The notes under the pieces are model-generated. The model did no database searches, was not told the DNA's origin, and worked only from the letters and a program-made list of their open reading frames with translations. 64,000 nucleotides of DNA from Paludisphaera borealis (lineage in GTDB: Bacteria > Planctomycetota > Planctomycetia > Isosphaerales > Isosphaeraceae), in contig NZ_CP019082.1 of the NCBI RefSeq assembly GCF_001956985.1, forward strand, positions 5,642,001 through 5,706,000, in the 5' to 3' direction. Position numbers and translations under genes: made by a program. The stretch's first letter is position 1. Each line of letters begins with the position of its first letter. Of the stretch, positions 1 through 64,000 are shown piece by piece.

Positions 1-266
1 CTCTTCAAGCGACCATGACGGTCGGCCTCCTCGGCTTCCCTCCGGATCTCGCCCGGAATTGCTTCGGCACCGAAACTTCTGTCCTCGGAGGTCCGCAAGC
101 GATGCTCCTCACTCCGGTGTTTTGCTTCCAGCCACGCCTGGTTCTCGGCCTGCTCTCGGTAATGGAAGGCCCTCTGGAGCATCATCGCGGTCCACGTCGA
201 TACGGCGAAAGCGGCCACCGCGAACAATAGCCAACGCACGCTGATCTGCACGCGGGGTAGCTTCAT
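1..266 (-). CDS. Small single-helix membrane protein, truncated by the left edge
   Basis: The reading frame opens with ATG at 266 and is still open at base 1, so only the first 88 residues are seen. The N-terminus is short and basic (MKLPRVQISVRW), followed by a hydrophobic stretch at about residues 12-30, then a charged Glu/Arg/Lys-rich segment likely to be helical or coiled coil. This is the layout of the small one-helix proteins common in planctomycetes, which start with a similar basic patch and are annotated only as hypothetical. No catalytic motif is visible. The C-terminus is missing, so family assignment is not possible. Confidence 0.6.
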   Translation of the reverse strand, partial: MKLPRVQISVRWLLFAVAAFAVSTWTAMMLQRAFHYREQAENQAWLEAKHRSEEHRLRTSEDRSFGAEAIPGEIRREAEEADRHGRLK

Positions 267-344
267 CGCGCTATCTCACCTTGAGTGTGCCGGAGAAACG
301 ACGACGGATGCGACGTTCAGGATACGGAGAGAGTCGGGCTGGCG

Positions 345-2174
345 TCAGTAAATTCCGTGGAATGGGCCGCCGGGCGCGGCGAGGCGGTCGACGCGGGCTT
401 CGATCTCGGGGTCGTCGACGAGGGGGGGGGCGTGGTGCGGCTTGATCCGGGCGTCGATGACCAAGGGCCCGTTGCACCCCCAATGCTTGTCGTGAACGAA
501 CGTGTCGATCCCGTCGACGTCGGCGGCCGGGTTCGACCGGGTGAAGACGACCCAGAGGAAGTTCGACACGCTCCGCGCGGTGAATTCGCTGTCGTCGACG
601 ATCACGATCAGCGGGAACCGTCGGATCGGATCGTCGGGGCCGAAGAAGCCGGTGAATCCGTCGAGCCGGCGAGTTCCCTCGTCGTACTTCGGGCCGGAGA
701 CGGCGATCACGCCGGGCCGTACAAGCCTCGGCTCGCTGAAGCCGTCGGGGAGTCGCAATCCGGACGGCAGCTCGCGGGGAAGCTCCCTGCGCTTCGGCCC
801 GGCGGCGGCCATCACGACCTTCGACCCCTGGTTCAAGCCGTGGCCGGAATAATCGAGGGTGTCGATCGTCGTCCGGGTCTGGAAGTGAAGATCGGCGCTC
901 CAGTCGATGCGTTCCAGCAAGTGCTGGAGAAACGCGGGGATGTCGTGGACGTCCAGATCCGGGTCGTCCTCGCGGGCGACGATCAGCAAGTACTTCGCCA
1001 GCGAGAGCTGCCCCTGGCCGAGGATCGCGTTGGCGACGGTCAAGATTTCTTGCGGCCTCCGAACGGCCGCGTAGGGGACGTAGCGCTCACTGGCGATCGC
1101 CAGCAGCAGCGGGTGGACGCCGGCTGCGTCGACGGCGTGGATCGCGTGGACGCCCGGCAGCACGGTCGGGATGATCGGCCCGGTCAGGTCGTGGATCAGC
1201 TCGCCGAACGTCGTATCTTCCTGGGGAGGGCGGCCGACCGTTGTGAACGGCCAGATCGCCCCGGCGCGGTGGTAGACACGCTCGACGCGGAGCACGGGGA
1301 AGTCGTGGGCGAGGCTGTAATAGCCCAGGTGATCGCCGAACGGCCCCTCGGGCTTGCGGGCGTGCGGGTCGATCGTGCCGGCGATCACGAAATCGGCCTC
1401 GGCCGGCATCGGCAGGCAACCCTCGGGCGCGACCATCGCGACGCGGCGTCCGCCGAGCGCTCCGGCGAAGGCCAATTCCGGCATTCCCTCGGGCAACGGC
1501 ATGACGGCGGCGAGAGTCAGGGCGGGGGGGCCGCCGACGAACACGTTGACACGCAGCGGCTCGCCGCGCCGGATCGCCGCCGCGTGGTGGACGCCGATCC
1601 CCCGGTGGATCTGGTAATGAAGGCCGACCTCGCGGTTCGTCTCATAGGCGTTTCCCGAGAGCTGGACGCGGTACATCCCCAGGTTCGATCGTGCCAGGCC
1701 GGGGCGGTCGGGATCTTCGCTGTACACGAGGGGGAGCGTGATGAACGGACCGCCGTCGAGTGGCCATGACGTGAGGGCCGGGAGCTTGTCGATCGTCGTC
1801 TGATGGTCGAGGATCGGCCCGCGACGGACCACCTTGGGCAAGAGCGTCCAGAGCGTGCGCGGCAGGCGATAATAGCGCCAGGGGCGTCGGGCCGCGACGG
1901 ACGGATCGACCTTGAGATCGACGAGCCGGCGGACGTCATCGAGGGTGTCGCGAAACAGGAATCGGGCGCGTTCGATAGTCCCGAACAGGTTGCCGACCAT
2001 CGGAAACGGTGTCCCCTTGACCCTGCGGAAGAGGATCGCCGGCCCTCCCGCCTGGTAGACCCTGCGCTGGATCGCGGCGGCTTCGAGGTGCGGGTCGACC
2101 TCGTCGTCGACGGCGATGAGACGGCCGGTCTGTTCGAGATCACGGACGCACTGAGCAAGCGAGCGATAGCCCAT
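345..2174 (-). CDS. UbiD-family decarboxylase (long form, about 609 aa)
   Basis: UbiD-family enzymes use prenylated FMN to decarboxylate, reversibly, aromatic or alpha,beta-unsaturated acids; members act in ubiquinone (UbiD) and futalosine-route menaquinone synthesis. The protein carries the family hallmark EGPFGDHLGYYS near residue 276 and TVGRPPQED near residue 312, with the upstream NVFVGGPPAL region typical of the cofactor-binding domain. At about 609 residues it is longer than E. coli UbiD (about 500), the extra length being mostly at the N- and C-termini. The start MGYRSLAQCV at 2174 matches the usual N-terminus; the open frame continues upstream but that part is not UbiD-like and runs antisense to the threonine aldolase gene. 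It is divergent from ltaE with a gap of about 190 bases. The family is certain; a menaquinone role is an inference and the substrate is unknown. Confidence 0.9.
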   Translation of the reverse strand: MGYRSLAQCVRDLEQTGRLIAVDDEVDPHLEAAAIQRRVYQAGGPAILFRRVKGTPFPMVGNLFGTIERARFLFRDTLDDVRRLVDLKVDPSVAARRPWRYYRLPRTLWTLLPKVVRRGPILDHQTTIDKLPALTSWPLDGGPFITLPLVYSEDPDRPGLARSNLGMYRVQLSGNAYETNREVGLHYQIHRGIGVHHAAAIRRGEPLRVNVFVGGPPALTLAAVMPLPEGMPELAFAGALGGRRVAMVAPEGCLPMPAEADFVIAGTIDPHARKPEGPFGDHLGYYSLAHDFPVLRVERVYHRAGAIWPFTTVGRPPQEDTTFGELIHDLTGPIIPTVLPGVHAIHAVDAAGVHPLLLAIASERYVPYAAVRRPQEILTVANAILGQGQLSLAKYLLIVAREDDPDLDVHDIPAFLQHLLERIDWSADLHFQTRTTIDTLDYSGHGLNQGSKVVMAAAGPKRRELPRELPSGLRLPDGFSEPRLVRPGVIAVSGPKYDEGTRRLDGFTGFFGPDDPIRRFPLIVIVDDSEFTARSVSNFLWVVFTRSNPAADVDGIDTFVHDKHWGCNGPLVIDARIKPHHAPPLVDDPEIEARVDRLAAPGGPFHGIY

Positions 2175-2367
2175 CCGGGCGGGTCCTCGAAACGGTCGGG
2201 CAAGGGTTGGGTTGCGGTACGCCAGGATACGATCTCGAGGCCCGGTCGTCGATGCGACCGCGATTCCGGGTTGACCGCGTCGACTGCGTGGTTGGAGAAT
2301 CGAGGACGAACGAACGGGCCGAGGAATCGCCGCGAGCCGCTTTCGAAAACCTGACGGACACACCATC

Positions 2368-3435
2368 ATGAGCCGACCGCCGATTGATCTCAGGTCCGAT
2401 ACGGTGACCCGGCCGACGGCCGCCATGCTCAAGGCGATGACGGAGGCCGAACTCGGCGACGACGTGTTCGGCGACGATCCGACCGTCAAGGCGCTCGAAG
2501 TAAAGACGGCCGAGCTGCTGGGCAAGGAAGCCGCCGTGTATATGCCGTCGGGCACCATGGCCAACCAGATCGCCGTCGGCGTGCACACCCGGCCCGGCGA
2601 CGAGCTGGTCTGCGCGGGAACGTCGCACGTCTACCTGTGGGAAGCGGGCGGAATCGCGCGGCATTCCGGCGTGACGGCGCGGACCTTCGAGGGGGACTTC
2701 GGAATCCTCTCCCCGATCGAGATTGACGACGCCGTCCGTCCCGATGATCCGCATTACGTCCGGACGCGGCTGGTCTGGCTCGAGAACACGCACAATCGCG
2801 GCGGCGGCCGGATTCACCCGATCGAGAGCATAGCCGGCATCGCGCGATGGGCGCATGATCACCGCTTGGCCATGCACCTCGACGGCGCCCGGCTGATGAA
2901 CGCGGTGGTGGCCACGGGAATTCCAGCCAAGGAATGGGCGCGCTATTTCGACACGGTGTCGATCTGCTATTCCAAGGGGCTGGGCGCGCCGGTGGGGTCG
3001 GCTTTGACGGGGACGGTCGAAGCCATGCGCGAGGCCCGCAAGCTCCGCAAGCTGATGGGGGGCGGGATGCGCCAGGCGGGCGTGATCGCCGCCGCCGCGA
3101 CCTACGCTCTTGAGAACAACGTCGAGCGGCTGGCCGAAGACCACGCCAACGCGCAGATCCTGGCCTCGGCGTTCTCCGAGACGGATGGGCTGCGTCTCGA
3201 ATCGGGGCCGGTCGAGACCAACCTGGTCTGGGTCGACGTCGATTCGAGCCTGGGGACCGCGGCCGAGGTCGCCGCGTACCTGAAGTCGCACGGCGTGCTG
3301 GTCTCGGTCCTCGGCGCCCAGGTGATCCGGGCCTGCACGCATCTCGATGTCAGCCGCGAGGACGTCGAGTTCGCCGCCGGCGTGATCCGGCAGCTCGAAC
3401 CCGCCATGATCACGGCTCTGACGCTGGTTTATTGA
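2368..3435 (+). CDS. ltaE: Low-specificity L-threonine aldolase
   Basis: This PLP enzyme cleaves L-threonine and L-allo-threonine to glycine and acetaldehyde in the cytoplasm. The 355-residue protein has the family layout: the N-terminal IDLRSDTVTRPT segment, GDDVFGDDPTV, the MPSGTMANQ loop, LENTHNRGGG, the cofactor aspartate in HLDGARL, and the Schiff-base lysine in YSKGLGAPVGS at about residue 203. Length agrees with bacterial family members (about 340). The ATG at 2368 gives the exact expected N-terminus although its Shine-Dalgarno is weak. The gene converges with the VOC gene and the two stop codons abut with no spacer. Nothing is truncated or missing. Confidence 0.95.
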   Translation: MSRPPIDLRSDTVTRPTAAMLKAMTEAELGDDVFGDDPTVKALEVKTAELLGKEAAVYMPSGTMANQIAVGVHTRPGDELVCAGTSHVYLWEAGGIARHSGVTARTFEGDFGILSPIEIDDAVRPDDPHYVRTRLVWLENTHNRGGGRIHPIESIAGIARWAHDHRLAMHLDGARLMNAVVATGIPAKEWARYFDTVSICYSKGLGAPVGSALTGTVEAMREARKLRKLMGGGMRQAGVIAAAATYALENNVERLAEDHANAQILASAFSETDGLRLESGPVETNLVWVDVDSSLGTAAEVAAYLKSHGVLVSVLGAQVIRACTHLDVSREDVEFAAGVIRQLEPAMITALTLVY

Positions 3436-3849
3436 TCAGTAGATCGGCCAGAAGCCGGGGGTGATCAACTCGACGAGGTGATTGTCGGGGTCTCGGAAAT
3501 AGAGGCTCCGGCAGCCGCCCGGCCAGGTCACGACGCTCTCGACGGGAACGCCCTCCGCTTCGAGGCGTCGCCGCCACGGCTCGACGTCCTCGGCGGCGAT
3601 TGAGAACGCCAGATGGTTCCGGCCCGATCCGTCGTGGCCAGGGATGACCCCGCCGCCTGGCAGGCTGAACGGTTCGGAAGTGGCCCCCGCCTGGAACAGG
3701 AGCAGAACGTTCCGGCCCACGACGTCGAGGGCCACGAGCCGTTCGGAGTCCAGCAGCGTGCCGAACCCGAACAGCCGCCGGTAGAACTCGGCCGAACGGG
3801 GAACGTCGGCGACGTACAAGGCCGTCTCCAGGATGCCGCCGACGTTCAT
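3436..3849 (-). CDS. VOC-family (glyoxalase/dioxygenase fold) protein
   Basis: A 137-residue single-domain vicinal-oxygen-chelate protein. Features seen are the opening beta strand ILETALYVADVPRSAEFYRRLFG, here given only as its core LYVADVPRSAEFY, the central NHLAFSIAAEDVE strand with a metal-ligand histidine, and the closing FRDPDNHLVELITPG motif whose final glutamate is a usual metal ligand. Such proteins include glyoxalase I, fosfomycin/bleomycin resistance proteins and dioxygenases; the substrate cannot be read from sequence. I chose the ATG at 3849 because GGAG lies about 7 bases upstream; an in-frame ATG at 3855 is too close to it. The gene ends directly against the stop of ltaE. Confidence 0.85.
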   Translation of the reverse strand: MNVGGILETALYVADVPRSAEFYRRLFGFGTLLDSERLVALDVVGRNVLLLFQAGATSEPFSLPGGGVIPGHDGSGRNHLAFSIAAEDVEPWRRRLEAEGVPVESVVTWPGGCRSLYFRDPDNHLVELITPGFWPIY

Positions 3850-3873
3850 CGTCATTCTCCGATTGGCGTCAGG

Positions 3874-6114
3874 TCATTGCGGGTACGTCACGACCGCCGC
3901 CTGCGCGGGGACCTGAACCTGAACCGGGATCGCGCCTGGTTCGGCCGGCTGGGCCACGGGAATTTCAGGAGCCGCCATCGGTTCGGTCACCGGCTGGACC
4001 GGGTTCACCGGCGCGGGTGCCTCGTAGGCCTTCACGAGATTCAGCCGGACCCAGCCCGAGGGGTCGAGCGGCGAGATCGACTGGATGGCGAAGCCCCGGA
4101 GCTTCAGGTTGTCCAGGTTCGCGTTGAGCGGTTGGCTGCGCAGTTTGGCGGCCAGGGCGCTGATGACGAGCGCGCCGCTGAACCGGTTAAGCGTGGTCGG
4201 CTTCGTTTCGTCGTCCTTGATTGCCAGGACCATCGAGGTCGTCGCCGGGGTGAACTCCTCGACCCGGGCGCGGACGTAGTGCGACGTCGCGGACGCCGAC
4301 TCGATCTTGTAGGAAAACGCGGTCTCGGCCTGAGGAATCTTGATTCGCAACACCTTGGCATTGGCGCCGACGGCCGCGCCCGTCCGGGAAGTCGGATCGG
4401 GAGCCGGGACGTCGATCTCCAGGTCGTGGAGGATCGCCACGACGAAGCCGCGCGCGTCGGCGGCGAATTCCGGGGGCTGGGCCGGACGTCGAATCCGGAT
4501 CGCCTGGATCTTGGGGTTCTTGGCCTTTACGGCCTCGTCAACGGCCTTGAGGTAGGTCGGGAAGTCGACGTTGGTGGTGACCGTCGCCGCCTGAGCGGGG
4601 GGCGTCCCCGGGGGGACGTCGTGGGTGACGATCATCACGTTCTGGATCGACTGGACCGGCCCGCGCTGGTAGAGGCCGTCGACGGCGCTGGTGAGGACCG
4701 ACCCCAGATGGATGTCGGCGGTCAGACCGGCGGCCGGGACCGCGAGCTGAGCGGGCTGCGGCGCGTCGGCCCCGCGCTGCTTGTCACCGGCCCGCGACTG
4801 GAACAGGCCGCCCACGTAAACCGCGTCGGGACGCGACCGCAGTGACAGGCCACTGACCAGGAACTCCTGGACCGCGAGCGTGTTATTGCCGATCAAGAAC
4901 CGGTTGATGTCGGCGTTGCGCTGGGCGAGCTCGGCGGCGATCCGTTCTTCCGCTTCCTCTTGCGCTTCCACGGGGATTCGCTGCTGAAATTGGGGCAGGG
5001 CGTTTTGATACACCAGGTCGGTGATCTTGTTCTGGTTGAATCCGAGGAGGCCGCCGATCGCCCGGGGCAAGCCCTTGCCCGGCTGCGGGTTCGAGCAGAT
5101 CTGGGCGTTGACGTTGTGCGTGCTGGCCGGGGTGAGCGTCAGGCCCGAGGTCCGCAAGACGGCGTAGATCGTCTGCTCGGCCTGGTCGATGGTGGTCGCC
5201 GTGAACTGGTAGAGCTTGGCGACCCGCTGGCCTTGCTGGTCCGAGGCGATCTGGTTCTGGAAGTCGGTGATCGGCGTCGAGCTCTGGAGCTGCTGGCTGT
5301 TGTAGAACGCGATGCCGTCGTCGCTGGCGAGCAAGCCGAAACCCGTCTTGGGACCGGCCGTCACCTGCGACCAGTAGCCCTTGCGGTAGATCGGCCCCGA
5401 GGTCACGAGGTTCTGGTCGAAGATCGGCCCGACGATCGAGAGGTCGGCCGTGACGTCGAGGTTCGGCTGGTTGAACAGGTCGTTGATGGCGGTCTGAAGA
5501 TCGGCGGAAGGCTGCCATGGGCGTTCGGCGTTGCGCTGGTTGAGAGTGCCGAGCGCCTGGTGGATGTGATTGAGGCCGGCCTGCCGCTGAGCGACCGTCG
5601 TCGCGGCGTGGAACTGCCCCAGGGCCTGCCCCAGGTCGTTGTCGACGAAGTCGACCCACCGCTGGCGGTTCGCCTGGACCGAGGGATCGGTCGTGGGAGG
5701 CAAGCCGCGCACCGTGTCGTCGAGGCGGCGCTCGGCCCAGGCGAGCCGGACGCGCGGCCGCAGCCATGCGCGCAGCTCCTCGCGAACCGTCTGCGCTGGC
5801 TGCCAGGGAACGACGGCCATCGCCGCCGACATCTGGTACAGACGGTTCAGCGGCGTCAGCCGGTCGGCGGGCGTCGGGGCCTGCGAATACGCCTTCAGGT
5901 CGTCGAGGATCGCGGTGAAGAAAACGTTCCATCCCGGCGCGTTGGGATCTTGAGTCGCCCCCGGTCGCGCCCAACCCTGGCGGATCACTGAGATCGACTT
6001 CTCGATATTCGAATAATTCGAGGGTGCCGGCGCGGCCTGAGCCCCCTGCTCGCCGAATAATCCTGGACCGGCGATGACGCCCGCCAGAATTGTTGCGGTT
6101 ACGAGACGATGCAT
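3874..6114 (-). CDS. Large secreted protein of unknown function
   Basis: A 746-residue protein beginning MHRLVTATILAGVIAG, a clear signal peptide that probably ends near AQAAPAPS. Three short helical-looking segments rich in Gln, Trp and Arg follow (residues about 30-230), then a mixed alpha/beta middle region, a stretch with many QN-rich motifs, and a Pro/Val/Ala-rich C-terminal tail that suggests a flexible end. No membrane helix after the signal peptide and no catalytic motif were recognised. The start at 6114 has GGGGAG seven bases upstream; an in-frame ATG at 6162 has none. It is the upstream neighbour of the VOC gene on the same strand with a gap of only 24 bases, so they may be co-transcribed. 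I do not recognise the family; a planctomycete-specific exported protein is the most I can say. Confidence 0.7.
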   Translation of the reverse strand: MHRLVTATILAGVIAGPGLFGEQGAQAAPAPSNYSNIEKSISVIRQGWARPGATQDPNAPGWNVFFTAILDDLKAYSQAPTPADRLTPLNRLYQMSAAMAVVPWQPAQTVREELRAWLRPRVRLAWAERRLDDTVRGLPPTTDPSVQANRQRWVDFVDNDLGQALGQFHAATTVAQRQAGLNHIHQALGTLNQRNAERPWQPSADLQTAINDLFNQPNLDVTADLSIVGPIFDQNLVTSGPIYRKGYWSQVTAGPKTGFGLLASDDGIAFYNSQQLQSSTPITDFQNQIASDQQGQRVAKLYQFTATTIDQAEQTIYAVLRTSGLTLTPASTHNVNAQICSNPQPGKGLPRAIGGLLGFNQNKITDLVYQNALPQFQQRIPVEAQEEAEERIAAELAQRNADINRFLIGNNTLAVQEFLVSGLSLRSRPDAVYVGGLFQSRAGDKQRGADAPQPAQLAVPAAGLTADIHLGSVLTSAVDGLYQRGPVQSIQNVMIVTHDVPPGTPPAQAATVTTNVDFPTYLKAVDEAVKAKNPKIQAIRIRRPAQPPEFAADARGFVVAILHDLEIDVPAPDPTSRTGAAVGANAKVLRIKIPQAETAFSYKIESASATSHYVRARVEEFTPATTSMVLAIKDDETKPTTLNRFSGALVISALAAKLRSQPLNANLDNLKLRGFAIQSISPLDPSGWVRLNLVKAYEAPAPVNPVQPVTEPMAAPEIPVAQPAEPGAIPVQVQVPAQAAVVTYPQ

Positions 6115-6558
6115 TCGTTCACTCCCCGGTTGATTGGCGCCCGACCTCGACGTTCTATTCATCGCTTTATCGCTCGGGCGCTGGTCTCAGTTGATGGAAT
6201 TCTCGATAGGCGTCGCCGACTTGAGCCCAACTTGACCGTTTCACCGGATAGTCAGGCGGTTCGCATGACCGTTCTGTAAGATACACACTTTGTGGCGAAT
6301 GCGTAAACAGGCGGGGCTCGTTCGACGATGCTCAAGAGGCCGATCCCAGCGACGGCCGGCGACGCGCGTCGAAACGCCGGGCCGGTAGGGTGAGACAGGA
6401 CGAACCTGGTCGTGATACAATCCGAACGCCGACCCGCAATTGCGACAAAACCATACGACGCCTGCGGCATTCCGGAGGGGTCGGCGCTGGAATCGATCGC
6501 GACATCATCCATCAAGTCTTTGGTTGCCGGGGATGAGCAGGCGTCCCGAGGGCTTGTC
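6115..6558. other. Divergent promoter region, no gene seen
   Basis: This 444-base gap separates two divergent genes for exported proteins. Open frames cross it on both strands but they are N-terminal extensions of the flanking genes, without signal peptides or ribosome sites. No tRNA, terminator hairpin or repeat family seen elsewhere in the window is present. I expect the two promoters to lie here but could not identify convincing -35/-10 pairs. Confidence 0.4.
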
Positions 6559-8652
6559 ATGCGTTGGACGACTCGCTTGGGTCTGGCGTCGCGCGACGCT
6601 GGACGGATCGGCGCTTGGGGATTCGCGGTGATGCTGGCCGCGGTCGCCGGCTGCGGCTCTCCCGACGCCTCGGGAGAGCCCGGCAACACAAAAGGCGCAC
6701 AGTCACCGGTCGCGGCGGCCGACGCCAAGTCGTCCCCGCTCGGTTCGTTAGCCACTAGCAAACCGCGGACCAAGGCCGTCTCGTCGATCGAGGGGGACCG
6801 GATGTCGGTCCTGACGACCTCGGTCACGCTGACGAAACAGACCGAGCCCAGCCCGTTCCGATTCGCGGAAGTCGCGCGCGAATGGGGCGTCGATTTCACC
6901 CACTTCTCGGGCACGCAGCACGAGAAGCACTTTCCGACGGCCAACGGCTCGGGCGTCGCGGTCTTCGACTACGACGGCGACGGCCTGCTCGACATCTATT
7001 TCGCGTCGGCGACCTTGCTCCCTTTGGGGACGGGTGAGAAGGGGCCCAACCGGCTCTACAAGAACCTCGGCGGCGGACGCTTCGAGGACGCCACCGAGCG
7101 GTCGGGCCTGGGCTTTCGCGGCTACTGCCACGGGATCATCGTCGGCGACATCGACAACGACGGCGACCGCGACGTCTTCCTGTGCAACTACGATCACAAC
7201 AAGCTCTATCTCAACAACGGCGACGGCACCTTCAAAGATATCAGCAAGTCGGCCGGGATCGACGTCTACGGCTGGTCGTCCGGCGGCGCGATGCTCGACT
7301 ACGACAACGACGGCTTCCTCGACATCTACGTCGCCAACTACGGCATCTGGAAGTATCCCGAGGACCACCACAACGTCGGTGACGCCGCGAAGCAGATCTG
7401 GCTCTACTCGTCGCCTCGCACGATCAAGACGACCAAGCATTTCTTCTATCACAACAATGGAAACGGCACGTTCACCGACGTCTACGACCACGTCATCACG
7501 GTCGAAAAAGAGGAAGTGACCGGTCAGAAGGAAGTGGTCGACCCCAAGACCGGCTCGAAGACGATGGTCGACGTCGTGGTCAAGAAGCGCGTGCCCAACC
7601 CCCGGGCCGACGCGCACGGCTTCGGCGTGGTCGCGGCCGACCTCAACGACGACGGCCTGATCGACCTCTACGTGGCCAACGACATGACCCCGAACTACCT
7701 GTTCCTCAACCGCGGCGACGGCACGTTCGACGACGTCTCGGAAGCTTCGGGGGCGGCGTACGACTACAACGGCACGGCCCAGTCGGGCATGGGGGTCGAC
7801 GCCGAGGACGTCGACGGCGACGGCCTGCCCGAGCTGTACGTCACCAACTTCGCCAACGAATACAACACCCTCTACCAGAACTTCGGCAAGGGGGTCTTCT
7901 TCGACAACACGGCCTTTTTCGGGATGGCGTCGGATACGATGCCGTTCGTCGGCTGGGGCACGGGGCTGTTCGACTTCGACAAGGACGGCTGGCCCGACGC
8001 CTTCGTGACCAACGGCCACGTCGACGACAACCGCAAACTGCTCAACCAGCCCGTCGAGTACGAGGAGATTCCGCTTCTCTTCCGCAACCTTGAAGGCAAG
8101 CGGTTCCGGCTCTCGACCCGCGACGTCGGTCCGTACTTCGACCAGAAGCACGTCGGCCGAGGCGCGGCGTTCGGCGACCTCGACAACGACGGCGACGTCG
8201 ATATCGTGATCAACGAGAAGGACCGCCACGCCGCCGTCCTCCGCAACGACACGCCGACGAAGAACCACTGGGTGCGCCTCGCCCTCCAGGGGACCAAGAG
8301 CAACCGAGACGCCGTGGGGACCCTGGTCATGGTCGACAACGGCAAGCGGATCATCTGTCGGCAGGTCAAGGGGGGCGTGAGCCTCGAATCGGCCAACGAC
8401 CCCCGGCTCCTGATCGGCGTCGGTGCCAACCCGATCAAGAAGATGACGATCGTCTGGCCGTCGGGGATCGTCACCGAGCTGGCCGACGTCGCGCTCGACC
8501 AGGAGCACAAGGTCGTCGAGCCCAAGGACCAGAAGCCGAGCTGGCCGTACGGCGAGCCGCGAGTCCGCAAGCTCATCCCCCCCGTGAGCATCCCGGCTTC
8601 GAAAGCGAAGACCGCGGAGAAGCCGGCCGAGAAGTCGCCCGCCTCGAAGTAA
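6559..8652 (+). CDS. FG-GAP/VCBS-repeat lipoprotein with C-terminal ASPIC/UnbV domain (CRTAC1-like)
   Basis: A 697-residue exported protein. The ATG at 6559 is followed by a hydrophobic segment ending in the lipobox AVAGC, so it is probably a lipid-anchored periplasmic or surface protein. At least six FG-GAP-type blades carry calcium-loop motifs such as DYDGDGLLDIY, DIDNDGDRDVF, DLNDDGLIDLY, DVDGDGLPELY, DFDKDGWPDAF and DLDNDGDVDIV, giving a beta-propeller. The last 110 residues (NHWVRLALQGTKSNRDAVG through WPSG) match the ASPIC/UnbV domain found after such propellers in CRTAC1-like proteins. An unusual lysine/valine-rich insert of about 35 residues lies between blades near residue 315. Such proteins are abundant in planctomycetes; a ligand is not known. 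The first in-frame ATG at 6412 would bury the signal peptide. Confidence 0.88.
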   Translation: MRWTTRLGLASRDAGRIGAWGFAVMLAAVAGCGSPDASGEPGNTKGAQSPVAAADAKSSPLGSLATSKPRTKAVSSIEGDRMSVLTTSVTLTKQTEPSPFRFAEVAREWGVDFTHFSGTQHEKHFPTANGSGVAVFDYDGDGLLDIYFASATLLPLGTGEKGPNRLYKNLGGGRFEDATERSGLGFRGYCHGIIVGDIDNDGDRDVFLCNYDHNKLYLNNGDGTFKDISKSAGIDVYGWSSGGAMLDYDNDGFLDIYVANYGIWKYPEDHHNVGDAAKQIWLYSSPRTIKTTKHFFYHNNGNGTFTDVYDHVITVEKEEVTGQKEVVDPKTGSKTMVDVVVKKRVPNPRADAHGFGVVAADLNDDGLIDLYVANDMTPNYLFLNRGDGTFDDVSEASGAAYDYNGTAQSGMGVDAEDVDGDGLPELYVTNFANEYNTLYQNFGKGVFFDNTAFFGMASDTMPFVGWGTGLFDFDKDGWPDAFVTNGHVDDNRKLLNQPVEYEEIPLLFRNLEGKRFRLSTRDVGPYFDQKHVGRGAAFGDLDNDGDVDIVINEKDRHAAVLRNDTPTKNHWVRLALQGTKSNRDAVGTLVMVDNGKRIICRQVKGGVSLESANDPRLLIGVGANPIKKMTIVWPSGIVTELADVALDQEHKVVEPKDQKPSWPYGEPRVRKLIPPVSIPASKAKTAEKPAEKSPASK

Positions 8653-8817
8653 GACGGCCTCAATATTCGATCCGTCGGGCCGAATAAAAAGCAGCCGTCC
8701 CAACGCCTTCTGGTCCAAGGGCGCGAAGTCGGAGGCGCACCTCGCGTCGTCGACTTCCGCGCCCCCGTTGCGCGCCGAGACGTCGCTTCGATCACGAACC
8801 CGTCAAGGAGTCCCGCG

Positions 8818-9519
8818 ATGACACAGGCCGCGACAGCGACAGCCGCGCCGACGGCTCGCCCCACCGTCCGCTTCCAGGTCCTCGGCGACGCCTGGAGCCT
8901 CTACCGCATGGAGTGGTTGACCTGGTCGTTGACGACCCTCGCCGCGATCGCCGCCGCGGGCACCGGGGAGCTGATCCTGAGGATCGTCTGGCTCGCGGCC
9001 CGTTCCAGCTACTTCGGCTGGTTCCTGGGCCATGGTTCCCCGGACGACTCGTTCCTGTTCTGGCTGGTCCGCATCTCCATCGCCGGCCTCCTGGCGGGGG
9101 GGGCGGTCCGCATGGCTCTCGGTCAGATTCGGGGCCGGCGGCCTCGGGTCATGGACCTGTTCGAGGTTCCCGACAACTGGTTCGACCTGGCCCTCGGCTC
9201 GGTGCTGATGGCCGTCCTCGTCTCGTTCGGCCTGGCGGTCCTGGTGATCCCCGGGCTGATCGCCGCCGGCCTGCTCATGCTGACCTTCCCGCTGATCGTC
9301 GACGCCGATCTGCCGGCCACGGGCGCGATGATCAAGAGCTACCACACGCTCAAGGCGGAATGGCTGCCGGTCACGATCTTTCATCTCTTCCTCGCCGCGG
9401 CGGCCGGGTGCGGCGTCTTCTTCCTGGGCGTTGGCGTGCTCGTGACGGCCCCGCTCTACGTGCTGTCGCTCGCCCTCTTCTACGAGGAGATCGGCCGGCG
9501 CGGTTACAGCCAGCTTTAG
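8818..9519 (+). CDS. Polytopic membrane protein, function unknown
   Basis: A 233-residue integral membrane protein. After a Thr/Ala-rich N-terminus come hydrophobic segments at about residues 37-60, 80-100, 117-160 (probably two helices) and 180-222, and a short charged tail EEIGRRGYSQL. A conserved-looking loop with RRPRVMDLFEVPDNW lies between the second and third segments. The layout resembles the loosely defined YciC/DUF975-type membrane families, but I cannot assign it. AAGGAG sits about 9 bases before the ATG, supporting this start. It stands alone between the FG-GAP lipoprotein gene and a repeat block and converges on the M13 peptidase gene. Confidence 0.75.
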   Translation: MTQAATATAAPTARPTVRFQVLGDAWSLYRMEWLTWSLTTLAAIAAAGTGELILRIVWLAARSSYFGWFLGHGSPDDSFLFWLVRISIAGLLAGGAVRMALGQIRGRRPRVMDLFEVPDNWFDLALGSVLMAVLVSFGLAVLVIPGLIAAGLLMLTFPLIVDADLPATGAMIKSYHTLKAEWLPVTIFHLFLAAAAGCGVFFLGVGVLVTAPLYVLSLALFYEEIGRRGYSQL

Positions 9520-9558
9520 CGCCGTCGGGAGGATTCACGCGGGCGGCCTCAGAATAGA

Positions 9559-9737
9559 AGCCCGAAGCGCCAGCGGGTGAATCTCCGTCAGGCCGCTCGG
9601 CGATCGGGCACCTACAAGGGGCGCCCCTACGGCGAACCACGGACCGGAGTTTTCAGAGCAGCTCGAAGCGCCAGCGAGTGAATCGATTCGACCCGCCGAT
9701 CGGGAATTCACTCGCTGGCGCTTCGGGCTCGTATTCG
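9559..9737. repeat. Repeat cassette, locus 1: family A palindromes with inverted family B segment
   Basis: Three pieces are seen: a lone family-A left arm (9559-9582, core GAAGCGCCAGCGGGTGAAT), a family-B segment read in reverse (about 9597-9660, with GGGGCGCCCC and a GGTGCCCGATCG-type block), and a complete family-A palindrome (9661-9737) with arms GAAGCGCCAGCGAGTGAAT and ATTCACTCGCTGGCGCTTC around a loop of about 24 bases. The same A-B arrangement occurs at 27398-27582 in the opposite orientation with near-identical sequence. The block fills the space between two convergent genes (9520-9842); the rest of that gap (9738-9842) shows nothing recognisable. Confidence 0.85.
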
Positions 9738-9842
9738 CACCTAGCGGACTGTCGGCTCCCGGAATAAATTCGGGTCGTCAGCGACGAGAGAGAGGCTGGC
9801 CTGGCCGATCGCGGCGACGCAGCCCTCCCCGTGGGTCGAAGC

Positions 9843-11885
9843 TCACCAGATCCGAACCCGCTCGGCGGGGGGCAGCCAGAGCTTGTCCCCTTCTTTGACG
9901 CCGAACGCGGCGTAGAACTCGGGCATGTTGCGGAGCACGCCGTTGCAGCGGAACTCGGCGGGCGAGTGCGGGTCGGTGGCGAGCCGACGCGCCAGGTCGG
10001 CGTCGCGGATCTTGCCACGCCAGGCCTGGGCCCAGCCGAGGAAGAACCGCTGGTCGCCCGTCAGGCCGTCAATCACCGGGGCTTCCTTGCCGTCGAGCGA
10101 CCGCTTGTACGCCTTGTAGGCGATCGTGAGGCCGCCGAGGTCGCCGATGTTCTCGCCGATCGTGAGTGCTCCGTTGACCTTTTGGCCGGGGAGTTGGAGC
10201 GGCTCGAACCCGCTGTACTGGTCGATGAGCATCTTGGCGCGGGCGTCGAACTCCTTGCGGTCGGAGTCGGTCCACCAGTTGACCAGGTTGCCGTCGCCGT
10301 CGGACTTCGACCCCTGGTCGTCGAACCCGTGGCCGATCTCGTGGCCGATCACCGCGCCGATCGCGCCGTAGTTCACCGCGTCGTCGGCGTTCATGTCGAA
10401 GAACGGCGGCTGGAGGATCGCGGCGGGGAAGACGATCTCGTTCATCGACGGGTTGTAATAGGCGTTGACCGTGTGCGGCGTCATCGCCCACTCGGAGCGG
10501 TCGATCGGCTTGCCGAGCTTGTTGAAATTGCGGGCGATCTCGAACGCCTCGGCGCGCCGGACGTCGCCCAGCAGGTCGTCGCCCTTGATCTCCAGCTTGG
10601 AGTAATCGCGCCACGTGTCCGGGTAGCCGATCTTGGGGGTGAACTTGCCCATCTTGTCGAGGGCTTTCTTGCGGGTCTCGGGGCTCATCCAGTCGAGCGT
10701 GCCGATGTCTTCGCGGTAGGCCGCGACCAGGTTGCCGACCAGTTCTTTCATCCGGGCCTTGGCGGCCGGCGGGAAGTGCTTCTCGACGTAGAGCTTGCCC
10801 ACGGCCTCGCCCATCGCGCCCGAGATCAGATCTACGCCCCGCTTCCATCGCGGGCGGATCTCGGGAGCACCCGAGAGGGTCTTGCTGTAGAACTCGAAGT
10901 TCTCGTCGACGAACGGCTTGCTCAGCAGCGGGGCGGCGTCGTGGACGACGCGCCAGGCCAGCCAGATCTTCCAGTCGTCGAGCGGGACTTCGTCGAGCAG
11001 CTTGGCGAGCGCGGTGAAGTAGTCGGGCTCGGAGACGATCACTTCGGCGAGGTCGGGCGCGCCGATGGCCTTGAAGTACGACGCCCAGTCGATCCCCGGC
11101 GCCAGCGCTTGAAGCTCCTTGAGGGTCTTCTTGTTGTAGGTCAGGGTCCGGTCGCGGCGCTTGACGCGGTCCCAGTGGTGCTTGGCGATCCTGGTCTCGA
11201 CGGCGAGCACGCGGGCGGCGGCGTCCTTCGGATCCGGGGCGTCGGCGAGCTTGGCGATCTTCTCGATGTGGGCGACGAACTTGTCGCGGATCGGCTGGAA
11301 TTTCGGGTCACGGTAGTACGACTCGTCGGGGAGGCTGAGCCCGCCCTGGCCGAGATACACGATGTAGCGGTCGGACTGCTTGGCGTCGTTGTCGACGTAG
11401 ACGCCGAAGAGGCCCGAGGCCCCCTCGCGCTGAAGGCTTGCGAGGACCCGGAGGAACTCGGCCTTGCCGCCGGCGGCGAAGATCCGATGGATGTCGGCCT
11501 CGACCGGCTTGAAGCCCAGATCGTCGGCCTTGGCCTCGTTCATGAAGCTCTTGAACAGATCGCCGATCTTGCGGGCCTCGGACCCGGCGGGGGCGTCGGC
11601 CTTGGCGGCTTCCTCGATGATCGCGCGGAGGTTGGCCTCGCTCTCGTCGATGAGCTTGTTGAACGATCCCCACCGCGCCTGGTCGGGCGGGATCTCGGTC
11701 TTCTTGATCCAGCCGCCGTTGACGTACCGGAAAAAGTCGTCCTGGGGACGCACTTCCTTGTCGAAGCCGGTGCTCTCGACTCCCGACCGGGGGGCGGCGG
11801 GGTCGCTCGCCTCGGCCTTCGACGCGGCGACGGCGCCGACGAGCGCCAGGCCGACCATGACACGAATCCAGAGGGATCTGCTCAC
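9843..11885 (-). CDS. M13-family (neprilysin/PepO-like) zinc endopeptidase, exported
   Basis: A 680-residue zinc metallopeptidase that cuts oligopeptides outside the cytoplasm. A signal peptide (residues 1-26) is followed by a DDFFRYVNGGW segment typical of the M13 N-terminal domain and, in the catalytic domain, NAYYNPSMNEIVFPA, the zinc motif HEIGH (H515, E516, H519), the third ligand in GENIGDLGG (E578) and the C-terminal block CNGVLRNMPEF. The length matches the family. The mature chain ends in RVRIW, without the last cysteine seen in eukaryotic neprilysins. The start is GTG at 11885 with AAGGAAG about 10 bases upstream and an arginine before the hydrophobic core; the next ATG would shorten the signal peptide. 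It is a single gene transcribed toward repeat locus 1. Confidence 0.93.
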   Translation of the reverse strand: MSRSLWIRVMVGLALVGAVAASKAEASDPAAPRSGVESTGFDKEVRPQDDFFRYVNGGWIKKTEIPPDQARWGSFNKLIDESEANLRAIIEEAAKADAPAGSEARKIGDLFKSFMNEAKADDLGFKPVEADIHRIFAAGGKAEFLRVLASLQREGASGLFGVYVDNDAKQSDRYIVYLGQGGLSLPDESYYRDPKFQPIRDKFVAHIEKIAKLADAPDPKDAAARVLAVETRIAKHHWDRVKRRDRTLTYNKKTLKELQALAPGIDWASYFKAIGAPDLAEVIVSEPDYFTALAKLLDEVPLDDWKIWLAWRVVHDAAPLLSKPFVDENFEFYSKTLSGAPEIRPRWKRGVDLISGAMGEAVGKLYVEKHFPPAAKARMKELVGNLVAAYREDIGTLDWMSPETRKKALDKMGKFTPKIGYPDTWRDYSKLEIKGDDLLGDVRRAEAFEIARNFNKLGKPIDRSEWAMTPHTVNAYYNPSMNEIVFPAAILQPPFFDMNADDAVNYGAIGAVIGHEIGHGFDDQGSKSDGDGNLVNWWTDSDRKEFDARAKMLIDQYSGFEPLQLPGQKVNGALTIGENIGDLGGLTIAYKAYKRSLDGKEAPVIDGLTGDQRFFLGWAQAWRGKIRDADLARRLATDPHSPAEFRCNGVLRNMPEFYAAFGVKEGDKLWLPPAERVRIW

Positions 11886-12082
11886 GTGAACGCTTCCTTT
11901 TGTTGAGAATGCGAGAGAGGCCGTCCGTCGAGGCGGAAAGCGTGAATCGCCGCGATTGGCGTCAGTCTACTTTCCAAAAAAGCCCAGGGCGACCGATATC
12001 TATCAGTCACTCCCCAGAGCCTCGTCGCGCCGCCCGTCGAGAGGAGCCCGCGACGGGGCGAGCGGATGTGCGAAGATGAAAT

Positions 12083-12106
12083 TCCCCCGGCGCGGTCGCC
12101 GGGGGA
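12083..12106 (-). terminator. Hairpin terminator of the ThuA-like gene
   Basis: Perfect 10-base stem TCCCCCGGCG / CGCCGGGGGA with a four-base loop, lying 16 bases beyond the stop of the ThuA-like gene on the minus strand. On that strand it is followed by AATTTC, a weak U tract, so efficiency is uncertain. Confidence 0.55.
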
Positions 12107-12122
12107 TGGTCGATAGGGCTAC

Positions 12123-13007
12123 TTACTTCTTCGGGTCGACGTTCTCCTTGAGTTCCTCGGCGGTGACTTCGGAATGGGCGCCGTCGGCGGGGACGTCGAG
12201 GCCGGCGGTCCAGAGGATGGCGTTGAGGCCGAGCTTGCGGAAGTTCGGATCGCCCCAGTTCTTGTGGGCGTGGGCGCCGGTGAAGCCGAAGCCGCGTCCG
12301 CCGTCGGGCCGTTCGACGGCCCAGGCGAGGACTTCTTCACGGCCCTTGGCCTCGACGATGTGCTTGTACGGGCCGCGCGGCGAGGCGGAAACGCCTTCGC
12401 GGGTCAGGTCGTCGGGCTTGGCGACGAGGATCGGCGTCACGCCTTTTCCCTCGGGACGGAACCGGATGTTGAAGTACCACTCGTCGCTGATCGCGAACGG
12501 CTTGACCCCGCTCGTGATCGGGTGTCTGGGCAGCGTCTCGATCTGGGCCTTCCAGTGCGGGTTGGTGGAGTAGCCGGTCTCGTAGTAGCCGCCGATCCAG
12601 TCGAGGAACTTGTCGCCGGCCTCGCCCTTGGGGACTTCGACCGCGTAGTGGAAGAAGGCCAGGCCGACGCCCTTGTCGACGAGCTTCTGGAGCTTGTCGA
12701 GGCGGCCGGGCTGGACGGCCGGATGACCGCCGCCGCCGTCCATGAAGAAGACGAGCGCCTTGGCGCCGTCGAAGACCGATTCATCCTTGGGCCAGCCGCC
12801 CGTGACCACGACGGGCTCGACGCCCGGGATTTCCTTCAGGCACTTGGCCAGCAGCTTGCAGCCCGCGTTGAACTCGTGGTCGCCGGGGCCGTGGCTCGGG
12901 TTGCCGGCGATCAGGACGATCTTGGCGGTGTCGGCGGCCTCGGCCGGCGCGGCGAGCAGCGCTGACAGGCCGAGGGCCGACAAGCCGATGAATAGCTTCC
13001 GGATCAT
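12123..13007 (-). CDS. ThuA-like domain protein, exported
   Basis: A 294-residue protein with a signal peptide (MIRKLFIGLSALGLSALLAA, cut near PAEAAD) and a single ThuA-like, glutamine-amidotransferase-fold domain. Visible family features are KIVLIAGNPSHGPGDHEF, the strand ALVFFMDGGGGHP, GVGLAFFHYAVE, the GGYYETGY and HPITSGVKPF motifs and the closing GFGFTGAHAHKNW. ThuA-like domains occur in planctomycete proteins thought to act on carbohydrates or in sugar-linked redox steps, often beside Gfo/Idh proteins as here (the next gene upstream is Gfo/Idh). The biochemical activity of this family is not firmly established. GAGGATGAACC precedes the ATG, supporting the start. The classic cysteine-histidine amidotransferase pair is not obvious. 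Confidence 0.88.
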   Translation of the reverse strand: MIRKLFIGLSALGLSALLAAPAEAADTAKIVLIAGNPSHGPGDHEFNAGCKLLAKCLKEIPGVEPVVVTGGWPKDESVFDGAKALVFFMDGGGGHPAVQPGRLDKLQKLVDKGVGLAFFHYAVEVPKGEAGDKFLDWIGGYYETGYSTNPHWKAQIETLPRHPITSGVKPFAISDEWYFNIRFRPEGKGVTPILVAKPDDLTREGVSASPRGPYKHIVEAKGREEVLAWAVERPDGGRGFGFTGAHAHKNWGDPNFRKLGLNAILWTAGLDVPADGAHSEVTAEELKENVDPKK

Positions 13008-13054
13008 GGTTCATCCTCGGTTGCGTTGAGATTGTGTGAGACGTCGATCGCGAA

Positions 13055-13102
13055 AAGGGACGGAACGCCGGCCGGTTGGAAGGTCGCGACGTTCCGTCCC
13101 TT
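13055..13102 (-). terminator. Long-stem terminator-like hairpin after the Gfo/Idh gene
   Basis: A perfect 13-base stem (AAGGGACGGAACG with CGTTCCGTCCCTT) encloses a 22-base loop just after the stop of the Gfo/Idh gene on the minus strand. On that strand the stem runs into TTTT, fitting an intrinsic terminator. Confidence 0.6.
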
Positions 13103-13122
13103 GGTTTTCAGTCGGGATCAGG

Positions 13123-14388
13123 TCAGATCAGCTCGGTGACGCCCGGGCGGGGGAGCGGGGGCTCCTCAAGGCTTCCCTTGATGTCGAGGTGCTTGGGGAA
13201 AGTGTCGAGCTTCGACTCAAGCGCCTGCTCCCAGGTCACGGCCTTGCCGGTGTAGGCCGACATCCGGCCCATGATCGCCGTCAGCGTGCTCTCGGCGACC
13301 TGCTTCAGCTCGTTGAGCGGGTTGCCCGAGACGATGCTTTCGAGCAGGTGGACGTGCTCATGGACGTAGGCGTTGCCGTCGTTGACGCGGACGCGCGACT
13401 TGTCCTTGCCGCTGAACCGGTAGCCGTTGCTTTGGAACCGACCGGCGGAGCCGACGATGGTCTCCGACACGTTGTTCTCGCAGCCTTCGATCTGGCGGGC
13501 CATCGACATCACGTGGACTTCGTTGGGGTACTCGTAGTCGACGGCGAAGTGGTCGTAGCTCTGGCCGTGCTCGGGGCCGCCGGGCACCTGGCGTCCGCCC
13601 ATGCCCACGGCGCGGACGGGGTGGGCGCCGATGGCCCAGTTGGCGACGTCGAGGTTGTGGACGTGCTGCTCGACGAAGTGGTCGCCGCAGAGCCAGAGGA
13701 AGTGATACCAGTTGTGGATCTGGTACTCGACGTCGCTCCAGCCGGGCTGGCGCTTGTGGGCCCAGATGTTCCCCTGGTTCCAGTAGACCTGGCCGCCGAC
13801 CACGTCGCCGATGGCACCTTCGTGGATTCGCTTCATGCTCTCAAGATAGCCGGGCTGGTGCCGGCGCTGGGTGCCGGCAACGACGGCCAGCTTCTTGGCC
13901 TTGGCTTCGTCGGCCGCGGCGAGGACCCGGCGGATGCCGGTGCCGTCGACGGCGACCGGCTTCTCGGTGAACAGGTTCTTGCCGGCCTTGATGACGGCCT
14001 CGATGTGGCCCGGACGGAAGCCCGGCGGGGTCGCCAGGATCACCAGGTCCGAAACCTCGATGACCTTCTTGTAGGCGTCGAGGCCGACGAAGCAACGGTC
14101 GTCGGCGACGTCGTACTTCTCTTTCGAGTTGGGGCTGTTCTTGATGCCCTCGCGACAGTTCTTGAGATGGTCCTCGAAGACGTCGCCGAGGGCGTGGATC
14201 TTGATGTTGTAGCTGGTGCCGGCGGCCTCGCAGATGTTGTCGGCGGCACCGCTGCCCCGACCGCCGCAGCCGACCAGGCCGACCTTGATGACGTCGTTGC
14301 CGCGGGCGTGCGCGTTGCCGAGGAAGCCCAGCCCGGCCGTGGCCGCGGTCGAAGCCTTAAGGAAGACGCGACGATTGGGATCGGTCAT
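13123..14388 (-). CDS. Gfo/Idh/MocA-family oxidoreductase with Tat-type signal
   Basis: A 421-residue NAD(P)-dependent oxidoreductase-like protein. The N-terminus MTDPNRRVFLKASTAATAG is a twin-arginine signal of the planctomycete type, so the folded protein is probably exported. The Rossmann motif KVGLVGCGGRGSG follows, then LVILATPPGFRPGH, the EKPVAVDGTG segment holding the conserved Glu-Lys-Pro of the family, and in the C-terminal domain HNWYHFLWLCGDHFVEQHVH, given here by its core WLCGDHFVEQHVHNLD. Substrates of this exported subgroup are unknown; sugar or polyol derivatives are the usual guess. The ATG at 14388 starts directly at the Tat motif; an in-frame ATG at 14397 has GGGAGA too close. 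It lies upstream of the ThuA-like gene on the same strand but a terminator-like hairpin separates them. Confidence 0.92.
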   Translation of the reverse strand: MTDPNRRVFLKASTAATAGLGFLGNAHARGNDVIKVGLVGCGGRGSGAADNICEAAGTSYNIKIHALGDVFEDHLKNCREGIKNSPNSKEKYDVADDRCFVGLDAYKKVIEVSDLVILATPPGFRPGHIEAVIKAGKNLFTEKPVAVDGTGIRRVLAAADEAKAKKLAVVAGTQRRHQPGYLESMKRIHEGAIGDVVGGQVYWNQGNIWAHKRQPGWSDVEYQIHNWYHFLWLCGDHFVEQHVHNLDVANWAIGAHPVRAVGMGGRQVPGGPEHGQSYDHFAVDYEYPNEVHVMSMARQIEGCENNVSETIVGSAGRFQSNGYRFSGKDKSRVRVNDGNAYVHEHVHLLESIVSGNPLNELKQVAESTLTAIMGRMSAYTGKAVTWEQALESKLDTFPKHLDIKGSLEEPPLPRPGVTELI

Positions 14389-14546
14389 GAGTCTCATTCT
14401 CCCGGGAAAGTGAGGGCGGGACGATCCGAGCACTACACGGCTTACGACCGTCTCCGCCTCAGGAAGCGAGCGTTCCATCCAAAACAATCAAGGCTTCGGA
14501 ATCCAGGTGTTGCGCGACGGCGGGCCAGGCGTGGCGACAGGGCTTC

Positions 14547-15596
14547 TCAGCGGGTCCCCTTGCCCTTGACGACCAGCGACTTCATGCCCTTGAGCTTCTC
14601 TTGTTCATTGAGGGGTCGGACGATCCGGAAGCCCACGAAGGTGGCGTCGGTGTGCCACCAGATGCTCTGCGGGCGTTGGGGGTCCTGAACGCTCCACTCC
14701 AGGTTCGACGACCGCCGCGCGGCGCTGCGGAGCTTGTCGGCGTCGTCGTCCCACGAGCCGCCGCGGGCGACGTAGGGGTATTCCTTGGCCGAGGGGGCGG
14801 CGAACGGTTCGAGCGTCGGCTTGTCGCCGGCGAACTGCTTGTAGAAATCGGGGACGTAGTGGTCGAGGCACCACTCGGCGACGTTGCCGTGCATGTCGTA
14901 GAGGCCCCAGGGGTTGGGCTTCTTCTTGCCGATCGGCATGGGCTTCTCGGCGTTCTCGACGTACCAGCCGTACTCTTCAAGGCCGGCGGGATCGTCGCCG
15001 AAGAAGTAGGCCGTCTTCGAGCCCGCCCGGCAGGCGTATTCCCATTCGGCCTCGGTCGGCAGGCGGTAGAGCACTCCGGTTTTCTCGGACAGCCAGCGGC
15101 AGTATTCCATGGCCGAATGGTGGGTGATGCAGATGGCCGGCTGGTTCTTGTGGCCGTAGCCGAACGTCATGTCGGCGTAGGGGGGCGTCGGCCGGGTGAC
15201 GGCGTCGGCCTTCTTCTCGGTGTCGGGCTGACCTGCCAGGTCGACCTTCTCGCGTTCCTTCTTCTTGAGGTCCAACGAGAAGCAGAACAGGTCGTACTCG
15301 TCCCAAGTCACCTCGTACTTGCCCATCCAGAACGGGGCGATGGCCACCGGGTGCTGCGGGCCTTCGTCTTCGCCTCGCTTCGGTTCCGTGGCGGGACTGC
15401 CCATCACGAACTCGCCGGCGGGGATCGGCACCAGGTCGAACTTGACCTCCACACCCGGGATCTGCTGGGTGTACGGTTTCATCTCGGCGGCCGTCTTGGC
15501 GAGGGATTCCTGGGCCGATGCGGGCGCCTGGAGGCTCCATCCCAGGAGGGCGATCAGCGCACCGGCGCGATAAAAGGCATGCGTCGAACGGCTCAC
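14547..15596 (-). CDS. Formylglycine-generating-enzyme (SUMF1)-like protein, exported
   Basis: A 349-residue protein with a signal peptide (SRSTHAFYRAGALIALLGW, cut near ASAQ) and one FGE-sulfatase domain. Family motifs are present in order: VPIPAGEFVMGSP, PFWMGKYEVTWDEY, ICITHHSAMEYCRWLSE, YRLPTEAEWEYACRAGS, NPWGLYDMHGNVAEWC, ARGGSWDDDADKLRSAAR and GFRIVRP. Relatives either oxidise a sulfatase cysteine to formylglycine or are enzymatically unrelated binding domains; the catalytic pair of cysteines cannot be confirmed by eye. I chose GTG at 15596 because it gives a complete signal peptide and has CTGGAG about 10 bases upstream; the longer frame to 15803 runs antisense through apbE and has no such features. 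It starts only 79 bases from the divergent apbE start. Confidence 0.87.
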   Translation of the reverse strand: MSRSTHAFYRAGALIALLGWSLQAPASAQESLAKTAAEMKPYTQQIPGVEVKFDLVPIPAGEFVMGSPATEPKRGEDEGPQHPVAIAPFWMGKYEVTWDEYDLFCFSLDLKKKEREKVDLAGQPDTEKKADAVTRPTPPYADMTFGYGHKNQPAICITHHSAMEYCRWLSEKTGVLYRLPTEAEWEYACRAGSKTAYFFGDDPAGLEEYGWYVENAEKPMPIGKKKPNPWGLYDMHGNVAEWCLDHYVPDFYKQFAGDKPTLEPFAAPSAKEYPYVARGGSWDDDADKLRSAARRSSNLEWSVQDPQRPQSIWWHTDATFVGFRIVRPLNEQEKLKGMKSLVVKGKGTR

Positions 15597-15675
15597 GTTT
15601 GATATGCTCCAGCAGGTCGAGGTACAGCCAGGACCCACGCGTGACGGGCGAGGCGAATTCGGCCGGGGAGGTTCC

Positions 15676-16710
15676 GTGGTCCCATCACCCATGAGCGGTC
15701 GCCTGAGCGTCTTAGTCCTGGCTTTGGTTCTCGTCGGTTCGGGATCGGCGGGAGAGCTTGAGCGTTTCGAGTTCATCGAGACGCACATGGGAAGCTCCTT
15801 CAAAATACTCTTATACTCAACCGACCCGGCGACCGCTAGACGCGCCTCCCGCGCGGCTTTCGATCGAATCGCCCGGCTCGACGCGATCCTGAGCGACTAC
15901 CAGGTCGACAGCGAACTCTCGCGGCTGGGCGTGAAGGCCGGCGGCCCCGCCGTCGCGGTCGGCCCCGAGCTGTTCGACGTCCTGGAGAAGTGCAAGTTCT
16001 ACTACGAGAAGACCGGCGGCGTTCTCGATCCCACCATCGCCCCGGTCGGCCGGCTCTGGCGGCGGGCGATCCGCGAGCGGAAGCTCCCCGATCCCCAAAA
16101 ACTAGCCGAGGCCCGCGAACTCGTCGGCGCGGACAAGATGATCCTCGACCCCGTCGCCAAGACGGTCCGGCTGACGAAGCCCGGAATGAAGCTCGACGTC
16201 GGCGGGATCGCCAAGGGGATCGCCTCGCAGCAGGCGATCGACGTCTTGCGGGCCGAGGGGATCGACCGGGCCCTTGTCGGCGGCGCGGGCGACATCGTCT
16301 TCTCCGGCCCGCCCCCGGGCGCCGACGGCTGGACGATCGGCGTCGCCACGCTCACGCCGAACACGACCGAGCCGGAGATCTACCTCGCGCTCCACGACGG
16401 GGCGATCTCGACCTCGGGCGACGCCGAGCGGTACGTCGTCATCGACGGCCGCCGCTACTCGCACATCATCAACCCCGTCACTGGCCAGGCTGTCGAGGAC
16501 CGCGCCAGCGTCACCGTCTTCGCTCTCGACGGCACGACCGCCGACGCGCTCGAAACCTCGGTCTACCTGCTCGGCCCCGAAAAAGGGCTGAAGCTCATCG
16601 ACGACACTCCCGGCGCGGCGGCGATCTTCACCCGCGAGACCCCCGAGGGGGTCGTCCGCTACGAATCGAAGCGGTTCAAAGACCTGCCAAGGGCTCGGCC
16701 CAAGTCGTGA
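15676..16710 (+). CDS. apbE: FAD:protein FMN transferase (ApbE family)
   Basis: ApbE attaches FMN covalently to threonine of extracytoplasmic flavoproteins such as NqrB/C and RnfG. The 344-residue protein has a signal-type N-terminus (MSGRLSVLVLALVLVGSGSAG) and the family blocks DAILSDYQVDSELSRL, TGGVLDPTIAPVGRLW, the magnesium/FAD-binding LDVGGIAKGIA, ALVGGAGDI, ISTSGDAERY, YSHIINPVTG and the C-terminal TTADALETSVYLLG with the conserved aspartate and threonine. GTG at 15676 has GGGGAGG a few bases upstream and is taken as start; the ATG at 15691 is the alternative and changes only five residues. No Nqr or Rnf genes lie nearby. It ends in repeat locus 2. Confidence 0.93.
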   Translation: MVPSPMSGRLSVLVLALVLVGSGSAGELERFEFIETHMGSSFKILLYSTDPATARRASRAAFDRIARLDAILSDYQVDSELSRLGVKAGGPAVAVGPELFDVLEKCKFYYEKTGGVLDPTIAPVGRLWRRAIRERKLPDPQKLAEARELVGADKMILDPVAKTVRLTKPGMKLDVGGIAKGIASQQAIDVLRAEGIDRALVGGAGDIVFSGPPPGADGWTIGVATLTPNTTEPEIYLALHDGAISTSGDAERYVVIDGRRYSHIINPVTGQAVEDRASVTVFALDGTTADALETSVYLLGPEKGLKLIDDTPGAAAIFTRETPEGVVRYESKRFKDLPRARPKS

Positions 16711-16742
16711 GCGTCCGGCAGGCAGCGGCGATGATGCATTAC

Positions 16743-16874
16743 GAGCCCGAAGCGCCAACGAGCGAATGATTTCAACGGTCTACCGTCGATTCACTCGCTG
16801 GGCGCTTCGGGCTCGTGTTCGGACCCGGCCGAAAGCGATTCCCGCCCTTCATGAGGCCGGGCGTCCCAACGGCG

Positions 16875-16878
<4 letters not shown>
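16743..16878. repeat. Repeat cassette, locus 2: family A palindrome followed by family C
   Basis: Family A at 16743-16822 has arms CCCGAAGCGCCAACGAGCGAAT and a right arm with one inserted G (GCTGGGCGCTTCGGGC) around a variable loop. Family C follows directly (about 16821-16878) with the core TTCATGAGGCCGGGCGTCCC, also found at about 27611, 27678 and 30103. The C copy runs into the stop codon of gltA (16875-16877). The block fills the gap between the convergent apbE and gltA. Confidence 0.85.
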
Positions 16879-18167
<1,289 letters not shown>

Positions 18168-18221
18168 CCCTCAATCTCCCAGCATTCCAAAGCCGCAGTC
18201 CGTCGTCATAGCGAATACTTC

Positions 18222-18250
18222 ATTGTACACCGGGTTTTCGACTTGGGAAT
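18222..18250 (-). promoter_or_regulatory. Possible gltA promoter
   Basis: On the minus strand a TACAAT hexamer (18227-18222) lies about 55 bases before the gltA start. The -35 position at the right spacing (ATTCCC) is poor, so this is only a -10 candidate within the shared gltA/argB upstream region. Confidence 0.3.
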
Positions 18251-18417
18251 GATTCGCCGCGGAGCGCAGGCGGGGCAGCCGTAAACCTTGGTTCCGATGA
18301 GGGTTAATACTCTGTGAAGACGTCGCCGAGAGCACTTTACTTTTCGATCCCGGATGGAAAGAATAGGAGTTTGCCCGATTCGCGTGCTGTATGTCTTCGG
18401 GGTCGAGGGGCCAAACC

Positions 18418-19356
18418 GTGCATGAAGAGGCGATCCGCAAGGCCGATGTTCTGGTCGAAGCGCTTGGGTACATGCGCAAATTCCACGGCCGGTTCATAGT
18501 GATCAAGGTGGGCGGCTCGGTGATGGAGAATCCCGAGTCGCTGCGGGCGCTCCTGGTCGACGTGGTCTTCATGCAGACGGTGGGGATGCGCCCGGTCTTG
18601 GTCCACGGCGGCGGCAAGGCGATCACCGTGGCCATGGAACGGGCCGGGCTGACCCCGCGCTGGGTCAAGGGACGGCGGTACACCGACGACGCGACCCTCG
18701 ACATCGTGGCCCGCGTCCTAGCTGAGGAGATCAACTCCGACATCGAGCGGCACATCAACAAGTTCGGCGGCCGGGCTTCGGGGTTGCATCACAAGACGCA
18801 TCAATGCCTCTACGGCCGCAAGCTCCTCCTGCCAGGCGAAGACGGCGAGCTGGTCGACCTGGGGCGGGTCGGCGACGTGACCGAGGTCGACATCCCGCCG
18901 ATCGAGAACCTCTGCCTGGCCGGGGTCGTCCCCGTGCTCCCCTCGCTGGCCGAGGACGAAGACGAAGACGGCAAGCTCCTGAACGTCAACGCCGACACCG
19001 CCGCCGCCGCCGTCGCCCAGGCGCTTCGGGCCGACAAGCTTATCTTCCTGACCGACACGCCGGGCATCCTCCTCGATCGCAACGAACCCTCCAGTCTGAT
19101 CACGGGTCTGACCCCCGGCGAGTGTCGCGACCTGATCAACCGCGGGATTATCGACAAGGGCATGATCCCCAAGGTCGAGGCCTGCCTGACGAGTCTGGAA
19201 GCGGGCGTCCGCAAGACCCACGTCATCGACGGCCGGCTCCGCCACTCGCTCTTGCTCGAGATCTTCACCGAGACCGGGGTCGGCACCGAGATCGTCCAGG
19301 AGGAGAACGACGGCCGATCGTCTCCCCCCGGCCGGCGGCCCGTGGTCGTCCGCTGA
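18418..19356 (+). CDS. argB: Acetylglutamate kinase
   Basis: Phosphorylates N-acetyl-L-glutamate, the second step of arginine synthesis. The 312-residue protein shows IVIKVGGSVM, the VLVHGGGKAIT substrate loop, GRRYTD, the NVNADTAAAAVA nucleotide-side motif, LIFLTDTPGIL and the C-terminal GMIPKVEACLTSLEAGV with HVIDGR. GTG at 18418 is preferred: it gives the usual ArgB N-terminus (EEAIRKADVLVEALGYMRKF) and has GAGGGG about seven bases upstream, whereas ATG 18391 has no ribosome site. An acidic insert, EDEDEDG, sits in the middle. It is first in an argB-argD-argF run with an 85-base gap to argD. Confidence 0.95.
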   Translation: MHEEAIRKADVLVEALGYMRKFHGRFIVIKVGGSVMENPESLRALLVDVVFMQTVGMRPVLVHGGGKAITVAMERAGLTPRWVKGRRYTDDATLDIVARVLAEEINSDIERHINKFGGRASGLHHKTHQCLYGRKLLLPGEDGELVDLGRVGDVTEVDIPPIENLCLAGVVPVLPSLAEDEDEDGKLLNVNADTAAAAVAQALRADKLIFLTDTPGILLDRNEPSSLITGLTPGECRDLINRGIIDKGMIPKVEACLTSLEAGVRKTHVIDGRLRHSLLLEIFTETGVGTEIVQEENDGRSSPPGRRPVVVR

Positions 19357-19441
19357 ACGTTGGTTTCTCGGTTCGTCTTCCGCGTTTCCGCCGCGGCCTT
19401 TTCCGCAAACGGCGGTGTTTCCCCCATCCGGAGTCCCTCAG

Positions 19442-20656
19442 TTGGCACACGCTCAGCTCGCGCATCAAAGCTCGCGGGAGACCATCGCCCAGTTCGACCG
19501 CTACGTCGTCCCCAACTATCGACGGTATCCGGTCGCGCTGGTGAGGGGCGAGAACTCCTGGGTGTGGGACGCCGAGGGGCATCGCTACCTCGACTTCTTC
19601 CCCGGCTGGGGCTGCAACCTGATCGGTCACTGCCCGCCCAAGGTCGTCGAGGCCGTCCGCGAGCAGATCGGCCAGTTGATCCACGTCCCCAACACCTGGT
19701 ACATGGAATCCCAGGGGGCGTTCGCCCAGGCCCTCTCCGAGCGGAGCTTCGGCGGTCAGTGCTTCTTCTGCAACAGCGGAGCCGAGGCCAATGAGGCCGC
19801 CATCAAGCTGGCTCGGGCCTACGGCCATTCCAAGGGACGCTACAAGATCGTCACCATGGAAGGGGGCTTCCACGGCCGAACCTTCGCGGCGCTCACCGCC
19901 ACGGCCCAGCCCAAGTACCACGAAGGCTTCGAGCCGATGGTCCCCGGCTTCGTCTACACGAAGTACGACGACCTGGAGGCGACGGCCCAGGCCGTCGACG
20001 ACCAGACGGCCGCGGTCATGGTCGAGCCGATCCAGGGTGAGGGGGGCGTCAAGATCCCCTCGCCGGGCTATCTGGCCGGCCTGCGGCGGATCTGCGACGA
20101 CCGCGGCGCGCTGTTGATCCTCGACGAGGTTCAGACCGGGATGGGGCGGACCGGCGAATGGTTCGCCTACCAGCATTCCGGCGTCGTTCCCGACGTTTTG
20201 ACCTGCGCCAAGGCCCTGGCGGGGGGCGTCGCCGCCGGCGTCATGATCGCCCGTCCCGAGGTGGCCGAGGTCTTCAAGCCGGGGATGCACGCGTCGACCT
20301 TCGGCGGCAACCCGATCGCCTGCCGAGCCGGCCTGGCGACGATCGAGACGATCGAGGACGACGGCCTGCTCGAACGCGGCAAGGCGATCGGAGCGCGGTT
20401 CCGGTCGCAGTTCGAGGCCCTTCGCCAGGAGCTTCCCGAGAAGATCCGCGACATCCGGGTCCTCGGGGTGATGATCGGCCTGGACCTGACGTTCGACGCC
20501 TCGGACGTGGTCGCCCAGTGCCTGTCGCGCCGGCTCCTCATCAACGCCACGCACGGGCACGTCGTGCGGCTCTTGCCGGCTCTGACCATCAGCGACGACC
20601 AGATCGACCAAGGGTGCGCCATCCTGGCCGACGTCTTGCGGGAGGCAGTGATCTGA
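19442..20656 (+). CDS. argD: Acetylornithine aminotransferase
   Basis: PLP class-III aminotransferase converting N-acetylglutamate semialdehyde to N-acetylornithine. Over about 404 residues it shows YLDFFPGWGCNLIGH, the phosphate-binding CNSGAEANEAAIKLAR, FHGRTFAAL, the VEPIQGEGG block, the cofactor aspartate in ILDEVQTGMGRTG and the Schiff-base lysine in CAKALAGGV at about residue 257, then STFGGNPIAC. TTG at 19442 has CCGGAG eight bases upstream and is the best start; GTG at 19415 is an alternative nine codons longer without a ribosome site. Other omega-aminotransferases look similar, but the position between argB and argF decides the name. Its stop overlaps the region where argF may start. 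Confidence 0.93.
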   Translation: MAHAQLAHQSSRETIAQFDRYVVPNYRRYPVALVRGENSWVWDAEGHRYLDFFPGWGCNLIGHCPPKVVEAVREQIGQLIHVPNTWYMESQGAFAQALSERSFGGQCFFCNSGAEANEAAIKLARAYGHSKGRYKIVTMEGGFHGRTFAALTATAQPKYHEGFEPMVPGFVYTKYDDLEATAQAVDDQTAAVMVEPIQGEGGVKIPSPGYLAGLRRICDDRGALLILDEVQTGMGRTGEWFAYQHSGVVPDVLTCAKALAGGVAAGVMIARPEVAEVFKPGMHASTFGGNPIACRAGLATIETIEDDGLLERGKAIGARFRSQFEALRQELPEKIRDIRVLGVMIGLDLTFDASDVVAQCLSRRLLINATHGHVVRLLPALTISDDQIDQGCAILADVLREAVI

Positions 20657-20760
20657 AACGCTCCAAGAAGTCCGACCCCCAGCACGCCGCCGGTCCCGAC
20701 GGCCGTAACCGCCTCAACGGCGGCGGCTCCCCGCCGTCGTCGTCTCCGTCCTCGCCGCCC

Positions 20761-21705
20761 GTGTGCGCCGAGGATCGCGCGCGGCGACACTTCGTGGATC
20801 TCTTCGACATCAGCTCCGAGGAAGCTCACGCTCTGCTGGCCCGCGCCGTCGTGCTCAAGGCCGGCGGGCACGAGCCGAGGCGGACGACGCCGCTCCTGGG
20901 ACGCAGCCTGGGCCTCGTCTTCGAGAAGCCGTCGCTGCGCACCCGCGTCAGCTTCGAGGCGGCTTTCGCCCGGCTGGGGGGGAGTTCGATCTTCCTCCGG
21001 GGCAAGGACGTGGGCATCGGCGTGCGCGAGAGCGTCGCCGACTTCGCCCGCGTCATCAGCCAGTACGTCGATGCGTTGGCCGTCCGCACCTTCGCGCACG
21101 CCACCATTGAGGAGTTGGCCCGCCACGCCACGATTCCGATCGTCAACGCCCTCTCCGACGACGCGCACCCGTGCCAGGCGATGGCCGACATGATGACGAT
21201 TCTTGAGATCAAGAATCGGCTCGAAGGCGTCAGACTGTGCTTCGTGGGCGACGGCAACAACGTGGCGCGGTCGCTGGCCGTCGCCTCGGCCCTGCTGGGC
21301 GTCGAGTTCATCCTGGCGTGCCCGCCGGGGTATGAATTCCCCAAGGAGTTCGCGACCCGCTTCGCCGCGCGGTTCCCCGGGGTTCCGCTCCAGACCACGC
21401 ACGACCCCAAGGCGGCCGCCGAGGGCGCCGACGCCCTCTACACCGACGTCTGGGCCAGCATGGGGCAGGAGAGCGAGGCCGATCACCGGCGCGAGATCTT
21501 CGCCCCGTACCAGGTCGACGAAGACCTGATGGCCCGCGCCCGGCCCGACGCCGTCTTCCTCCACTGCCTGCCGGCCCACCGCGGCGAGGAAGTGGCATCG
21601 GGCGTGCTCGACGGCCCCCAGAGCCAGGTCATCCCCCAGGCGGCCAACCGGATGTACTTCCAGATGGCCCTCCTCGAATGGCTCGTATGCGGGTCGATCG
21701 GCTGA
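20761..21705 (+). CDS. argF: Ornithine carbamoyltransferase
   Basis: Transfers a carbamoyl group to ornithine, giving citrulline. Motifs seen: RHFVDLFDISSEEAH, the carbamoyl-phosphate loop FEKPSLRTRVSFE, DDAHPCQAMADMMTI, the ornithine loop DVWASMGQE and the catalytic HCLPAHRGEEV. These are true OTC motifs, not the N-acetylornithine or N-succinylornithine variants. GTG at 20761 gives about 314 residues, the usual size, but has no clear ribosome site. The same frame is open back past a CTG at 20653 that overlaps the argD stop and sits seven bases after GGGAGG; that start would add 36 low-complexity residues rich in Gly, Ser and Pro. Translation by coupling to argD is likely either way. Confidence 0.93.
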   Translation: MCAEDRARRHFVDLFDISSEEAHALLARAVVLKAGGHEPRRTTPLLGRSLGLVFEKPSLRTRVSFEAAFARLGGSSIFLRGKDVGIGVRESVADFARVISQYVDALAVRTFAHATIEELARHATIPIVNALSDDAHPCQAMADMMTILEIKNRLEGVRLCFVGDGNNVARSLAVASALLGVEFILACPPGYEFPKEFATRFAARFPGVPLQTTHDPKAAAEGADALYTDVWASMGQESEADHRREIFAPYQVDEDLMARARPDAVFLHCLPAHRGEEVASGVLDGPQSQVIPQAANRMYFQMALLEWLVCGSIG

Positions 21706-21756
21706 AGCTCCGGCCAAACCCAGCCCGGTCTCTAACCCGTCAAGGAACATGATTTC

Positions 21757-22473
21757 ATGGAACGCACGCAGGGACGCCGGGACGACGAACTTCGGCCGGT
21801 CGAGATCGTTCGGGGGTTCACGCCCAACGCCTCGGGGAGCGTGCTCTTCAAGGCCGGGGCGACGACGGTGCTGGTCACGGCCCAGATTTCCGACTCGGTG
21901 CCGCCGTTCCTGGATGGCAAGGGGGTGGGCTGGCTGACGGCCGAGTACGCGATGCTCCCCGGCAGCACGCCGACCCGCGTCCAGCGCCGGACCGACGGCC
22001 GCGCGACCGAGATCCAGCGGCTGATCGGCCGGAGCCTGCGCGCGATCGTCGACCGCAAGGCGCTCGGCCCGTGTACGGTCCACGTCGACGCCGACGTGCT
22101 CAACGCCGACGGCGGCACGCGGACCGCGGCGATCACAGCCTCGTTCGTGGCCGTGGCCGACGCACTCAAGCGTAAGTTCGGCGATCGCGCCGGGACGATC
22201 CTTCGCGACAGCATCGCGGCCGTCAGCGTCGGCATCGTGGCGGGCCGTCCGGTGCTCGACCTCGACTACCCCGAAGACTCGACGGCCGACGTCGACGTCA
22301 ACGTCGTCCGACTCGGCGGCGGGGGACTGGTCGAGGTTCAGGGGACCGGCGAGGGGGGCGTCTTCTCGCGTCCCCAACTCGCCGAGCTGCTCGACCTGGC
22401 CGAAGCCGGAATCGACCGCCTCGCCACGCTCCAAAAAGAGGCCCTCGGTGCCGACTGGCCGTGGCCCGCGTGA
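21757..22473 (+). CDS. rph: Ribonuclease PH
   Basis: A 238-residue phosphorolytic 3' exoribonuclease that trims tRNA precursors, acting as a hexamer in the cytoplasm. Family blocks: RPVEIVRGFTPNASGSVLFK, TTVLVTAQI, GWLTAEYAMLPGSTPTR, the RATEIQRLIGRSLRA segment, the phosphate-site DADVLNADGGTRTAAI, and DLDYPEDSTADVDVNVV with the metal-binding aspartates. The length and both ends match the family. It follows argF by 51 bases and may be read in the same transcript. In many bacteria rph stands beside rdgB; here rdgB is 1.5 kb further on with one secreted-protein gene between. Confidence 0.96.
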   Translation: MERTQGRRDDELRPVEIVRGFTPNASGSVLFKAGATTVLVTAQISDSVPPFLDGKGVGWLTAEYAMLPGSTPTRVQRRTDGRATEIQRLIGRSLRAIVDRKALGPCTVHVDADVLNADGGTRTAAITASFVAVADALKRKFGDRAGTILRDSIAAVSVGIVAGRPVLDLDYPEDSTADVDVNVVRLGGGGLVEVQGTGEGGVFSRPQLAELLDLAEAGIDRLATLQKEALGADWPWPA

Positions 22474-22693
22474 TCCCGGTCCCTCTCCTGGGTTGGGAGG
22501 GCGGAATCGCTCTGGGCAAGGTTCGGATCTTTTGCTAAAGTCCCGCCCATGTCTTGCCGGAGGGGACGCCCGCCCCGGCCGAAATCCGACCACCGGCAAG
22601 GATGACCGGGGCCAGAACTCGAAGTGGGACGATGGACCGATTCGGTCTACGACGCATTCCCACTTCATGATCCGACATGGAAGGGGATCGCCC

Positions 22694-23812
22694 ATGAAAT
22701 CGCCGATTGCCACCTTGGCGCTGCTCGGCTCCCTGGCGGGCGGCACCGCCTGGGCGCAGACCGCCCCGAAACGGGCCGCATCCGAGCCGCCGGCCGCCGC
22801 CGAGTTGCACGAAGACGCCGTCCAGAGCGCGATCAACGCGCCGACCGTCACGGCCGTTCCCGAGCCGACGCCCGTCGATCAGCTCAAGGCCCCGACCATC
22901 GACTTGCCCAACGACCCGATCGAGCCCTACCTGCTCACCAAGAACAACGGGCCGTTCATGGTCATGGCCAAGGTGTTCCGCGGTCCCGACAGCCAGAAGA
23001 TGGCGCTGGCGTTGTGCAAGGAGCTGCGCGAGGAATACCACCTACCCGCCTACATCCTCCGCGACAAGGATTGGCCGGGCAAGCACAACATTCGCGGGAT
23101 TCCCCCGCAGGCCGATCCTCGCGCCATTCAAGGCAATGTCAAAATACCCGAGAAGTTCCGGACGTATGACGAGGCGGCCGTCCTCGTCGGCGACGAGAAG
23201 ACCCTGAAGGCCAGCGAGCAACTGCACCACAAGGTCAAGAAGATCAAACCCAAGTGCCTTGAGGGCATGTCGTCGATCTTCCCCTGGCGCGACGGCCTGA
23301 TCAAGTCGATCCGCACGACCAACCCGTACGTCTCGGCCCAGGATCTGTATCCCCACAAGCGAGACGACCTGATCGTGCGGATGAACACGACCGCCTGGAG
23401 CATCGCCAACTGCCCTGGCCAGTACACTCTCCAGGTCGCCGAGTTCTCGGGCCGCACGACGTTCAACGAGAAGGACGAGAACTTCCGCGGTCCGCTGGCG
23501 CTGCTGAACAGCCCGCTGCGGAAGGCCGCCGGCGAGGCCGAGGAACTCGCGGCGGCCCTCAAGAAAGACCGCGAAGTCCAGCAACTGGGCCAGCCGATCT
23601 ACGTCTTCCACGACCGCACCGCCAGCCGGGTCTACATCGGCTCGTTCCAGTCCGATCGCGATCCGCAGGCCGTGCAAGTCCGGGAAGCCCTTGTGAAAAT
23701 GGCCGTTCCTCTGATGGATCGCAAGCGGACCGGCGGAGCCGTCGACACGATGATCGTGCCGGCCACGATGCTGACGGATCTCTCGGTCATTAAGACCCAG
23801 TTCGAGAAATGA
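22694..23812 (+). CDS. Secreted protein of unknown function
   Basis: A 372-residue protein with a signal peptide (MKSPIATLALLGSLAGGTAWA, cut before QTAPKR). The mature part starts with a Pro/Ala-rich linker to about residue 75, followed by a domain with FMVMAKVFRGPDSQKMALALC and LREEYHLPAYILRDKDWPG, quoted in parts, which resembles the alternating strand-helix pattern of SPOR-like peptidoglycan-binding domains; a second such unit (YTLQVAEFSGRTTF) and YVFHDRTASRVYIGSFQSD lie in the C-terminal half. This likeness is by eye only. GAAGGGG precedes the ATG at 22694. It lies between rph and rdgB on the same strand and is followed by its own terminator-like hairpin. A cell-envelope role is an inference. 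Confidence 0.72.
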   Translation: MKSPIATLALLGSLAGGTAWAQTAPKRAASEPPAAAELHEDAVQSAINAPTVTAVPEPTPVDQLKAPTIDLPNDPIEPYLLTKNNGPFMVMAKVFRGPDSQKMALALCKELREEYHLPAYILRDKDWPGKHNIRGIPPQADPRAIQGNVKIPEKFRTYDEAAVLVGDEKTLKASEQLHHKVKKIKPKCLEGMSSIFPWRDGLIKSIRTTNPYVSAQDLYPHKRDDLIVRMNTTAWSIANCPGQYTLQVAEFSGRTTFNEKDENFRGPLALLNSPLRKAAGEAEELAAALKKDREVQQLGQPIYVFHDRTASRVYIGSFQSDRDPQAVQVREALVKMAVPLMDRKRTGGAVDTMIVPATMLTDLSVIKTQFEK

Positions 23813-23864
23813 GCCGGGGAGGCGCTGGCCGCCTCTTCTCGCTCGACTCGCCGTAAGCGAGAAT

Positions 23865-23911
23865 AAGTCGTCGCCGCGCCGTCCCGACAGGGAGGGCGAC
23901 GGCGGCGACTT
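23865..23911 (+). terminator. Imperfect long hairpin after the rph-side secreted-protein gene
   Basis: AAGTCGTCGCCG and CGGCGGCGACTT form a long imperfect stem about 50 bases after the stop, followed on the plus strand by TTCGTTCGTTT. It fits an intrinsic terminator with a broken U tract. Confidence 0.5.
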
Positions 23912-23976
23912 CGTTCGTTTCCACCCTCGTCGCGGCCCGCGCCGCGGCGTCATCGAGACCGGGTTGACGATCCCCC

Positions 23977-24654
23977 ATGAGCGCTCCGACCGCGTCCTCG
24001 CCTGCGTCCGCTCCCTTGATCCGCCTGGTGCTGGGTTCGCGCAACCGCAAGAAGTGCGGCGAGATGGCGGACCTGATCGCCCCCCCCTGGGAACGTCGGC
24101 CGTGGATGGATCGGATCGAGATCGGGTCGCTCGACGCCTATCCCGACCTGCCCGAGGTCGTCGAGGACGCCCCGGATTTCGCCGGCAACGCCCGCAAGAA
24201 GGCGTCGGAGACGGCCCTGGCGACAGGGAAATGGGTCCTCGCCGACGACTCGGGGCTGACCGTCGACGCGCTGGACGGCGCGCCGGGGGTCTACTCGGCC
24301 CGGTACGCGGGCGAGCCCTGCGACGACATGGCGAACTGCCGCAAGCTCCTGGAGGCCCTCGCCGCGACCGCCGACGCCCAGCGCGGGGCGGCCTTCCGGT
24401 GCGCCCTGGCCGTGTCCGACCCCGAGGGCAACATCCGGCTGGAAGCCGACGGCCAATGCCGCGGCCGGATCATCCGCGAGCTGCGCGGCGAAGGGGGCTT
24501 CGGGTACGACCCGATGTTCCTTATCCCCGAATACCACAAGACCTTCGGTGAATTGAGCCCCCTGGTCAAGCACCAGCTCAGCCACCGGTCGCGAGCCTTC
24601 GCCCACCTTCGCCCCCGGCTCGAAAAGCTGATCGCCGAGCTGGCCTCGGGCTGA
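23977..24654 (+). CDS. rdgB: XTP/dITP (non-canonical purine NTP) pyrophosphatase
   Basis: Hydrolyses dITP, ITP and XTP to the monophosphates, keeping deaminated purines out of DNA and RNA. The 225-residue protein has the family blocks LVLGSRNRKKCGEMADLI, FAGNARKKA, WVLADDSGLTVDALDGAPGVYSARYAG in pieces (DDSGL, GVYSARYAG), the catalytic-site GEGGFGYDPMFLIPE, TFGELS and the closing KHQLSHRSRAF. The first twelve residues are a Ser/Ala/Pro-rich extension; no better internal start is seen. It converges on the YTV protein gene with a hairpin between them. Confidence 0.95.
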   Translation: MSAPTASSPASAPLIRLVLGSRNRKKCGEMADLIAPPWERRPWMDRIEIGSLDAYPDLPEVVEDAPDFAGNARKKASETALATGKWVLADDSGLTVDALDGAPGVYSARYAGEPCDDMANCRKLLEALAATADAQRGAAFRCALAVSDPEGNIRLEADGQCRGRIIRELRGEGGFGYDPMFLIPEYHKTFGELSPLVKHQLSHRSRAFAHLRPRLEKLIAELASG

Positions 24655-24687
24655 GCCGGGCCGGGTCGGGCCGGCTTCGAAACGAGC

Positions 24688-24721
24688 CGTCCACCGGAAG
24701 CGGGTGAGCCGCCGGTGGACG
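24688..24721. terminator. Shared hairpin between rdgB and the YTV gene
   Basis: A perfect 10-base stem, CGTCCACCGG with CCGGTGGACG, stands between two convergent genes and is followed on the plus strand by TTCGTCGTT. It could stop transcription from either side; U tracts are weak. Confidence 0.45.
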
Positions 24722-24800
24722 TTCGTCGTTCAGGGAGCGCCGAAGGGGCTGTCCTGAATCGGGGGGTTGGGTTGGTTGCGCCGGTTCTGTCGGCTGGGGC

Positions 24801-27065
24801 TTAGTGGAACAGGCGGAGGCCCTTGCTGAAGAACGGGTGCTTGGCGTCGCAGGCGTCGCACGCGGGCAGCGTGGTCAGCGGCATGGTCGACTGCGGCGAG
24901 GCCACCACGGTCTGCGACGACGGCAGCACGGCCGGCGGGCACTGGGTGACGACGGGGACCTTGACGCAGACTTCCACCGGGACCTGCTTGCAGATCGTCC
25001 GGGGGACGCAGACCGTCTTGGTGTCGGCCACCTGGCGCTGGACGGTCACGGGATCGTAGACCACCTTGCTGTCGACGACCTGGCTGCACGTCGTGTACGG
25101 CACCTTGCGGGTGCAGGCGACCTGCTGCATTTCGCAGACGGTCACCGGGACGCACTTGACGCGCTGCTCGGTCACGGTCTCGCAGATGGTTTGCGGGACC
25201 TGCTTGACGCACTGCTCGGCGACCATCCGGCAGGTCGTGACCGGCACCTGGCAGGTGCGGGTTTCACTAACCATCCGGCAGGTCGTCACCGGAACTTGCT
25301 TGGACAGGGTCTCCGTCACGTTGCGGCAGGTCGTGATCGGAATCCGCTTCACGCAGGACTGGGGCACCATCCGGGTGACGGTGACCGGCACCTGCTTGGT
25401 GCGGCACTCGCGGATCAGCTTGGTGACCGTGTAGGGCACCTGCTTGACGCACTGCTCAGGAACATACGTCGTGACCGTGTACGGGTCTTGACGGTACTCG
25501 GTCTTGGAGCAGAGCTTGGTGACGCTCACCGGCACGCACCGGGTGACCGTGCGGGGCTGCATCGTGCAGACGGTGTACGGAACCGTCTTGGTGCAGGTTT
25601 CCTGGACGGTCCGGCAGACCGTGGTCGGGATCTGCTTGACGACTTCCTGGGCCACGTATTCGCAAACGGTGACCGGGACCTGCTTGGTCTGGACCTCGTT
25701 GACGATCCGGCAGGTCGTGACCGGCACCTGCTTGACGACCTCTTCCGAGACCATCTGGCAGGTGGTGACGGGGATCTGCTCGGTGACCGTGGTGGGCACC
25801 TGCTTGCAGACCGTGACCGGCACCTGCTTGCGGACCGTCTGCGACTCGTAGACCGTGCAGACCACGTCTTCGACGACGGTGCGCGGGCAGTTGACCGTCC
25901 GGGTGCACCAGGTTCCAGGGGTCTGGACGAGGCAGCCGTTGATGCAGACCGTCTTGCCGGGGACGTAGTACTGCTGGGTGACCGGCTCGCAGACCGTCTT
26001 GGAGACCTGCTTGACGATCGTCTTGGGGACGCAGACCGTCTCGCAGACGTCTCGCATGACCGTCTCGGTGACGGTCTGGCAGACCGTCTTGGAGACCGTC
26101 TTCAGGGTCGTGGTCTGGACCGGACGGCAGACCGTGTAGCGGCACTCCTTCATGACCGTCTCGCGGACGGGCCGCGAAACCGTGTACGAGCAGGTCCGCA
26201 TCTCGGTCCGCTTCACCGGCACTTGCACGGTGTAGCGGCACTCCCTCATGACCGTCTCGCGGACGGGGCGCGAGACCGTGTAAGCCACCTGCTTGTAGGC
26301 GGTCTGACGGACGGGCGCCATCTCGGTGAACGGCTGGCTCTGCATGACGGTCGTCTGGACCGGCACTTGCACCGTGTACGGCACCGTCCGGTAGCAGGTC
26401 TTCTGGACCGGTCGCGACACCGTGTAGACGCAGGTCTTGTACGCCGTCTCCTGCACGGGACGGCAGAAGGTCTCGTTGACGGTCTTGAAGACGGTCTCCT
26501 GCACCGGCCGGCAGACGCTGTACGTCACGTCTTTGAACGACGTTTCGCGGACCTGCCGGTTGACGTTGTAGTAGCACGTCTTCAGGGTCGTTTCCCGCAC
26601 CGGTCGGCTGACCGTGTAGGCCCGCGTCTCATAGTGCGTCTCGCGGACCGGCCGTTGGACCGTGTACGCGACGCTCTTCCAGACGGTCCGGGTGACCGGC
26701 CGCTGAACCGTGTAATTGACCTGCTGGCTCACCGTGCGATACACCGGGCGATTGACCGTGTAGGCCTCTTCCCGGACGTGATTCTGCACGATGTTCCGGA
26801 CGGTCTGAACGGTCCGCGGCTGCATGACCGTCTCGCAGACGGTCCGCGTGTACGGGACCTGTTGCGTCTCATAGACGGTCTCCTGCACGTTCCGGAGGAC
26901 TGTCTGACGCTGAAGTTGATATTGGGTGTGCCCGCAACATTCCTGGGGCACGGGGCAGATGCGCAGCGAGGCACCACCAGCATAACTAGCCTGTGCCGGG
27001 CGAGTGACGGCCCCGAGCCCCAGTCCTAGGGCCAGCAGGGCGAGCCACGGTAGTTTTCTCAACAT
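24801..27065 (-). CDS. Cysteine-rich 16-residue-repeat surface protein (YTV-motif type)
   Basis: A 754-residue exported protein: signal peptide MLRKLPWLALLALGLGLGAV, then more than 40 tandem 16-residue units. The N-terminal half follows the pattern YTVxRPVxETxxKTxx (for example YTVSRPVRETVMKECR); the C-terminal half follows KQVPVTxCxxVxExxx. Most units carry one cysteine at a fixed place, suggesting disulfide or metal cross-linking. A non-repetitive cysteine pair region (CINGCLVQTPGTWC) separates the halves, and the chain ends with CDACDAKHPFF. From memory this is the planctomycete YTV motif known from cell-wall proteins; a structural role in the proteinaceous envelope is likely. The start at 27065 has GGAG seven bases upstream; the longer open frame is non-coding. 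The antisense strand is also open throughout, a by-product of the repeats. Confidence 0.88.
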   Translation of the reverse strand: MLRKLPWLALLALGLGLGAVTRPAQASYAGGASLRICPVPQECCGHTQYQLQRQTVLRNVQETVYETQQVPYTRTVCETVMQPRTVQTVRNIVQNHVREEAYTVNRPVYRTVSQQVNYTVQRPVTRTVWKSVAYTVQRPVRETHYETRAYTVSRPVRETTLKTCYYNVNRQVRETSFKDVTYSVCRPVQETVFKTVNETFCRPVQETAYKTCVYTVSRPVQKTCYRTVPYTVQVPVQTTVMQSQPFTEMAPVRQTAYKQVAYTVSRPVRETVMRECRYTVQVPVKRTEMRTCSYTVSRPVRETVMKECRYTVCRPVQTTTLKTVSKTVCQTVTETVMRDVCETVCVPKTIVKQVSKTVCEPVTQQYYVPGKTVCINGCLVQTPGTWCTRTVNCPRTVVEDVVCTVYESQTVRKQVPVTVCKQVPTTVTEQIPVTTCQMVSEEVVKQVPVTTCRIVNEVQTKQVPVTVCEYVAQEVVKQIPTTVCRTVQETCTKTVPYTVCTMQPRTVTRCVPVSVTKLCSKTEYRQDPYTVTTYVPEQCVKQVPYTVTKLIRECRTKQVPVTVTRMVPQSCVKRIPITTCRNVTETLSKQVPVTTCRMVSETRTCQVPVTTCRMVAEQCVKQVPQTICETVTEQRVKCVPVTVCEMQQVACTRKVPYTTCSQVVDSKVVYDPVTVQRQVADTKTVCVPRTICKQVPVEVCVKVPVVTQCPPAVLPSSQTVVASPQSTMPLTTLPACDACDAKHPFFSKGLRLFH

Positions 27066-27397
27066 CGGACGCTCCACGATACACTCCCGACTGACTTCGG
27101 CGCTCATACGACCTTCGAGCCCAGAGACTCCGCCTCGGGAACGGGGCCGCCAACCACCTTTACTGTTCGTCGCGCCACCGGCTCCCCCTTCAGGATGTTT
27201 ACCTAAATATCCTAGTGGTCCAGGCTCCCCAGGCCGCACTTCCCTCCCAGATGTTACGTCAGTTACTTATCCCGCCTGCATTTTCAGTAAACGTCATGCA
27301 ATCGATCGTATCGGCAGAGTCGAGTCAGCCCGCAAGATCGGCCTCGTCGGCGCATGCGGTTCGAGAGCAAGGGGGCCGAGAGGGTCCTCCGAAGTAC
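27066..27397. other. Upstream region of the YTV gene, no gene seen
   Basis: About 330 bases between the YTV start and repeat locus 3. It is less GC-rich around 27190-27310 than the flanks, as expected for a promoter region, but I could not fix a convincing -35/-10 pair. No hairpin, tRNA or conserved open frame is seen. Confidence 0.35.
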
Positions 27398-27720
27398 AAG
27401 CCCGACGCGCCAGCGAGGGGATCGCCTCGGCGAAATTGAAAATCATCCCTCGCTGGCGCTTCGGGCTGCTCTAAAAACACCGGTCTGTGGTTTGCCGTAG
27501 GGGCGCCCCTTGTGGGTGCCCGATCGCCGAGCGTGAGCGGTCGGCGTGAAACGAACCGGGCACCCACAAGGGGCGCCCCTACCGGACCCGGCCGACCGCG
27601 ATCCCCATTTTCATGAGGCCGGGTGTCCCAGCAGCGTCATGAGGGTTTGTATTCGGACGCCGCTGGCCGCTAGCCCTTTATCATGAGGTTGGGGGGCCCG
27701 ACGGCGTCCTGGTGGTTTGT
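27398..27720. repeat. Repeat cassette, locus 3: A, B with perfect inverted repeat, then two C copies
   Basis: In order: a family-A palindrome (27398-27470) with arms CGCCAGCGAGGGGAT and ATCCCTCGCTGGCG; a family-B block whose ends form a perfect 26-base inverted repeat (27497-27522 and 27557-27582, core GGGGCGCCCCTTGTGGG); then family-C copies at about 27584-27640 and 27678-27712 (cores TCATGAGGCCGGGTGTCCC and TCATGAGGTTGGGGGGCCC). Between A and B the text CACCGGTCTGTGGTTTGCCG matches the reverse of 9615-9650. The cassette lies between the divergent YTV and argJ genes; 27721-27828 holds only the argJ leader. Confidence 0.85.
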
Positions 27721-27828
27721 ATCCGGGGGATTCAGGTGCAGGGGCACTAGGCATCTGGGTTGTCCTGAAGTAAGTTGATGGCTGGAAACGGGTCGTTTTC
27801 TCTGGTTTTTGCGTCGAGGCCGAGGTCC

Positions 27829-29031
27829 ATGAGCGAGTCGCCGCCTATCGTCGTGCCCCGGGGCTTTCGTGCGTCGGCGGTCAAGGCGGGCGTCAAGCCT
27901 TCGGGAGGGTTGGACCTCGCGTTCCTCGCGGCCGACGGCCCTTGCGCGGCGGCCGGCACGTTCACGACCAATCGCGTGTGCGCCGCGCCGGTTCGCTGGT
28001 GCCGCGAGAACCTACCGGCCGACGACGTCCGGGCGATCGTGGTCAACGCGGGGAACGCAAACGCGGCCACGGGCGCCCAGGGCGAGGCGAGCGTCCGCCA
28101 GACGGCCGAGCGGGCGGCCGCCTTGCTCGGTTGCGAGGCCCGGCAGGTCCTGATCGCGTCGACCGGCGTGATCGGCCATCAGCTTCCGATGGACCGGATC
28201 GAAGCCGGCCTGGTCGCCGCCGCGCCGGGGTTGTCGGCCGATCCCGAGAGCTTCCGGACCGCCGCCCAGGCAATCCTTACAACCGACACCCGCACGAAAA
28301 TCGTCTCGCTCCAACACGGCGAGGGGGCGGGGGCGTACTCGTTGCTGGGCATCGCCAAGGGAGCCGCGATGATCGGCCCCCGGATGGCGACCATGCTGGC
28401 CTTCTTGCTGACCGACGCCCCCGTCTGGCCCAACGACCTCCAGCCGATCCTCTCCGAAGCCGTCGAGGAGAGCTTCAACTGCGTCTCGGTCGAAGGCCAC
28501 ACCAGCACCAACGACACGGTGCTGTTGCTCGCGAGTGGAGCCGCCTCGAACGACATCCTTCGGGGCGACGACCTCAAGCCGTTCGCCGACATGGTCCGCT
28601 CGGCTTGCCGGACCCTCGCCCAGGAGATGGCCGACGACGGCGAGGGGGCGACCCACTTCATCACGATCGACGTCGAGGGAGCCGCCGACCGCGACGAGGC
28701 CCGGAACCTCGCCCGGGCCGTGGCCGACAGTCCGCTCGTGAAGACCGCCATCCACGGCGCCGACCCCAACTGGGGACGGATCGTTTCGGCCGCGGGCTAC
28801 GCGGGGGTCCCCTTCGAGGAGACCGAGCTTTCCCTCTGGATCAACGGCGTCTCGGTCTACGCTCTGGGAACGCCGACGGCCTTCGACGCCTCGGCCCTCT
28901 CCGCCGACATCCGGGCCAACCGCGACGTCCACCTCCGCCTGCTTTTCTCCCGGGGCGACGCCTCGATCCGGTTCTGGACCTGCGACCTGACCGCCGAATA
29001 CATCCGCCTCAACGCCGAGTACACCACCTGA
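27829..29031 (+). CDS. argJ: Bifunctional ornithine acetyltransferase / N-acetylglutamate synthase
   Basis: Moves the acetyl group from N-acetylornithine to glutamate, closing the arginine acetyl cycle, and in bifunctional forms also uses acetyl-CoA. The 400-residue proenzyme cleaves itself; the nucleophile threonine lies in PRMATMLAFLLTDAP at about residue 188, with GIAKGAAMIGP just before. Other blocks are GTFTTNRVCAAPV, IVVNAGNANAATG, VLIASTGVIG, NCVSVEGHTSTNDT and AIHGADPNWGRI, which ends in the substrate-binding asparagine region. GAGG precedes the ATG at 27829; the in-frame start 54 bases earlier lacks the family N-terminus. It is separated from argBDF by 6 kb; nothing in the sequence tells whether it is mono- or bifunctional. 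Confidence 0.95.
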   Translation: MSESPPIVVPRGFRASAVKAGVKPSGGLDLAFLAADGPCAAAGTFTTNRVCAAPVRWCRENLPADDVRAIVVNAGNANAATGAQGEASVRQTAERAAALLGCEARQVLIASTGVIGHQLPMDRIEAGLVAAAPGLSADPESFRTAAQAILTTDTRTKIVSLQHGEGAGAYSLLGIAKGAAMIGPRMATMLAFLLTDAPVWPNDLQPILSEAVEESFNCVSVEGHTSTNDTVLLLASGAASNDILRGDDLKPFADMVRSACRTLAQEMADDGEGATHFITIDVEGAADRDEARNLARAVADSPLVKTAIHGADPNWGRIVSAAGYAGVPFEETELSLWINGVSVYALGTPTAFDASALSADIRANRDVHLRLLFSRGDASIRFWTCDLTAEYIRLNAEYTT

Positions 29032-29043
29032 GCGACCCCGGCC

Positions 29044-29410
29044 GATTGGGTCCGTTCGTCCTGTTTTCGAGCCCAAACGTCTCCCGGCATGTCGTCCGTC
29101 CTGGTCGCTTCCACGTCCAGCCGAGCGAGCCGGGCGGATTGGCTTCGTTCGCGCCGAAACGACACGGTCAACCTGATGTCCACTCTCGCCGCCAGGTGGT
29201 GGCGTGGGGTGGCGAATTGGCTTCGTTCGTCGTCGGCCATTGAGTTGCCGATTCGACGCAACGTCAGGTCTGTTCGTCGCTTATGTTGGGACGTCGGATT
29301 GGCTTCGATCGGCTGGAAACGACTGTGGATTCGGGCTGTCGAGATCGCTCGTCGCAGTCCTGAGCGGTGCCGAGCGAACCGGGCGGATTGGCTTCGATCT
29401 CGCCGATTTG
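29044..29410. repeat. Family D: five copies of a GGATTGGCTTCGTTCG motif at 78-99 base spacing
   Basis: Copies begin near 29044 (GATTGGGTCCGTTCG), 29137 (GATTGGCTTCGTTCG), 29215 (AATTGGCTTCGTTCG), 29297 (GATTGGCTTCGATCG) and 29396 (GATTGGCTTCGATCT). The second and fifth share a longer context, GCGGATTGGCTTCG preceded by GCCGAGCGA and CCGGGC. The series begins 12 bases after the argJ stop. No open frame with coding features covers the region. Confidence 0.7.
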
Positions 29411-29478
29411 CAGATGAGGGGTGGGCGATCCCCGGGGCACGGGACGAGTCGCGACGGTTCCCTTTCGAGCCATCGAAA

Positions 29479-29555
29479 TACGAGCCCGAAGTGCTAGCGA
29501 GTGAATTCCGTGTCCGCCGTCGTGATGATTCACGCGCTGGCGCTTCAGGCTCGTA
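29479..29555. repeat. Isolated family A palindrome
   Basis: Arms CGAGCCCGAAGTGCTAGCG and CGCTGGCGCTTCAGGCTCG pair imperfectly around a loop unlike those of the other copies. It stands between family D and the tandem array. Confidence 0.8.
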
Positions 29556-29616
29556 ATCGGTTCCAGAGAATCGCGAATTGTTGATCTGAAAATGGCCTCG
29601 CGAAGGCCTGCCCCGA

Positions 29617-30073
29617 TACAAGCTCGACGCGCCAGCGAGTGGATGGATTCGACCCGCCGATGGGAAATTCACTCGCTGACGCTTCGAGCTTGTATTCGGA
29701 CCGAGTGGAATGGAAGCCCGAAGCGCCAGCGAGTGGATGGATTCGACCCGCCGATGGGAAATTCACTCGCTGACGCTTCGAGCTTGTATTCGGACCGAGT
29801 GGAATGGAAGCCCGAAGCGCCAGCGAGTGGATGGATTCGACCCGCCGATGGGAAATTCACTCGCTGACGCTTCGAGCTTGTATTCGGACCGAGTGGAATG
29901 GAAGCCCGAAGCGCCAGCGAGTGGATGGATTCGACCCGCCGATGGGAAATTCACTCGCTGGCGCTTCGAGCTTGTATTCGGACCGAGTGGAATGGAAGCC
30001 CGAAGCGCCAGCGAGTGAATGGTTCCGACGGCCCCACGCTGATTCACTCGCTGGCGCTTCGGGCTTGCTTCGG
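29617..30073. repeat. 94-bp tandem array of family A palindromes (five units)
   Basis: Units start at 29622, 29716, 29810, 29904 and 29998. Units 1-4 are almost identical over 94 bases; each has a palindrome (GCGCCAGCGAGTG ... CACTCGCTG[A/G]CGC) with the loop GATGGATTCGACCCGCCGAT and a linker TTCGAGCTTGTATTCGGACC. Unit 5 has a different loop and lacks the linker. Open frames run through the array on both strands but are repeats of the same peptide and have no ribosome sites, so I treat the array as non-coding. It lies between convergent argJ and the efflux operon. Confidence 0.92.
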
Positions 30074-30333
30074 AGGGTGTTCACGGCACGACCCAGTTCC
30101 CATTTTCATGAGGTCGGGCGCCCCAAACTGGGGCATGACGATTTGTCGCTGAAAACCTGGGGGCGGCCGTCAACGAATTTCTTCGTTCGCCGGATTGAGA
30201 AAGAGCGTCTCCCCTTAATTTACGATGGGATGCGCTCTTCTTTTGGCGTGACGTTTGAGGGAGAGGAGTCGCTTCGGCGCGGATATGAGGACAAGTCGGC
30301 CTGGGCCGGTTCCGACGCCCGAGGAACGCACGC
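30074..30333. other. Gap with one family C copy
   Basis: A family-C copy (about 30095-30133, core TTTTCATGAGGTCGGGCGCCCC) follows the array, as C follows A at the other loci. The remaining 200 bases up to the stop of the HlyD gene show no gene or strong hairpin. Confidence 0.5.
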
Positions 30334-31458
30334 TCACGAGCCGCCGACGTCGAGGAACACGTCCATCTGCTGGCCGACGTACACCCGCGCGGGAGGGTTG
30401 TCGGGGAGGATGTAGAGGACCTGGAGGACGCGGGTGTCGACACGTTCGGAGTTGTCGCCGGTGAGGCTTCGCTTGGGGATCACGTAGGGCTCGATGCGGA
30501 AGAATTCGAGGGGGAATTCGGGTTTGACCTGCCCCTTGAGGGTGGCGACGGCGGGGGCGCCTTCGCGGAACCGGAAGAGGTCGTTCTCATCGACGTCGAC
30601 CCGCACGTGGAGGCGTTTGACCTCGCCGAGGACGACCATCGGCTCCTTCCACGACAGCGTCGCGAGCTGGCCGGGGCGGACGTTGACTTGCAAGACCTCG
30701 CCGTCGACCGGGGCGCGGACGACCAGGCGGTCGAGCATGATCTTGACGCTTTCGACCTGGCTGCGGGCCTCGACGACCGCCGCGCGCTGGACCGCGATGT
30801 CTTCCTTCCACGCGCCGGCCTTGAGCTTCGCCAGGTCGGCCTCGGACCTGGCCAGGGCCGCCTTGGCCGCCTGGACCGTGTAGCGGTCACGGTCGTAGTC
30901 GCTGGCGGCGAGCATTTTCCGCTGGAAAAGCTGAGAGTCGCGGTTGAAGGCCGCCTCGGCGTCGAGCAGTTTGGCCTGCGCCTCCTCGACGGCCGCCTCG
31001 GCCGGGGGGACGTCCTCGGCCCTCGGCATCCGTTCGAGCCTCCCGAGTTGCGCCTCGGCCGCCAGCAGCGCCGCCGAGCGCGATTGCAATTCGGCCTTCA
31101 GCTCACGGTCGTCGATGCTGAAGAGGGGTTCGCCCTTCTTGACGCGGTCGCCGACCCGCTTGTGCGGCGGCCGGTAGTCCGGCCGGCCGTCGACGTAGAC
31201 CTCGGTGACGAGGCCCGGGGCGGAGGTGCCGATCGGGATGTTCTCACGCTGCGACTCCACCAGGCCCATGCCGTGGATGCTCTCGCGGAATCGGGAAGGC
31301 TGCTCCGGAGGGGGCTGTAACGGGGTCGAGGCCGGGGGCGCCTTGCTCTTGAAGACCGGCTTGCCGGACTTCAGGCTCATCTCGTAGGGCAAGACGCTCT
31401 GGACCGCCAGCAAAACTCCGAGAACGGCGACCAGCGGCAGCACGATTCGCGTGATCAT
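30334..31458 (-). CDS. HlyD-family efflux adaptor (membrane-fusion protein)
   Basis: A 374-residue periplasmic adaptor anchored by one N-terminal helix (residues about 4-22). It has the split biotinyl-lipoyl halves (GTSAPGLVTEVYV with VGDRVKKGEPLFSIDD, and LDRLVVRAPVDGEVLQVNVRPGQL) around a long coiled-coil hairpin (residues about 115-235, Ala/Glu/Arg-rich), then a beta-barrel region with VDVDENDLFRF. Adaptors of this type link an ABC exporter to the outer membrane. It is the last gene of a four-gene operon, 58 bases after the ATPase gene. The closest functional model is YbhG of E. coli, also under a CecR-type repressor; the exported compound is unknown. Confidence 0.9.
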   Translation of the reverse strand: MITRIVLPLVAVLGVLLAVQSVLPYEMSLKSGKPVFKSKAPPASTPLQPPPEQPSRFRESIHGMGLVESQRENIPIGTSAPGLVTEVYVDGRPDYRPPHKRVGDRVKKGEPLFSIDDRELKAELQSRSAALLAAEAQLGRLERMPRAEDVPPAEAAVEEAQAKLLDAEAAFNRDSQLFQRKMLAASDYDRDRYTVQAAKAALARSEADLAKLKAGAWKEDIAVQRAAVVEARSQVESVKIMLDRLVVRAPVDGEVLQVNVRPGQLATLSWKEPMVVLGEVKRLHVRVDVDENDLFRFREGAPAVATLKGQVKPEFPLEFFRIEPYVIPKRSLTGDNSERVDTRVLQVLYILPDNPPARVYVGQQMDVFLDVGGS

Positions 31459-31516
31459 GAGATCGAGTCCGATAGGAAGAGACGTGAAGGATCGGAAGGG
31501 ATCAGGTCGTGTCGAA

Positions 31517-32269
31517 TCAGGCGGCCGCGTGACGGTCGCGGTCCTCGATCTCGACGACGCGGCCGTCGTCCATGTGGGCGATCCGGTCGCCGAAATGAAA
31601 GACGCGGTTGTCGTGGGTGACGACGACCACGGCGCGGTCGGGCCGGACGACCGACTCGCGGATCAACTCCATCACCGTCAGGCCCGTGTCGTGGTCGAGC
31701 GCCGCGGTGGGCTCGTCGCAGACGAGCAGGTGGGGGTCGTGGACGAGCGCCCGGGCGATGGCCACGCGCTGCATCTGGCCGCCCGAGAGCTGCGACGGCA
31801 GGCTCTGGAGCTTCTTGCCCATGCCGACGGCCGTCAGCACCTCGCCCGCCTTACGGACCGCCGGAGCCTTGCTCCAACCGGCGATGACCAGCGGGATCGA
31901 CGCGTTCTCCGCGGCCGTCAGCGCCGGCAACAGGTTGTACTGCTGGAACACGAAGCCGATCCGCCGGGCCCGGAACTTCGTCTTGGCCCGGTCGCTCATC
32001 TTGGTGACGTCCTCGCCGAAGATCGTCACCTCGCCCTGGTCGGCGTTGAGGATGCCGGCGATCACCGAAAGCAGCGTCGTCTTGCCGCATCCCGATGGGC
32101 CCACGATCAACGACATCTGGCCGGCGTACAGGTCGAGATTGATCCCGCCGAGAGCCTGGACCCGCTGATCGCCCGAGCCGAAGTGCTTCGTCAGCTCTCG
32201 AATCCGCACGGCCGTCTGGAGGCCCGCAGCCCCCTCGCCGGCCCTGGTTGTAGCTAATGCGCCCGACAT
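31517..32269 (-). CDS. ABC transporter ATP-binding protein (MacB/LolD/DevA type)
   Basis: A 250-residue nucleotide-binding subunit. Walker A is GPSGCGKTT, the Q-loop is in VFQQYNLLPALTAAEN, the signature is LSGGQMQRVAIARAL, Walker B is LLVCDEPTAALD, and the H-loop is VVVVTHD. The sequence between the Q-loop and signature is typical of the MacB/LolD subfamily that pairs with FtsX-like permeases. ATG 32269 has GGGGGA six bases upstream; an ATG nine codons earlier has no site. It lies between the permease and adaptor genes on the same strand and belongs to their operon. Confidence 0.93.
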   Translation of the reverse strand: MSGALATTRAGEGAAGLQTAVRIRELTKHFGSGDQRVQALGGINLDLYAGQMSLIVGPSGCGKTTLLSVIAGILNADQGEVTIFGEDVTKMSDRAKTKFRARRIGFVFQQYNLLPALTAAENASIPLVIAGWSKAPAVRKAGEVLTAVGMGKKLQSLPSQLSGGQMQRVAIARALVHDPHLLVCDEPTAALDHDTGLTVMELIRESVVRPDRAVVVVTHDNRVFHFGDRIAHMDDGRVVEIEDRDRHAAA

Positions 32270-32330
32270 GACGATCCCCCGCTCCCCTGTTCGCACCGAG
32301 ACGAGCCTTCCCCGCGATCAGGCTGAGCGA

Positions 32331-33770
32331 TCAGCTCCGGAAGACGATGGCCGGCTCCAGCCGGATGACGCGCTGGACGCTCACGAGGCTGGCCAGGACG
32401 CAGATGAAGATGATGGCCGCGGCCGTGGTCGGCAGGAGCTGCCAGGGGGTGAAGTAGGCCAGCTCGGTCGGGTTCCCCCAGCGGTCGAGCGTCTTGAAGC
32501 CGAACAGCGTCGACAACCCGACGCCGATCCCGTAGCCGATCGCTCCCACGACCGCCGCCTGCAACAGGATCATGCCGACGATCCGTCGGTTCGACGCCCC
32601 CATGGCCTTGAGCGAGCCGAACTGACGGATGTTCTCGATCGTGAAGTTGTAGAACGTCTGGCCGGCGATCGCCGTCCCGACCAGGAAGCCGAGGAAGACC
32701 GTGATCCCGAAGTTGATCGGGATGCCCGTGTAAATCAAATAATACTTGATCGTCCGGTACATGAAGGCTTCACTCGTGAGCGAGCCGAGGCCGGTCTGCC
32801 GCTGGATGCGCTCGGCGACGACCGCCGGCGGGATCTTGGCGCCGTTCTCGTCGTCGGCCGTCTGAGCGAGGATGAACGTGAGCATCTTCCGCTCCATCGG
32901 GATGAACTGCTTGGCCCGACTGTAGAGCGTGTAGACGACGGGGCTCGACTGGAACGTCCGGGTCGCCTCGCAGACGCCGACGATCACCGCGCGACGGTCG
33001 TTCATCTCGATTTCCGGGGTCGACTCGACGAACCGTCGCAACCGCGCGACGTACGCGTCGTCGGATTCGGGCGGGTCGGCGAACGGCTCGTCGAGATGGC
33101 ATCCGGGGTACAGCTTCCGCAGACCGACCCGGTCGACGACGATCGACTCGGGCCGGCGCAGGTCTTCAAGCGAGCCGACCCACATCCGACCCTTCGGCTC
33201 CGCGCCGATCATCGGGCCGCCGGGAGGCGCGCCGACCATCGACGCGTCGTCCACGCCGATCAGGATCACCTGTTCGATCACGTTGATCAGCTTCGGGCTG
33301 TACCACCGGGCCGGGGGCGTCGCTGCTTCCTCGCCGCTCGGGGCCACCAGGTCGAGCACCTTCGTGAACGCGTTCGACGGCGCGGCGGACTGCTTCGCGC
33401 GCTGGCGGTCGCGTTCGAGCCGATCGGCCGGGAACGTCTTCACCTTCATGGCGTCGGGGAGGAAGGTCAGCTTCGCCCGGCCGTTCCCCTTGTAAAGCGG
33501 CACGGCCCACTTCACCCCCTTCACGCCGCGAACCCTCGGCAGGTTGTTCTCGAGCATCGGCTTGATGTCGTCGATGAACCGGACGCTCGGGTCCATCACC
33601 CAGAGGTCGGCGCCGGTGATGTCAGTGACCTGGGCGCAGGTTCGGAGCATCAGGCCGCAGAAGATCGACCCTTGCTGCGTGATCAGGGCCGCCGCGAACG
33701 TCAGGCCGATCACGATCCCGAAGAACTTGGCCCGGTCGCCCACCAGCATCTTGAGCGCGATCCAGTTCAT
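32331..33770 (-). CDS. FtsX-like ABC transporter permease
   Basis: A 479-residue membrane subunit with the layout of the MacB/DevC class: one helix near the N-terminus (residues about 17-36), a large extracytoplasmic domain of some 270 residues, and three helices in the C-terminal part, including GITVFLGFLVGTAIAGQTFYN and MILLQAAVVGAIGYGIGVGL (the latter as 20 residues). The motif GSLKAMGASNRRI in the loop between them is the coupling segment seen in FtsX permeases. The ATG at 33770 follows the TetR stop by 16 bases. It should form a dimer with two copies of the ATPase and dock onto the HlyD adaptor. Confidence 0.9.
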   Translation of the reverse strand: MNWIALKMLVGDRAKFFGIVIGLTFAAALITQQGSIFCGLMLRTCAQVTDITGADLWVMDPSVRFIDDIKPMLENNLPRVRGVKGVKWAVPLYKGNGRAKLTFLPDAMKVKTFPADRLERDRQRAKQSAAPSNAFTKVLDLVAPSGEEAATPPARWYSPKLINVIEQVILIGVDDASMVGAPPGGPMIGAEPKGRMWVGSLEDLRRPESIVVDRVGLRKLYPGCHLDEPFADPPESDDAYVARLRRFVESTPEIEMNDRRAVIVGVCEATRTFQSSPVVYTLYSRAKQFIPMERKMLTFILAQTADDENGAKIPPAVVAERIQRQTGLGSLTSEAFMYRTIKYYLIYTGIPINFGITVFLGFLVGTAIAGQTFYNFTIENIRQFGSLKAMGASNRRIVGMILLQAAVVGAIGYGIGVGLSTLFGFKTLDRWGNPTELAYFTPWQLLPTTAAAIIFICVLASLVSVQRVIRLEPAIVFRS

Positions 33771-33786
33771 GATCGAATCCTCGTGA

Positions 33787-34440
33787 TTAAGAACGGACCT
33801 CGGCGACGGCGACCGGGCTTGCGGCCGGCGGACCCAACCCCAACGCTGCAAGGGTGAACTCGGCGATGTGATCGGCCAGGTACGAGGCGGTGAGCGCCTG
33901 ATACCGGTCGTCGCCGATCAGTCGCTCCATGACCCGCCGCGCCGTCTTGTAATGCAGGCATTGGCCGATCACGCTGAAGCAAAGGACGTCCAGCCGCTGC
34001 TCGTCGGCCTCGGGACGGACCTCCCGCATGATCGCCTTGAGCTGTTCGAACCGGGGGCGGATCGACTCGCGGACCAGAAATTCGAGCGCCGGCGTCGGGT
34101 CGACGATCTCGCGCATCATCAACCGCGTCTGCCACGAATCGGCGCCGCCGAACGCGATGACGTGCTCGCAAAAATGCGTGATGAACGCCCGCAGCTTGTC
34201 GGCCGGCGAAAGCGGCGCGACCGCCGGCTCGGACGCAGGGTCGAGCCCGCAACGATGCGCTTCCAGCAACACCTCGCGATAAAGCTGCTCCTTGTCGCCG
34301 AAATGGTAATTCACCGCCGCCAGGTTCGCGCCCGCCCGTTCGCAGATCGCTCGTACCCGCGCCAGCTCGAACCCCTTCTCCGCGAACTCCTCGCCCGCGG
34401 CTTCCAGCAATCGCAATTTCGTCGGATCTTGAACCGCCAT
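33787..34440 (-). CDS. TetR/AcrR-family repressor, CecR (YbiH)-like
   Basis: A 217-residue regulator. The N-terminal helix-turn-helix reads KLRLLEAAGEEFAEKGFE with VRAICERAGANLAAVNYHF and GDKEQLYREVL, the standard TetR fold; AVNYHFGDKEQL is the recognition-helix end. The C-terminal ligand domain has MMREIVDPTPALEFLV and LDVLCFSVIGQCLHYKTAR, resembling the CecR/YbiH type. As the first gene of the efflux operon, 16 bases before the permease, it probably represses its own operon and is released by the exported compound. A pair of AAACnnnnGTTT sites lies 21-45 bases before its start. The ATG at 34440 has GGAGCGGGGCGGC ahead of it; ATG 34488 would put the operator inside the gene. Confidence 0.9.
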   Translation of the reverse strand: MAVQDPTKLRLLEAAGEEFAEKGFELARVRAICERAGANLAAVNYHFGDKEQLYREVLLEAHRCGLDPASEPAVAPLSPADKLRAFITHFCEHVIAFGGADSWQTRLMMREIVDPTPALEFLVRESIRPRFEQLKAIMREVRPEADEQRLDVLCFSVIGQCLHYKTARRVMERLIGDDRYQALTASYLADHIAEFTLAALGLGPPAASPVAVAEVRS

Positions 34441-34460
34441 GCCGCCCCGCTCCGTCTCCA

Positions 34461-34485
34461 AAACAGATGTTTCAAACAGTCGTTT
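34461..34485. promoter_or_regulatory. Candidate double operator for the TetR-family repressor
   Basis: Two imperfect palindromes of the form AAACnnnnGTTT are placed in tandem, one base apart (AAACAGATGTTT at 34461-34472 and AAACAGTCGTTT at 34474-34485). Their junction also makes a second palindrome, TGTTTCAAACA (34468-34478). They lie just before the repressor start, where an autoregulatory operator is expected. Confidence 0.6.
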
Positions 34486-34664
34486 CAATCAAGTGTATGA
34501 TCTGGTTCGGACGGGTCAAGACCGTCTCTTGACGATTCTTTTGGAGAAGACGCGATGGAGGACTCCGGGTGGTTTCCCGCTCGTCAGGGGAGCGGCTTTG
34601 TGAGACGATGCGCGGTGGGTCGAAAGCCTCGATTCGGAACGGATGGAGCGGGGAGGGGGCGGCG

Positions 34665-35666
34665 ATGCGGGGGTTGGAATGGTTGCGTAGCGCCTCGGCG
34701 CAGGAGTTGAAGCCGGTCTACGTGATTTACGGCGACGACGTCTATCTGCGTCGCGAGGCGGTGCGCGCGGTGGTTCGGGCCGCCTTGCCCGAGCCGGACG
34801 AGGTCGGGGCCAGCCGGTTCGAGGGGGCGGCGGCCAAGCTCGCCGACGTCGTCGACGAGCTGTACACGTTGCCGTTCTTCTCCAAGCGCCGGGTCGTCAT
34901 CATCGACGACGCCGACCCGTTCGTGACCAGCCACCGCAAGGAGCTGGAGAGCTACTTCGAGTCGCCCAGCGCCACGGGTCACCTGGTTCTGGTCGTCAAA
35001 TCGTGGCCGGGGAACACCCGGCTCGCCAAGCTGCTGGTGAAATCGGGCCTGGCCGTCGACTGCTCGACCCCCACGGAGGCCGACCTGATCCCCTGGTTGA
35101 CGGCCCGCGCGGCGAAGCTCGACTCGAAGCTCGAACCCGACGCGGCCAAACTGCTCCTTGAGCTGGTCGGCCTTGAGCTGGGCGTTCTGGCCGCCGAACT
35201 CGATAAGCTGTCGATCTCGACCGCGGGTTCCGGAAAGATCCTCCGCGCGGACGTCGCGCGACTCGTGGAAGCGGGCCGGATCGAGACGATCTGGAAGGTA
35301 CTCGACGCCGCGACCGAAGGCAAAGGCGCGATGGCGGCGAAGCTTCTCGACGACCTGATCGCCTCCGGCGAACACCCCGTTCCACTGCTCGCCGGGATGA
35401 CCTACTCACTTTTGAAGGTCCATCACGCCGGCCGCCTCCGCTCGGCCCGGCTCAGCCTGGCGGACGCCTGCCGGACCGCCGGCATCGCTCCGTTCGCCTT
35501 CGACCGCACCGCCAAGCAACACGCACACCTCGGCCCCGCCCGCGTCGACCAACTGCCGGCGCTCCTCCTCAAAGCCGACCTCGACATCAAGGGAGGCAGC
35601 CTCCTTGACCCCCGAGTCGTCCTGGAGACGCTCCTCGTTCAACTCTCGCAACCACGACGGGATTGA
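34665..35666 (+). CDS. holA: DNA polymerase III subunit delta
   Basis: Delta opens the sliding clamp as part of the clamp loader. The 333-residue protein has the N-terminal KPVYVIYGDDVYLRREAVR block, the FFSKRRVVIIDDADPF segment, LVLVVKSWPGNTRLAKLL, the middle domain ELGVLAAELDKLS, and the C-terminal collar region KVLDAATEGKGAMAAKLLDD. These match the family in order and the length is normal. GGGAGGGGGCGGCG lies right before the ATG at 34665; earlier ATGs in the frame lack a site. It is divergent from the efflux operon, leaving 224 bases for both promoters. Confidence 0.92.
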   Translation: MRGLEWLRSASAQELKPVYVIYGDDVYLRREAVRAVVRAALPEPDEVGASRFEGAAAKLADVVDELYTLPFFSKRRVVIIDDADPFVTSHRKELESYFESPSATGHLVLVVKSWPGNTRLAKLLVKSGLAVDCSTPTEADLIPWLTARAAKLDSKLEPDAAKLLLELVGLELGVLAAELDKLSISTAGSGKILRADVARLVEAGRIETIWKVLDAATEGKGAMAAKLLDDLIASGEHPVPLLAGMTYSLLKVHHAGRLRSARLSLADACRTAGIAPFAFDRTAKQHAHLGPARVDQLPALLLKADLDIKGGSLLDPRVVLETLLVQLSQPRRD

Positions 35667-35962
35667 TGAAGGGGCCTTTTTCCTTCGAGGCTGCTCTTTC
35701 TCACGGATGGTCGCGCGCCATGGTAAACACGCTATGCCAGGCAAGGGTGGGTCGGCGGCCCCTGCATCGGGGCCGGGACGAATCTGGATCATGGACGCGC
35801 CGGCGCGAGAATCTTCCTGAAATTCTTCCTGCTCCGGAATAGAATTTCCTTGTCTTTCGAGATGGCTGCGACATCCTGAAGAGATCGGTTGGACTGGTCC
35901 CCAGCGCCCGATGCCATTCACGATTGCCGCCAAGATAGACAACTTGGATGGAGCATCTCTTT
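35667..35962. other. Intergenic, nothing recognised
   Basis: 296 bases between holA and the small BON-like gene. No hairpin with a U tract, repeat family or tRNA is seen. The stretch 35815-35850 is AT-richer and may hold the promoter of the small gene, but no clear hexamer pair was found. Confidence 0.3.
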
Positions 35963-36202
35963 ATGTCCACCGCTGAGTCGATTCCTCAAACGTCGCTTGC
36001 CCACGAGGTGGAGTGCCACGTTCGCCAATACACGCAGGGGAGGATCCGCAACCTGGTTGTGGAGGAAGACAAGGGAGGGCTCGTGATGGTGAGCGGCGAA
36101 GTCCGCACCTGGCACGCCAAGCAGCTCGCGCTTCAGGGGGCCCTGGAGCTGCTTTCGGGCGATCAGTTCCGCGAGCGGATCACGGTGATCCGCTCGACCT
36201 GA
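35963..36202 (+). CDS. Small BON-like domain protein
   Basis: A 79-residue cytoplasmic-looking protein without signal peptide or helix. The pattern GRIRNLVVEEDKGGLVMVSGEV followed by TWHAKQLALQGALELL, in pieces RNLVVEEDKGGLVMVSGEV and HAKQLALQGALEL, is the strand-turn-strand then helix order of a BON domain, which elsewhere binds membranes or phospholipids. Only one such unit is present. GGAG lies nine bases before the ATG at 35963; ATG 35948 has no site. It is convergent with the nitronate monooxygenase gene, 37 bases apart. The function is not known. Confidence 0.65.
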   Translation: MSTAESIPQTSLAHEVECHVRQYTQGRIRNLVVEEDKGGLVMVSGEVRTWHAKQLALQGALELLSGDQFRERITVIRST

Positions 36203-36239
36203 CACAAGGGGGCACGACCCGACGGGTGAGCCGTGGGGC

Positions 36240-37313
36240 TCAGCCGTTCGCGCGCCCGAGCGCCTGATCCATCTCGGAGCGGATCGCCGCGACCAGGGCC
36301 GAGGCGGGGAGCGCGCGGGCGAGCGGCGCGCCCTGGCCGGCCCACTGGGCGCCGAAACCCGTCTCGCCGGCGGCCTTGGCGGCGGCGTTGAGCGCCTTGG
36401 CGGCGTCGTAGGCGATCGGATAGTCCGGGACCGCGCTGGGCTCGGCCTCCGCGCCGAGGGCCGTGATCCGGTTGGCGAGACATCGCGCCGGCCGGCCCGA
36501 GATCGCCGCCGTCATGACGGTGTGCTCCGCGCCAGCGCCCTGGAGCGCGGCTCGATAACCCGCGTCGGCCGCCGACTCCGGGCAGGCGACGAAGGCCGTC
36601 CCCAACTGCGCCGCGCTCGCCCCCAGGAGCATGCAGGCGGCGACCCCGGCCCCGTCCATGATCCCGCCGGCCGCGATGACGGGGACGTCGAGATTGCGAA
36701 CCAGCAGTCGCGTCAGGGCGATCGTCCCGAGGCGGTCGTCGGGGGCGTCGGGGTCGAAGACGCCGCGATGGCCCCCCGCTTCGTAGCCTTGCGCCACAAT
36801 CGCGTCGATCCCGGCGTCGGCGATCGCCCGCGCTTCGGCCAGGCTCGTGGCCGTCGCGAATAGGACCACGCCCGCCGCGCGCAACGCGGCGATGCGGTCG
36901 GCCGAAGGCAGGCCGAAGTGGAAGCTCACGACCTTCGGCCGTTCCTCCACGAGCACGGCGAGCATCGCGTCGTCCTCGACGAAGCTCGAATAGATCTCCC
37001 TCAGAGCGTTCGGGGGTGATGCGCCGTAGCGTGCGAAGACCGGCGCGAGCCTGGCGAGCCAGGCGGCCTCGCGCGCCTCGTCGGCGACGGCCGGACGGTT
37101 GCAGAACACGTTGACGTTGAACGGACGATCCGTCGCGGCCCGGACCTCGCGGATCATCCGACGGGCTGTCTCCGCTCCCACGGGCCCGACCCCGATCGAA
37201 CCCAACGCCCCCGCATTCGATACCGCGGCGGCCATCGCCGGCGTCGCGGTCCCCGACATCGGGGCCTGAATGATCGGCAGCTCCACGTCAATCGCCCGTA
37301 GCAACGTGTTCAA
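36240..37313 (-). CDS. Nitronate monooxygenase (NPD/2-nitropropane dioxygenase family)
   Basis: A 357-residue TIM-barrel FMN enzyme that oxidises alkyl nitronates such as propionate 3-nitronate. Motifs: the N-terminal [40 protein letters not shown], the catalytic-histidine segment [13 protein letters not shown] and the FMN phosphate loop [11 protein letters not shown] with [13 protein letters not shown]. These correspond to the class I enzyme. The likely start is TTG at 37313, seven bases after AAGGGGG; GTG nine codons later is possible but would cut the first strand. The gene has no close partner on its strand. Confidence 0.92.
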
Positions 37314-37469
37314 GCCTCGGCCCCCTTGAAATCCAGGTCGAATTCATCGAGATCACCACTTTACCCGAACCACAAGAAAGAGCGGGACGGCGTGTGTAGC
37401 TTCGTCGCATTATCGTATCGGCAAACCTTTCCCTCTCCCGGGGAGAGAAGGATTCTCGCGACGACTGCT

Positions 37470-38087
37470 CTAGAACCGCGCGCCAGACCTCGGCTTGGTT
37501 TCAGGCTGGGCCTCGGCCTCGGGGAGCTTGGCGGCGACGACCCGGAACTTGACGGATTCGGTCACGGTCACGGTCGCGGGTTTCGCGTTGAGGTCTTTGA
37601 GGATCATGTCGTACTCGTACTCGCCGGGGGGGAGGCCCTTGAGCGAGAACGTGTTGCGGATGTAGATCTCGTCGGGCGGGATGTCGCTCTTGGCTTCGTA
37701 GTCGAGGAGTTTCGCCTTCCGCAGCAACACCTTCTTCTGGCCGAGTCGACGCACCTGGCCGTCCTGCATGAGGTGAGCGACGTACTCGTCGCCCTGGCGC
37801 ACGACCTTGTGGCCCTTCGGTCGGTAGTAGACCAGCAACTTCTCATCGCTGGTCAGCTCCGCGTCGGGCAACGTCTCGTAATCCTCGTAGCCCTCGATCG
37901 ACTTGCAGACCACGGGCGCGAGGATGCGAAGCCCCAGCGGTTTCTTCGCCGACGACTTGGGCGCGGGCTGCGGGGCAGGGGAGGACTCGGGCACCTCTTG
38001 AGCGTCGACCGAGCCCGACGGCATGGCCGACCCAGCCGCGACGAAGAGGAATCCCGACAGGCTCAGCCGGCGCAAGAGGTGTCGCAT
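37470..38087 (-). CDS. Secreted protein of unknown function
   Basis: A 205-residue protein with an N-terminal signal (MRHLLRRLSLSGFLFVAAGS), a Pro/Ser-rich linker to about residue 55, and one domain with LVYYRPKGHKVV, VAHLMQDGQVRRLGQKKVLL and GLPPGEYEYDMILKDLN, which looks like an all-beta fold. A short Glu/Pro-rich tail follows. No enzyme motif is present and I do not recognise the family. The start is uncertain: ATG 38087 gives the best signal peptide but a weak ribosome site; TTG 38129 is the alternative. Confidence 0.68.
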   Translation of the reverse strand: MRHLLRRLSLSGFLFVAAGSAMPSGSVDAQEVPESSPAPQPAPKSSAKKPLGLRILAPVVCKSIEGYEDYETLPDAELTSDEKLLVYYRPKGHKVVRQGDEYVAHLMQDGQVRRLGQKKVLLRKAKLLDYEAKSDIPPDEIYIRNTFSLKGLPPGEYEYDMILKDLNAKPATVTVTESVKFRVVAAKLPEAEAQPETKPRSGARF

Positions 38088-38348
38088 ATTCGTGAGCGCT
38101 CGAATGAGGAACGGACGATGAATCGTCAATTCTCAAACTAACCAACGCCGGGAATCCCCGTCAAACCCGACGCGCGGCGACCCTCCTCCATCGATGTTCG
38201 ACGGTGGAGGATGCGGGATCTGGTTCGGTCGCGTGGCCCTGGGAAGATTCGCGGTCTCGGGAAGCGGGATGAGACGTAAGAAGGGCGCGGTGGGGAGATG
38301 GGAGGAAGTGGAGAAAGAGGAAGACCAACAGCCCGAGGCGGACCGATG

Positions 38349-38384
38349 AAAAAAGCGGCGACCCCTGGATTGGGCCGCCGCTTT
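38349..38384 (-). terminator. Rho-independent terminator of the PEP-CTERM gene
   Basis: A nine-base stem, AAAGCGGCG with CGCCGCTTT, 45 bases beyond the stop of the downstream-reading PEP-CTERM gene. On the minus strand it ends in a run of six T. The rest of the gap 38088-38428 shows no gene. Confidence 0.8.
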
Positions 38385-38428
38385 GCGCAGGGAAGCGTTT
38401 TATGCCTTCATGCTTATCGAATCACACT

Positions 38429-39316
38429 TCAGACCTTCGCACGCTTCTTGGAGCGTACGCGCCAGGCGATGCCGCCGGACATGAGCGTCCAGGCCAGGAT
38501 CGTGGTAGGTTCCGGGGTTTCTTGCGGAGCCAGTCTGGGGACTTTGTACGAGATATGAGACTCGCCGGCGACGCCGTCGATGCCCGAGCCCGCGTACATC
38601 TCGATCCAGAACGGCTTCGTCGGGTCGAAGACCTTGCTGAAGTTCTTGATCGCGAACTCAAGCTGGGGATGAGCGGGCGAAGGGTCGTAGGCCAGGTTGC
38701 CGGTGAGGGAATCGCTGGTCGTCCCCATCAGGCTCTTGCCGAACATGTAGCCCAGGCCGGAATCCGACCGGGTTGTGTCGACCGTCGAGATGTTGAAGCC
38801 GTCGGTGCCCGGGCCGTTCTTCGACTTGTCGGCCGGGACGCCGGCGATCATCACAGGCGAGCCGGGTTGGTCGACATTGACGGGGTCGGTTCGCGAGAAC
38901 ATGACCGCGACCGACTTGTCGCTGTTGGCGTTGCCGTAACCCAGATGGGACGGGTCGTAGGTCTCGGGCGTGCCCGCGGGGTTGCCGTTGGCCTGGCCGA
39001 ACGGGGCGATGACGCCATTGGGGTTCGCCCAGTTGTTGATGCCGACGTAGAGGACGTCGTTCTTCTGATCCCAACTGAAGCGGATGTCCTTCACGCTCCA
39101 GCCGGAAACCCACTTGTTATCGGTGATCCACTGCGATTGGCCGATGTCGTTGGGGTTCGCGTTGACCGGAACGATCTGGGTGGACTCATCGCTCTGGGGG
39201 AAATCGGTTTCAACGTTGCCAGTGAAGTTGATGCCACTGGCCCGGCTCGTGGAGGAACCGATTCCGATCAGCACAATGAGTGCGAGGCTCCACGGGCCAA
39301 GGCGACGGTAAACCAT
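38429..39316 (-). CDS. PEP-CTERM extracellular protein
   Basis: A 295-residue exported protein: signal peptide MVYRRLGPWSLALIVLIGIG, one beta-rich domain of about 225 residues beginning GINFTGNVETDFP, and a PEP-CTERM sorting tail with TPEPTTI, a hydrophobic stretch and the basic end RSKKRAKV. The tail is recognised by exosortase, which is not in this window. The domain is homologous to that of the divergent neighbour at 39593 (shared FTGNV..DFP, AHPxLE..I.NF and AGSxxDG). AAGGAG precedes the ATG at 39316. A terminator follows the gene. The ligand or structural role is unknown. Confidence 0.88.
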   Translation of the reverse strand: MVYRRLGPWSLALIVLIGIGSSTSRASGINFTGNVETDFPQSDESTQIVPVNANPNDIGQSQWITDNKWVSGWSVKDIRFSWDQKNDVLYVGINNWANPNGVIAPFGQANGNPAGTPETYDPSHLGYGNANSDKSVAVMFSRTDPVNVDQPGSPVMIAGVPADKSKNGPGTDGFNISTVDTTRSDSGLGYMFGKSLMGTTSDSLTGNLAYDPSPAHPQLEFAIKNFSKVFDPTKPFWIEMYAGSGIDGVAGESHISYKVPRLAPQETPEPTTILAWTLMSGGIAWRVRSKKRAKV

Positions 39317-39592
39317 GACGAGACTCCTTCCACGTATGGTCAATTCGTCCCGCGGAAGCCGAGTTGGGCGTGACGCGGAATTGCGTCAGCCGGGACGATC
39401 TATGCCAGGCGTTCAAGCGACCTCGGGCGAGTCGAGCAAACCATTGCTCCTCCCGACGGCCAAGATGACAGATCGATTCGATGCTTACCGCCGGTCCGAA
39501 TGACCCCCGGCCTCACCAGGGATCGTTCGGGATCGGCCCACCACGATCTCCCCTTCCAGGGAGAGGACCCCGCTAGAAAGGACGATGGCGCG

Positions 39593-41185
39593 ATGTCGCT
39601 ATTCGCAAGACTGCTGCAAGCTGTTGGCTCGTGGCGCCGCCGTCGCGGCAGCCTGAGGACCGTCCGCAACGCCGGCATCGCCATGGAACAGCTTGATCAT
39701 CGGCAAATGCTGAGCGTTACCTTCACGGGAAACGTCCCAATCGATTTTCCCGCTACACAAAGTCCAGGCGTCGTAATCCTGCCCGACAACGCGAACGTCC
39801 AGCATCCGGTCATCGGGAACGCGGCACTCAAGAGCCTGGTCAAGGTGTCGGGCTTCGACATCAACGGACTGCGGGTCTCCTACTCTCCGGACAACAACGG
39901 CACGCTCAGCATCGGCATCGATCAACCGCCGAGCCTGAATCATCCAGGCGCGGTGATTGCCGGTGACGCAGACAATAACGGAAACTCCGGAAGCGTCAAC
40001 CCCGCTGTGACGGCTTTAGGCCTGGGCGTTCAGGACCCGGCGACTTTCGGCGGCACCGAGTATATGGGGGTCTACCTCGACTTCTTGGGCACGGGCACGG
40101 CCCAGATCGTCGCCGGTTTCCCGCAGACGCCGCCGCCGGGGGTCGACGCCAAGGTCTTCCAGGTCGCGACGGCCAACCAGGCGGGGCCGAACGTCGCCCC
40201 GACGTTCGGGACGCCACTGCCGCAGTTCCAGGGCAACATTTACACCCAGAACGATCCGGCCCATCCCAACATGGAGCTGTCGATCATCAACTTCGACACG
40301 CTCTACCAGACGATCACCGGCGAGCCGATCGCGCCGACGGCGGTGTTCAACGTCGGCGCCTTCGCGGGGTCGAGCGTCGACGGGCCGATCAGCGAGGCGT
40401 TCTTCCCGGAACAGCCCGTGCTGCTGAGCGCGGCCACGCCCCCCGTGACGCCGCCGGTGGTCTGCCCGCCGATCTCGCCGCCGATCCTGATCAACCCGCA
40501 TGAACACCGGATCATCGACAACACCCACCGCGACCTGGTCCGGGTGTACATCCAGGGGACGTCCGGCTTCGATCCCGCGACGATCGATCCTTCGACGGTC
40601 GACTTCGCCGGGGCCAAGCCGATCGCGACCTTGCCGCACCGGTTCCCCCGTAGTCCGTTCCTCGGCCAGACCTTCGTCTTCAACGCGAAGGACATCCAGG
40701 CCGATCCCGGCCTCCAGACCTTGACCTTCACGGCCAAGACGTTCGACGGCAAGGACGTGGTCTCGTCGAACCAGGTGGTCAACGTCCCGTACGCGTCGCA
40801 GCGGGCCGGCAACCGGCTGGGTTTCCTGATGAACAGGAACTCCAAGATCGACACCCAGTACACGGCCCTGCGAAAGCTGGCCGTGACCAACCCCTCGGCC
40901 ATCCTCGACCCCACCGCGGTCCCCGCGTCGTCGTCGAGCGTGAGCCTCGACGTGGCCTCGCCGAGCCTGGCCACGAACGTCAACGTCGACTACTCGCCTC
41001 AGGTCACCGCTCAAGGGACGGTCACGCCCGTCGCGGCCCCCCGCGAAGTGGTCACACTGCCGACGGCCAAGAACGCCTCGAAGCTGACCGGCAGGCTGCA
41101 CCGCACCCTCGAAGACTACCTTGCGCAATCGAACGCCCCGACCGGGGCTTCAGCGGTCCCGCTGGCCGTCGGCGGCGCGGTCTGA
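39593..41185 (+). CDS. Extracellular protein with LExR-type N-terminal motif, paralog of the PEP-CTERM neighbour
   Basis: A 530-residue protein. It lacks a standard signal peptide; instead the N-terminus has a basic region and EQLDHRQMLSVTF, a variant of the planctomycete LExR..LLS motif seen at the start of large extracellular proteins. Residues about 38-250 are homologous to the PEP-CTERM protein encoded divergently (FTGNVPIDFP, AHPNMELSIINF, AGSSVDG). Then come a Pro-rich hinge (PPVTPPVVCPPISPP), a beta-sandwich-like domain with a FVFNAKDIQADPGLQ-type strand and FDGKDVVSSNQVV, and a Ser/Val-rich tail. No PEP-CTERM tail is present. AAAGGA is about nine bases before the ATG. The shared 276-base upstream region suggests joint regulation. 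Confidence 0.8.
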   Translation: MSLFARLLQAVGSWRRRRGSLRTVRNAGIAMEQLDHRQMLSVTFTGNVPIDFPATQSPGVVILPDNANVQHPVIGNAALKSLVKVSGFDINGLRVSYSPDNNGTLSIGIDQPPSLNHPGAVIAGDADNNGNSGSVNPAVTALGLGVQDPATFGGTEYMGVYLDFLGTGTAQIVAGFPQTPPPGVDAKVFQVATANQAGPNVAPTFGTPLPQFQGNIYTQNDPAHPNMELSIINFDTLYQTITGEPIAPTAVFNVGAFAGSSVDGPISEAFFPEQPVLLSAATPPVTPPVVCPPISPPILINPHEHRIIDNTHRDLVRVYIQGTSGFDPATIDPSTVDFAGAKPIATLPHRFPRSPFLGQTFVFNAKDIQADPGLQTLTFTAKTFDGKDVVSSNQVVNVPYASQRAGNRLGFLMNRNSKIDTQYTALRKLAVTNPSAILDPTAVPASSSSVSLDVASPSLATNVNVDYSPQVTAQGTVTPVAAPREVVTLPTAKNASKLTGRLHRTLEDYLAQSNAPTGASAVPLAVGGAV

Positions 41186-41366
41186 TCGTATCGGTTCCCG
41201 CCCTCCGCGATCGACCGCATGGAAACGACCGGGGCGACACGGATTCCCAAGCCGGAACCCGTGACGCCCCGCGTCTTTACACGAGGAATCCAAAGGGTTG
41301 GCGGATTTTGGGCCCGAAACGCTACGATGGGCGCTGCGGGCCATAAGAGAACGTAGCCGAGAGAGC

Positions 41367-41636
41367 ATGAAACCAATGGCTGACTATTCGCGATATCAGA
41401 AGAAAATCATCGATCGCTACTACAAAAACTTCGACGCGATTGCGTTTCAACGCCTGTCCGAACTCGCCACCGACCTTTATCTGGCCGAGGGCAAACAGCA
41501 AGACAAGCTCTGGAAGCGCGTCGAGGAAGCCCTCACCAAACTCGAGTTTCCTGAATCTCGGATCGCCCACCTGCTGGACAAACGCGACCCTCAGCTCCTC
41601 GTGGCCATTCTCAAGGAACTCGACCAAAAGGCCTGA
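41367..41636 (+). CDS. Small conserved-type protein of unknown function
   Basis: An 89-residue, highly charged, probably helical protein (YSRYQKKIIDRYYKNFD, then LYLAEGKQQDKLWKRVEEAL and DKRDPQLLVAILKELD). No signal peptide, metal motif or membrane segment. GAGAGAG directly precedes ATG 41367; ATG 41376 is an alternative three codons in. Codon use and the good ribosome site suggest a real gene. I do not know its family or role, and it stands alone on its strand. Confidence 0.68.
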   Translation: MKPMADYSRYQKKIIDRYYKNFDAIAFQRLSELATDLYLAEGKQQDKLWKRVEEALTKLEFPESRIAHLLDKRDPQLLVAILKELDQKA

Positions 41637-42225
41637 ATTCCTTCGTTCAGAGCCTTCCCCCACGACGATCGCGACCTAGAATTCATCTGGGCGAATCGGT
41701 GGAGACGGACGCACACGTTCTGAATCGAGCGTCCCGAGCCTAACAAGTCGAGGAGATCCTCGATTCCTCGATCCTTCGCCCCCGAAGTGTCGTAGAATGA
41801 TCGAGGCGGGTCCAAGCGGATTTGTGCGTTCTTCCCGTTCTCATCCGGGTCGCGTCAGGGCGCTGAAGTCGAGCCGCTCAGGGGGATGCGTTGCTGATAG
41901 GTGCATCCTGGTGCACTTTCCTTCAGCCAGGTACGAGCCAACTTAGACGGGTGACGGGGTCGGTGTTGAATTCGTAAAGCTATTGAGAATCGCGATTACG
42001 GTGCCGTTAGTGCGGGATTTCTTCTTACGCCATGTTTTGCGTTTTATAGATGACTTGACGCCGAAAGCCATGTTTCGTACATTTTCGGGTATCCGTGCTA
42101 TGCTAATTTGAGACAATCAGCGTTGGGTCGATGCAGCCCTGCGTGGCGTTGCCTTGCCTTTGTTTGCGTTCTATCGTGCGATCGGGATCGATTCCATCTC
42201 GAGACCTCAGCGGCGAGGATGAACC
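41637..42225. other. Long leader region of the XRE gene with a structured segment
   Basis: 589 bases without a gene. It holds a possible nested hairpin at 41862-41927 (outer arms GCTGAAG/CTTCAGC, inner arms GGATGC/GCATCC), an AT-rich stretch from about 41990 to 42115, and a well-formed promoter at 42055-42083. No open frame has a ribosome site. The nested hairpin has no known counterpart that I can name. Confidence 0.45.
42055..42083 (+). promoter_or_regulatory. Strong sigma-70-type promoter for the XRE regulator
   Basis: TTGACG, a 17-base spacer and TACATT. Transcription would start near 42090, giving a leader of about 135 bases before the ATG at 42226. Confidence 0.6.
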
Positions 42226-42762
42226 ATGATTTCTTTGGCTCAGCGCGTTCGAGATTTCCGATACTCCAAGGGATGGGGGCCTGACGAACTCGCCAACCGC
42301 GCGGAGATCTCGCGCACGGCGTTGTACCAGATTGAAAGCGGCAAAACCGGATTGCCACGAGCGGGCACGCTGAGACGGATCGCGGTGGCTCTCGACGTCT
42401 CGATGGACGAGCTGCTGGGAGACGACGACGACGCGGCCGCGGTTCGCGCCGGCTCCGAGCCGGCCCGGCCGGCTTCGCACTCTCGGGAGATCCGCGACTG
42501 GTTTCCGGCCGAAGGCGGACCGCTCACCCTGCCGGCCGCCGCTCTCCGAGGAATCCGCGGCTTGAGCGAAGAGCGCGAAAGCGTCCGCACGATGGAGCCG
42601 GTCGCCCGCGCGGCGGTCGCGAACCACGAAGGCGTCCTGATGCGGGAAGGGGAGCTGATGTCGAAGCTCCACGACCTCTTGCATTCGCCGGTCGGGGCGG
42701 GCGTCGCTCGCATCCTTGACGACCTGCATGGGCTGATCCCGCGGGCGCGCCATTCAGGCTGA
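42226..42762 (+). CDS. XRE-family transcriptional regulator
   Basis: A 178-residue DNA-binding protein. Residues about 4-66 form a Cro/C1-type helix-turn-helix (LAQRVRDFRYSKGWGPDELA, RAEISRTALYQIESGKT, LRRIAVALDVSMDELLG). An acidic DDDD stretch separates it from an Ala/Arg-rich C-terminal half with no recognised fold, possibly a dimerisation region (GVLMREGELMSKLHDLL). GAGGATGAACC precedes the ATG. It has its own strong promoter and a long leader. There is no neighbouring toxin or phage gene that would mark it as part of such a system; a stand-alone regulator is the best reading. Confidence 0.88.
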   Translation: MISLAQRVRDFRYSKGWGPDELANRAEISRTALYQIESGKTGLPRAGTLRRIAVALDVSMDELLGDDDDAAAVRAGSEPARPASHSREIRDWFPAEGGPLTLPAAALRGIRGLSEERESVRTMEPVARAAVANHEGVLMREGELMSKLHDLLHSPVGAGVARILDDLHGLIPRARHSG

Positions 42763-42902
42763 CCGATCCGGAATTTCGCGTCCCTTCCGCGAAATCCCCC
42801 CTCGGCGGTGATTCGTGAGGTAAATTTGCTCAAGTCGCCTCGTCGGACGGCCGGCGAGGATTTCTTGGCGGTTTCCCTTGAGCTTGCACCCTGAGGTACT
42901 TC

Positions 42903-43403
42903 ATGAATCCGCATTCGCGAGCCATCGGCCTCGCCGTGGTTCTCTCACGCGCCGCCTGGGTCCAAGGCGCGCTGGTCGTGCTGTCGGCCTTCTCCGCGAC
43001 GACGGCCTTTGGTCAATCGTTTCGGGCCGCCGGCGACGCGCCGGGCGCGGTCTGCGCCGGCCCCCCCACGCTCGGGACGTTTGAGCCGACGCCCTACATT
43101 ATGGTGGGTGGAGCGTCGCCGATCGGCGGCGGCTATTCGCCGTTGGGGATCTACGGCGACGGGTCGATGGCCCTGAGTGGCCCGTTCTCGCCAATGCGTT
43201 CGAAGTCGGCACCCGTGATGACGTACAGCCGCGGCTACGACGGCGTCGTTCGCGGTGTTCCGGGAGTTTCGTTCTCGAACCCGAATCTGCCGGCGCTGTC
43301 TCCGGTGGTCTATCCGACGCCGCGCAGCAACTACTACGCCCCGCGCGTCAACCGGACGCCCTCCTGGTGGTCGAGCGGCGTCAACTGGATCGACCAGAAC
43401 TGA
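42903..43403 (+). CDS. Secreted Gly/Pro/Ser-rich protein of unknown function
   Basis: A 166-residue protein with a longer signal region (LVVLSAFSATTAFGQS, cleavage near residue 37) and a mature part rich in Gly, Pro, Ser and Tyr (GGASPIGGGYSPLGIYGDG, SNYYAPRVNRTPSWW). It looks unstructured or fibrous and has no catalytic motif. GAGG lies six bases before the ATG, after a gap of 140 bases from the XRE gene. It could be a small envelope or matrix protein; this is a guess. Confidence 0.6.
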   Translation: MNPHSRAIGLAVVLSRAAWVQGALVVLSAFSATTAFGQSFRAAGDAPGAVCAGPPTLGTFEPTPYIMVGGASPIGGGYSPLGIYGDGSMALSGPFSPMRSKSAPVMTYSRGYDGVVRGVPGVSFSNPNLPALSPVVYPTPRSNYYAPRVNRTPSWWSSGVNWIDQN

Positions 43404-43701
43404 GCGCGGAGGGTCTCCTCAAAAGGCACGGAGCGCGGGCGAACTCGGCCCGCGCCGTGGGCTTTCTTGGACGGTCAGGTCGTCCATCGGAAAGCACCAT
43501 CGTCATGAATTCCGGCAGAGGAGACGCAGCCGTCGGCAAAGGCCGGCGGAAGTTGCGAACGTTCTCCGCTCTCGGCGGGAGGATGACGCCCGCCGATCGG
43601 CTCGGGGGCTGTCCGCCGCGCGTGACGTGCGGCGGATAAAAAAAAACACCGTGCTAGGCTAGCGCGAACGGCCTCGTTCTGGGCGTTGTAGTAAAGCTTA
43701 A
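43404..43701. other. Gap before the tRNA gene
   Basis: 298 bases with no gene. A strong GC hairpin (TCCGCCGC with GTGCGGCGGA) near 43615-43638 is followed by a run of A on the plus strand, so the U tract is on the wrong side for a terminator on either strand. A short open frame (43367-43639) has no ribosome site. Confidence 0.35.
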
Positions 43702-43790
43702 CGGAGAGGGGGGGATTCGAACCCCCGATACGGTGTTAGCCGTATAACGGTTTAGCAAACCGTCGCTATCGACCACTCAGCCACCTCTCC
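43702..43790 (-). tRNA. tRNA-Ser (anticodon GCT)
   Basis: On the minus strand the 89-base gene has the acceptor pairs GGAGAGG/CCTCTCC, the D-arm region GTGGCTGAGTGG, an anticodon arm CGGTTTGCTAAACCG with anticodon GCT at 43754-43756, a long type II variable arm (TACGG/CCGTA) as expected for serine, and the T arm GGGGGTTCGAATCCCCC. The 3' CCA is not encoded. It reads AGC/AGT codons. Confidence 0.97.
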
Positions 43791-43979
43791 TCGAACCGGG
43801 CAGGCCCTCCGGATTGGTCGTGCCGAAGGGACTCTCAAGTTACCAAAGCACCTCGCGTTCGTCAATGAAACCCTGAGGTGCGAAGGGACGCTTTCTCGAA
43901 AGTGGTTCCCGCGCCGCGTTCTCACCGCGGCCCAGAGCAGCCGCTGGCCAATTCATGCCGCCGTCGATCACGGGGCCGC

Positions 43980-45029
43980 TCAGAACGGTGCCTTGGGCGC
44001 TCTCGCGAGCCTTCCCGAGACTTCTCCCGAGAGGCTGAGGTCGTCCGGGTTCAGCACCATGACCGGGGCGTCGGGAGCGAAATTCAACTTCGCCAGATCC
44101 ATCCAGATCACGTTCGGGCTGGTGGCCAACTCGAAGAAATACCGCCTGTTCGTGAGGTCGATCACGGTCCGGTACTCGGTGTTGTAGATCCCGAATTTCC
44201 GATAGGGCGCCCCGAACGGGACCGATACGTTGCGGGCGATGGCAAGCACCGCGGCCACGGCTTCGCGGTCGTCCTTCGGCCTGGGGAGCATCGCACTGAA
44301 GTAGGCGGCTCGCTGAAACCGATCGACGGCGCTCACGTTGCCGGGCAGAGGCGTGTCGCTGCTGGGCCTGGAAAAGTCCTGCTTTCTCAGCAGAGCGAGC
44401 TGCTCCTCGTACGTCGGGTCGTTGGTCATGATCTTGTAGTCGCGGCCGTGATGGACAACTCGCTTGCCGTCGACGAATTCGATCACCGCGGAGTCTCCGC
44501 CGGCGTCCTCGATGGCCAGATGCACCGAGGCCTTATGTCCGCGCGCCTCGATCATCACCACCTGGACGGCGTTAAGCGATTCGAGCGCCTCGGTCACGGT
44601 GGCGGCGTTGTCGAGCAGGTACTGCGCCCAGAGACCGGCGTGCAAGCCGGGCTTGGAGGCATCGCGCGGGCCGAAGTTCGTAGCCTGGAGGTAGAGCATA
44701 TGGGCCGACAGTCCGCGCTCGTTCACTCCGTCGGCCGTGCCGATACCATAGATGGTGGTCGCCAGGCTGCCGTACTTGGACGTCCACTTCATCGGGTTGT
44801 CCTCGACCACGTCGACCGACCCCAGCCGGCCACCGTCGCGCTTCAGGCCGCGCGGGAAGACCGTCAGGATCGGCTCCGTCGATTCGGGCCAATCCATGGT
44901 GCGGGCGACGACGACGGCCAGGCCGTTGTCATTCCACAGGATGCGGGAACAGGACTCGGCGACAGGAACCGCGGCGGCCGTCGCCAGGACGACGACGCAG
45001 CTCATCAGTAGGTAGCGCACCATACGCAT
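43980..45029 (-). CDS. Choloylglycine-hydrolase-family (linear amide C-N hydrolase) protein, exported
   Basis: A 349-residue Ntn-type hydrolase with signal peptide (MVRYLLMSCVVVLATAAA). Removal of the signal and pro-residues exposes the nucleophile cysteine in ESCSRILWND (Cys27). Other family features: VVARTMDWPES with the conserved Arg and Asp, YGIGTADGVNERGLSAHML, MIEARGHKASVHLAIED and the block IMTNDPTYEEQL containing the catalytic asparagine. Relatives include bile-salt hydrolase, penicillin V acylase and N-acyl-homoserine lactone acylases; planctomycete members are exported and of unknown substrate. GAAGGG precedes the start. It is the gene following tRNA-Ser, on the same strand, without evident partners. 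Confidence 0.88.
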   Translation of the reverse strand: MRMVRYLLMSCVVVLATAAAVPVAESCSRILWNDNGLAVVVARTMDWPESTEPILTVFPRGLKRDGGRLGSVDVVEDNPMKWTSKYGSLATTIYGIGTADGVNERGLSAHMLYLQATNFGPRDASKPGLHAGLWAQYLLDNAATVTEALESLNAVQVVMIEARGHKASVHLAIEDAGGDSAVIEFVDGKRVVHHGRDYKIMTNDPTYEEQLALLRKQDFSRPSSDTPLPGNVSAVDRFQRAAYFSAMLPRPKDDREAVAAVLAIARNVSVPFGAPYRKFGIYNTEYRTVIDLTNRRYFFELATSPNVIWMDLAKLNFAPDAPVMVLNPDDLSLSGEVSGRLARAPKAPF

Positions 45030-45279
45030 GGAATTCCCTTCTCAGGAGGCGGCCGACGGATCGGAATCGGTCGACCAGCCGTGCTCTACGATGCGAGATT
45101 GACGCCGATTCAACGAAACCGTAGTACCCTGGCGACTCCGTTGCAAGTCGCGATCGGCGAGCCGCTGAGCCTTCGCCTGGATCCGCCGCGAGGCCGGATG
45201 GTTTCGACAGGGCTTCTTGACGAAGTAATCAGTTGGTAAAGTCGTCACTTTACGCCAGCCTCGCGGTGGAGAGACACGG

Positions 45280-46260
45280 ATGATCGCGATTACCGGAGCC
45301 GCCGGCTTCATCGGCTCGAACCTGGCCCACCGGCTGTCGAGGCTGGGGCATGATCTGCTGCTGGTCGACGACCCGCCGACCGCCGCCAAGGCCGTCAACT
45401 GGGCCGGACTGGGCCGGTTCCAGTTCATTCCGCTCGACCAGTTCCTCGGCGATCTGCCCGACCTCGATCGATCGGTCGAGGCCGTGTTCCACCTGGGGGC
45501 GTGCAGCTCGACCACCGAGACCGACTGGTCGTACTTGCTGCGCAACAACGTGGAGTACACCCGCCGGCTCTGGGAATGGTGCGCCGAGGTGGGTCTGCCG
45601 TTTTACTATGCGTCGAGCGCCGCGACGTACGGCGACGGTTCGCAGGGGTTCAGCGATCACACGCCGCCGACCGAGCTGCGGCCGTTGAACCTGTACGGCA
45701 AGAGCAAGAACGATTTCGACGTCTGGGCGCTCGCGGAGGTCGCCAAGGGGGCGCCCGAGCCGGCCGGTTGGGCGGGGCTCAAGTTCTTCAACGTCTACGG
45801 CCCCCGCGAGCGGCACAAGGGGAAGATGGCGAGCGTGGTCTGGCACGCCCGCCGGCAGATCCTCGAAACCGGCGAGGTCCGACTCTTTCGGTCGAACGAT
45901 CCGACCTATCCCGACGGCGGCCAGCGGCGCGATTTCGTGTTCGTCGAGGACTGTATCGACCACATGCTCTGGCTCTGGGAGCACCCCGACACGACGGGCG
46001 TGTACAATAGTGGAACGGGCGTCGCCCGGACGTTCCAGGACCTGGTCCTGGCCGTATTCGCGGCTCTCGAACGCGAGCCCCGAATCCAGTTCATCGATAT
46101 GCCCGCCGAACTCGGCAAGCAATACCAGAACTACACGCAGGCCGAGATGAGCAAGCTCCGTGACGCGGGGTGTTCGAAGCCGGCTACAACCCTGGAAGAG
46201 GGCGTTCGGCGCACGCTTTCGCCGGAAAACACGGTTTCGGAGACGCAGAACGCGCTGTAA
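45280..46260 (+). CDS. hldD: ADP-L-glycero-D-manno-heptose-6-epimerase
   Basis: Extended SDR enzyme that inverts C6 of the heptose unit for LPS inner core. The 326-residue protein has the NAD motif ITGAAGFIGSNLAH, the family-specific HLGACSSTTETDW, the YASSAATYGDG catalytic strand, the YxxxK pair in NLYGKSKNDFD, KFFNVYGPRERHKG and RDFVFVEDCIDHML. These separate HldD from the general GalE-type epimerases. Presence of hldD implies heptose-containing LPS or surface glycan. No other hld gene is in the window. The ATG is taken at 45280, with GGAGAG before it. Confidence 0.93.
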   Translation: MIAITGAAGFIGSNLAHRLSRLGHDLLLVDDPPTAAKAVNWAGLGRFQFIPLDQFLGDLPDLDRSVEAVFHLGACSSTTETDWSYLLRNNVEYTRRLWEWCAEVGLPFYYASSAATYGDGSQGFSDHTPPTELRPLNLYGKSKNDFDVWALAEVAKGAPEPAGWAGLKFFNVYGPRERHKGKMASVVWHARRQILETGEVRLFRSNDPTYPDGGQRRDFVFVEDCIDHMLWLWEHPDTTGVYNSGTGVARTFQDLVLAVFAALEREPRIQFIDMPAELGKQYQNYTQAEMSKLRDAGCSKPATTLEEGVRRTLSPENTVSETQNAL

Positions 46261-46393
46261 CGAACGAAGCCGGCCTGTAAGCGGTATAATCGAATCACCA
46301 AGGAACACCCCGACGCGCCGCATGCCAAGCCCGCCGCCGTCCGCCTCAAAGCGCTCGGCGGCGGCTAGCCGATTTCATCGGAGAGACCGCACC

Positions 46394-47059
46394 GTGCCGA
46401 AGAACCAACTGACGATCGTGGGCGCCTTCACGGTTCTCGCGACCGTTTTCGCCGTCTACTCGTGGGCCGTGCTCGGCACCGGACCGAAGCCGGACGAGGG
46501 CTCGGGATTCGTCGTGATCGAGAGCGAAAAGCAGCACCTGGTCACGTCCGAGATGCTGGCCGCCACCGAGAAGGTTGCGCGGACGACCGCCCCGGCGTTC
46601 CGGGCCGAGGCCACCGACGGCAAGACCTACGACCTCGCCGAGCTGACTCGCAAGGGCCCGGTCGTCCTCGCCTTCATCAAGGAAGGCTGCCCGTGCAGCA
46701 TCGAGTCCCAGCCCTATTTCAACCGGCTGTTCGAGGCCTACGGCGCCAAGGTCCCGTTCTTCGGCGTCATCGACGGCCCCGTCAATCGCGCCGGGAAATG
46801 GGGGCGCGTCAACCATGCGGCTTTCCCGATCCTGAGCGACGTCGATCTGACGATCATCCACGACTACAAGGCGGAAAGCTCGGCGTACCTGGCGCTCGTC
46901 TCGCAGGGCGGAACGATCGAGAAACTCTGGCCGGGCTACTCGGTCGAGATGCTCAATGAGGTCTCGGCCCGTCTCGCGAAGTTCGCCGGCATGGACGTCC
47001 AGCCGATCGACACGACCGGCGCTCCGCAGGGCGAAATGCTCACCGGCTGCCCGTTCTGA
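46394..47059 (+). CDS. Membrane-anchored redoxin (AhpC/TSA-like) ending in TGCPF
   Basis: A 221-residue thioredoxin-fold protein. An N-terminal helix (LTIVGAFTVLATVFAVYSW) probably anchors it to the membrane with the domain outside. The active site is KEGCPCSIESQPYF, a CPC arrangement within the usual redoxin strand VVLAFIKEG; the second strand region has FFGVIDGPVN. The C-terminus adds a tail after the fold, ending LTGCPF. GTG at 46394 has GGAGAG upstream and gives the helix directly; an ATG 24 codons earlier lacks a site. It is followed after 126 bases by a kinase-like gene whose protein ends in the same five residues. It may reduce an extracytoplasmic substrate or be a peroxidase. Confidence 0.83.
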   Translation: MPKNQLTIVGAFTVLATVFAVYSWAVLGTGPKPDEGSGFVVIESEKQHLVTSEMLAATEKVARTTAPAFRAEATDGKTYDLAELTRKGPVVLAFIKEGCPCSIESQPYFNRLFEAYGAKVPFFGVIDGPVNRAGKWGRVNHAAFPILSDVDLTIIHDYKAESSAYLALVSQGGTIEKLWPGYSVEMLNEVSARLAKFAGMDVQPIDTTGAPQGEMLTGCPF

Positions 47060-47185
47060 GGTCACGCCGAATCGTCCGCGGAACTCGCCTTCGTATCGCA
47101 CCGATTCCTCGACGCGCCAGGAGATTGGATCTCCAGGCGAGCCGAAGGGTCGCCTCCTCAAGAACCATTACCAGGGTTGGAATGC

Positions 47186-48172
47186 ATGGCGATCTCGATT
47201 GAACAGGTCATCGACCGAATTCCCGCCTGGTCGACCCGTTCTCCCATCGTCGAGCCTCTCATCGGCGGCCTGACCAACCAGGCCTACCACGTTACGGTGG
47301 ACGGAGAGGAATTCGTCGTGCGCGTTCCCGGCGACGGGACGGAATGGTTAGCCATCGACCGCGCCAACGAACTGCACAACACGCTGGCCGCGGCCGAGAC
47401 GGGGATCTCTCCGAAGGTCGTCCATCACATTCCCGATCTGAACGTCCTGATCCTCGAATTCATCCCCGCAGAGACCATGACGCTGGCCTCGATGCATCGC
47501 CCCGGGATGCCCACTCAGATCGCCCGGGCGCTCGGGCATCTCCACGCGGGGCCGCGTTTCCTCCATGACTTCAACATGTTCGAAGTGATCCGGCGCTATC
47601 TTCGGATCACGCAGGAGCTTCGGATTCGGATCCCGGACGACTATCTCGGTTACATGCCCATGGTCGGGCGCATCGAGTCCGCCTTCGCCCGTCGTCCGAT
47701 CGCCACGGTCCCCTGTCATAACGATCTTCTGGCGGCCAACATCCTGGACGACGGCCGGCGGCTCTGGCTGATCGACTTCGAGTACAGCGGCAACAACGAT
47801 CCGACGTTCGACCTCGGCAACACCTGCCAGGAGCAGGAGTACGACGAGCCTCGCGTCGTCGAGGCGTGCGCCGCGTACTTCGGCGACGCCTACCCGGACA
47901 GGCTCGCCCGGATGAAGCTCAACATCCTCCTGTCGAACGTCGGCTGGACCCTCTGGGCCGCGATCCAGGCGACCGTCTCCACGATCGATTTCGACTTCTG
48001 GAGCTGGGTCGACCAACGCTGGGACCGCGCCCGGGCGACCCTGAATTCGACCGACTTCGAGCGCTGGCTGCTTGAGATCGAGTCCTCGGAGCCGTTCGAC
48101 GAGGCTCGGTCGAGCACCAGCATGACCCGGACGGGAGGCCGTGCCCCCAGCGGCACCGGCTGCCCGTTCTGA
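47186..48172 (+). CDS. Choline/ethanolamine-kinase-like phosphotransferase ending in TGCPF
   Basis: A 328-residue protein with the aminoglycoside/choline phosphotransferase fold. Motifs: the substrate/nucleotide loop LIGGLTNQAYHVTV, FVVRVPGDG with the ATP lysine replaced by arginine, the catalytic CHNDLLAANILDD, the DFG-like WLIDFEYSGNNDPTFDLGN. This is the LicA/choline-kinase subfamily, which primes choline or ethanolamine for phospholipid or LPS decoration. The final residues SGTGCPF share the last five with the upstream redoxin, and 19 bases at the gene ends are identical. The ATG at 47186 is chosen; a TTG three codons upstream is possible. No CDP-choline genes lie near. Confidence 0.88.
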   Translation: MAISIEQVIDRIPAWSTRSPIVEPLIGGLTNQAYHVTVDGEEFVVRVPGDGTEWLAIDRANELHNTLAAAETGISPKVVHHIPDLNVLILEFIPAETMTLASMHRPGMPTQIARALGHLHAGPRFLHDFNMFEVIRRYLRITQELRIRIPDDYLGYMPMVGRIESAFARRPIATVPCHNDLLAANILDDGRRLWLIDFEYSGNNDPTFDLGNTCQEQEYDEPRVVEACAAYFGDAYPDRLARMKLNILLSNVGWTLWAAIQATVSTIDFDFWSWVDQRWDRARATLNSTDFERWLLEIESSEPFDEARSSTSMTRTGGRAPSGTGCPF

Positions 48173-48216
48173 TCGAGTTCAGACGTCGCGGAGCATGCGA
48201 GTGCCTCCCGTCGCGT

Positions 48217-48462
48217 TCAGGCCCCGTCATTCTCGGCCGAGCGGTCGACCTTCCTGGGCGCGAAGTGGTAACAATAGAACAGGCCGGCCGCGAGAAGCAG
48301 GGCGCCCCACCAGAGGTCGGCGTGCAGCCAGGCCAGGACGACCGGGCGCTCGGGGGGGACGGCCAGATGGTAGAGGCCCTCGCCGGTGATGACCACGCCG
48401 TAGAAGGCGAGCAGGACGCCGACGAAGAACCAGATCGAGACGGCTTCGGGCTTTGACTTCAT
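48217..48462 (-). CDS. Small two-helix membrane protein of the WWG type, copy 1
   Basis: An 81-residue protein with two predicted helices (IWFFVGVLLAFYGVVITG and LWWGALLLAAGLFYCYHF) joined by a loop with a Pro-Glu-Arg-Pro turn. It is homologous to the protein at 50849: both show ITGxG, a D-containing loop, WWGxxxLAxG and F-Y at the same places. In both cases the gene follows an SSS symporter gene on the same strand, here after 13 bases, so co-translation and a subunit or regulatory role for the symporter are plausible. GGGGGA precedes the ATG. No family name is known to me. Confidence 0.8.
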   Translation of the reverse strand: MKSKPEAVSIWFFVGVLLAFYGVVITGEGLYHLAVPPERPVVLAWLHADLWWGALLLAAGLFYCYHFAPRKVDRSAENDGA

Positions 48463-48475
48463 CGACGACTCCCCC

Positions 48476-50194
48476 TTACCAGAAATAGAGGTTGAGGGCC
48501 ACGAACACGATGGCGACGGCGTACGCCCAGAAGATCGGCCGCCTCCAGAGCGCGACGTCCTGCTCGGAAGGGATCGAGGTGCAGCCGTAGACCAGCCCGA
48601 CCAGCTCCGAATCGGGCTTGGGACGTGTGCAGAGGCTGACCGCCACGGTGACGACCACGCAGATGATCCACGACCAGAGGCCCCGGTAAAGGTTCTCGGC
48701 CATGTCCTTAGCGTGCGGCGAGAGGGCCACGTACTGCAAGGCGCTCGGGTCGAGCTTCACCCAGGCCCACATGGCGATCGACGACAGCGTGCCGATCAGC
48801 AAGCCCCAGAACCCGCCGGCGGACGTTGCGCGTTTCCAGAGCATGCCCAGGATCACGGTGCCGAACAGCGGGGCGATGAAGAAGCTGAAGAGCGCCTGGA
48901 CGTAGTCCATGATGCTCTGGAACTCCATGACCAGGTACGCCGTGCCGATGCTCGCCATGACGCCGAGGATCGTGCACCAGCGGCCCATCGCGACGTAGTG
49001 GGCGTCGTCGGCGTCGGGCTTGATGAAGGCGCGGTAGAGGTCGTAGGTCCAGACCGTCGCGAAGGCGCTGACGTTGCCGGCCATTCCCGCCATGAAGCCG
49101 GCGATCAGGGCCGTGATCCCCAGCCCCAGCAGCCCCGGCCCGCAGTATCGGGCCAGCATCAGCGGCAAGACCTCGTTATAGCTGTGACCGCCGGTCGCCA
49201 CCGCCTCGGCCTCGCCGACGAGCTTGTCGGGCAGGAGCGCCAGGCCCAGCAGGCCCGGGACGATCACGATGAACGGGACCATCATCTTGAACGCCGCGCC
49301 GATGATCGGCGCCATCTTGGCGGCGCGGAGGTCCTTGGCCGCGAGCACCCGCTGGACGACCAGGAAGTCGGTGGTCCAGTAGCCGAACGAGATCACCCAG
49401 CCGAGGCCGAAGACGATCCCCGTCCAGTGCACGCCCATCGGGTTGTCCTGGAACCCGCCGAGCGTGCTCCAGGCGTGCGTGAAGTCGGTCCGGCCGAGCT
49501 GCTCGGCGATCCTCGCCTGCAATCCGGCCCAGCCGCCGGCCTCGTACAGGCCCAGGATCGGGATCAGGAGCGCGCCGGCCCAGATCAAGACGAACTGGAG
49601 CACCTCGTTGAAGATCGCCGACTTGAGGCCGCCGAGCGCGACGTACGCGGCGACCGTCAGCGACGAGACCCAGATGCTGAAGTTGATGTCCCAGCCCAGG
49701 ACCACTTTCATCACCAAGGCCATCGAGTACATGTTGATGCCGCTCATCAGAACGGTCATGAACGCGAACGAGATCGCGGCGAGCGCCCGGCTCGGCTCGC
49801 CGAACCGGAGCTGGAGGTAGCCGGGGACCGAGTGGGTTTTGGAGATGTAATAGAAGGGCATCATCACGATGCCGAGGAAGAGCATGGCCGGGATCGCGCC
49901 AATCCAGTACCAGTGAACGGCGAGCAGCCCGTACTGGTACGACGCCGCGGCCCATCCCATGAGTTCGAGGGAGCCGAGGTTGGCCGACAGGAAGCTCAGG
50001 CCGGCGATCCAGGCGGTCATCTCGCGGCCGGCCATGAAGAAGTCTTCGCCGGTCTGGGTCTGGCCCTTGAGGTACAGGCCGATGGCCAGCACCATGGCGA
50101 AGTAGGCGGCGATGATCACCAGGTCGGCGACGCCGAGCGAGAACAGCGATTCGGCGGGCGCGGCGGCGGCGGCGATCAGAGGGAAGACTGGCAT
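48476..50194 (-). CDS. Sodium:solute symporter (SSS family, SGLT-like), copy 1
   Basis: A 572-residue transporter with the usual many hydrophobic helices. SSS features are GREMTAWIAGLSFLSANLGS, the long loop VPGYLQLRFGEPSRAL, LGGLKSAIFNEVLQ, the sodium-site region SFGYWTTDFLVVQR, GMAGNVSAFATVWTYD and a final helix FVALNLYFW. It is closer to the glucose/sugar SGLT branch than to proline carriers, judging by the GYWTTDFLVVQR segment. It is a paralog of the symporter at 51096. The small two-helix protein follows after 13 bases. The substrate is probably a sugar, given the aldose 1-epimerase gene of the same block. Confidence 0.92.
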   Translation of the reverse strand: MPVFPLIAAAAAPAESLFSLGVADLVIIAAYFAMVLAIGLYLKGQTQTGEDFFMAGREMTAWIAGLSFLSANLGSLELMGWAAASYQYGLLAVHWYWIGAIPAMLFLGIVMMPFYYISKTHSVPGYLQLRFGEPSRALAAISFAFMTVLMSGINMYSMALVMKVVLGWDINFSIWVSSLTVAAYVALGGLKSAIFNEVLQFVLIWAGALLIPILGLYEAGGWAGLQARIAEQLGRTDFTHAWSTLGGFQDNPMGVHWTGIVFGLGWVISFGYWTTDFLVVQRVLAAKDLRAAKMAPIIGAAFKMMVPFIVIVPGLLGLALLPDKLVGEAEAVATGGHSYNEVLPLMLARYCGPGLLGLGITALIAGFMAGMAGNVSAFATVWTYDLYRAFIKPDADDAHYVAMGRWCTILGVMASIGTAYLVMEFQSIMDYVQALFSFFIAPLFGTVILGMLWKRATSAGGFWGLLIGTLSSIAMWAWVKLDPSALQYVALSPHAKDMAENLYRGLWSWIICVVVTVAVSLCTRPKPDSELVGLVYGCTSIPSEQDVALWRRPIFWAYAVAIVFVALNLYFW

Positions 50195-50320
50195 GGCGGC
50201 GTCTCTCGATGCCCCGGCGGGTCGGCACGCGGCGTTCTCGCCCGCGAAGGGTGGTAAGCTTACATCAAGAACCTAAATCCAAGTCCGACCTCTGGGCGAC
50301 GGACCCTGGGCGACCGACGA

Positions 50321-50758
50321 TCAGTAATCGAAATCGTCGGTCACGATCGAATCGCGTTGATCTAACGGGATAAACTTGGAGGATTTTGCCTTGCCCGGCG
50401 CCCACTTCGGCAGACCGCAGTGGAGGCACCGTCGAGTGAACCAGTAGTTGCCCAACCTGAGGAAGAAAGGTCGTCCGCAACATGGGCAGGGCCAGAAGAT
50501 CAGCCTCAGACGGGCGACCATGAGGCAGAGCATCGGCGGCAGTAAGACAGTCAGTAAGGTAACCCAACCGGTGGGAGGAAACTCGCGGCCGGTGAGAAAT
50601 TCCAGGACGATGGCTCCGGAGAGCCAGAGCGGTATCAGGAGGAGCGCCAGCCAGAACACATGACGTCGTCGCTTGTACTCGTCCCAAGCAGGATCGACAA
50701 CGCCCTCAAGACGCTTCCGGGCGTGCTGGCGTACACAAAGTCGAGCCAACGGCCGCAT
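50321..50758 (-). CDS. Two-helix membrane protein with zinc-ribbon-like cysteines
   Basis: A 145-residue protein with a basic N-terminus, helices at about residues 37-55 and 66-83, and a C-terminal domain with CPCCGRP and a second CLHCG pair 20 residues on, likely a small zinc ribbon on the cytoplasmic side. An aspartate-rich end follows. GGGGAG lies nine bases before ATG 50758; GTG one codon earlier is also possible. It stands between the two symporter cassettes on the same strand, but with gaps of 90 and 126 bases, so it need not be co-expressed. Unknown function. Confidence 0.72.
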   Translation of the reverse strand: MRPLARLCVRQHARKRLEGVVDPAWDEYKRRRHVFWLALLLIPLWLSGAIVLEFLTGREFPPTGWVTLLTVLLPPMLCLMVARLRLIFWPCPCCGRPFFLRLGNYWFTRRCLHCGLPKWAPGKAKSSKFIPLDQRDSIVTDDFDY

Positions 50759-50848
50759 CACCGCTCACTCCCCGAGACCAGACAAAATCCCTGAGCACCC
50801 GACAGCCGGTCGCTCCACCCGAACGCTATAGGTGGAGTGACTCCTCGA

Positions 50849-51082
50849 TCAAGGGGCTTGAGAAGGAGCCTGGGCCGTCCGCATCGTGGCCCGGCGGCCG
50901 TAGTAGAACATGGCGGCTCCGAAGGCGAGCATCACCAGTCCCCACCAGATGTTGACGTTGATATCGAGCGAGCGCGCGTACAACTCCGGATTGGTGAAAT
51001 GGGTCACGACGCCGAAGCCGGTGATCAAGGCCCCCAGCGAGAGGAACAGGAGGCCGATGGGAACGCGGATGTCGAGATTCAT
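50849..51082 (-). CDS. Small two-helix membrane protein of the WWG type, copy 2
   Basis: A 77-residue protein with helices VPIGLLFLSLGALITGFG and IWWGLVMLAFGAAMFYYG. It aligns with the protein at 48217 across both helices (ITGxG, WWGxxxLAxG, FxYY). It begins 13 bases after the stop of the second SSS symporter, exactly the distance seen in the first cassette. The Ala/Pro-rich tail has no homology to copy 1. Family unknown. Confidence 0.8.
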   Translation of the reverse strand: MNLDIRVPIGLLFLSLGALITGFGVVTHFTNPELYARSLDINVNIWWGLVMLAFGAAMFYYGRRATMRTAQAPSQAP

Positions 51083-51095
51083 CTGGATCCAAACC

Positions 51096-52901
51096 TTATC
51101 TGAAGATCACGTTGAGGGCGATGGCCGCCAGGACCACGACGACGCCGAACGCCTCGGGCTTCTTGTACCAGACGACGTTATGCTCGACGATTCGGGGCGT
51201 CAGCGAGTAGACGAGCCCGGTCAAGTCTTCTTCCCTGTGGGGCTTGGTGAAGAAGCTGACGACGATCGTCACGACGAAGCAGACCGTCCAGGCGTAGATC
51301 GCCGCCCAGAAGTTCTGGGCCATCTCGTTGCGATACGAGGTGATGGGGACGCCGGACCAGAGGTAGCTGATCCATCCCCCCTTGACGCCGGCCGTCGAGC
51401 CTTGCGGAAGGCTGACGCCGTGGTGGATCGCCGCGGCCGTGATGCCCGCGAGCAGGCCGTAGAAGGCTCCGTTGGCCGTGGCCCGCTTCCAGAACATGCC
51501 GAGCAGGAACGTCGCGAGCAGGGGGGCGTTGACGCAAGCGAAGACGAGCTGGAGCAGGTCCATGATGTTGTTGAAGCTCGTCGCGACGTAGGCCGCCGCG
51601 ATCGAGACGAGAGTGCCGAACAACGTCGCGAAGTGCCCCATCCATAGGTAGTGCTTGTCGCTCGCTTGGGGCTTGATGTACGCCTGGTAGATGTCGAAGG
51701 TCCAGACCGTGTTGAACGCCGTGATGTTGCCGGCCATCCCCGACATGAAGCTGGCCAGGAGCGCCGTGAGGCCGAGGCCGAGCATGCCGGTCGGAAGGTA
51801 GTGGAGCAGCATGTTCGGGATGGCCCGGTCGTAGTCGAGCACCGGCTTGCCGTCGGTGTCGAGCTTGACCTCGCCCGACGCGTCGAGCTTCGCCGGGATG
51901 ATCCCCTTGCCCATCGCCTCGGCCTTGCTCACGGTCGTCCCCTCGACGGCCGTCGGCGTGGGGAGCGAGACGGCGATCAAGCCCGGCAGGATGACGAGGA
52001 ACGGGAAGATCATCTTGGGCACGGCGGCGATCAACGGCGTGCGGCGCGCCGCCGACATTGAATCGGCGGCCATGGCTCGCTGAACCACCAGGAAGTCGGT
52101 GCACCAGTAGCCGAACGAGAGGACGAAGCCCAGCCCCATCGCCAGTCCGAACACCTCCACGCCCAGCGGGCTGGTCTCGGCGCTGGTCATCCCTTGCCAG
52201 ACGTGGGTAAAACCATTCGGCACCTTCTGAACCAGGCCGTCCCAGCCGCCGACGTTCTTGAGCCCGAGCAAGACCAGGGGGAAGAAGCCGGCCACGATCA
52301 GGAAGAACTGGAGCACCTCGTTGTAGATCGCGCTGGTGAGGCCGCCGAGGTAGACGTATCCCAGCGTGATGATCGCCGCGACCACGATGCTGAGATGGAA
52401 GATCCAGCTCATCGGCAGACCCAGGGATTGCATCAGCGAGTCGAAGATGTGCAGGTTCTCGATCAGCAGCGCCATCGCATACATCGAAATGCCCGACGAC
52501 ATGACGGTCATCAGGGCGAACGCGATCGCGTTCAGCCCCCGCGTCTTCTCGTCGAACCGCAGCCGGAGGTATTCGGGGACCGACCGGGCGCGGGAGCCGT
52601 AGTAGAACGGCATCATGAAGATCCCGACGAACGCCATGGCGGGTATGGCGCCCAGCCAGTAGAGGTGCGACGTAGCGAGGCCGTACTTGGCGCCCGACGC
52701 GGCCATCCCGATCACTTCCTGGGCGCCCAGGTTGGCCGAGATGAACGCGAGGCCCGCCACCCATGCGGGGATCGACCGGCCCGACAGGAAGAAGTCGGCG
52801 CTGGTCTTCATATAGCGCTTCAGCGCGAAGCCGATCCCCAGCACGAAGGCGAAGTAGATCACCATGATCAAGTAATCGATCCACGCCAGTGTCGTATGCA
52901 T
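51096..52901 (-). CDS. Sodium:solute symporter (SSS family, SGLT-like), copy 2
   Basis: A 601-residue transporter homologous to copy 1 with the same landmarks: GRSIPAWVAGLAFISANLGA, VPEYLRLRFDEKTRGL, LGGLTSAIYNEVLQF, SFGYWCTDFLVVQRAMA and GMAGNITAFNTVWTFD. It has an extra loop of about 30 residues around DASGEVKLDTDGKPVLDY, not present in copy 1, between helices in the middle of the protein. AGGA precedes the ATG at 52901; upstream in-frame residues are Arg-rich and not part of the protein. It lies downstream of the aldose 1-epimerase gene (130 bases), so sugar uptake is likely. Confidence 0.92.
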   Translation of the reverse strand: MHTTLAWIDYLIMVIYFAFVLGIGFALKRYMKTSADFFLSGRSIPAWVAGLAFISANLGAQEVIGMAASGAKYGLATSHLYWLGAIPAMAFVGIFMMPFYYGSRARSVPEYLRLRFDEKTRGLNAIAFALMTVMSSGISMYAMALLIENLHIFDSLMQSLGLPMSWIFHLSIVVAAIITLGYVYLGGLTSAIYNEVLQFFLIVAGFFPLVLLGLKNVGGWDGLVQKVPNGFTHVWQGMTSAETSPLGVEVFGLAMGLGFVLSFGYWCTDFLVVQRAMAADSMSAARRTPLIAAVPKMIFPFLVILPGLIAVSLPTPTAVEGTTVSKAEAMGKGIIPAKLDASGEVKLDTDGKPVLDYDRAIPNMLLHYLPTGMLGLGLTALLASFMSGMAGNITAFNTVWTFDIYQAYIKPQASDKHYLWMGHFATLFGTLVSIAAAYVATSFNNIMDLLQLVFACVNAPLLATFLLGMFWKRATANGAFYGLLAGITAAAIHHGVSLPQGSTAGVKGGWISYLWSGVPITSYRNEMAQNFWAAIYAWTVCFVVTIVVSFFTKPHREEDLTGLVYSLTPRIVEHNVVWYKKPEAFGVVVVLAAIALNVIFR

Positions 52902-53031
52902 GCTCGTTCCTGTCGAACGCAAGGGGGCGCTCCGACGCCTTGAATGGGTCGGTCGCCGCCGCTCGCGAAGTCTCTCGGGAAATCTCAAGGGGACCGTGAA
53001 GAATGGACCGACATGAAGACGTCGGCCGCGC

Positions 53032-54183
53032 TCACCTCGTCGAGAACGTGTAAACCGTCGTCTGGGAGTACTTTTTACCGGGTTCGAGGACCGTGTTGGG
53101 GAACGACGGGTGGTTGATCGAGTCCGGGAAGTGCTGGGTTTCCAGGCAGATGGCTTGATGCTGCTTGTAGGCGACGCCCCCCTTGCCCTTGTCGGTGCCG
53201 TCGAGGAAGTTGCCGGTGTAGAACTGGACGCCGGGCTCGGTCGTCGACACCTCCAGCACGCGGCCCGACTTCGGGTCGTAGACGTGCGCGGCGAGGGTCA
53301 GCTTCCCGTCCGGGTTGTTGAGCACGAAGTTGTGATCGAAGCCGCGAGGCTCGTTCTGAAGGCGATCGATCCGGGCGCCGATCACGGTCGGCTTGCGGAG
53401 GTCGTACGGCGTGTCGGCGACGGGGGCGATCTCGCCGGTGGGGATCAGCGTGTCGTCGACGGGCGTGTAGCGGTCGGCGTTCAGCGTGATCTCGTGGTCG
53501 CGGATCGTGTCGCTGTTCTTGCCGCCGAGGTTGAAGTAACTGTGGTTCGAGAGATTCACCGGCGTGGCCTTGTCGGTCTCGGCCGTGTATTCGATCTTCA
53601 GCTTGTCGTCGGCGGTCACGGTGAACAGGATACTGACCGACAGGTTGCCCGGATAGCCTTCCTCGCCGTCGGGGCTCGTGTACGACAGCCGGACCGACGG
53701 CCCGTCGCCGCTCTCCAGCTCCTCGGCCTTCCAGACGACCTTGTCGAAGCCCTTGAGGCCGCCGTGCAGCGTGTTGGGGCCGTTGTTGGTCGCCAGCGTG
53801 TACTCGTGCCCGTTGAGCGTGAACTTCCCCTTGGCGACGCGGTTGGCGACGCGGCCGACCGTGGCGCCGAAGTACGGATGCTTGCCCAGGTAGCCGGTCA
53901 GATCGTCGAAGCCGAGCACGACGTCGTCGAGCTTGCCGTCGCGGTCGGGAACCTCGATCGAGGTGATGATCGCCCCGTAGGTCGAAATCTTGACGGTGAT
54001 CCGGCCGTTCTGGAGCACGTAGAGGTCGACTGTCTTGCCGTCCGGCGTCTTGCCGAATGCCACCTTGCTCAAAGTCCCAGCCTCCGCGTTCATTGCGCCA
54101 GTCAGACCGACGACGGCCGTCGAAAGAAGAAGCCCCACGGCGAAGACGGACGCCCGCCCTCTCAGGTCTGTAAACCTACTCAT
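53032..54183 (-). CDS. galM: Aldose 1-epimerase (mutarotase), exported
   Basis: Interconverts alpha and beta anomers of aldoses such as galactose and glucose. The 383-residue protein has an N-terminal signal (VFAVGLLLSTAVVGLTGAM) so it acts outside the cytoplasm, preparing sugars for uptake. Family blocks: YGAIITSIEVPDRDGKLDDVVLGFD (seen in pieces such as DDVVLGFDDL), the FGATVGRVANRVAKG motif, the catalytic histidine NHSYFNLGG, and the closing ICLETQHFPDSINHPSFP holding the catalytic glutamate (ETQHFPD). GAGG precedes ATG 54183; the longer frame has no signal peptide. It leads the symporter block. Confidence 0.93.
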   Translation of the reverse strand: MSRFTDLRGRASVFAVGLLLSTAVVGLTGAMNAEAGTLSKVAFGKTPDGKTVDLYVLQNGRITVKISTYGAIITSIEVPDRDGKLDDVVLGFDDLTGYLGKHPYFGATVGRVANRVAKGKFTLNGHEYTLATNNGPNTLHGGLKGFDKVVWKAEELESGDGPSVRLSYTSPDGEEGYPGNLSVSILFTVTADDKLKIEYTAETDKATPVNLSNHSYFNLGGKNSDTIRDHEITLNADRYTPVDDTLIPTGEIAPVADTPYDLRKPTVIGARIDRLQNEPRGFDHNFVLNNPDGKLTLAAHVYDPKSGRVLEVSTTEPGVQFYTGNFLDGTDKGKGGVAYKQHQAICLETQHFPDSINHPSFPNTVLEPGKKYSQTTVYTFSTR

Positions 54184-54343
54184 GCGAAACCTCGCCGCCC
54201 AGAGCGGGCGATGTCGACCCCGGTGCGTCTTCAGGAAGCCGCGCGTCGAGACGCGCTTGCGACGTAGACCGATCATGGTGACTCGCCCCACCGACAATTG
54301 CAACGGAGTAGTCGGACTTCAATGAACGGCGTCGACGGTGAGG

Positions 54344-54398
54344 AAATCTCCGTCAAGACCCCGCCCGGTCCGCCGGTGCGGGGTCTTACTGGAGATTT
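54344..54398 (-). terminator. Nested hairpin after the FG-GAP/NlpC-like gene
   Basis: An inner stem AGACCCCGC/GCGGGGTCT sits inside outer arms AAATCTCC/GGAGATTT. The outer arm overlaps the stop codon. There is no clear U tract but both stems are strong. Confidence 0.5.
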
Positions 54399-56451
54399 AA
54401 TCGGCGATGATCCGCAGCGCGTGGTCGACGTGGGAGGCGTACCAGGCGTTCGTCGCGGAACCGGGCGGGCTGAACGGGCGGATGTGGACGCCCGTGGGGA
54501 TGAGGTGGTTGTTCGCGTCGACGTGCGGCGGGTCGTCCACCGTCGAGTCGATGATGAGGAACTGGTTGGCTTCCGTCGCCCCCTTGCCGAAATTTCCGAG
54601 CCAGGTGATGGCGTGCGTGACCTTGCTGGGATCGCTTACATACCCCGGCGCCAACGTGTTCGCGCTCGGATTGATGTAGAGGATGTCTCCCGGTTGGAGG
54701 TCCTTCACCATCGCCTCATAGCTAGTCCAGGGGCCGAGGACTTGCAGATTGACGTGGCTGGCGATCGACTCGGGAATGGTGACGTCCGCGTTCGAGGTGA
54801 TCGCGGCCTGGGCCGTCGTGGCGCTGTTCATCGTGATCCCGAGGGCGTCGGCGTAGGCGAAGGCCGTGAAGTTAGTGCAGTCGACCCCCGGCCATTGGTA
54901 GCCGGTGGTCACGGCGTTCCAGGGCTGACCTTGTCTTGGCAGCCAGCGCGGGTCGTAGTGGTGCTGGTACGTCACCTGGCCGTTGAACGTGTTGTAGGCG
55001 GCGAGGATTCGGCCCTGGAGCCAAGTGACGGAGTCCTTGGAAGGGATCGTGGGGGGCGTGTTGGCGACGCGAGCCGGCCCCCACGGGTCGTTCGTCGTCG
55101 TGGAGATCGGGGTCGATGTCCACAGGCCGTTGTAGATCGACGACGGCATCGACGAGAGGTCGATCGAGTAGGGGGAGTTGTAGACGAGGTTCGGGAACGC
55201 CACCAGCGGCGACACGTCGACCTTGGTCTGGCCGGTCTCCGAGAACGTGTCGGGGGCCTGCAGCGAGTAGAACGTCGCGCCCTTCTTCGCGTTGCCGAGG
55301 ACCGGCTCGACGGTCGTATCGGCCTTGCTGGGCCGGAGCGAGGCGTCGAAGCCCTGCACGACGACCGACTGCCCGCGCGTCGAGCCGAACAGGACGGTCG
55401 GCGTGTTCGGGCCGTCGCTCACCGCGAACGAGCCGTCGATTTTGATGTTGCTCCGCTGGTAGACCCACCCGCCCCCAAGCGGCACGAGCGCGCCGCTGCC
55501 CGGCGACGACCTGGGCTTGATTGTTTGCGACTTGCCCGTCGACCAGTTCACGATCGCCGCGGTCGGGTTGCGGTCGCCGCCGGAGGTCACGACGAGGGCC
55601 CCGGCCGCGTTTTCATTCGCAACCACCGCCACTCGGGCTCCGCTGTTGTTTCGCTTGAGCGGCGCGATCGACGACGTCCACGTCGACGAGCCGCCGTCGA
55701 GCACCGAGACCCGGCCCGACGACTCGTCGATCGCGGCGAGATCGTCCTTGCCGTCGCCTGTCAGGTCGCCGGCGCCCAGGCCGACGCCGTGCGACATCCT
55801 CCAGGGGAGCGAGATCGAACTTGTCTGCGACCAGGCGCCATTGCCGAACGACAAGACGGACAGCGTCTGCGTCGACGCCTTCGACGCCCCCACGACGATC
55901 TCGTCGGTTCCGTCATTGTTCAGATCGATCGATGCCAGCGACAGGCTATTGACCGTCGCGGCCGGCAAGACGAACGGTTGGGCCATCGGCACGAACGTCA
56001 CCGGCTGGCCGAGCGGCGAATCGGGATCGCCCGTGAGCTGGAACTGGTACGTCGCGAGCTTGGCCGGTCCGGCGTTGACGCGGGTCTGGGCCGAGACGGC
56101 GAGCTCGGACACGCCGTCGCCGTTGAAGTCTCCCACGGCGATCGACAGCGGGCCCGAGTTCGCCCCGAGCGGATTGACCAGCTTGGCGAGGACCTTGACG
56201 CCGACCCCTGTTGAGGTCGACGAGTCCTTCGCGCCGATGCCGTCGTAGATCGTCACGCTGTGGTTCGACCCCTCATGGCCCGCGACGATCAGGTCGACGA
56301 CTCGATCGCCGTTAACGTCCCCCAGGGCCAATGCGTCCACGCCTCCCGCGAGAGGCTTGGCGGCCTGCAACGTCCTGGCTTCGAGTTGCTCGGCGACTGG
56401 CTGGAGCGACCGATCTCCGTCCTTACCGCGAATCCGACGCTTCTTCACCAT
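54397..56451 (-). CDS. Extracellular protein: LExR motif, FG-GAP-like repeats and C-terminal NlpC/P60-like domain
   Basis: A 684-residue protein. The N-terminus (MVKKRRIRG, then EQLEARTLQAA) is the planctomycete LExR-type motif in place of a normal signal peptide. Residues about 30-330 hold FG-GAP-like repeats with calcium loops (DVNGDRVVDLIV, DFNGDGVSELAV, DLNNDGTDEIVV, DLTGDGKDDLAA). The last 200 residues resemble an NlpC/P60 or CHAP-type cysteine hydrolase: the cysteine in PGVDCTNFTAFAYADALG (Cys525), the histidine in VTHAITWLG (His613) and the aspartate in LIIDST. This suggests a propeller that binds something and a domain that may cut peptidoglycan-like or other amide bonds. The start at 56451 has GGAG eight bases upstream. 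The fusion is unusual. Confidence 0.78.
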   Translation of the reverse strand: MVKKRRIRGKDGDRSLQPVAEQLEARTLQAAKPLAGGVDALALGDVNGDRVVDLIVAGHEGSNHSVTIYDGIGAKDSSTSTGVGVKVLAKLVNPLGANSGPLSIAVGDFNGDGVSELAVSAQTRVNAGPAKLATYQFQLTGDPDSPLGQPVTFVPMAQPFVLPAATVNSLSLASIDLNNDGTDEIVVGASKASTQTLSVLSFGNGAWSQTSSISLPWRMSHGVGLGAGDLTGDGKDDLAAIDESSGRVSVLDGGSSTWTSSIAPLKRNNSGARVAVVANENAAGALVVTSGGDRNPTAAIVNWSTGKSQTIKPRSSPGSGALVPLGGGWVYQRSNIKIDGSFAVSDGPNTPTVLFGSTRGQSVVVQGFDASLRPSKADTTVEPVLGNAKKGATFYSLQAPDTFSETGQTKVDVSPLVAFPNLVYNSPYSIDLSSMPSSIYNGLWTSTPISTTTNDPWGPARVANTPPTIPSKDSVTWLQGRILAAYNTFNGQVTYQHHYDPRWLPRQGQPWNAVTTGYQWPGVDCTNFTAFAYADALGITMNSATTAQAAITSNADVTIPESIASHVNLQVLGPWTSYEAMVKDLQPGDILYINPSANTLAPGYVSDPSKVTHAITWLGNFGKGATEANQFLIIDSTVDDPPHVDANNHLIPTGVHIRPFSPPGSATNAWYASHVDHALRIIAD

Positions 56452-56699
56452 CGCTTCGACTCCGGACACTGATGAGCTGCGTGGGGCGCGGCGGGAACCG
56501 TCGCGCAAGAACCCCTGTCTGTGACCTTAGAACGCTTCCTGAGAACGGGTTAAAACCGGCTCAGAATTCGTCGCGGTTTCAACCATCGGTCAGGCCGGCG
56601 GTACTCGACTCCTCTTGCAAATCGCCGTTTGGAGCCGGATCATCAAAGGAGTGGGAACGGCGCGGCGACGGAGCCCGGAGCGGGGTAGGGGCGAGCTTC

Positions 56700-57596
56700 A
56701 TGGTTTGGAACGATCGGGTCTACGGGAGAGTCGAGGTCTCCGACCCGAAGATTCTCGCCTTGATCGAGGGGCCGACGTTTCAGCGGCTGAAGGGGATTCG
56801 CCAGGCGGGGCCATCGGCCATCGCCTTCCCGTTCAAGAACGTGACCCGCTACGAGCACAGCCTGGGCGTGTTCCACCTGCTGCGTCGGCTCGGCGCGGGC
56901 CGCCAGGAGCAGGTTGCGGGACTGTTGCACGACATTTCGCACACGGCGTTCTCGCACGCCGTCGATTTTCTCGTCACCTCGGCCGAACAAGACCATCACG
57001 AGAGCCTCAAGCCGATCCTGCTGAACCGCCCCGACGTCGCCGACGCCCTCGACCGGTTGGGCTTCGCGCCCGAGGATTTTTACGACGACGCGCGGTACCC
57101 GATTCTCGAGCGTCCGTTGCCATGGCTCTGCGCCGACCGACTCGACTACTTCCTCCGGGACGGCATGGCCTGCCAGGTCGTGAGGCGGGGCGACGTCGAC
57201 CGGATTCTCGGCGACGTATCGGTCGTCGACGCGACGATCGTGTTCTCGGACGTCAAGGTGGCCCGGACCGTCGTCGACCTGTTCGCCGTGATGAACCGCG
57301 ACTGGTGGGCCAGCCCGATCGAGGCGTTCATCTACAACGAGTTCGCCGACGCGCTCCGCGAGGGGTTCCGCCAGGGCGTGCTCGTCGACGACGACCTGCT
57401 CAGCGAAGACGACAAAGTACTCGCTAAACTAGACGCCGCCCGAATTCCGGCGATTGACCGAACCCTGGAGAAAATCCGCCGGTTCCGACCCGAATCCGCC
57501 GACGGATACGCGCCCCGCGTCGCGCCCAAGCAACGGTGGCTCGACCCTCATCTGATCATCGACGGAATCATCCGACGGACGTCCGAGTTCGCCTGA
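56700..57596 (+). CDS. HD-domain phosphohydrolase
   Basis: A 298-residue protein of the HD superfamily. The metal ligands are seen in RYEHSLGVFHLL (His53), GLLHDISHTAFSHAVD (His77-Asp78) and a later aspartate in WLCADRLDYFLRDG. This set resembles the dGTP triphosphohydrolase-like/SAMHD1-like branch, where the HD precedes SHTAFSH; whether it cuts nucleotides is unknown. The start at 56700 lies after GGGGTAGGGGCGAG, giving MVWNDRVYGRVEV. It has a terminator-like hairpin after the stop and no operon partner. Confidence 0.87.
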   Translation: MVWNDRVYGRVEVSDPKILALIEGPTFQRLKGIRQAGPSAIAFPFKNVTRYEHSLGVFHLLRRLGAGRQEQVAGLLHDISHTAFSHAVDFLVTSAEQDHHESLKPILLNRPDVADALDRLGFAPEDFYDDARYPILERPLPWLCADRLDYFLRDGMACQVVRRGDVDRILGDVSVVDATIVFSDVKVARTVVDLFAVMNRDWWASPIEAFIYNEFADALREGFRQGVLVDDDLLSEDDKVLAKLDAARIPAIDRTLEKIRRFRPESADGYAPRVAPKQRWLDPHLIIDGIIRRTSEFA

Positions 57597-57663
57597 CGCC
57601 GAGAAGGGCTTCACGCCCGCGGCGGCCTCCGTCCCTCCTCGCCGTTCCTCGCCAAACCCCTGT

Positions 57664-57696
57664 AATCCCTTGGATTTTCGGGGATTTTTTCGTTTT
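57664..57696 (+). terminator. Terminator of the HD-domain gene
   Basis: A six-base stem AATCCC/GGGATT with an 11-base loop, followed by TTTTCGTTTT on the plus strand, 67 bases after the stop. Confidence 0.55.
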
Positions 57697-57783
57697 GCGC
57701 CGGTCTAGGGCCAATGAGGATCTTCTGAAGAATTATCGGTTACTAAAAGGATGATACTTAATAGGCTTTAATATGTGCGGTGC

Positions 57784-57812
57784 TTGACACGCTGGCGCTT
57801 TTCGTATGCAAT
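57784..57812 (+). promoter_or_regulatory. Promoter for the PEP-CTERM choice-of-anchor-L gene
   Basis: TTGACA, a 17-base spacer and TGCAAT. Transcription would begin near 57819, about 75 bases before the ATG at 57895. Confidence 0.55.
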
Positions 57813-57894
57813 GTCAGGCGCTCTCATGGTAGGCCACAAGGAAGAGAACACGCAGCCGCGTCGCCTTGCATCTAAACTTCTGGAGTCGCATGTT

Positions 57895-58830
57895 ATGGCA
57901 AAGTCGATTCGGGCTGGGGTCGCTCTCGCCTCAGTTCTGGCATTCGCGCCTATGTGCGCGCCCGCGAACGCCGGCGGCGTCTCGGTGACCAATTCCAGCG
58001 ACGTCGCCGCTCTGGTGAATGCGTTGTTGGCCGGAGGGACGGGTGGGGTTCACGTTACGGGTTATTCGCTTTTGAATCAGAGCGCGAGCACCGGCGAAAC
58101 GTCGACTGGTTTGTACACGACCAACGGCCCGAACAACTACAATCTACCGGGCTCGGGCATCGTACTGAGTACGGGAAACGCGGCTGACGACGGCAGCGGG
58201 CCCTATGTTCCTGGCCATTTTCCGGACACCAGCTACGGGTTGCCCGCCGAGCCCGCTCAGATGGGGTTGCTTCAACCGTTGTCGCCCGGAACGAGCCGCT
58301 TTTTCGACGCGACGCAGTTGACCATCACGTTCGACGTCGCCGCGGACACCACGAGCGTCAATTTCGGCGTCGTCTTCGCCTCGGCGGAATATCCGAAGTA
58401 CGTCGGCAGTTACAATGACGTGTTCGGTCTCTATCTGAACGGCGTCAACATCGCGTTCGCCGGCGGCAAGCCGGTGAACATAAATAATCCGTTCATGGTC
58501 AACACCGGCTATAACGACTACAACGGCAGTCCCAGGGGCGCCGACGGTTCACAGTACCAGGAGACCCCCCTCCTCGGTCTCTTGGTCGGGCCGAGCGGCA
58601 ACCCGTTCATGAACTTCGGCGGCGCCGTGGTCGCGGGCAGCAAGGGCAACACGCTGACCTTCATCATCGCCGACGCCGAAGACTCGGCATGGGATACGGC
58701 CGTGTACATCAGTGGACTTGGCAATGCGCCCCCGCCGGGCACCGTCGTCCCCGAACCGGCCTCGATGACGCTCCTGGGTCTCGGCTTGGCGGCCCTCGCG
58801 CTGTTCAGCCGGCGGCGGGCCCCGAAGTGA
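57895..58830 (+). CDS. Choice-of-anchor L domain protein with PEP-CTERM tail
   Basis: A 311-residue exported protein. After the signal peptide (MAKSIRAGVALASVLAFAPM, cut near ANAGG) comes a domain with LTITFDVAADTTSVNFGVVF, FASAEYPKYVGSYNDVFGLY and LTFIIADAEDSAWDTAVYIS, the landmarks of the choice-of-anchor L fold. The C-terminus has VVPEPASMTLLGLGLAALAL and SRRRAPK, a standard PEP-CTERM tail. The exosortase is not in the window. GGAG lies ten bases before the ATG, and a TTGACA-type promoter lies 83 bases upstream. Likely a surface or matrix protein of unknown binding partner. Confidence 0.9.
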   Translation: MAKSIRAGVALASVLAFAPMCAPANAGGVSVTNSSDVAALVNALLAGGTGGVHVTGYSLLNQSASTGETSTGLYTTNGPNNYNLPGSGIVLSTGNAADDGSGPYVPGHFPDTSYGLPAEPAQMGLLQPLSPGTSRFFDATQLTITFDVAADTTSVNFGVVFASAEYPKYVGSYNDVFGLYLNGVNIAFAGGKPVNINNPFMVNTGYNDYNGSPRGADGSQYQETPLLGLLVGPSGNPFMNFGGAVVAGSKGNTLTFIIADAEDSAWDTAVYISGLGNAPPPGTVVPEPASMTLLGLGLAALALFSRRRAPK

Positions 58831-58928
58831 CGACGTGATCCCAACTCGATGCGCGAACGGCCGTGTCGGCCTCGCCCCGCATGGCGACAGCTGCCGCGGA
58901 CGTTTGACGTTCGGGGCCCTAAGCCGCG

Positions 58929-60563
58929 TTACGATCCGCCGATTCGCACGACTTGCGCTTGCATCGTGACGTGTCGCTGCCAGGCCGGGTCGGTTTCCGG
59001 GAAGTCGGCCCGGGAGTGGACGCCGCGCGACTCGGTACGCTCGTCGGCGGCGGCGATCATCAGGCGGGCGACCGTGAGCATGTTCTGGATGGCCCAGCCG
59101 CCGGGATCGTCGAAGACGTGCGGCAGGATGTAACGGCACCACCTGTCGACCTGGAGCGCGGCGTCAGCCAGGCCCGAGGCGTCGCGCGTGATGCCCATCC
59201 GCCGCCACATCAGGGCGCGGAGCGATTTCCGTAGGTCGTCGAGGTCGATGGGGGTGCGGTGCTCGTGCGGAGTCGAGGCCGAGATCGGCGGCACCTCAAG
59301 CTGCCAGGCGCCTTCCCGATCGAGTCGTTCGGTGACGTCCTCGGCGGCGCGCGCGCCGAAGACGAGGCCTTCAAGCAGGCTGTTCGAGGCCAGCCGGTTC
59401 GCTCCGTGCAGCCCCGAGCTCGAGACCTCGCCGGCCGCCCAGAGCCCCGGCATCGAGCTGCGCCCGTGCGAATCGACGGTTACGCCGCCGATCATGTAGT
59501 GGGCGCCGGGGCAGACCGGGATCGGGTCGCGGGTGATATCGAGGTCGAAGCTGCGGCACAGCCGGTCGATGCCCGGGAACCGGTTGCGGATGAACTCGGG
59601 GTCGAGGTGCGTCATGTCGAGGTAGACGTTGGGATGCCGCGTCGCGGCCATCTGGGCGGCGATGGCCAGCGAGACGCTGTCGCGCGGGGCGAGTTCGGCC
59701 AGGGGATGACGCTCGGGCATGAACCGGAAGCCGTTGCAATCGCGGAGGAAGGCTCCCTCGCCGCGGAGGGCCTCTGTCAGCAGATGCCGCGCCGAGCCGG
59801 CCATGTAGAGCACGGTCGGGTGAAACTGCATGAACTCCATGTCGCGCAGCTCGACCCCGGCGCGATACGCCATGGCGTGGCCGTCGGCCGTGGCGATCGG
59901 CGGGTTGGTCGTCTCGCGATAGAGCTGTCCCGCTCCTCCCGTCGTCAGGATGACCGCCCGGGCCCAGACCATCGCGAAGCCGCGCCGCTTGTCCCAGACC
60001 AGCACGCCCCGACAACGATCCTCATGCGTCAGCAGGTCGACCGTCGCGCAGTTCTGCCAGATCCGGACGTTCGATCGCGATCGCACCTGATGGATGATCG
60101 CGCGCATGATTTCGCGCCCGGTCTCGTCGCCGAGGGCGTGGACGATCCGGGCGTGCGAATGCCCCCCTTCGCGTCCCAGGGCGACGCGGCCGTCGACGGT
60201 GTCGAAGTGGGTCCCCCAGCCGATCAACTCGTGGATTCGCTCGGGCGCTTCGCGGACGACGAGATCGACGATGTCGGGGTCGCACAGCCCCTTGCCGGCG
60301 GCCAGGGTGTCGGCGATGTGGTTGTCGAGCCGGTCCTCGGGGTCCATGACCCCGGCGATCCCCCCCTGGGCGTACTGACTGTTGCTCTCACGGATCTGGT
60401 CCTTGGTGACGACCAGGACCCGGAGCGATTTCGGAAAACCGAGGGCCGCGCGGAGGCCGGCGATCCCGCCGCCGATCACCACGACGTCGGCGAAATGGTG
60501 GGGCAGCTCGCGAGGATCGAACCCGACGAGGTAGCGTCTGGGCAAGGGCAGGGGAGTGAGCAT
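58929..60563 (-). CDS. nadB: L-aspartate oxidase
   Basis: FAD enzyme oxidising L-aspartate to iminoaspartate, first step of de novo NAD synthesis. The 544-residue protein has the FAD motif VVVIGGGIAGLRAAL, the SNSQYAQGGIAGV loop, GREGGHSHARIVHA, ATGGAGQLY-like TTGGAGQLYRETTNP, EFMQFHPTVLY, the catalytic arginine region and GLHGANRLASNSLLEGLVFG. These separate NadB from succinate dehydrogenase flavoprotein. The length is normal. nadA and nadC are not here. It converges on the choice-of-anchor gene, 98 bases apart. Confidence 0.95.
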   Translation of the reverse strand: MLTPLPLPRRYLVGFDPRELPHHFADVVVIGGGIAGLRAALGFPKSLRVLVVTKDQIRESNSQYAQGGIAGVMDPEDRLDNHIADTLAAGKGLCDPDIVDLVVREAPERIHELIGWGTHFDTVDGRVALGREGGHSHARIVHALGDETGREIMRAIIHQVRSRSNVRIWQNCATVDLLTHEDRCRGVLVWDKRRGFAMVWARAVILTTGGAGQLYRETTNPPIATADGHAMAYRAGVELRDMEFMQFHPTVLYMAGSARHLLTEALRGEGAFLRDCNGFRFMPERHPLAELAPRDSVSLAIAAQMAATRHPNVYLDMTHLDPEFIRNRFPGIDRLCRSFDLDITRDPIPVCPGAHYMIGGVTVDSHGRSSMPGLWAAGEVSSSGLHGANRLASNSLLEGLVFGARAAEDVTERLDREGAWQLEVPPISASTPHEHRTPIDLDDLRKSLRALMWRRMGITRDASGLADAALQVDRWCRYILPHVFDDPGGWAIQNMLTVARLMIAAADERTESRGVHSRADFPETDPAWQRHVTMQAQVVRIGGS

Positions 60564-60685
60564 GGGCGGGCACGTCGGTTGAAGAGGAAAGAGGCGGCTT
60601 CGAGAAACTCACCGCCGATGGAACGGGAACGAACCTCCGGAACGACGCCAGCGGCGCCAAGAGGTCCCATGATCGCCGATCGGAC

Positions 60686-60714
60686 GCGCCGCCGTCAGGG
60701 GGCGACGGCGGCGC
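60686..60714 (-). terminator. GC-rich hairpin after the giant repeat gene
   Basis: A perfect 11-base stem, GCGCCGCCGTC with GACGGCGGCGC, 16 bases beyond the stop on the minus strand. There is no U tract, so it may only stabilise the 3' end. Confidence 0.4.
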
Positions 60715-60729
60715 GCGGCGGTCGCCTGG

Positions 60730-63700
60730 TCACTTTCCGGTCGGCGTCGGCGGTGCCGCCGCCGGCTTGGCGGCCTTGCCGGCGGCGTTGATGCGCGATC
60801 GGGAGAGGGCGTTCTTGTAGCCTTCGACCCGGCCCCGGAATTCGGCGGGAGCCGCGAAGCGGACGCCCTCGTTCATGTTGCGGACCTCGTCGCGCGGCAG
60901 CGAGCCGCGGTCGGTGATGTTCTTCGTCGAGTACCGCCTGTGGCCTCCGAGATCCGGGAGGCCGGCGGATGGCGTGGCGTCCTTCGCGGAATCGCCCGGC
61001 TTGACGTCGATCTCGCGCCCGGGCCCGGCCGGGGCCGACTTGCCGCGCTCGTACTTCTTGACGAACTGCTGCATCTCGGACTTCGACATACCCGTCGCGG
61101 CTTCGATGTCGGGTGTGACGGCGTCCTTGGCAAGCAGGTCCTTGACTGTCCGGAGCACCATCTCGGATTGATCCTGATTCCGAGGCGCGACCGTATCGCC
61201 CGACTGGTCTTCGGGCTCCTTGGCCGTCGGCGACGGCGTTCCATCATCCTTGGCGTCAGCGGGTCTCGGATTCCCCGACCCCTCGTTGCCGCCCCCCCCC
61301 TTGGGAGTGGATCCGCTCTTCCCGCCCTGCTCCTTACCCTCGCCGCTCTGGTCCGTATTCTGCTCACCCTGCTGGTCGCCTTGCTGAGTTCCTTGACCTT
61401 GGCCCTCGGACTTCTGGCCTTGGCCTTCGCCCTTCTGACCCTGGCTCTCGGACTTCTGGCCCTGGCTCTCGGACTTCTGGCCTTGGCCTTGGCCCTTCTG
61501 GCCCTGGCTCTCGGACTTCTGACCTTGGCCTTCGCCCTTCTGACCCTGGCTCTCGGACTTCTGGCCTTGGCCTTCGCCCTTCTGGCCTTGGCCTTCGCCC
61601 TTCTGACCCTGGCTCTCGGACTTCTGGCCTTGGCCTTCGCCCTTCTGGCCTTGGCCTTCGCCCTTCTGACCCTGGCTCTCGGACTTCTGGCCTTGGCCTT
61701 CGCCCTTCTGACCTTGGCCTTCGCCCTTCTGACCTTGGCCTTCGCCTTTCTGCCCCTGTCCTTCGCCCTTCTGGCCCTTAGCGTCGCCTTTCGAGGCTTG
61801 GGCTTCTTTGCTTTGCTGCCCGTTTTGTTGGTCCTGGGCTTGGGAGGTCGAATCGTTCTGGGAGTCGTCGCGCTGCGGATTCGATTGATCCGGGCGGGTC
61901 GACTTGGGCTTCTGGGTGTCGCGTTCAGCCGAGGGCGGTTCTTCTTCGGGCGGAGGCTGCTGCTCGTCGCTCGGCTTGTCCTGGGCCGGAGGCTTGCTCT
62001 TGTACGGCTTCTTTTCCGGCGTCTTGGGCTTATCCTTCCCGTCCTTCTTGTACCGGTCCTCGTCGGACTTCTTGTCCGGCTCATCCTTCTTGGCCGCGGC
62101 GTCAGACTTCGCGTTCTTGGAGCTAGGATCGTCTTTCTTGGCCTTGGCGTTCTGATCCTTCTTCGCCTTCTCGTCGGCTTGAACCTGTGAGCCGTCGGGC
62201 TTGGCGTTCTTGTCGTCGCGAGCGGTCTGGTCTTTCTTCGCCTTCTCGTCGGCTTGAACCTGTGAGCCGTCGGGCTTGGCGTTCTTGTCGTCGCGAGCGG
62301 TCTGGTCTTTCTTCGCCTGCTCGTCGGCCTGAGCCTGCGAGCCATCGGCCTTGCGCTGCGACTTCTCACTGTCGCCCGCGTTGGGTTCGGCGTTCTTGTC
62401 GTCAGGGGACTTGGCCCCCGTTTCGACGCCGCGCGGATCGGGACCGCGATGGTCGATGTCGCGCGGGTCGATGACGCGATCCTTCATAACGTCGTCGCGT
62501 TTCGTCTGCGGTTTGGTCTGGGGATCGCCGGATTCCTTGGTCGATTTCGGCTTGCCTTGAGCTTCCTTATCGGTCGCCGGGCTCGGTTGCCCGGTCTCGT
62601 CGCCCTTGGGCTGAGAGTTCTCGGTGGCGGGGCCTTCGGCTTGCTTGGAGCCATCGGCCTTGGAGCCTTCGGCCTGCTTGGAGCCGTCGGCCTTGGAGCC
62701 TTCGGCCTGCTTGGAACCGTCGGCCTTGGAGCCTTCGGCCTGCTTGGAGCCATCGGCCTTGGAGCCTTCGGCCTGCTTGGAGCCGTCGGCCTTGGAGCCT
62801 TCGGCCTGCTTGGAACCGTCGGCCTTGGAGCCTTCGGCCTGCTTGGAGCCGTCGGCCTTGGAGCCTTCGGCCTGCTTGGAACCTTCGGCCTTGGAGCCTT
62901 CGGCCTGCTTGGAGCCGTCGGCCTTGGAGCCTTCGGCTTTCTTGGAACCTTCGGCCTTGGAGCCTTCGGCTTGCTTGGAACCTTCGGCCTTTGAGCCTTC
63001 GGCTTGCTTGGAACCTTCGGCCTTTGAGCCTTCGGCTTGCTTGGAGCCTTCGGCCTTGGAGCCTTCGGCCTGCTTGGAGCCGTCGGCCTGCTTGGAACCG
63101 TCGGCCTTGGAGCCTTCGGCCTGCTTTGAACCGTCGGCCTTGGAGCCTTCGGCCTGCTTGGAGCCTTCGGCCTGCTTGGAGCCGTCGGCTTGCTTGGAAC
63201 CTTCGGCCTTGGAACCGTCGGCCTTTGAGCCTTCGGCTTGCTTGGAACCTTCGGCCTTGGAGCCTTCGGCTTGCTTGGAGCCTTCGGCTTGCTTGGAGCC
63301 ATCGGCCTTGGAGCCATCGGCCTGCTTGGAGCCTTCGGCTTGCTTGGAACCGTCGGCCTTGGAGCCGTCGGCCTGCTTGGAACCGTCGGCCTTTGAGCCT
63401 TCGGCCTGCTTGGAGCCGTCGGCCTTGGAGCCGTCGGCCTTGGAGCCGTCGGCCTGCTTGGAACCTTCGGCCTTGGAGCCTTCGGCCTGCTTGGAGCCGT
63501 CGGCCTTGGAGCCTTCGGCTTGCTTGGAACCTTCGGCCTTGGAACCGTCGGCCTTTGAGCCTTCGGCTTGCTTGGAACCTTCGGCCTTTGAGCCTTCGGC
63601 TTGCTTGGAGCCTTCGGCCTGCTTGGAGCCGTCGGCCTGCTTGGAACCGTCGGCCTTGGAGCCTTCGGCCTGCTTTGAACCGTCGGCCTTGGAGCCTTCG

Positions 63701-64000
63701 GCCTGCTTGGAGCCTTCGGCCTGCTTGGAGCCGTCGGCCTGCTTGGAGCCGTCGGCTTGCTTGGAACCTTCGGCCTTGGAGCCTTCGGCTTGCTTGGAAC
63801 CGTCGGCCTTGGAGCCTTCGGCCTGCTTGGAACCGTCGGCCTTGGAGCCTTCGGCCTGCTTTGAACCGTCGGCCTTGGAGCCTTCGGCCTGCTTGGAACC
63901 GTCGGCCTTTGAGCCTTCTTCTTGCTTTGAGCCTTCGGCTTGCTTGGAGCCTTCGGCCTTTGAGCCTTCTTCTTGCTTTGAGCCTTCGGCTTGCTTGGAA
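60730..64000 (-). CDS. Giant low-complexity protein with two repeat arrays, N-terminus beyond the right edge
   Basis: The frame is open from the stop at 60730 to the right edge, about 1,090 codons, with no start in this window that has a ribosome site. From the N-terminal side: at least 41 alternating units GSKQAE and GSKA[D/E] (11 residues, 62636-64000); a Lys/Asp/Glu/Gln-rich region with three near copies of PDGSQVQADEKAKKDQ (62150-62400); a Pro/Lys/Ser linker; 18 units of [GS]E[GS]QGQK (61400-61790); a Gly/Gln-rich linker; and a folded C-terminal domain of about 150 residues (MVLRTVKDLLAKDAVTPDIE, then MSKSEMQQFVKKYERG and PGREIDVKPG). An ATG at 62487 starts no plausible protein. The composition is highly charged and hydrophilic. 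Function unknown. Confidence 0.75.
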   Translation of the reverse strand, partial: SKQAEGSKQEEGSKAEGSKQAEGSKQEEGSKADGSKQAEGSKADGSKQAEGSKADGSKQAEGSKADGSKQAEGSKAEGSKQADGSKQADGSKQAEGSKQAEGSKADGSKQAEGSKADGSKQADGSKQAEGSKQAEGSKAEGSKQAEGSKADGSKAEGSKQAEGSKADGSKQAEGSKAEGSKQADGSKADGSKADGSKQAEGSKADGSKQADGSKADGSKQAEGSKQADGSKADGSKQAEGSKQAEGSKAEGSKQAEGSKADGSKAEGSKQADGSKQAEGSKQAEGSKADGSKQAEGSKADGSKQADGSKQAEGSKAEGSKQAEGSKAEGSKQAEGSKAEGSKQAEGSKAEGSKKAEGSKADGSKQAEGSKAEGSKQAEGSKADGSKQAEGSKADGSKQAEGSKADGSKQAEGSKADGSKQAEGSKADGSKQAEGSKADGSKQAEGSKADGSKQAEGPATENSQPKGDETGQPSPATDKEAQGKPKSTKESGDPQTKPQTKRDDVMKDRVIDPRDIDHRGPDPRGVETGAKSPDDKNAEPNAGDSEKSQRKADGSQAQADEQAKKDQTARDDKNAKPDGSQVQADEKAKKDQTARDDKNAKPDGSQVQADEKAKKDQNAKAKKDDPSSKNAKSDAAAKKDEPDKKSDEDRYKKDGKDKPKTPEKKPYKSKPPAQDKPSDEQQPPPEEEPPSAERDTQKPKSTRPDQSNPQRDDSQNDSTSQAQDQQNGQQSKEAQASKGDAKGQKGEGQGQKGEGQGQKGEGQGQKGEGQGQKSESQGQKGEGQGQKGEGQGQKSESQGQKGEGQGQKGEGQGQKSESQGQKGEGQGQKSESQGQKGQGQGQKSESQGQKSESQGQKGEGQGQKSEGQGQGTQQGDQQGEQNTDQSGEGKEQGGKSGSTPKGGGGNEGSGNPRPADAKDDGTPSPTAKEPEDQSGDTVAPRNQDQSEMVLRTVKDLLAKDAVTPDIEAATGMSKSEMQQFVKKYERGKSAPAGPGREIDVKPGDSAKDATPSAGLPDLGGHRRYSTKNITDRGSLPRDEVRNMNEGVRFAAPAEFRGRVEGYKNALSRSRINAAGKAAKPAAAPPTPTGK
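61395..61790. repeat. 21-bp tandem repeat encoding [GS]E[GS]QGQK
   Basis: Eighteen 21-base units within the giant gene, read on the minus strand as GEGQGQK or SESQGQK in an irregular order. The third codon bases vary little, pointing to recent expansion. Confidence 0.9.
62636..64000. repeat. 33-bp tandem repeat encoding GSKQAE-GSKA[D/E]
   Basis: About 41 units of 33 bases, continuing beyond the window. On the minus strand each unit is 18 + 15 bases giving GSKQAE then GSKAD or GSKAE. Units differ mainly at GAC/GAA (D/E) and CAG/CAA. All six frames are open over long parts, so many false open frames arise here. Confidence 0.92.

What the first reader, a model, noticed from the sequence alone, without database searches (positions are those of the whole stretch)
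48217..52901. Two SSS symporter cassettes, each with a homologous 80-residue two-helix partner at the same 13-base distance
Seen: the proteins at 48217-48462 and 50849-51082 share ITGxG, WWGxxxLAxG and F-Y positions and both start 13 bases after the stop of a paralogous SSS symporter gene. Known: some SSS members (for example acetate permease ActP with YjcH) are encoded beside a small membrane protein. Inference: the WWG proteins are subunits or regulators of planctomycete sugar symporters, and the whole pair was duplicated. I know of no description of this pair.
Basis: partly seen in the sequence, partly recalled or inferred. Interest (0 to 1): 0.62.

Follow-up and report, generated by a model that had tools for sequence, protein, structure and literature searches.

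The report
Two-helix partners of bacterial sugar symporters
A family of membrane proteins about 75 residues long, not named in the family libraries searched, is nearly always encoded just after one branch of bacterial sugar transporters related to human SGLT1/2 and is probably a dedicated small subunit of them.

Summary
Confirmed: small48 (48217-48462) and small50 (50849-51082) are homologous two-helix proteins, each starting 13 nt after its own SSS symporter (43% identical to each other). The shared 13 nt is not a conserved feature: 2 of 82 and 0 of 71 pairs. The pairing is real and old. Searching with the small protein alone, 71 of the 80 loci kept from genome contigs and 82 of 90 Acidobacteriota matches (6 more lie further off) have a symporter upstream on the same strand. 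Most relatives are acidobacterial, not planctomycete. Downstream genes point to galactose (galK/galT, small50 type) and L-arabinose-like sugars (fucose-isomerase-like, ribulokinase, AraA; small48 type). The symporter fold is closest to human SGLT1/2. The small proteins pass no Pfam/NCBIfam cut-off and show no profile homology to the DUF485 or DUF4212 partners, which lie upstream of their symporters. All 156 aligned partnered symporters carry Gly where SGLTs have the second Na2-site Ser/Thr, and 135 of 136 carry Glu where hSGLT1 has His83; three unpartnered relatives keep Ser/Thr and His. Best reading: a new family of dedicated small SSS subunits. Contact and function are not shown; coevolution was inconclusive.

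The parts
48217..48462 (-). small48: 81-aa two-helix membrane protein, partner of SSS48
   Evidence: ORF; helices 10-34 and 48-66 in an AlphaFold2 model, mean pLDDT 79.7; relatives beside SSS genes
48463..48475 (-). 13-nt spacer with a G-rich, Shine-Dalgarno-like stretch
   Evidence: sequence; ribosome-binding role inferred
48476..50194 (-). SSS48: 572-aa SSS symporter, SGLT-like; relatives sit in L-arabinose-type operons
   Evidence: Pfam SSF 181.3 bits; nearest solved sequences SGLT1, SGLT2, vSGLT; neighbours of relatives
50849..51082 (-). small50: 77-aa two-helix membrane protein, partner of SSS51
   Evidence: ORF; homologous to small48
51083..51095 (-). 13-nt spacer
   Evidence: sequence
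51096..52901 (-). SSS51: 601-aa SSS symporter; relatives sit in galactose operons
   Evidence: Pfam SSF 164.8 bits; galK 7 of 36 and galT 3 of 36 downstream in relatives
53032..54303 (-). aldose 1-epimerase (GalM family), same strand, 130 bases upstream of SSS51; N-terminus looks like an export signal
   Evidence: Pfam Aldose_epim 351.2 bits, TIGR02636 345.1 bits, under its 397.65 cut-off; signal judged by eye

Best explanation
The WWG proteins are dedicated small subunits of one branch of SGLT-like SSS sugar symporters. Shown: two predicted helices joined by a short loop, a positively charged tail after the second helix (hence probably both ends in the cytoplasm), and a gene that nearly always follows its symporter gene. 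Inferred: translation from the same message gives matched amounts, and the hairpin packs against the outside of the transporter, most likely near the last helix (M13 in SGLT numbering, where MAP17 binds human SGLT2), and is needed for stability, membrane insertion or turnover of the transporter. SSS51/small50 most likely takes up galactose; SSS48-type pairs mostly serve L-arabinose-like sugars, with the substrate of the window's own SSS48 open.
For: Found by the small protein alone, 71 of 80 kept loci (358 relatives in all, best 80 kept) have an SSS gene directly upstream. Acidobacteriota: 61 of 297 genomes, 90 places, 82 with SSS within 500 nt upstream, 6 with SSS 550-1,420 nt upstream, 2 without. 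Planctomycete class: SSS51-type 9 of 9 and SSS48-type 6 of 6 with the small gene. Five Paludisphaera-group genomes have the small gene unlinked, and all five keep the matching long symporter elsewhere; the window's genome lacks both. Distance matrices agree, r 0.87 for 77 pairs and 0.61 within one clade of 55, against at most 0.27 in 1,000 permutations each. Fold of a related symporter nearest to SGLT1/2, Z about 39, up to the last helix. MAP17 is essential for SGLT2 and touches M13 (PMC9616851, passages).
Against: No direct evidence of contact: model coordinates and PAE were not available, and coupling scores did not exceed shuffled pairings (3.05 against 2.57-3.61). Distance agreement is expected from shared descent alone. 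9 of 80, 2 of 90 and 3 of 19 places have no SSS in view, including an orthologous orphan group in Bryobacterales and an orphan heading a sugar operon without symporter.
Confidence: 0.7

Rival explanations
1. The small protein is a regulator or biogenesis factor that acts on the symporter only at times, for example an inhibitor that responds to sugar stress or a helper in membrane insertion, and is not a standing subunit.
For: Orphans exist without a neighbouring symporter, one of them at the head of a sugar operon (L085). Small size and separate gene fit a regulator.
Against: Gaps are mostly short and the order constant, which suggests fixed stoichiometry; a lone inhibitor seldom stays next to its target across phyla (inference).
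Confidence: 0.2
2. The small protein has an unrelated membrane function and merely rides in sugar operons.
For: No contact shown. In some Terriglobales another gene lies between symporter and small gene (L258, L267, L271).
Against: Operons differ (galactose, arabinose-like) and other neighbours change, yet the symporter stays; co-occurrence holds when unlinked.
Confidence: 0.07
3. It is a very distant DUF485 or DUF4212 partner, so the case is a known family.
For: Same size, two helices, beside SSS genes; 16 of 16 DUF485/DUF4212 control loci are beside an SSS gene.
Against: hhalign probability 1.1% against DUF485 and 6.0% against DUF4212; neither appears among Pfam matches with E up to 1; gene order is reversed.
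Confidence: 0.03

Closest known systems
Human SGLT2/SGLT1 with MAP17 (PDZK1IP1)
   Same: A small helical protein beside an SSS sugar symporter with the same fold and extra C-terminal helix
   Different: MAP17 has one membrane helix (recalled); the WWG protein has two predicted helices; no sequence relation was looked for beyond the PDB sequence search, which gave no match
ActP with YjcH (DUF485, PF04341)
   Same: Small two-helix protein gene beside an SSS gene
   Different: No profile homology; small gene upstream of the symporter; substrate acetate (recalled); Na2-site pair A-V in 4 of 5 control loci and G-T in 1
VC_2705-type symporter with DUF4212 (PF13937)
   Same: Small protein gene beside an SSS gene, about the same size
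   Different: No profile homology; small gene upstream; Na2-site pair S-T in the 7 of 11 loci that could be read
vSGLT, the Vibrio Na+/galactose symporter
   Same: SSS fold and sugar-site residues; galactose
   Different: No small partner known to me (recalled); canonical Na2 Ser pair (recalled), Gly here

Membership tests
SSS/SLC5 symporters (PF00474, TIGR00813) | SSF domain above curated cut-off | tested here: met
   181.3 and 164.8 bits against 22.8; TIGR00813 245 and 228.1 against 184
SSS/SLC5 symporters (PF00474, TIGR00813) | SGLT-type fold | tested here: met
   AlphaFold2 model of a related pair, L045, not of the window's own protein: Z about 39 to SGLT1/2, 519-536 residues
SGLT-type sugar symporters | sugar-site residues equivalent to hSGLT1 N78, Y290, W291, K321, Q457 (roles recalled) | tested here: met
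   N 129 of 130 readable, Y and W 156 of 156, K and Q 155 of 156
SGLT-type sugar symporters | hSGLT1 His83 position | tested here: not met
   Glu in 135 of 136 readable rows; His in the three unpartnered relatives
SGLT-type sugar symporters | Na2 site with Ser/Thr pair (vSGLT S364/S365, recalled) | tested here: not met
   first position S 140, A 16; second position G 156 of 156
DUF485 (YjcH) partners | sequence homology | tested here: not met
   hhalign probability 1.1% against a 5-row alignment; not among Pfam matches with E up to 1
DUF485 (YjcH) partners | small gene upstream of the SSS gene | tested here: not met
   5 of 5 control loci have that order; here the small gene is downstream
DUF4212 (VC_2705) partners | sequence homology and upstream gene | tested here: not met
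   hhalign probability 6.0% against an 11-row alignment; 11 of 11 control loci have the small gene upstream
MAP17-like subunits | single membrane helix (recalled) | tested here: not met
   two helices predicted, 10-34 and 48-66
MAP17-like subunits | binds M13 and is needed for transport | not testable with these tools
   no coordinates or PAE returned; coupling analysis inconclusive

The most novel reading that the evidence does not exclude
The WWG protein marks a separate branch of SGLT-like symporters with changed ion coupling. All 156 aligned partnered symporters have Gly in place of the second Na2-site Ser/Thr, and 135 of 136 readable ones have Glu in the sugar site where hSGLT1 has His83, while three unpartnered planctomycete relatives keep Ser-Ser or Ser-Thr and His. 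Many members come from acid soils and peat. So this may be a two-subunit sugar/H+ (or otherwise non-canonical) symporter in which the invariant Glu carries the proton and the small subunit holds the transporter in shape, a bacterial counterpart of SGLT2-MAP17.
Probability: 0.2. Interest if true: 0.72.

Novelty: new variant of a known kind. Interest (0 to 1): 0.56.

Why it matters
Only a few small partners of SSS transporters are known, and why a symporter needs one is open even for SGLT2-MAP17. A compact bacterial pair from the SGLT branch, with two paralogous versions side by side and a residue signature that sets the partnered symporters apart, would let the need for a partner and its link to ion coupling be tested in a simple host. 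It also gives a name and probable role to a family in Acidobacteriota and Planctomycetota that the libraries searched leave unnamed.

Tried and rejected
Thirteen-nt spacing as a signal: rejected. Local recent duplication: rejected, both clades are found in other phyla and the pairs are unlinked in some relatives. Match to cytochrome c oxidase subunit III (L031): a chance membrane match, judged by eye. Weak Pfam/NCBIfam matches of the small proteins (cytochrome b561 17 bits against 30.1; Na+/H+ antiporter G1 15.7 against 158; holin 13.4 against 28.4) are under cut-off and inconsistent; PHROGs gave nothing under E 0.08; PDB sequences gave none; PADLOC was not searched. Coevolution: the first run was led by gap columns; with those removed the top inter-protein score lay inside the range of shuffled pairings. 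Model of the pair: high confidence for both parts, but no coordinates or PAE, so no interface claim. VIA-align lists only whole-symporter matches; the small part is hardly tested there. Clean substrate split between clades: not clean, since galK also follows 3 of 44 SSS48-like pairs (a sub-group about 52% identical), and 30 of 38 and 30 of 44 pairs have none of the three enzymes looked for in the downstream stretch held. An arabinose operon of the acidobacterial kind was not found in the window's own genome: its one PF02952 gene is not of that type.
Full report
WHAT IS THERE. Each small gene starts 13 nt after the stop of its symporter. The small proteins are homologous (28% over 64 aa, E 2e-7 for the single comparison), and so are the symporters (43%). 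AlphaFold2 gives small48 two helices, 10-34 and 48-66 (mean pLDDT 79.7, pTM 0.56). The tail after the second helix carries net positive charge in 145 of 156 relatives, which suggests both ends in the cytoplasm. Neither small protein passes a Pfam or NCBIfam cut-off. [quoted passage not shown] That name is an inference.

THE 13-nt DISTANCE. It is 13 in 2 of 82 Acidobacteriota pairs and 0 of 71 genome contigs pairs. In 16 planctomycete loci it is 13 three times and 12 five times, so a value near 12-13 is common in that phylum, but the distance as such is not conserved (about 2 to 400 nt over the sets). The two window spacers differ in sequence.

ASSOCIATION, SEARCHED FROM THE SMALL PROTEIN. Genome contigs: 408 stretches matched a pattern, 358 encode a relative, the best 80 were kept; 71 of 80 have an SSS gene ending within 400 nt upstream on the same strand. 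By record title about 65 of the 80 are acidobacterial, 10 planctomycete, 2 verrucomicrobial, and one each Bacteroidetes, Nevskia and unnamed. The 9 exceptions include what looks like one orthologous orphan group in Bryobacterales (L069, L084, L086, L113), the Paludisphaera orphan L122, and L085, which heads an operon with isomerase-, kinase-, aldolase- and GalM-like genes but no symporter. Acidobacteriota: 61 of 297 genomes, 90 places; 82 of 90 have SSS within 500 nt upstream, 6 have it about 550-1,420 nt upstream, and 2 have none in view (L191; L193 with only 615 nt of contig upstream). G601 and G667 give near-identical rows, so the 90 are not all independent. In 12 genomes reached through loci, 16 of 19 places have SSS upstream. 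Planctomycete phylum: 5 of 392 genomes hold the small protein, with only 14 candidates scored per genome; the four besides the window's own all lie beside SSS.

SEARCHED FROM THE SYMPORTER. In 292 phylum genomes SSS48 relatives at E up to 1e-90 occur in three, G000, G353 and G133; all three hold the small protein beside it. In 148 class genomes (read): SSS51-type 9 of 9 and SSS48-type 6 of 6 genomes have the small gene beside it. A third, longer type (700 aa and more) has it beside it in 3 of 8 genomes. In the other 5 of 8 (G028-G032) no small gene is beside it, but each of those genomes has one unlinked small gene of that type. G000 has neither the long symporter nor the orphan. Three symporters about 30% identical have no small gene beside them. 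This co-occurrence without linkage is the best evidence that the link is functional, though five related species are close to one event.

PAIRED HISTORY. Distance matrices of symporter and small protein agree (77 pairs r 0.87; 55 pairs of one clade r 0.61; maximum of 1,000 permutations 0.27 in each). Shared descent alone would give much of this.

SUBSTRATE. Genes after the small gene in genome-contig loci (54 of 60 downstream ORFs scanned): Fucose_iso_C 30, FGGY kinase 7; NCBIfam's sulfoquinovose-isomerase model touches 31 and ribulokinase 7. Upstream ORFs (39 of 50 scanned): LacI 5, GH127 beta-L-arabinofuranosidase 3, AraA 1. In the Acidobacteriota sample: SSS51 clade, galactokinase 7 and galactose-1-phosphate uridylyltransferase 3 of 36; SSS48 clade, Fucose_iso_C 9 and AraA 2 of 40. 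Against a clean split: galK follows 3 of 44 SSS48-like pairs, and 60 of 82 pairs show none of the three enzymes searched for in the downstream stretch held. In the window an aldose 1-epimerase lies upstream of SSS51, and the genome has a galactokinase elsewhere. So galactose for SSS51 is likely; L-arabinose-like sugars fit SSS48-type pairs in Acidobacteriota, but that operon was not found in this genome.

FOLD AND SITE. SSS48's nearest solved sequences are SGLT1 (E 2.9e-57), SGLT2 and vSGLT. A model of a related pair (L045, read through its stop codon to join the two; 29 rows; pLDDT 80.5, pTM 0.81) matches SGLT1/2 at Z about 39 up to the last helix. Helices of the small part have pLDDT blocks of 76-92, but no coordinates or PAE were returned, so contact is not shown. 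Coupling analysis on 107 pairs (effective 79) gave a top inter-protein score of 3.05 against 2.57-3.61 in six shuffles: inconclusive. In PMC9616851 (passages) MAP17 is called essential for hSGLT2 and its M13 is said to touch MAP17. That the WWG protein sits there is inference by analogy.

A RESIDUE SIGNATURE. In 156 aligned partnered symporters the second residue of the Na2 pair is Gly in all 156, the first Ser in 140 and Ala in 16. Glu stands at the hSGLT1 His83 position in 135 of 136 readable rows. Sugar-site residues are kept. The three unpartnered planctomycete relatives read Ser-Ser, Ser-Thr and Ser-Ser, with His. DUF4212-linked symporters read Ser-Thr in the 7 of 11 that could be read; DUF485-linked ones Ala-Val in 4 of 5 and Gly-Thr in 1. 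The roles of these residues are recalled. The 156 rows were collected because they have the partner, and only three unpartnered close relatives were compared, so the correlation is a lead. It means Na+ coupling should not be taken for granted.

KNOWN KINDS. DUF485 and DUF4212 loci from the same phylum (5 of 99 and 11 of 99 genomes) lie beside SSS in 16 of 16, always with the small gene first. Profile comparison gives 1.1% and 6.0% probability. The WWG family is thus an unrelated third kind of bacterial small partner with reversed gene order, on the sugar branch. Literature searches (listings only) showed no description of it; the library lacks most subscription papers.

Noticed in passing
window 50321-50761, - strand: 146-aa ORF between the two cassettes with cysteine pairs (CPCC, CLHC) after two hydrophobic stretches; no Pfam or NCBIfam match over cut-off.
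   Followed up: no
window 53032-54303, - strand; L085 5677-5967: The aldose 1-epimerase beside SSS51 begins with what looks like an export signal, and the one in L085 with a lipoprotein-like one (by eye): exported mutarotases beside sugar uptake genes.
   Followed up: no
window 47177-48172, + strand: Choline-kinase/APH-type kinase, best NCBIfam match the guanitoxin kinase GntI model, well under its cut-off (176.8 against 357 bits).
   Followed up: no
L119, L135, L140, L157-L162, L164: A long symporter type (about 690-790 aa open frames) with an extra soluble-looking insert near SSS48 residue 485; in five Paludisphaera-group genomes its small partner gene has moved away.
   Followed up: partly
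L258, L267, L271: A gene of about 400 aa, resembling a GT61-type glycosyltransferase by eye, lies between symporter and small gene in some Terriglobales.
   Followed up: no
L031 (G023): Cytochrome c oxidase subunit III gives a weak match to small48 through a YMWWG stretch; taken as chance.
   Followed up: no
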